A stretch of 12,735 bases of DNA from an uncultured Clostridia bacterium (GTDB lineage: Bacteria > Bacillota > Clostridia > Christensenellales > UBA1242), in assembly GCA_944363385.1 (NCBI GenBank), contig CALVUB010000016.1:1-12735 (forward strand). Direction: 5' to 3'. This document shows, piece by piece, positions 1 to 12,735 of the stretch. Position 1 is the first letter of the stretch. Each line of letters starts with the position of its first letter. A program made the position numbers and the translations under genes. Below the pieces are notes generated by a model. That model did not search any database, was not told where the DNA came from, and saw nothing but the letters and a program-made list of their open reading frames with translations.

Positions 1-1
1 T

Positions 2-75
2 TGGAGCAGGCAACGGGAATCGGACCCGCGAATTATGCTTGGGAAGCACACATTTTACCACTAAATTATGCCTGC
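2..75 (-). tRNA. tRNA-Gly, anticodon CCC
   Basis: Read on the minus strand this folds into a complete 74-nt cloverleaf with encoded CCA. The acceptor stem GCAGGCA pairs perfectly with TGCCTGC, followed by discriminator T and CCA. The D loop is AGTGGTA, keeping G18-G19. The anticodon stem is TGTGC/GCATA with one G-T wobble, and its loop TTCCCAA gives anticodon CCC. The T stem GCGGG pairs with CCCGT. Anticodon CCC plus the U discriminator identify a glycine tRNA reading GGG. The T loop is TCCGATT, so position 55 is C instead of the nearly universal T (pseudouridine); this is odd but the rest of the fold is intact. A matching promoter lies just upstream. No terminator can be seen because the gene ends at the window edge. 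Confidence 0.95.
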
Positions 76-83
76 ATAAGATT

Positions 84-112
84 ATTTTACCACAAAACAA
101 AAAAAATGACAA
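84..112 (-). promoter_or_regulatory. Sigma-A-type promoter of the tRNA-Gly gene
   Basis: On the minus strand a TTGTCA -35 box (107-112) and a TAAAAT -10 box (84-89) are separated by 17 bases. Only 8 bases lie between the -10 box and the first base of the tRNA, so transcription would start at or a base or two before the mature 5' end. Box quality, spacing and position agree. It implies the tRNA is transcribed separately from the small protein gene upstream. Confidence 0.8.
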
Positions 113-156
113 CAACTATATTGCCATTTTAATTTTAATTTATCAAAGTTTACTGG

Positions 157-351
157 TTATTTGAGCTTTTTTTTACAAATAGTGTCAGTATATTCAATTG
201 TTGATAAATTTGATGCAACAGTTTGAAAAAAGGTTCGCATAAGACAAACCTCTTTAGCAGTCAGTTTTTTAGAAAGGCACAAAGCTACACTGCTGGCTAG
301 AGCCACCATTTCAGCGCCTGTCATATCAAGCCCGTCTTCTTCTTTTGTCAT
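157..351 (-). CDS. Small uncharacterised protein, 64 aa (DUF6774-like)
   Basis: A 64-residue protein with an acidic N-terminus (KEED), a helical, alanine/leucine-rich core with the pattern GAEMVALASSVALCLS then LTAKEVCLMRTFF then ASNL, and a lysine-rich tail. The spacing of hydrophobic residues around a central E and a final N-L recalls a family of roughly 60-residue proteins in Clostridia that I remember as DUF6774; this is pattern memory, not a search result. No function is known to me. It has no signal peptide or membrane segment. The ATG at 351 has no clear Shine-Dalgarno sequence upstream; an in-frame ATG at codon 10 is an alternative start. It lies between the gltX terminator and the tRNA promoter, so it would need its own promoter in the AT-rich gap, where I found no convincing one. 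Coding is supported by the protein-like composition and by the lack of any competing gene. Confidence 0.6.
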   Translation of the reverse strand: MTKEEDGLDMTGAEMVALASSVALCLSKKLTAKEVCLMRTFFQTVASNLSTIEYTDTICKKKLK

Positions 352-384
352 AATAATATTTATTCAATTTTATTTTTTTTTGTG

Positions 385-407
385 AAAAAACGCGCAAGCC
401 AGCGCGT
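385..407 (-). terminator. Intrinsic terminator of gltX and the typA-gltX operon
   Basis: On the minus strand ACGCGC, a six-base loop TGGCTT and GCGCGT form a 6-bp GC-rich stem ending in a run of Ts (complement of the A run 385-390). It starts about 22 bases after the gltX stop codon. The GC-rich stem stands out sharply from the AT-rich surroundings. It would end transcription before the small 64-aa gene. Confidence 0.85.
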
Positions 408-429
408 CTTCATTTGACTATAAAAATAT

Positions 430-2064
430 TTAAATCTTTGTTGCCCTCTCAAGCCTTGCAAGCGTTTCGTTTTCGCCAAGAGCATCAATTATATAGAAAA
501 GCGATGGCCCGTTATCTTTGCCAGTGATTGCTTGTCGTGCAAAGAGACAGGCTTTTGCGATGTTGCCTTTAAAGGCGCTTGGGTCTTGCTTGTAAAGTTT
601 GTTGTCGATTGCATAGCCCTGTTGCGTGGCAACCGCTTTTATATCTGCAAACCATTCTTCATTTGAAGTTGGCATTTTAAAGTCCTTAAGATATGCCTCA
701 ATAAACTCCATAAAATTTTCTTTCTCATCAATTTTGTCAAGTTTTGGTCGTTCAAATGCGTAACTAAAATATTCTTGCATCATTTTTAGGTTGTAAATAT
801 CTTTTCTTGGTTTTAGGCTGTTATCACGCTCCATAGAACAAAGTTTGACCAATTTTTCTTTGTCTTTTTCAAGTTTGGTGACAAGTGCTTCATCAAATTC
901 TTTTGCCCAATCAAGCCACTTTTCATAAAGTTCTTGCCCGCTTAGCTTTGAAATGATATTTTTTGATATATCCATCAGTTTGACAATATCAAAAACTGGA
1001 GCAACGGTGGTGATGTCTTTTATTCCAAAATGATATTCTTGCCACGGCTGGTCAGGGTTTTCTCTTCGCCAATTTTCAAAGCCCGAGTTGATAAGATTGA
1101 GAAGATACTCAAGCACTGCCGTTTTAGGATAACCCTCTTGGAAATAAAACCTCATGTCGGCTTCAGGGTCTTTTCGTTTTGATATTTTGCGTTTTCCATC
1201 GCCGTCAATTTTCCAAATAAGAGGATTGTGACAATAACTTATTGGTTTAAATTCTAACGCTTCAAAAAGTTCGATATGCATTGGCGTTGAAGAGATATAT
1301 TCTTCTCCTCTTACCACAATTGTTGTGCCCATAAGTGTGTCATCAATTGCATGAGCAAAAGCATAAGGTGGAATGCCATCATTTTTAAGCAAAACAAAAT
1401 CTTTGCTGTTTGCTTTTGCTTCAATCTCGCCTTTAATAAGGTCGTAAAATTTTACTCTTTGCGAGCCATCATTTTTAGTCTTTAGCCTAATTGCAAATTT
1501 TTCACCGTTGTCTAGGTGAATTTTCACCTCTTCAAAAGACAAATCACGACAAGGGTCATATTCCTTTTCGTCATCCTCTTCAAACCTGGTTTGTCGAGAT
1601 TTTAAAACGTCTTCTTTGCCTTCCGTTTTTCTGCAAAAGCATGGAAAAGCCTTGCCCTCAGAAACCAATTTTTTTGCAAAAGCGCGATAAATATCTGCTC
1701 TTTGACTTTGAACATAAGGTCCATACAAGCCCACATCTTTGCCGTCTAAAGTCTGATATTCGTCAGGAAAAACATCAAACTTTTGTAAGATTTGATATAT
1801 AACCTCTTTTGCCTCTTTGATTTCTCTTTTAGAATCTGTGTCTTCAAAACGGAGATAAAAAACTCCACCGCTTTGTTTTGCAAGATTATAGCTTATAAAG
1901 GCAGGAAAAAAGTTGCCAATGTGCATGTAACCTGTTGGACTAGGTGCAAAACGAGTTACTTCTTGTCCTTCTTTAAGATTTCTTGGCTTATACTTTTTTA
2001 TTATATCCTCTACCGATATTCCACCTGGGAAAATAAGCTCTGCAATTTTTTGATATTTGTCCAT
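430..2064 (-). CDS. gltX: Glutamyl-tRNA synthetase, long clostridial-type form
   Basis: Class I cytosolic enzyme that charges tRNA-Glu with glutamate using ATP (and, where no glutaminyl-tRNA synthetase exists, often tRNA-Gln too, with GatCAB correcting the product; whether that applies here is not visible). The Rossmann core begins at RFAPSPTG (residues 38-45), followed by the HIGH-type motif HIGN (48-51), the FEDTD motif (73-77), the VRGEEYISSTP segment (251-261) and the KMSKS-type loop KISKR (293-297). The C-terminal half is the helical anticodon-binding region. At 544 aa it exceeds the usual 480-500; the surplus includes a roughly 35-residue N-terminal extension (IFPGGISVEDIIKKYKPRNL), as in ~550-aa GltX proteins I know from Clostridia. 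Cys142-x-Cys144 and Cys172 recall the zinc site of other GluRS, but the fourth ligand is not obvious. The start is supported by an AGGA 8 bases upstream. It lies 42 bases after the lipoprotein gene and before a terminator, so it is probably the last gene of the operon. Confidence 0.96.
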   Translation of the reverse strand: MDKYQKIAELIFPGGISVEDIIKKYKPRNLKEGQEVTRFAPSPTGYMHIGNFFPAFISYNLAKQSGGVFYLRFEDTDSKREIKEAKEVIYQILQKFDVFPDEYQTLDGKDVGLYGPYVQSQRADIYRAFAKKLVSEGKAFPCFCRKTEGKEDVLKSRQTRFEEDDEKEYDPCRDLSFEEVKIHLDNGEKFAIRLKTKNDGSQRVKFYDLIKGEIEAKANSKDFVLLKNDGIPPYAFAHAIDDTLMGTTIVVRGEEYISSTPMHIELFEALEFKPISYCHNPLIWKIDGDGKRKISKRKDPEADMRFYFQEGYPKTAVLEYLLNLINSGFENWRRENPDQPWQEYHFGIKDITTVAPVFDIVKLMDISKNIISKLSGQELYEKWLDWAKEFDEALVTKLEKDKEKLVKLCSMERDNSLKPRKDIYNLKMMQEYFSYAFERPKLDKIDEKENFMEFIEAYLKDFKMPTSNEEWFADIKAVATQQGYAIDNKLYKQDPSAFKGNIAKACLFARQAITGKDNGPSLFYIIDALGENETLARLERATKI

Positions 2065-2106
2065 AAATATTCCTGCTAATTGTTAAAAAATAGAAATTGA
2101 TTGAAA

Positions 2107-3096
2107 TTAATAGATTGCATTAATTTGGTTTATAAACTTGCTTAAATAGCAATCTTTATGAAGTAAAGTCTCATAAAAATAGTTGTTTATAGTGTCAAGA
2201 TAAACATCCGCATTTTCCAAATTGTTTGCATATGAATTTATGTTTGCCTTGTAAACATTTTGATAATCGTAAAAAGAAAATTGTGAAAGTGCTTCTTTAA
2301 GATGGCTTCTTTCTTTTACTAAAATCTGTTCAAGCTCTCTTAAAGCCACATATCTCTCACCTTTATTATTAGTTACTGAAACGCTACTTATATCTTGAAC
2401 CAGCTTAATCCATTCTGTTACACTGTCGTAATGGTTATTGCCTTCAACTTTTTCTCCTTTGCAAGAATCAAGAAGGAAAAGTCTGCAGTCGTCTGCAAGC
2501 GACAGTTTTACGGTGCTTAGATAAAAATTTGCTTGGTCTACGGTGATAGAAGCAAAATCAAAGTCTAATAATTTCATGTCATTGATTAAGGTGTTTTGCA
2601 TAGAAAGCGCAAAATCATATGCTTTATTGATAAAATCAATGCAAGCTTTTTGATAGGCAATTGCAAAACCATTATAATAAACAAAATTTGAAGAATTTGG
2701 CGCTGATTTGGTCATATCATCATATCGCTCTTGTGCTTCAACAAAAGCCTCGTCAAGCAAGGTAAGCTTTTGCTCAAGGTCGGCATAGTTATGATTTTGG
2801 GTATAATCTTCAAATTGCCAAACATTTGTTTTTAAATAATTCATCACAACTTGAACCATTGTTTGTTGACTTTCATCAATCGTTTCAAGTAAGCCATTCT
2901 CATTATATTTTTGAAAATTTTTAAAGGAATTGTAGGCATCGATAAAAGAAGTTTCTTGTTCTGTTTTTGTAACAAAATTCTGCATCTTTTGATAGACTTG
3001 TTCTGTTGTTGTGCCTTCACAACCAAATAATGCAAATGCACAAAGGGCAAGAAGCAGTGCAACTATCACTGATAAAAATTTTTTCGACTTAACCAT
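2107..3096 (-). CDS. Putative lipoprotein, 329 aa, unknown function
   Basis: Not recognised beyond its export signal. The N-terminus has a basic start (MVKSKKF), a hydrophobic stretch (residues 8-24) and a lipobox-like LFGC with Cys26, typical of a signal peptidase II lipoprotein; Phe at -2 is unusual but tolerated. Mature residues 27-329 look soluble, mostly helical and rich in aromatic residues, Asn and Asp, with no enzyme motif that I can see. It should be anchored on the outer face of the cytoplasmic membrane. Its start codon overlaps the stop of the upstream signal-anchored gene (TAATG), with a strong GGGAGG at 3103-3108 inside the end of that gene, so translational coupling is likely. 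The two products have similar length, composition and destination, suggesting partners. The adjacent genes for replication and translation do not reveal its role. Confidence 0.85.
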   Translation of the reverse strand: MVKSKKFLSVIVALLLALCAFALFGCEGTTTEQVYQKMQNFVTKTEQETSFIDAYNSFKNFQKYNENGLLETIDESQQTMVQVVMNYLKTNVWQFEDYTQNHNYADLEQKLTLLDEAFVEAQERYDDMTKSAPNSSNFVYYNGFAIAYQKACIDFINKAYDFALSMQNTLINDMKLLDFDFASITVDQANFYLSTVKLSLADDCRLFLLDSCKGEKVEGNNHYDSVTEWIKLVQDISSVSVTNNKGERYVALRELEQILVKERSHLKEALSQFSFYDYQNVYKANINSYANNLENADVYLDTINNYFYETLLHKDCYLSKFINQINAIY

Positions 3097-4058
3097 TATT
3101 TACCTCCCAAAAACCTTTTAAGCTGGTTATACACTCCAGCGCTATCTTCCACTTTTTCAAAAGTCAAAGTGAAAGTAATTGAAAGGCCGTTGCCATAAGC
3201 AGAATTAATTATAGGCCTAAAATTTGTTTGAGAATAAAGCTGATAGAAGTTGTTTATCGATTGATATTTAGATGAAATGCTTGAGTCAAAATAATAATCT
3301 TTAAATTCAGATTGATAGGATAGTTGTAGCATAATAATAAAAACATTAAAACCATCAACCACAGCTCCCGCTGAATAGTTATAATCGGCAATTGCACTGC
3401 TGGTTGTGTCCGCTTGAACAAGTTGGTCAAACTTATCGGAAAGCACTGCAACATAATCGGTTACTGCGCTGAAAGTAAGTTGTGAGCCTAGATTGTTTTC
3501 AAAACCGAAATAGCTTTCTCTAAAAATATTGTTAAATGAGCTAAAGGCGGTTTCAAAATTCGACAGCATCTCGGCAAAATCTGAACGCACTGAAATAATG
3601 CTTTCTCGCAAAAAATCAAGTGAAGTGGAGTCAAGTTCATCATTGACATATTTAAGCTTGTTTATTATGCTTTCTTTATAAGTTGCAAGATTGTTTAACG
3701 AATCTGTAACTGGATGATAATTATTGTAAAAATACTCATTTTCTTCAAAATAAGTAGAATAATCTGCATATTTATCAATCACAACTTCAATGTTTGACAA
3801 AACTTTTTCAATGTCTTCAAGCTCATCTGTATAAACATTTGCGTCGCTTTCTTGCACCATTTCTTCAAAGTTTGTATACAGCTGTTTGGTGTTTGCGTCT
3901 TTAAGCAAAAAGTTTTTTTGCTCGTTTTTAAGAGCAATAACAGCGCTGGCTGGATTGCCAGGCAAACACAAAATTACAGTTACCACAATGATAACAATCA
4001 AAACCAAGATTGCAATCACAATAAGCCATTTTTTATTGAACTTTTTTTCTTCTGCCAT
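3096..4058 (-). CDS. Signal-anchored extracytoplasmic protein, 320 aa, unknown function
   Basis: A lysine-rich N-terminus (MAEEKKFNKK) precedes one strongly hydrophobic helix (residues 11-32); the remaining ~288 residues are hydrophilic. By the positive-inside rule this is an N-in, C-out protein tethered to the membrane. Cys31 follows V-I-L rather than a small residue, so a lipobox is unlikely. The outer domain is predicted by eye to be mainly helical (many regularly spaced Leu, Phe and Tyr), ending in a short beta-like stretch (GLSITFTLTFEKV, near residues 292-304). I recognise no family. The start is supported by AAGGAG 6 bases upstream of the ATG. Only 12 bases separate it from the dnaB stop codon, and it overlaps the following lipoprotein gene by one base, so it is firmly in the same operon. 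It may form an extracytoplasmic pair with that lipoprotein (inference). Confidence 0.85.
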   Translation of the reverse strand: MAEEKKFNKKWLIVIAILVLIVIIVVTVILCLPGNPASAVIALKNEQKNFLLKDANTKQLYTNFEEMVQESDANVYTDELEDIEKVLSNIEVVIDKYADYSTYFEENEYFYNNYHPVTDSLNNLATYKESIINKLKYVNDELDSTSLDFLRESIISVRSDFAEMLSNFETAFSSFNNIFRESYFGFENNLGSQLTFSAVTDYVAVLSDKFDQLVQADTTSSAIADYNYSAGAVVDGFNVFIIMLQLSYQSEFKDYYFDSSISSKYQSINNFYQLYSQTNFRPIINSAYGNGLSITFTLTFEKVEDSAGVYNQLKRFLGGK

Positions 4059-4070
4059 CTATCTCTCCTT

Positions 4071-5492
4071 TTAATCATCAAACACATCAATGTCAATGTT
4101 TTCAACTGGGGATTCTTCAATTTGGCTTGGTGCTGTTTTTACTATTTTTGGCATTGCAACTTTATCTGTCAAGTTGACAAAAGTTGTGTATTGCCCAATC
4201 CATCGAAGTTTAACTGTCCCCGTTCCACCATTTCTATGTTTTGCAACAATAAGTTCAACCGTTCCTGGTTCATCATCAGTTGGGTCATTATATTTTTCAG
4301 GATTGTATATAAACAGCACAATGTCGGCATCCTGTTCAATCGCACCAGAATCTCTAAGGTCGGACAGCAGTGGTCTATGGTCTTGTCTGCTTTCAACCGC
4401 ACGCGAAAGCTGAGAAAGCACGATGATTGGAACATTAAGCTCTTTTGCTGCAATTTTAAGTGTTCTTGAAATTTCGCTAACTTCAAGTTGACGATTGTCC
4501 GCCTTTCTTCCAGAAGTCATAAGTTGAATATAGTCGACCATGATAAGGTCAAGTCCGTCTTGCATTTTAAGTCGTCTGCATTTTGATAATAAGTCTGCTG
4601 GTGTTGTCATAGAGCTGTCATCAATGTAAAGTCCGCTCTGTTCAAGCTTTTTGCTTGCTGTCCAAATCCGCTTCCACTCTTCTGCGTCCATTTCGCCTTT
4701 AAGCGCCTTGCCCATATCAACTTTGGCAAGTGAGCAAATCGCCCTTTGCATAAGTTGTTCTTTGCTCATTTCAAGCGAGAATATTGCACATTTTTTGTTA
4801 AGCTCTGTGGCTGCATGCACTAATATGTTCATTGAGAAGGAAGTTTTCCCAACACCTGGTCTTGCTGCCAAAAGAATAAGGTCGCTGTTTTGAAGTCCGT
4901 TTGTAATCTTGTCAAAGTCGGTAAAGCCTGTTGGGATACCCTTTAAAACGGTTGGGTCTTTTGCAATTTCGCCAAACTTGTCGATAACTTTTTTAACTGG
5001 ACCATCACCTCGTCCAACATGCTCAAGGCTTGAACGCCCCTCTTTTTCAGCGATATTGAAAACAACTTGTTCAGCAAACTGAAGTGATTTGTCTTTATCA
5101 GAATTGTTAAATGCATCTTCTATTATTTCTTGACCTGAGCGAATAAGTTTTCGCCTGATAGAGTCTGATTTTACAATATCGCAATAATATTTAAAATTTG
5201 CAGCTGATGGAACGATATTTGTAAGAGTCATGATGTAGTCAATTCCGCCCACCTTTTCAAGCACGCCGTCTTTTTCAAGTTGGTCGGTTAAGGTTACAAA
5301 ATCAACAGGAGTAGATTTTTGATAAACTTTGCTCATTGCTTTATAAATTTGAGAATGCGACTCAGAATAAAAGTCGCTCTCGTGCATAGTGGCTAATATA
5401 TCAATCTGAGACTGATTGTCAATCAAAATACAGCCAAGAAGTGCCTGCTCAGCTTCCAAATTATGTGGTTGGATTTTGTAATCTCTAGCCAT
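4071..5492 (-). CDS. dnaB: Replicative DNA helicase DnaB
   Basis: Hexameric 5'-3' helicase that unwinds DNA at the replication fork and recruits primase (called DnaC in Bacillus). The N-terminal DnaB domain starts with PHNLEAEQALLGCIL (residues 9-23) and holds the typical YSESHSQIY and TPVDFVTL segments. The RecA-like C-terminal domain has Walker A ARPGVGKTS (210-218, Lys216), the catalytic glutamate in FSLEMS (Glu241), Walker B LIMVDYIQLM (Asp320), LSQLSR (359-364), LSDLRDSGAIEQDAD (376-390) and the arginine-finger segment KHRNGGTG (418-425). At 473 aa it has normal family length, with an acidic tail (DIDVFDD) and no intein. The near-perfect AGGAGG at 5498-5503, 5 bases before the ATG, fixes the start. 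It follows the small membrane protein gene by 31 bases and precedes the signal-anchored gene by 12, within the typA-gltX operon. I do not see the common rplI-dnaB pairing within the window. Confidence 0.98.
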   Translation of the reverse strand: MARDYKIQPHNLEAEQALLGCILIDNQSQIDILATMHESDFYSESHSQIYKAMSKVYQKSTPVDFVTLTDQLEKDGVLEKVGGIDYIMTLTNIVPSAANFKYYCDIVKSDSIRRKLIRSGQEIIEDAFNNSDKDKSLQFAEQVVFNIAEKEGRSSLEHVGRGDGPVKKVIDKFGEIAKDPTVLKGIPTGFTDFDKITNGLQNSDLILLAARPGVGKTSFSMNILVHAATELNKKCAIFSLEMSKEQLMQRAICSLAKVDMGKALKGEMDAEEWKRIWTASKKLEQSGLYIDDSSMTTPADLLSKCRRLKMQDGLDLIMVDYIQLMTSGRKADNRQLEVSEISRTLKIAAKELNVPIIVLSQLSRAVESRQDHRPLLSDLRDSGAIEQDADIVLFIYNPEKYNDPTDDEPGTVELIVAKHRNGGTGTVKLRWIGQYTTFVNLTDKVAMPKIVKTAPSQIEESPVENIDIDVFDD

Positions 5493-5523
5493 TTTATCCT
5501 CCTAAGTTTTGCCAAAACCAAAA

Positions 5524-5787
5524 TTATTTTTTTGTGAAAGGGTCTTTATAAGCATCTTTTTCTTGCTTAATCTTATTCTTTTTATCTATTTTAGCACAAA
5601 TAAACCAAAAACACAAATATAAGAGTGCGGTTATCACAATTATTATAAATCCAGAAAGCACAGGTGAAAGGTTTGCATAGTTTATAAGAGTAAAAACTAT
5701 AACTGCATCAAAAAGAAAGACGCATAGTAAAAACCACATCAACCTTTTTGAATTTTTCTTTAAATCTCTGCTCTCTTCTGGTTTCAT
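5524..5787 (-). CDS. Small two-helix membrane protein, 87 aa, unknown function
   Basis: Two hydrophobic segments (residues about 16-36 and 44-65) joined by a short loop (NYANLSP) and flanked by lysine/arginine-rich ends (DLKKNSKR before, KIDKKNKIKQEK after) predict a hairpin membrane protein with both ends in the cytoplasm. No family or catalytic motif is recognised. The ATG overlaps the typA stop codon (TAATG), and AGGAG at 5795-5799, 7 bases upstream, gives a good ribosome binding site, so translation is probably coupled to typA. dnaB follows after 31 bases. The tight overlap, clear binding site and sensible topology argue that it is a real gene and not an ORF by chance. Confidence 0.85.
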   Translation of the reverse strand: MKPEESRDLKKNSKRLMWFLLCVFLFDAVIVFTLINYANLSPVLSGFIIIVITALLYLCFWFICAKIDKKNKIKQEKDAYKDPFTKK

Positions 5788-7619
5788 TAAATTTCTCCTC
5801 TCAAAATTTTGCCTTTTTCACGAAGTCGCATGTTATGGTCAAGAATAATTTTTCTGATACGCATACTTTTTGGGGTTACTTCCAAAATTTCATCGTCAGC
5901 CAAAAATTCAATTGCATCTTCAAGCGACATCTTTTTTGGCGGAGTAAGTCTGAGTGCATCATCAGAGCCAGACGCTCTGCAGTTTGAAAGATGTTTCTTT
6001 TTGCAGACATTGACCACTATGTCATCGCCTTTTGGATTTTGACCAACAACCATACCAGCGTAAACTGGTGTGCCAGGTCCAATAAACAAATCGCCTCGCT
6101 CTTGCGCATTAAACAAACCATAAACAACAGCCTCGCCAGTTTCATGCGCAATAAGAGAGCCATATTCTCTTCGTTTTATCTCGCCCTTCCAAGGTTGATA
6201 CTCAAAGAAAATTGAATTGATGATGCCTTCGCCTCGAGTGTCGGTAAGAAGTTCGCTCTTAAAGCCAAAAAGTCCACGAGAAGGGATTGTAAATTCCATT
6301 TTCATTCGTTTGCCATGTGGTGTCATTCCAACAAGTTCACCTTTGCGAACGCCCATCTTTTGCATCACGATGCCAGTGCAGTCTTCTGGAACATCCAAGA
6401 AAAGGCGGTCAACTGGTTCGCACTTAACTCCGTCAATATTTTTAATCAACACTTTTGGCATAGAAACTTGAAATTCATAACCATCACGCCTCATGTTTTC
6501 AATAAGAATAGAAAGATGCATTTCGCCTCTGCCACAAACTTTGAAGCGCTCTGCTGTTTCGCCGTCAGTCACTCTGAGAGATAAATCTTTGACCGCCTCT
6601 TTGTAAAGCCTGTCCCGTATATGTCTTGAAGTGACAAATTTGCCTTCTTTACCAGCAAATGGACTATCATTTACCATAAAGGTCATTTCAACTGAAGGTT
6701 CTGCAATCTTGACAAATTCAATCGGCTCTACAGAGTTTGGGTCACAAATTGTGTCACCAATTTGAACATCTTCAAGACCCGCAACGCAAGCAATTTCACC
6801 AATTTCAACTTTTTGAACAGGCACTTTTTTGAGTCCTTCAAAAACAAACAAACTGACAACCTTGCTTCTGACCATCTTCTTTTCGTCATGATAGTTGCAA
6901 AGCACCACGCTTTGACCAACGGAGAGGGAACCTCTGCTGAGTTTGCCGACTGCTAGCTTGCCGACATAGTCATTATGTTCTGCTGAAGATATAAGCATTT
7001 GAGTTGCACCATTTTCATCTCCGCTTGGTGCAGGAATATGTTTTAAAATAGTTTCAAAAAGTGGAGTCATATCTTGACCAGCCTTGTCTGGGTCAAGTGA
7101 AGAAACCCCATTTCTTGCTGAAGCAAAAACGAATGGACTGTCAAGTTGTTCTTCGTCTGCATCAAGGTCAATAAGAAGTTCAAGCACTTCATCAACCACT
7201 TCTTTAACGCGAGCATCAGGTCGGTCACATTTGTTTACGACCGCAACAACTTTAAGTTTAAGAGCAAGTGCCCTTTCAAGCACAAACCTAGTTTGAGGCA
7301 TAGGTCCTTCGAACGCATCAACCACAAGCAAAACGCCGTCAACCATTTTAAGAACGCGCTCAACCTCTCCGCCAAAGTCGGCGTGTCCAGGTGTGTCGAT
7401 GATGTTGATTTTAACGCCATTAAAAACGCATGAGCAGTTTTTTGATAGAATTGTAATTCCCCTTTCACGCTCAATTGCATTTGAATCCATAACGCGGTCT
7501 TCCACAGCTTGATTGTCTCTAAAAACCATGCCTTGCTTTAAAAGAGCATCAACAAGTGAAGTTTTGCCGTGGTCTACATGTGCAATAATAGCGATGTTTC
7601 TTATCTTTTCATTAATCAT
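5787..7619 (-). CDS. typA: Ribosome-associated GTPase TypA/BipA
   Basis: Translational GTPase of the EF-G/LepA superfamily that binds the 70S ribosome and aids large-subunit assembly, mainly under cold or stress. The G domain shows G1 AHVDHGKT (13-20), G2 RGITI (53-57), G3 DTPGHADF (75-82), G4 NKCD (129-132) and a G5-like FASAR. The downstream TypA-specific parts include [10 protein letters not shown], the [11 protein letters not shown] segment and a basic C-terminal domain ending in [17 protein letters not shown]. At 610 aa it has family length and seems intact. AAAGGA 7 bases upstream supports the ATG at 7619, and a consensus extended -10 promoter sits about 40 bases upstream, so it is the first gene of the operon. 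Its stop codon overlaps the start of the small membrane protein gene. TypA next to dnaB and gltX is not an arrangement I know as standard. Confidence 0.98.
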
Positions 7620-7657
7620 AAATCTGTCCTTTTAATCTATCCCTCAAAAACTATACA

Positions 7658-7686
7658 ATTTTAGCATAATAAAATAATTTTTTCAA
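7658..7686 (-). promoter_or_regulatory. Promoter of the typA-dnaB-gltX operon
   Basis: On the minus strand TTGAAA (7681-7686), a 17-base spacer and TAAAAT (7658-7663) preceded by TGC form a near-consensus sigma-A promoter with an extended -10. The predicted start near 7650 leaves a leader of about 30 bases before the typA ATG, with no room for a riboswitch or leader peptide. It lies after the terminator of the upstream gene, so it probably drives the entire operon; I saw no strong promoter inside the operon. Confidence 0.85.
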
Positions 7687-7760
7687 GTAGTAGGTAATTA
7701 TTTTTAAAGAAAAATAACACATCACCCAAATTATCTACAATAACTTAGGTTTCTTTCGGC

Positions 7761-7792
7761 AAAAAAGAACTTTCATTTGCTAGAAAGTTCTT
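7761..7792 (-). terminator. Intrinsic terminator after the AT-hook membrane protein gene
   Basis: On the minus strand AAGAACTTTC, an 8-base loop TAGCAAAT and GAAAGTTCTT form a perfect 10-bp stem, continued by a T run (complement of the A run 7761-7766). It starts 6 bases after the stop codon of the membrane protein gene and separates that gene from the typA promoter. The other side of the stem (7791-7800) is also T-rich on the plus strand, so it could work in both directions, but no plus-strand gene needs it. Confidence 0.93.
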
Positions 7793-7798
7793 CTCTTT

Positions 7799-10117
7799 TT
7801 ATTTTTTATTGTTTAAATCAGAAATCTCTTTAATAAGTTCTTCAAGACGCTTATTTATGTTTGCAAGTTCGGTTTCAGACTGATTTGTGTGTTTAACATT
7901 TTCAGCTTTTTCTTTCAAGTTTTCAACCGTCTTCATGATTTCATCTTTTTCCTTGTCAATTGCCTCTGTCTTCTCTCCGTTGACCACATCATCAATTTCT
8001 GAATTGATAAACGCCTTCATCTTATTAAGTTTTTCTTCTTCTTCTGAAATCAACTTACTGATTTGCGCTAGGGTTGGAGAATTCGTTTTTTTCGAGGCCG
8101 ATTTGGTTGAAGACTTAGCCGAGCTTGAACTTTTTTTCTTGGAAGAGCTTGGTTTCCTGCCTGCGGTTTTTTTGTAAGGGCTGCGTTTTTGACTAGGTTT
8201 TTCTGCTTCTTTCTCTTGTTTTTGAGCTTCTTTTTCCTCTTTTCTTGGTCGACCGCGCTTTTTAGCTTCCTTTGACTGCTCTGTTTCTACATTATTCTTT
8301 CGAGGTCTGCCTCTTTTCTTAGCAGGAGTTTCTGCTGTTAAAGTTTCGCTCTCCACAGTAGAAAGCTCTTCTGCTTTATCCTCAGCTTTTTCTTCCTCTT
8401 TTAACTCTGCCGTTTCTTCAGGTTGAGTTATATCTTTGCCAACTGAAGCGCCAAACTGCTCTGCAATCGCCTTTTCAATTTCTGCTTTATCTTCAGGATT
8501 TTCATTGTCTGGAAGTTCGAAATTCCCAAACTGATCATCTAAGATTTCCTTTTCTGTCTTCTCTTTTTCTTGTTCAATAATATTCCCATTTAAGTCATAA
8601 ACCACACCATCTTTGTCATGATACAAACCATTTGCATCGTGATAAGAGCCATCTTCATAAACATAGTTGCCCTTTTCATCATATTTGCCTGGCAAAGTTT
8701 CTGGTGCAACTTCTTTCCCCTCTTTTTCAAGTGCATTGCGAAGGGCTTCGTTTTCTTCTGCCAATCTTTTAAGTTGAGTTTGAACCACCATAAGTTGATT
8801 GTCACCTTCTGCAACTTTGCTACGAAGGTCTATCACTTCATTTTTAACCTTTTTCTCAGCCCTGCTCATTGAAACCTTTAAAACTTTCTCATAAAAGGCT
8901 TGATATTCTGCAAGCATTGCTTGCTCAACATCGATCTTAGACTCGTCAAGGTCTGCATGAAGTTCTTGCAGTTGTTTGTTAAGGTCATCATTTGAAATTG
9001 CAAATTGTGTTTCTTCCTGGTCATATTCTGACTGGAACTGCTCTTGTTTTGCTCTGTCCTGGTCTTGCCTTGTCTTTAAGAAAGTCACTTCCATACGATT
9101 TGTTGTTGCTTCTTGCTGTTGAAGAAGTTTGGCAATACTTTCTTTCATAGACTGAATTTTTTTCTGTAAATCTTTTTGCTTATTCTCATAATTTCGTTTT
9201 AAAGCTTCTTTTTGAGCTTCAATGTCAGCAATCTTTGAAAGAATGTTTTGCTTTTTGTTGATGTAGTCTTCACTTTCCTTCATTGCCCGCTCTAAGACAA
9301 GAGCGCCATCAACTCCAGCTTTTTCAAAGTTGTATTCAACATACTCAGTTTCTTTTTGTTTTGCTTTTTCAAATTCTTCCTTGGCCTTTCTAGCTTTAGC
9401 CTCATAAAATTCTCTAAGCTGAGGATTACCTCTAGTGATTTCCTTTTGAGTGAAAAGAAGTTCATAGTCAATATAATCAGGCAAATCAATGCTAGCATTT
9501 GTGATAAATCTTGCAAAGATATGATAATTTTGATAAATGTCATCAAGATTCATAACCCTTTTTGCTTTCAAAACAATTACTGTAAGCGCACCTATAACAA
9601 GCACTAAAGCAGGAACAATAAAGGCCATGGCAAAAAGATTGAGAGAAAAGGCTCTGCCTGCTTGAGCGGCAAATCCGAAAGGCAAGCACACAACCGACCA
9701 AATTGCAGTCAGTAAAATTAAATTTTTGACATTGCTTGTCCAACTGCTTGTTTTAAGAGGTTTATCAATCAAGTTTTCTTCTGACAGATAGTTTGTAGGC
9801 CCGCCTTCGCGAAACAATATAAACTGTTGCCAGTAATAGACAACTCGCTTGGTGCCTTTTTTGATAAGGTTGCTAAATTCTTTTATGTTGCCCTTGTCTA
9901 GCTTTTTGTTTTTAAAAAGCCAGTTGTTATATTTGACAAGTCCCCTCTTAAGTCTTGCCTCATAAGAAAAGGCAGATTTTAAAAGAAATAGCAAAATGAA
10001 AAACACTTCAACGCCAAGAGCAATGCCAATATAGCCTCCCAAACCTATCGCTGCGGTAAGTTGAGTAAAGAAAGCTGTTACAGCATCGCTAATATCGGCC
10101 AACATTGATACGAACAT
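7799..10117 (-). CDS. Membrane-anchored coiled-coil protein with two AT-hooks, 772 aa, unknown function
   Basis: Not a family I recognise. Residues are numbered from the ATG at 10117. Hydrophobic helices lie near 28-46, 133-154 and 162-183. Basic residues after helices 1 and 3 place the loop 47-132 and everything after 183 in the cytoplasm. Residues ~233-465 are rich in Glu, Lys, Gln and Leu and look like a long coiled coil. Residues 478-512 are five heptads of the form YxDxxGx, and 513-593 form an acidic linker. Two identical octapeptides KKRGRPRK (600-607 and 619-626) are textbook AT-hooks, which bind the minor groove of A/T-rich DNA. A Ser/Lys-rich patch with an SPYKK motif (near 646-680) resembles histone H1 tails, and a second coiled coil ends the protein. 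Start choice: a longer in-frame TTG at 10138 lies at the predicted transcription start, while the ATG at 10117 has AAGGAG 7 bases upstream. Own promoter and terminator make it a single-gene unit. A membrane-DNA tether is inference; RNA binding is an alternative. Confidence 0.9.
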   Translation of the reverse strand: MFVSMLADISDAVTAFFTQLTAAIGLGGYIGIALGVEVFFILLFLLKSAFSYEARLKRGLVKYNNWLFKNKKLDKGNIKEFSNLIKKGTKRVVYYWQQFILFREGGPTNYLSEENLIDKPLKTSSWTSNVKNLILLTAIWSVVCLPFGFAAQAGRAFSLNLFAMAFIVPALVLVIGALTVIVLKAKRVMNLDDIYQNYHIFARFITNASIDLPDYIDYELLFTQKEITRGNPQLREFYEAKARKAKEEFEKAKQKETEYVEYNFEKAGVDGALVLERAMKESEDYINKKQNILSKIADIEAQKEALKRNYENKQKDLQKKIQSMKESIAKLLQQQEATTNRMEVTFLKTRQDQDRAKQEQFQSEYDQEETQFAISNDDLNKQLQELHADLDESKIDVEQAMLAEYQAFYEKVLKVSMSRAEKKVKNEVIDLRSKVAEGDNQLMVVQTQLKRLAEENEALRNALEKEGKEVAPETLPGKYDEKGNYVYEDGSYHDANGLYHDKDGVVYDLNGNIIEQEKEKTEKEILDDQFGNFELPDNENPEDKAEIEKAIAEQFGASVGKDITQPEETAELKEEEKAEDKAEELSTVESETLTAETPAKKRGRPRKNNVETEQSKEAKKRGRPRKEEKEAQKQEKEAEKPSQKRSPYKKTAGRKPSSSKKKSSSSAKSSTKSASKKTNSPTLAQISKLISEEEEKLNKMKAFINSEIDDVVNGEKTEAIDKEKDEIMKTVENLKEKAENVKHTNQSETELANINKRLEELIKEISDLNNKK
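8240..8320 (-). other. Two AT-hook motifs, KKRGRPRK twice
   Basis: The octapeptide KKRGRPRK is encoded at 8297-8320 and again at 8240-8263, 19 codons apart start to start, joined by the short acidic linker NNVETEQSKEA. Both match the AT-hook core G-R-P with flanking basic residues. The two copies use different codons at several positions (AGA GGC AGA CCT CGA against CGC GGT CGA CCA AGA for RGRPR), so they are either an old duplication or kept identical by selection on the protein rather than a recent DNA duplication. Pairs of AT-hooks raise affinity for clustered A/T tracts in known proteins. Confidence 0.9.
8582..8686 (-). repeat. Five tandem heptads in the protein, consensus YxDxxGx
   Basis: The protein reads KYDEKGN, YVYEDGS, YHDANGL, YHDKDGV and VYDLNGN in uninterrupted succession, with Gly fixed at position 6, an acidic or Asn residue at position 5 in four of five units and aromatic residues at positions 1-2. 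At the DNA level the copies differ, so this is a protein repeat rather than a recent DNA expansion. Similar Tyr/Asp/Asn/Gly-rich repeats occur in Bacillota surface and structural proteins, but here the segment is predicted to be cytoplasmic, between the coiled coil and the AT-hooks. Function unknown. Confidence 0.85.
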
Positions 10118-10124
10118 AATTTCA

Positions 10125-10130
10125 CTCCTT
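10125..10130 (-). promoter_or_regulatory. Ribosome binding site that fixes the start of the AT-hook protein
   Basis: AAGGAG on the minus strand, 7 bases before the ATG at 10115-10117. The only longer in-frame start (TTG at 10136-10138) has no such site upstream, because the promoter -10 box begins 2 bases further up. Confidence 0.88.
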
Positions 10131-10140
10131 TTTCGCAATT

Positions 10141-10168
10141 AGTATAACACATAAAAATTATTTTACAA
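10141..10168 (-). promoter_or_regulatory. Promoter of the AT-hook membrane protein gene
   Basis: On the minus strand a TATACT -10 box (10141-10146) preceded by TGT gives an extended -10, with TTGTAA (10163-10168) as a fair -35 at a 16-base spacing. Transcription would start near 10134, leaving a leader of about 17 bases. The region just upstream (10169-10230) is made largely of A and T tracts, the kind of sequence AT-hooks bind, so self-regulation is possible but not shown. Confidence 0.75.
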
Positions 10169-10308
10169 ACAAATTCAACAAATTTCTTCAAAAATTGCAA
10201 ATTTTTTTTACTTTTAAATTTCATTTGTCGTATTGCCTTATAAATAAAGGCGAAAAAAGATTGAAAAATACATTAAAACTATTAACTGCTGTAACTTTCT
10301 GCATTTAA

Positions 10309-12735
10309 TTAAAATTCAATTATTTTTGCATTTTTTAAGGAGAGCAGATATTTTTTAATCACCTTATTTGGATAAGCCTTTGAAAGAGCGCTCTCATAAA
10401 GGTCAAGTTGAGGCTTGTATCTTTCTTTCAAAATTTTCTCATCATTTTGAGAAGTATATTTATAATCAATCAGCACTATTTCCCTTTCGTTTACTGAAAA
10501 AAAGTCTATAGCGCCCTGCACAACAATTTCATCATCAGTTTGATTAAGTGGCATGCTCATAACAAACTGTTTTTCCTTATATACCTGGCCTTTTCCACTA
10601 ACTGATTTTATAAGCGAAATATTTTGATATAATTTATTTTTATCAATAAACTCCAAACTTTCCAAAAGTTGTCTGTCACGAGAAATCTCTTTTTCAAGTT
10701 CTTCAAGAGTGTTTATTTTTTCAAAATCAAGCTTCTCAAGCGCTAAATGCACAGCATTTCCCTGCAAAATGCTCTTCTCGCGCAAAATCGTTCCTCGCTC
10801 AGACAATATCTCTTTACTCGCGAAATCTTTTTCTTCATTTGCAAGCATAGTCACTGAATTTTTAAGCTCTACCATTTCTTTTAGACCTGAGTAAGTTTGA
10901 TTTATCAATAATGCTCTGACTTTTTCCTCATCAAAGCTAATCAAATTTTCTTTTTTAGAAGCAATTTTCTCCTCTTGTTCCTCTTTCACGATTTTAACAG
11001 AAAAGTTTGCCATTTGAAGTTCTCCGTCAATTGCGAGCCTTTCTGTTACGCCATTTCCAAGAGTGAAAAACAAAAAATCAAAGTAAGTAGAGCATTCCTC
11101 TGGTTTTGTTTTTGCTTGAAGAATTGTTTGCGTGCCACAAAGAATAAGATGATTTTTGGCACGAGTGAGTGCAACATAGAAAATCATAAGCTCGTCAACA
11201 AAATTCTTCTGTTTTGCTTCAAGCCTTATTGCTCTTAAAACAGGAGAGATGCTTTTTGTTAAAGTTACATCGTCATAAACATTTGTGCCAAACCCAAACC
11301 TTTTTGAAATTGCATATGGATTTGTGCTAGGTCTGTCAAAGTTCTCTCCACAGCTGGCTAAAATTACAATAGGATATTCAAGTCCTTTCGTTGCATGTAT
11401 TGTGGTCAAAAGAACAGAGTTTTCAGCTTGACCGATTTGTGTTGTTTTTACATCCAAATTTTCAAAACCTTCAACAATCGCCTGAAGATTGAAGTCTGCC
11501 TGAGCCGAGCTGATAAAATTGTAAAATTGCTCAACACACTGCCTGTCTTCATTGATATTTGCAGAAAATTTTTCGAAAAAGTGGGTTTGTGAAATTGTCT
11601 GTTTAAGCGCCTTGATAACACCATACAAGCCACAGTTAAAAGCGAAATTATCTAAAAACTGGTAAAATTTTTCAATTTTTTGATTGTTTTGCCTCAATTT
11701 TTCAATTTTTTCATAAAATTTACCTTCACTTGATATTGAAATAGAAGAAAGCTCGTCAAGCGAAAATTCGCCAAAAGGAGAATGCATTACTGACGCTAAA
11801 GAAATATCGTCTTTAGAAGAAATTGCAAGTTTTATAAGAGCGCACAAAACTTTGACTGCATTGTTATCAAAAAGCGAATTTTTCGAATCGGTGATAACAC
11901 TTATGCCAGCTTGCATCAAAAGTCTGTAACACTCTTGCATTACGCTGTTTCTGTTTCTAAATAAAATTGCAATATCTTGAGGCTTTACTTGGTCAAAGCT
12001 GTCAGTTTTTTCATTATAAATTTTGCCTGCCAAAAATTCTTTCACCCTTTTGACGATTTCTTTTGCTTCAATTTTGCCTATATTTTTGTTGGAAAGAGGA
12101 TCTTTGGTTATATCATAAATTTCGGCAGTTTGTTCTTGTTCTTCTTGATTTTCTTGACAAATTAACACTTGCACTGCCTCTTGCCCATCAAATTTAAACT
12201 CTTTTTCTCCTTTAAACATCGATGTTTCTTTATAGTCCACACCAGACGAAGCTGTTGTCATCACTTTTTCGAAAACAAAATTGACAAAGTTAAGAATTTT
12301 TTTATCGCTTCTAAAATTGGATTTTAAAAACAACGCTTCTGAATTTTCATCAGCTGAAAAATCTGAGATGTCTTTGAGCATAATATCCATGCTGGCATTT
12401 CTAAACCCATAAATGCCTTGTTTTATGTCGCCCACTGCAACAAACATACCCTTTTGAGCAATAGGTTTTATAATTGCCTCTTGCAAGGAATTGGTGTCTT
12501 GATACTCATCTATAAAAATATAGTCATAACTTTCTTGTAAAGAAGACAAAACTTCATCGTCGCCAAGAAGAGTTTTCGTTATCTTTTCGGCATCAGCAAA
12601 ATCAATAACATCTTGATTTTGTTTGATTTTTACATAATTTTGTTTAAAATTTTGATAAAATTTCAAAATTGCATTGCCAAGAGTGTTTAACTTTTGTTTT
12701 TGCAGTGAAAGTGGAGAAAAATCATATTGCACAAG
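10309..12735 (-). CDS. addA: AddA, helicase-nuclease subunit of AddAB (5' end outside the window)
   Basis: UvrD-type 3'-5' helicase with a C-terminal RecB-family nuclease; with AddB it resects double-strand breaks and loads RecA. Residues are counted from the Val (GTG) codon at 12732. Motif II is FIDEYQDTN (73-81), motif III VAVGDIKQGIYGFR (98-111), motif IV LKSNFRSD (136-143), motif V TTIHATKGLEYPIVI (443-457) and motif VI IFYVALTRAK (517-526). The nuclease has its conserved His in GNAVHLALEKLD (His662), Asp743 in QGAIDFF, Asp756-Tyr-Lys758 and Gln775 to Tyr779 in QLDLY, so both activities look intact. The reading frame is open to the window edge; AddA is usually about 1,200 residues, so some 400 N-terminal residues with Walker A lie outside, probably after addB (inference). 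The stop codon is followed by 140 bases with no convincing terminator before the next promoter. Confidence 0.96.
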   Translation of the reverse strand, partial: LVQYDFSPLSLQKQKLNTLGNAILKFYQNFKQNYVKIKQNQDVIDFADAEKITKTLLGDDEVLSSLQESYDYIFIDEYQDTNSLQEAIIKPIAQKGMFVAVGDIKQGIYGFRNASMDIMLKDISDFSADENSEALFLKSNFRSDKKILNFVNFVFEKVMTTASSGVDYKETSMFKGEKEFKFDGQEAVQVLICQENQEEQEQTAEIYDITKDPLSNKNIGKIEAKEIVKRVKEFLAGKIYNEKTDSFDQVKPQDIAILFRNRNSVMQECYRLLMQAGISVITDSKNSLFDNNAVKVLCALIKLAISSKDDISLASVMHSPFGEFSLDELSSISISSEGKFYEKIEKLRQNNQKIEKFYQFLDNFAFNCGLYGVIKALKQTISQTHFFEKFSANINEDRQCVEQFYNFISSAQADFNLQAIVEGFENLDVKTTQIGQAENSVLLTTIHATKGLEYPIVILASCGENFDRPSTNPYAISKRFGFGTNVYDDVTLTKSISPVLRAIRLEAKQKNFVDELMIFYVALTRAKNHLILCGTQTILQAKTKPEECSTYFDFLFFTLGNGVTERLAIDGELQMANFSVKIVKEEQEEKIASKKENLISFDEEKVRALLINQTYSGLKEMVELKNSVTMLANEEKDFASKEILSERGTILREKSILQGNAVHLALEKLDFEKINTLEELEKEISRDRQLLESLEFIDKNKLYQNISLIKSVSGKGQVYKEKQFVMSMPLNQTDDEIVVQGAIDFFSVNEREIVLIDYKYTSQNDEKILKERYKPQLDLYESALSKAYPNKVIKKYLLSLKNAKIIEF

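Follow-up and report, generated by a model that had tools for sequence, protein, structure and literature searches.

On balance, we favour the view that the 772-aa membrane protein encoded on the minus strand at positions 7799 to 10117 of the window (the 12,735-nucleotide clostridial stretch analysed here) is a ZorA-type ring subunit without a motor, which would act as a multivalent nucleoid-membrane tether through AT-hooks and a lysine-rich patch. The topology, the fold, the conservation of the hooks, the lack of a conserved ion path and the synteny with addA were computed. The whole gene specifies a ZorA-like core, a helical arm and an AT-hook tail. The three-TM core would be embedded in the cytoplasmic membrane, where it probably assembles into an oligomeric ring, and the long helical arm would reach into the cytosol and end in the hook array and the lysine-rich patch. 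Array and patch would hold A/T-rich chromosomal DNA, a binding that we infer from the motif and its conservation, and the multivalent hooks would anchor the nucleoid to the membrane. As the inner arm ends in repeated, predicted DNA-binding hooks, the protein could attach the chromosome to the membrane. If the ring were a pentamer of two-hook chains, it would carry ten or more hook cores. Fold, hooks and synteny are computational results, and we assign the protein neither to the Zorya systems nor to the motor subunits.

The original prediction had the ORF, its strand and its coordinates right. The gene starts with an ATG at 10117-10115 and stops at 7799-7801 (minus strand), and a Shine-Dalgarno-like AAGGAG was read directly just 5' of the ATG (10125..10130, minus strand). 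The order of parts that had been proposed, from membrane to arm to hooks, was supported as well.

The host lineage consists of small-genome Clostridia (genomes of about 1 Mb). The protein was found in 34 of 37 genomes of the genus and in 103 of 147 genomes of the family (31 of 42 genera). A search with 7996 scored candidates gave 433 homologues; the 120 listed carry no informative names. Pfam and NCBIfam gave AT_hook and scattered weak matches only, and no named known family was recovered. For the counts below, 34 genus loci (from 30 of the 34 matching genus genomes plus four named contigs) and 79 non-genus loci from matches in family genomes made up a set of 113. Rows L031, L034 and L037 were dropped as they lie on the same contigs as L002, L003 and L007; L102 gave no match in the neighbourhood scan and L186 was left out of alignment A5.

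Membrane core and its likeness to ZorA

Three hydrophobic helices near the N-terminus had been predicted, and hydropathy of the window protein gave three TM peaks (28-46, 133-151 and 165-183), with which the AF2 models agree. When the first 260 residues of the 113 orthologues were scanned, three peaks were counted in 60, four in 41, five in 11 and two in one, in a crude scan that splits or merges peaks among relatives; the basis for counting three TM segments is thus the window protein together with the AF2 models. TM1 (9974..10045, minus strand; residues about 25-48) has its N-terminus predicted outside. It is followed by a basic loop (9725..9973, minus strand; residues 49-131) with the conserved motifs SYE..L.R, W96, PS.Y and PLKTSS, then by TM2 (9662..9724, minus strand; residues 132-152), which is poorly conserved and has no GTxxG-type motor motif, and by TM3 with its helical continuation (9548..9640, minus strand; residues 160-190 of helix 159-208). 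As the 83 residues of the loop contain 17 K/R against 7 D/E, the loop and the C-terminus are predicted to be cytosolic, in line with the earlier claim that a basic loop places the remainder inside the cell. A tail outside the cell is disfavoured by both loop charge and fold. The AF2 model, built with 54 sequences, has a mean pLDDT of 76.6 and predicts N-terminal helices at 2-49, 52-69, 78-86, 90-102, 113-122, 125-151 and 159-208.

The modelled membrane part has the MotA/TolQ/ExbB/ZorA fold, with ZorA of Zorya as best structural and profile match and many ExbB, TolQ and PomA chains among the structural matches that follow. The A-subunit layout is present, with a three-TM core, a cytosolic TM1-TM2 loop of about 85 residues and a cytosolic C-terminus. 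By its modelled fold, the protein is a member of the ZorA/TolQ/ExbB/MotA superfamily. Kinship in sequence is likely, on the basis of one bridging protein and weak profile hits, with results both for and against it. The profile matched the PDB ZorA sequence with an E-value of 0.0012 and the protein of locus L202 with 2.1e-13 (hhalign 95.6 % to the family), and PADLOC ZorA gave weak matches in up to 5 of 54 members, as coiled-coil families did too. On the other side, PF01618 matched neither the window protein (E<=1) nor the 54 aligned members (E<=0.05), nor was it matched in the 8 f1 genomes listed. Clostridial MotA-like proteins as nearest kin were unsupported by profile (hhalign 1.1 % against 15 members).

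The L202 protein (1414-3572, plus strand; genome G571, outside the order and in the same class) is ZorA-like and lies beside a ZorB-like gene. It has no Pfam MotA_ExbB match, this divergent Zorya-like pair adjoins a gene that reads as shikimate-dehydrogenase-like, and no relatives of L202 were found in viral contigs.

ZorA is the A-subunit of the Zorya anti-phage complex, which is ion-driven and has a 5:2 stoichiometry. The two proteins share a three-TM core whose cytosolic loop is long, and an extended helical tail in the cytoplasm. Unlike ZorA, the present protein has no conserved ion-path residues in TM2 and TM3 and no conserved ZorB-like neighbour, and its gene is chromosomal, syntenic across the order and equipped with an AT-hook tail. 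As regards a Zorya cassette (zorA-zorB with zorC/zorD or zorE), the neighbourhoods have AddA upstream and differing genes downstream. TolQ, ExbB and MotA/PomA share the fold and topology; they act with B-subunits as ion-driven complexes, whereas no OmpA or MotB_plug partner (E<=0.001) was found for the present protein in any of 25 genus genomes. In Zorya, the ZorB aspartate packs against a Ser/Thr ring of ZorA, and defence needs the cytoplasmic extension of ZorA (PMC11890865).

When conservation was averaged over the 54-row core alignment, the TM segments were the least conserved parts (TM1 0.40, TM2 0.35, TM3 0.39) and the cytosolic loop (0.58) and the post-TM3 region (0.66) the best conserved. 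In the clostridial control, TM2 (0.69) and TM3 (0.60) exceeded the loop (0.54). No column of TM2 or TM3 in the same alignment reached 40 % Ser/Thr, and no conserved B-subunit neighbour was found, AddA and AddB being the only constant groups. Since TM2 and TM3 hold no conserved Ser/Thr and OmpA and MotB_plug were unmatched, we call the protein motor-less; it is apparently without motor parts as judged from these columns and from partner searches covering OmpA, MotB_plug and the neighbourhood. A match to a well-studied family with another role had been named beforehand as evidence against a tether. The membrane part does match ZorA, TolQ and ExbB, a family whose role is that of an ion-driven motor; as the present protein has none of the motor features looked for, the fold match redirects the tether idea and does not refute it.

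A bolder version of the tether reading, which we hold only tentatively, makes the protein a cousin of the Zorya motor with a housekeeping role. A ZorA-type ring would have lost its ion path and stator partner, gained AT-hook arrays (up to 11 cores per chain) and become a multivalent anchor, which would keep the AT-rich chromosome, broken DNA ends or incoming phage DNA at the membrane next to AddAB. If true, a defence and motor fold would be joined to chromosome anchoring, in a membrane assembly of ZorA type that brings a DNA-binding arm of its own, which bears on the origin of Zorya-like parts and on nucleoid-membrane ties outside model organisms.

Linkage to addA

The helicase-nuclease subunit gene addA (10309..12735, minus strand) is the conserved upstream neighbour and runs off the window. 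Downstream, the window contains typA, a small membrane ORF, dnaB, two anchored or secreted-looking ORFs and gltX, named by Pfam in part and otherwise by sequence reading. The two adjacent ORFs between dnaB and gltX (2107-4058, minus strand) encode a lipoprotein-like and a single-pass anchored protein of no clear family; each was seen in 4 compared loci, many loci being too short to show them.

AddA directly precedes the gene on the same strand at 102 of the 113 loci (genus 33 of 34, others 69 of 79). Among 83 loci, the AddA group was the most constant neighbour by a clear margin, with 77 ORFs in 73 loci, followed by a group with a median of 136 aa, two genes up in 56 loci, which reads as AddB; no downstream group occurred in more than 25 of the 83. 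The order persists at greater distance, as 17 of 18 distant order-level relatives, recovered by profile alone, follow addA. A profile search of 23 genomes gave eight further divergent family members, one in each of 8 genomes, and every one of them comes directly after AddA. Of the eleven loci in which AddA was not seen, L070 and L091 stop at the edge of their contig.

This linkage hints at a possible role around DNA ends. In one alternative to the tether, the protein would work together with AddAB as a platform in the membrane, on which broken or incoming phage DNA is held and then passed to the helicase-nuclease, in a chromosomal, B-subunit-free parallel to Zorya with its ZorA ring and nuclease. 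We consider it unlikely, although the near-constant upstream AddA, the variable downstream side and the distant relatives are in its favour. Against it, the gene is preceded by a conserved promoter-like box of its own. An extended -10-like element, TGTTATACT (10141..10149, minus strand), was recognised from the sequence and a family motif count, and TGNTATACT-like boxes were found in 34 of 34 genus loci and 92 of 113 family loci. The pattern TGNTA[TC][AG][ACT]T was scanned from -100 to +60 of the chosen ATG, and shuffles expect 10.6 loci. Moreover, no AddA was found beside the gene in the six loci of genus g36, in G087 or in G091, although AddA is present elsewhere in these genomes, and gene order can persist without joint function. 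Of 12 genomes in which the gene was recovered with neither the protein nor the core profile, seven have AddA and five (G003, G012, G175, G099 and G133) have no full-length AddA match. Co-loss with AddA was dropped as proof of joint function because these genomes were chosen for absence of the gene and 7 of 12 have AddA. By title, nothing on the subject was found in the literature on addA/addB operons that was covered, most subscription papers lying outside it. The tether reading would offer a testable reason for a membrane protein gene travelling with addA.

In seven genomes without a core match, other genes follow addA (L221-L227). Four of these family genomes (L222, L224, L225 and L226) have a multi-TM protein of 146-160 aa ending in EEF or TEF, which adjoins addA or lies one gene away, on either strand.

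Helical arm and AT-hook tail

The "long coiled coil" of the original prediction stands as a long helical stretch (8729..9313, minus strand; residues 269-463), which AF2 models as two helices (269-337 and 341-463). It is followed by an aromatic YD..G repeat region (8582..8692, minus strand; residues 476-512), modelled as short strands over 478-514. A simple pattern search detected the repeat YD..G.Y..DG.Y.D..G in 64 of 113 relatives, in one to several copies and irrespective of hooks, and it was also seen in L076, L103, L105 and L068. We take it to resemble OCRE-type repeats; in a Pfam search of 54 family members, OCRE gave no match at E<=0.05. Residues 517-679 are mostly predicted as low-confidence disorder, with both hooks and the Ser/Lys-rich basic patch inside. 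This patch is present as had been described (8078..8197, minus strand; residues 641-680, predicted disordered). The C-terminal helices (7805..8071, minus strand; 683-744 and 748-771 in the AF2 model) were aligned in 33 of 33 genus rows, L024 having been left out of that alignment.

The two identical KKRGRPRK octapeptides lie at 8297..8320 (residues 600-607) and 8240..8263 (residues 619-626) on the minus strand. Pfam AT_hook (PF02178) matched two stretches of the window protein with 21.4 bits against a cut-off of 17.4. Two [RK]GRP cores fall in the last 330 aa, and this number was reached by none of 2000 composition-preserving shuffles. The octapeptides differ at 9 of 24 bases while their amino acids are the same; the same comparison in 7 close orthologues gave 0-9 base differences, the L003 pair being identical in DNA. 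Across these 7 chosen orthologues, hook divergence is 8 % in residues and 24 % in bases, against 58 % and 48 % for the linker that separates the hooks. The hook peptides are therefore, at the sequence level, much more strongly constrained than the linkers. A low-complexity accident was ruled out by the shuffles, the core spacing and this divergence.

All 34 genus orthologues read have GRP-core hooks, with at least one strict [RK]GRP core in 32 and at least two GRP cores in 33. The remaining one, L024, is a cut locus which shows two PGRP cores when read whole (L231). The 113 loci contain 384 cores in the last third of the proteins. The cores are typically 19 residues apart (median), with 17-22 in 234 of the 313 gaps, and the largest array has 11 cores, ten of them strict. 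In 37 genus genomes, all 96 Pfam AT_hook matches listed at E<=1 fall in the membrane-protein gene. Four genus genomes had no AT_hook match, three of them lacking the protein and the fourth being G009, the source of L024. Hooks as general proteome noise were thus rejected for the genus.

We infer that the hooks are A/T-DNA binding elements. The AT-hook is the DNA-binding motif of CarD of Myxococcus and of HMGA, which are soluble and have no membrane part, unlike the present protein. The original prediction knew of no described bacterial protein with this architecture, and none was found in the literature searched, most subscription papers lying outside its coverage. An analogue in manner of working is Rv3852 of the tuberculosis bacterium, a DNA-binding protein anchored to the membrane (PMC8233713), as is proposed here. 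Rv3852 uses one C-terminal TM helix as anchor and is confined to few mycobacteria (PMC8233713). The likeness is one of working alone. The plastid proteins MFP1, with a coiled-coil structure, and PEND bind DNA and are proposed to anchor plastid nucleoids to the thylakoid or envelope membrane; as plant proteins with other DNA-binding parts, they would serve by analogy only (PMC4154389).

The tail could instead bind RNA (mRNA or ribosomes) and keep translation or transcripts near the membrane, which we regard as quite improbable. RGRP-type segments do occur in Rho proteins of the same order and lysine-rich tails generally also bind RNA, but the cores fit the AT-hook consensus, with R before GRP in 285 of 384 and RK or KK after it in 369 of 384, and the window protein lies above the Pfam cut-off. 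In other families of the order, AT-hook-like segments occur in Rho termination factor, of which two examples were examined (L228:1080-2960 and L230:1112-2875, both plus strand). A GalT-family enzyme of another family has such a segment at its C-terminus (L229:1484-3199, minus strand).

Variation of the tail across the order

A tree was drawn from the first 420 residues of 113 rows (short search, midpoint root). The fork leading to 73 rows has a support of 91 and was drawn open. On this side, 68 of 73 rows have at least two cores. Of the five exceptions, L024 is cut, L054 lies at a contig end, L060 has an assembly gap with hooks visible beyond it, and L076 and L103 have long branches and no hooks. 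On the other side, no core was found in 37 of 40 rows and one core in 3 of 40; a contig end truncates three of these 40 rows.

When rows cut at the 3' end or shorter than 560 aa were left out, a tail stretch with a net charge of +10 in 40 residues was observed in 58 of 67 relatives with hooks and 21 of 39 that have one core or none, against 18 of 165 for proteins encoded nearby. Many basic stretches in relatives with fewer than two cores consist of (S/T)KK, (PA)KK or RGR repeats, and such tails read as histone-H1-like. A core profile search also gave matches in 30 genomes from other families of the order. Of these, 18 relatives were read, in which the GRP core was absent (0/18) and the tail was mostly net-negative (14/18); they matched the family with an hhalign probability of 99.6 % (E 4.9e-25). 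Across the order, the tail thus passes from hooks to lysine-rich to acidic.

The expectation of an AT-hook pair in orthologues that keep the membrane part therefore held in the genus (34/34) and failed in the 37 hookless rows of the other side and in the order-level relatives. The hooks mark one side of the family tree as drawn from sequence, not the whole orthologous family. An envelope or cell-shape scaffold, with arm and ring as the working parts and the basic tail as a charged linker that can be exchanged, would suit this variation and the well-conserved loop and post-TM3 region, but it is the least probable reading, as the hooks are far more constrained than linkers and persist across almost all of the hook side of a deep tree.

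Two divergent family members, L213:742-2133 and L217:838-2127 (both minus strand, both right after AddA), have one KRGRGRPKK immediately ahead of the C-terminal helix, below the Pfam reporting limit used. The hooks may accordingly be older or have been gained again.
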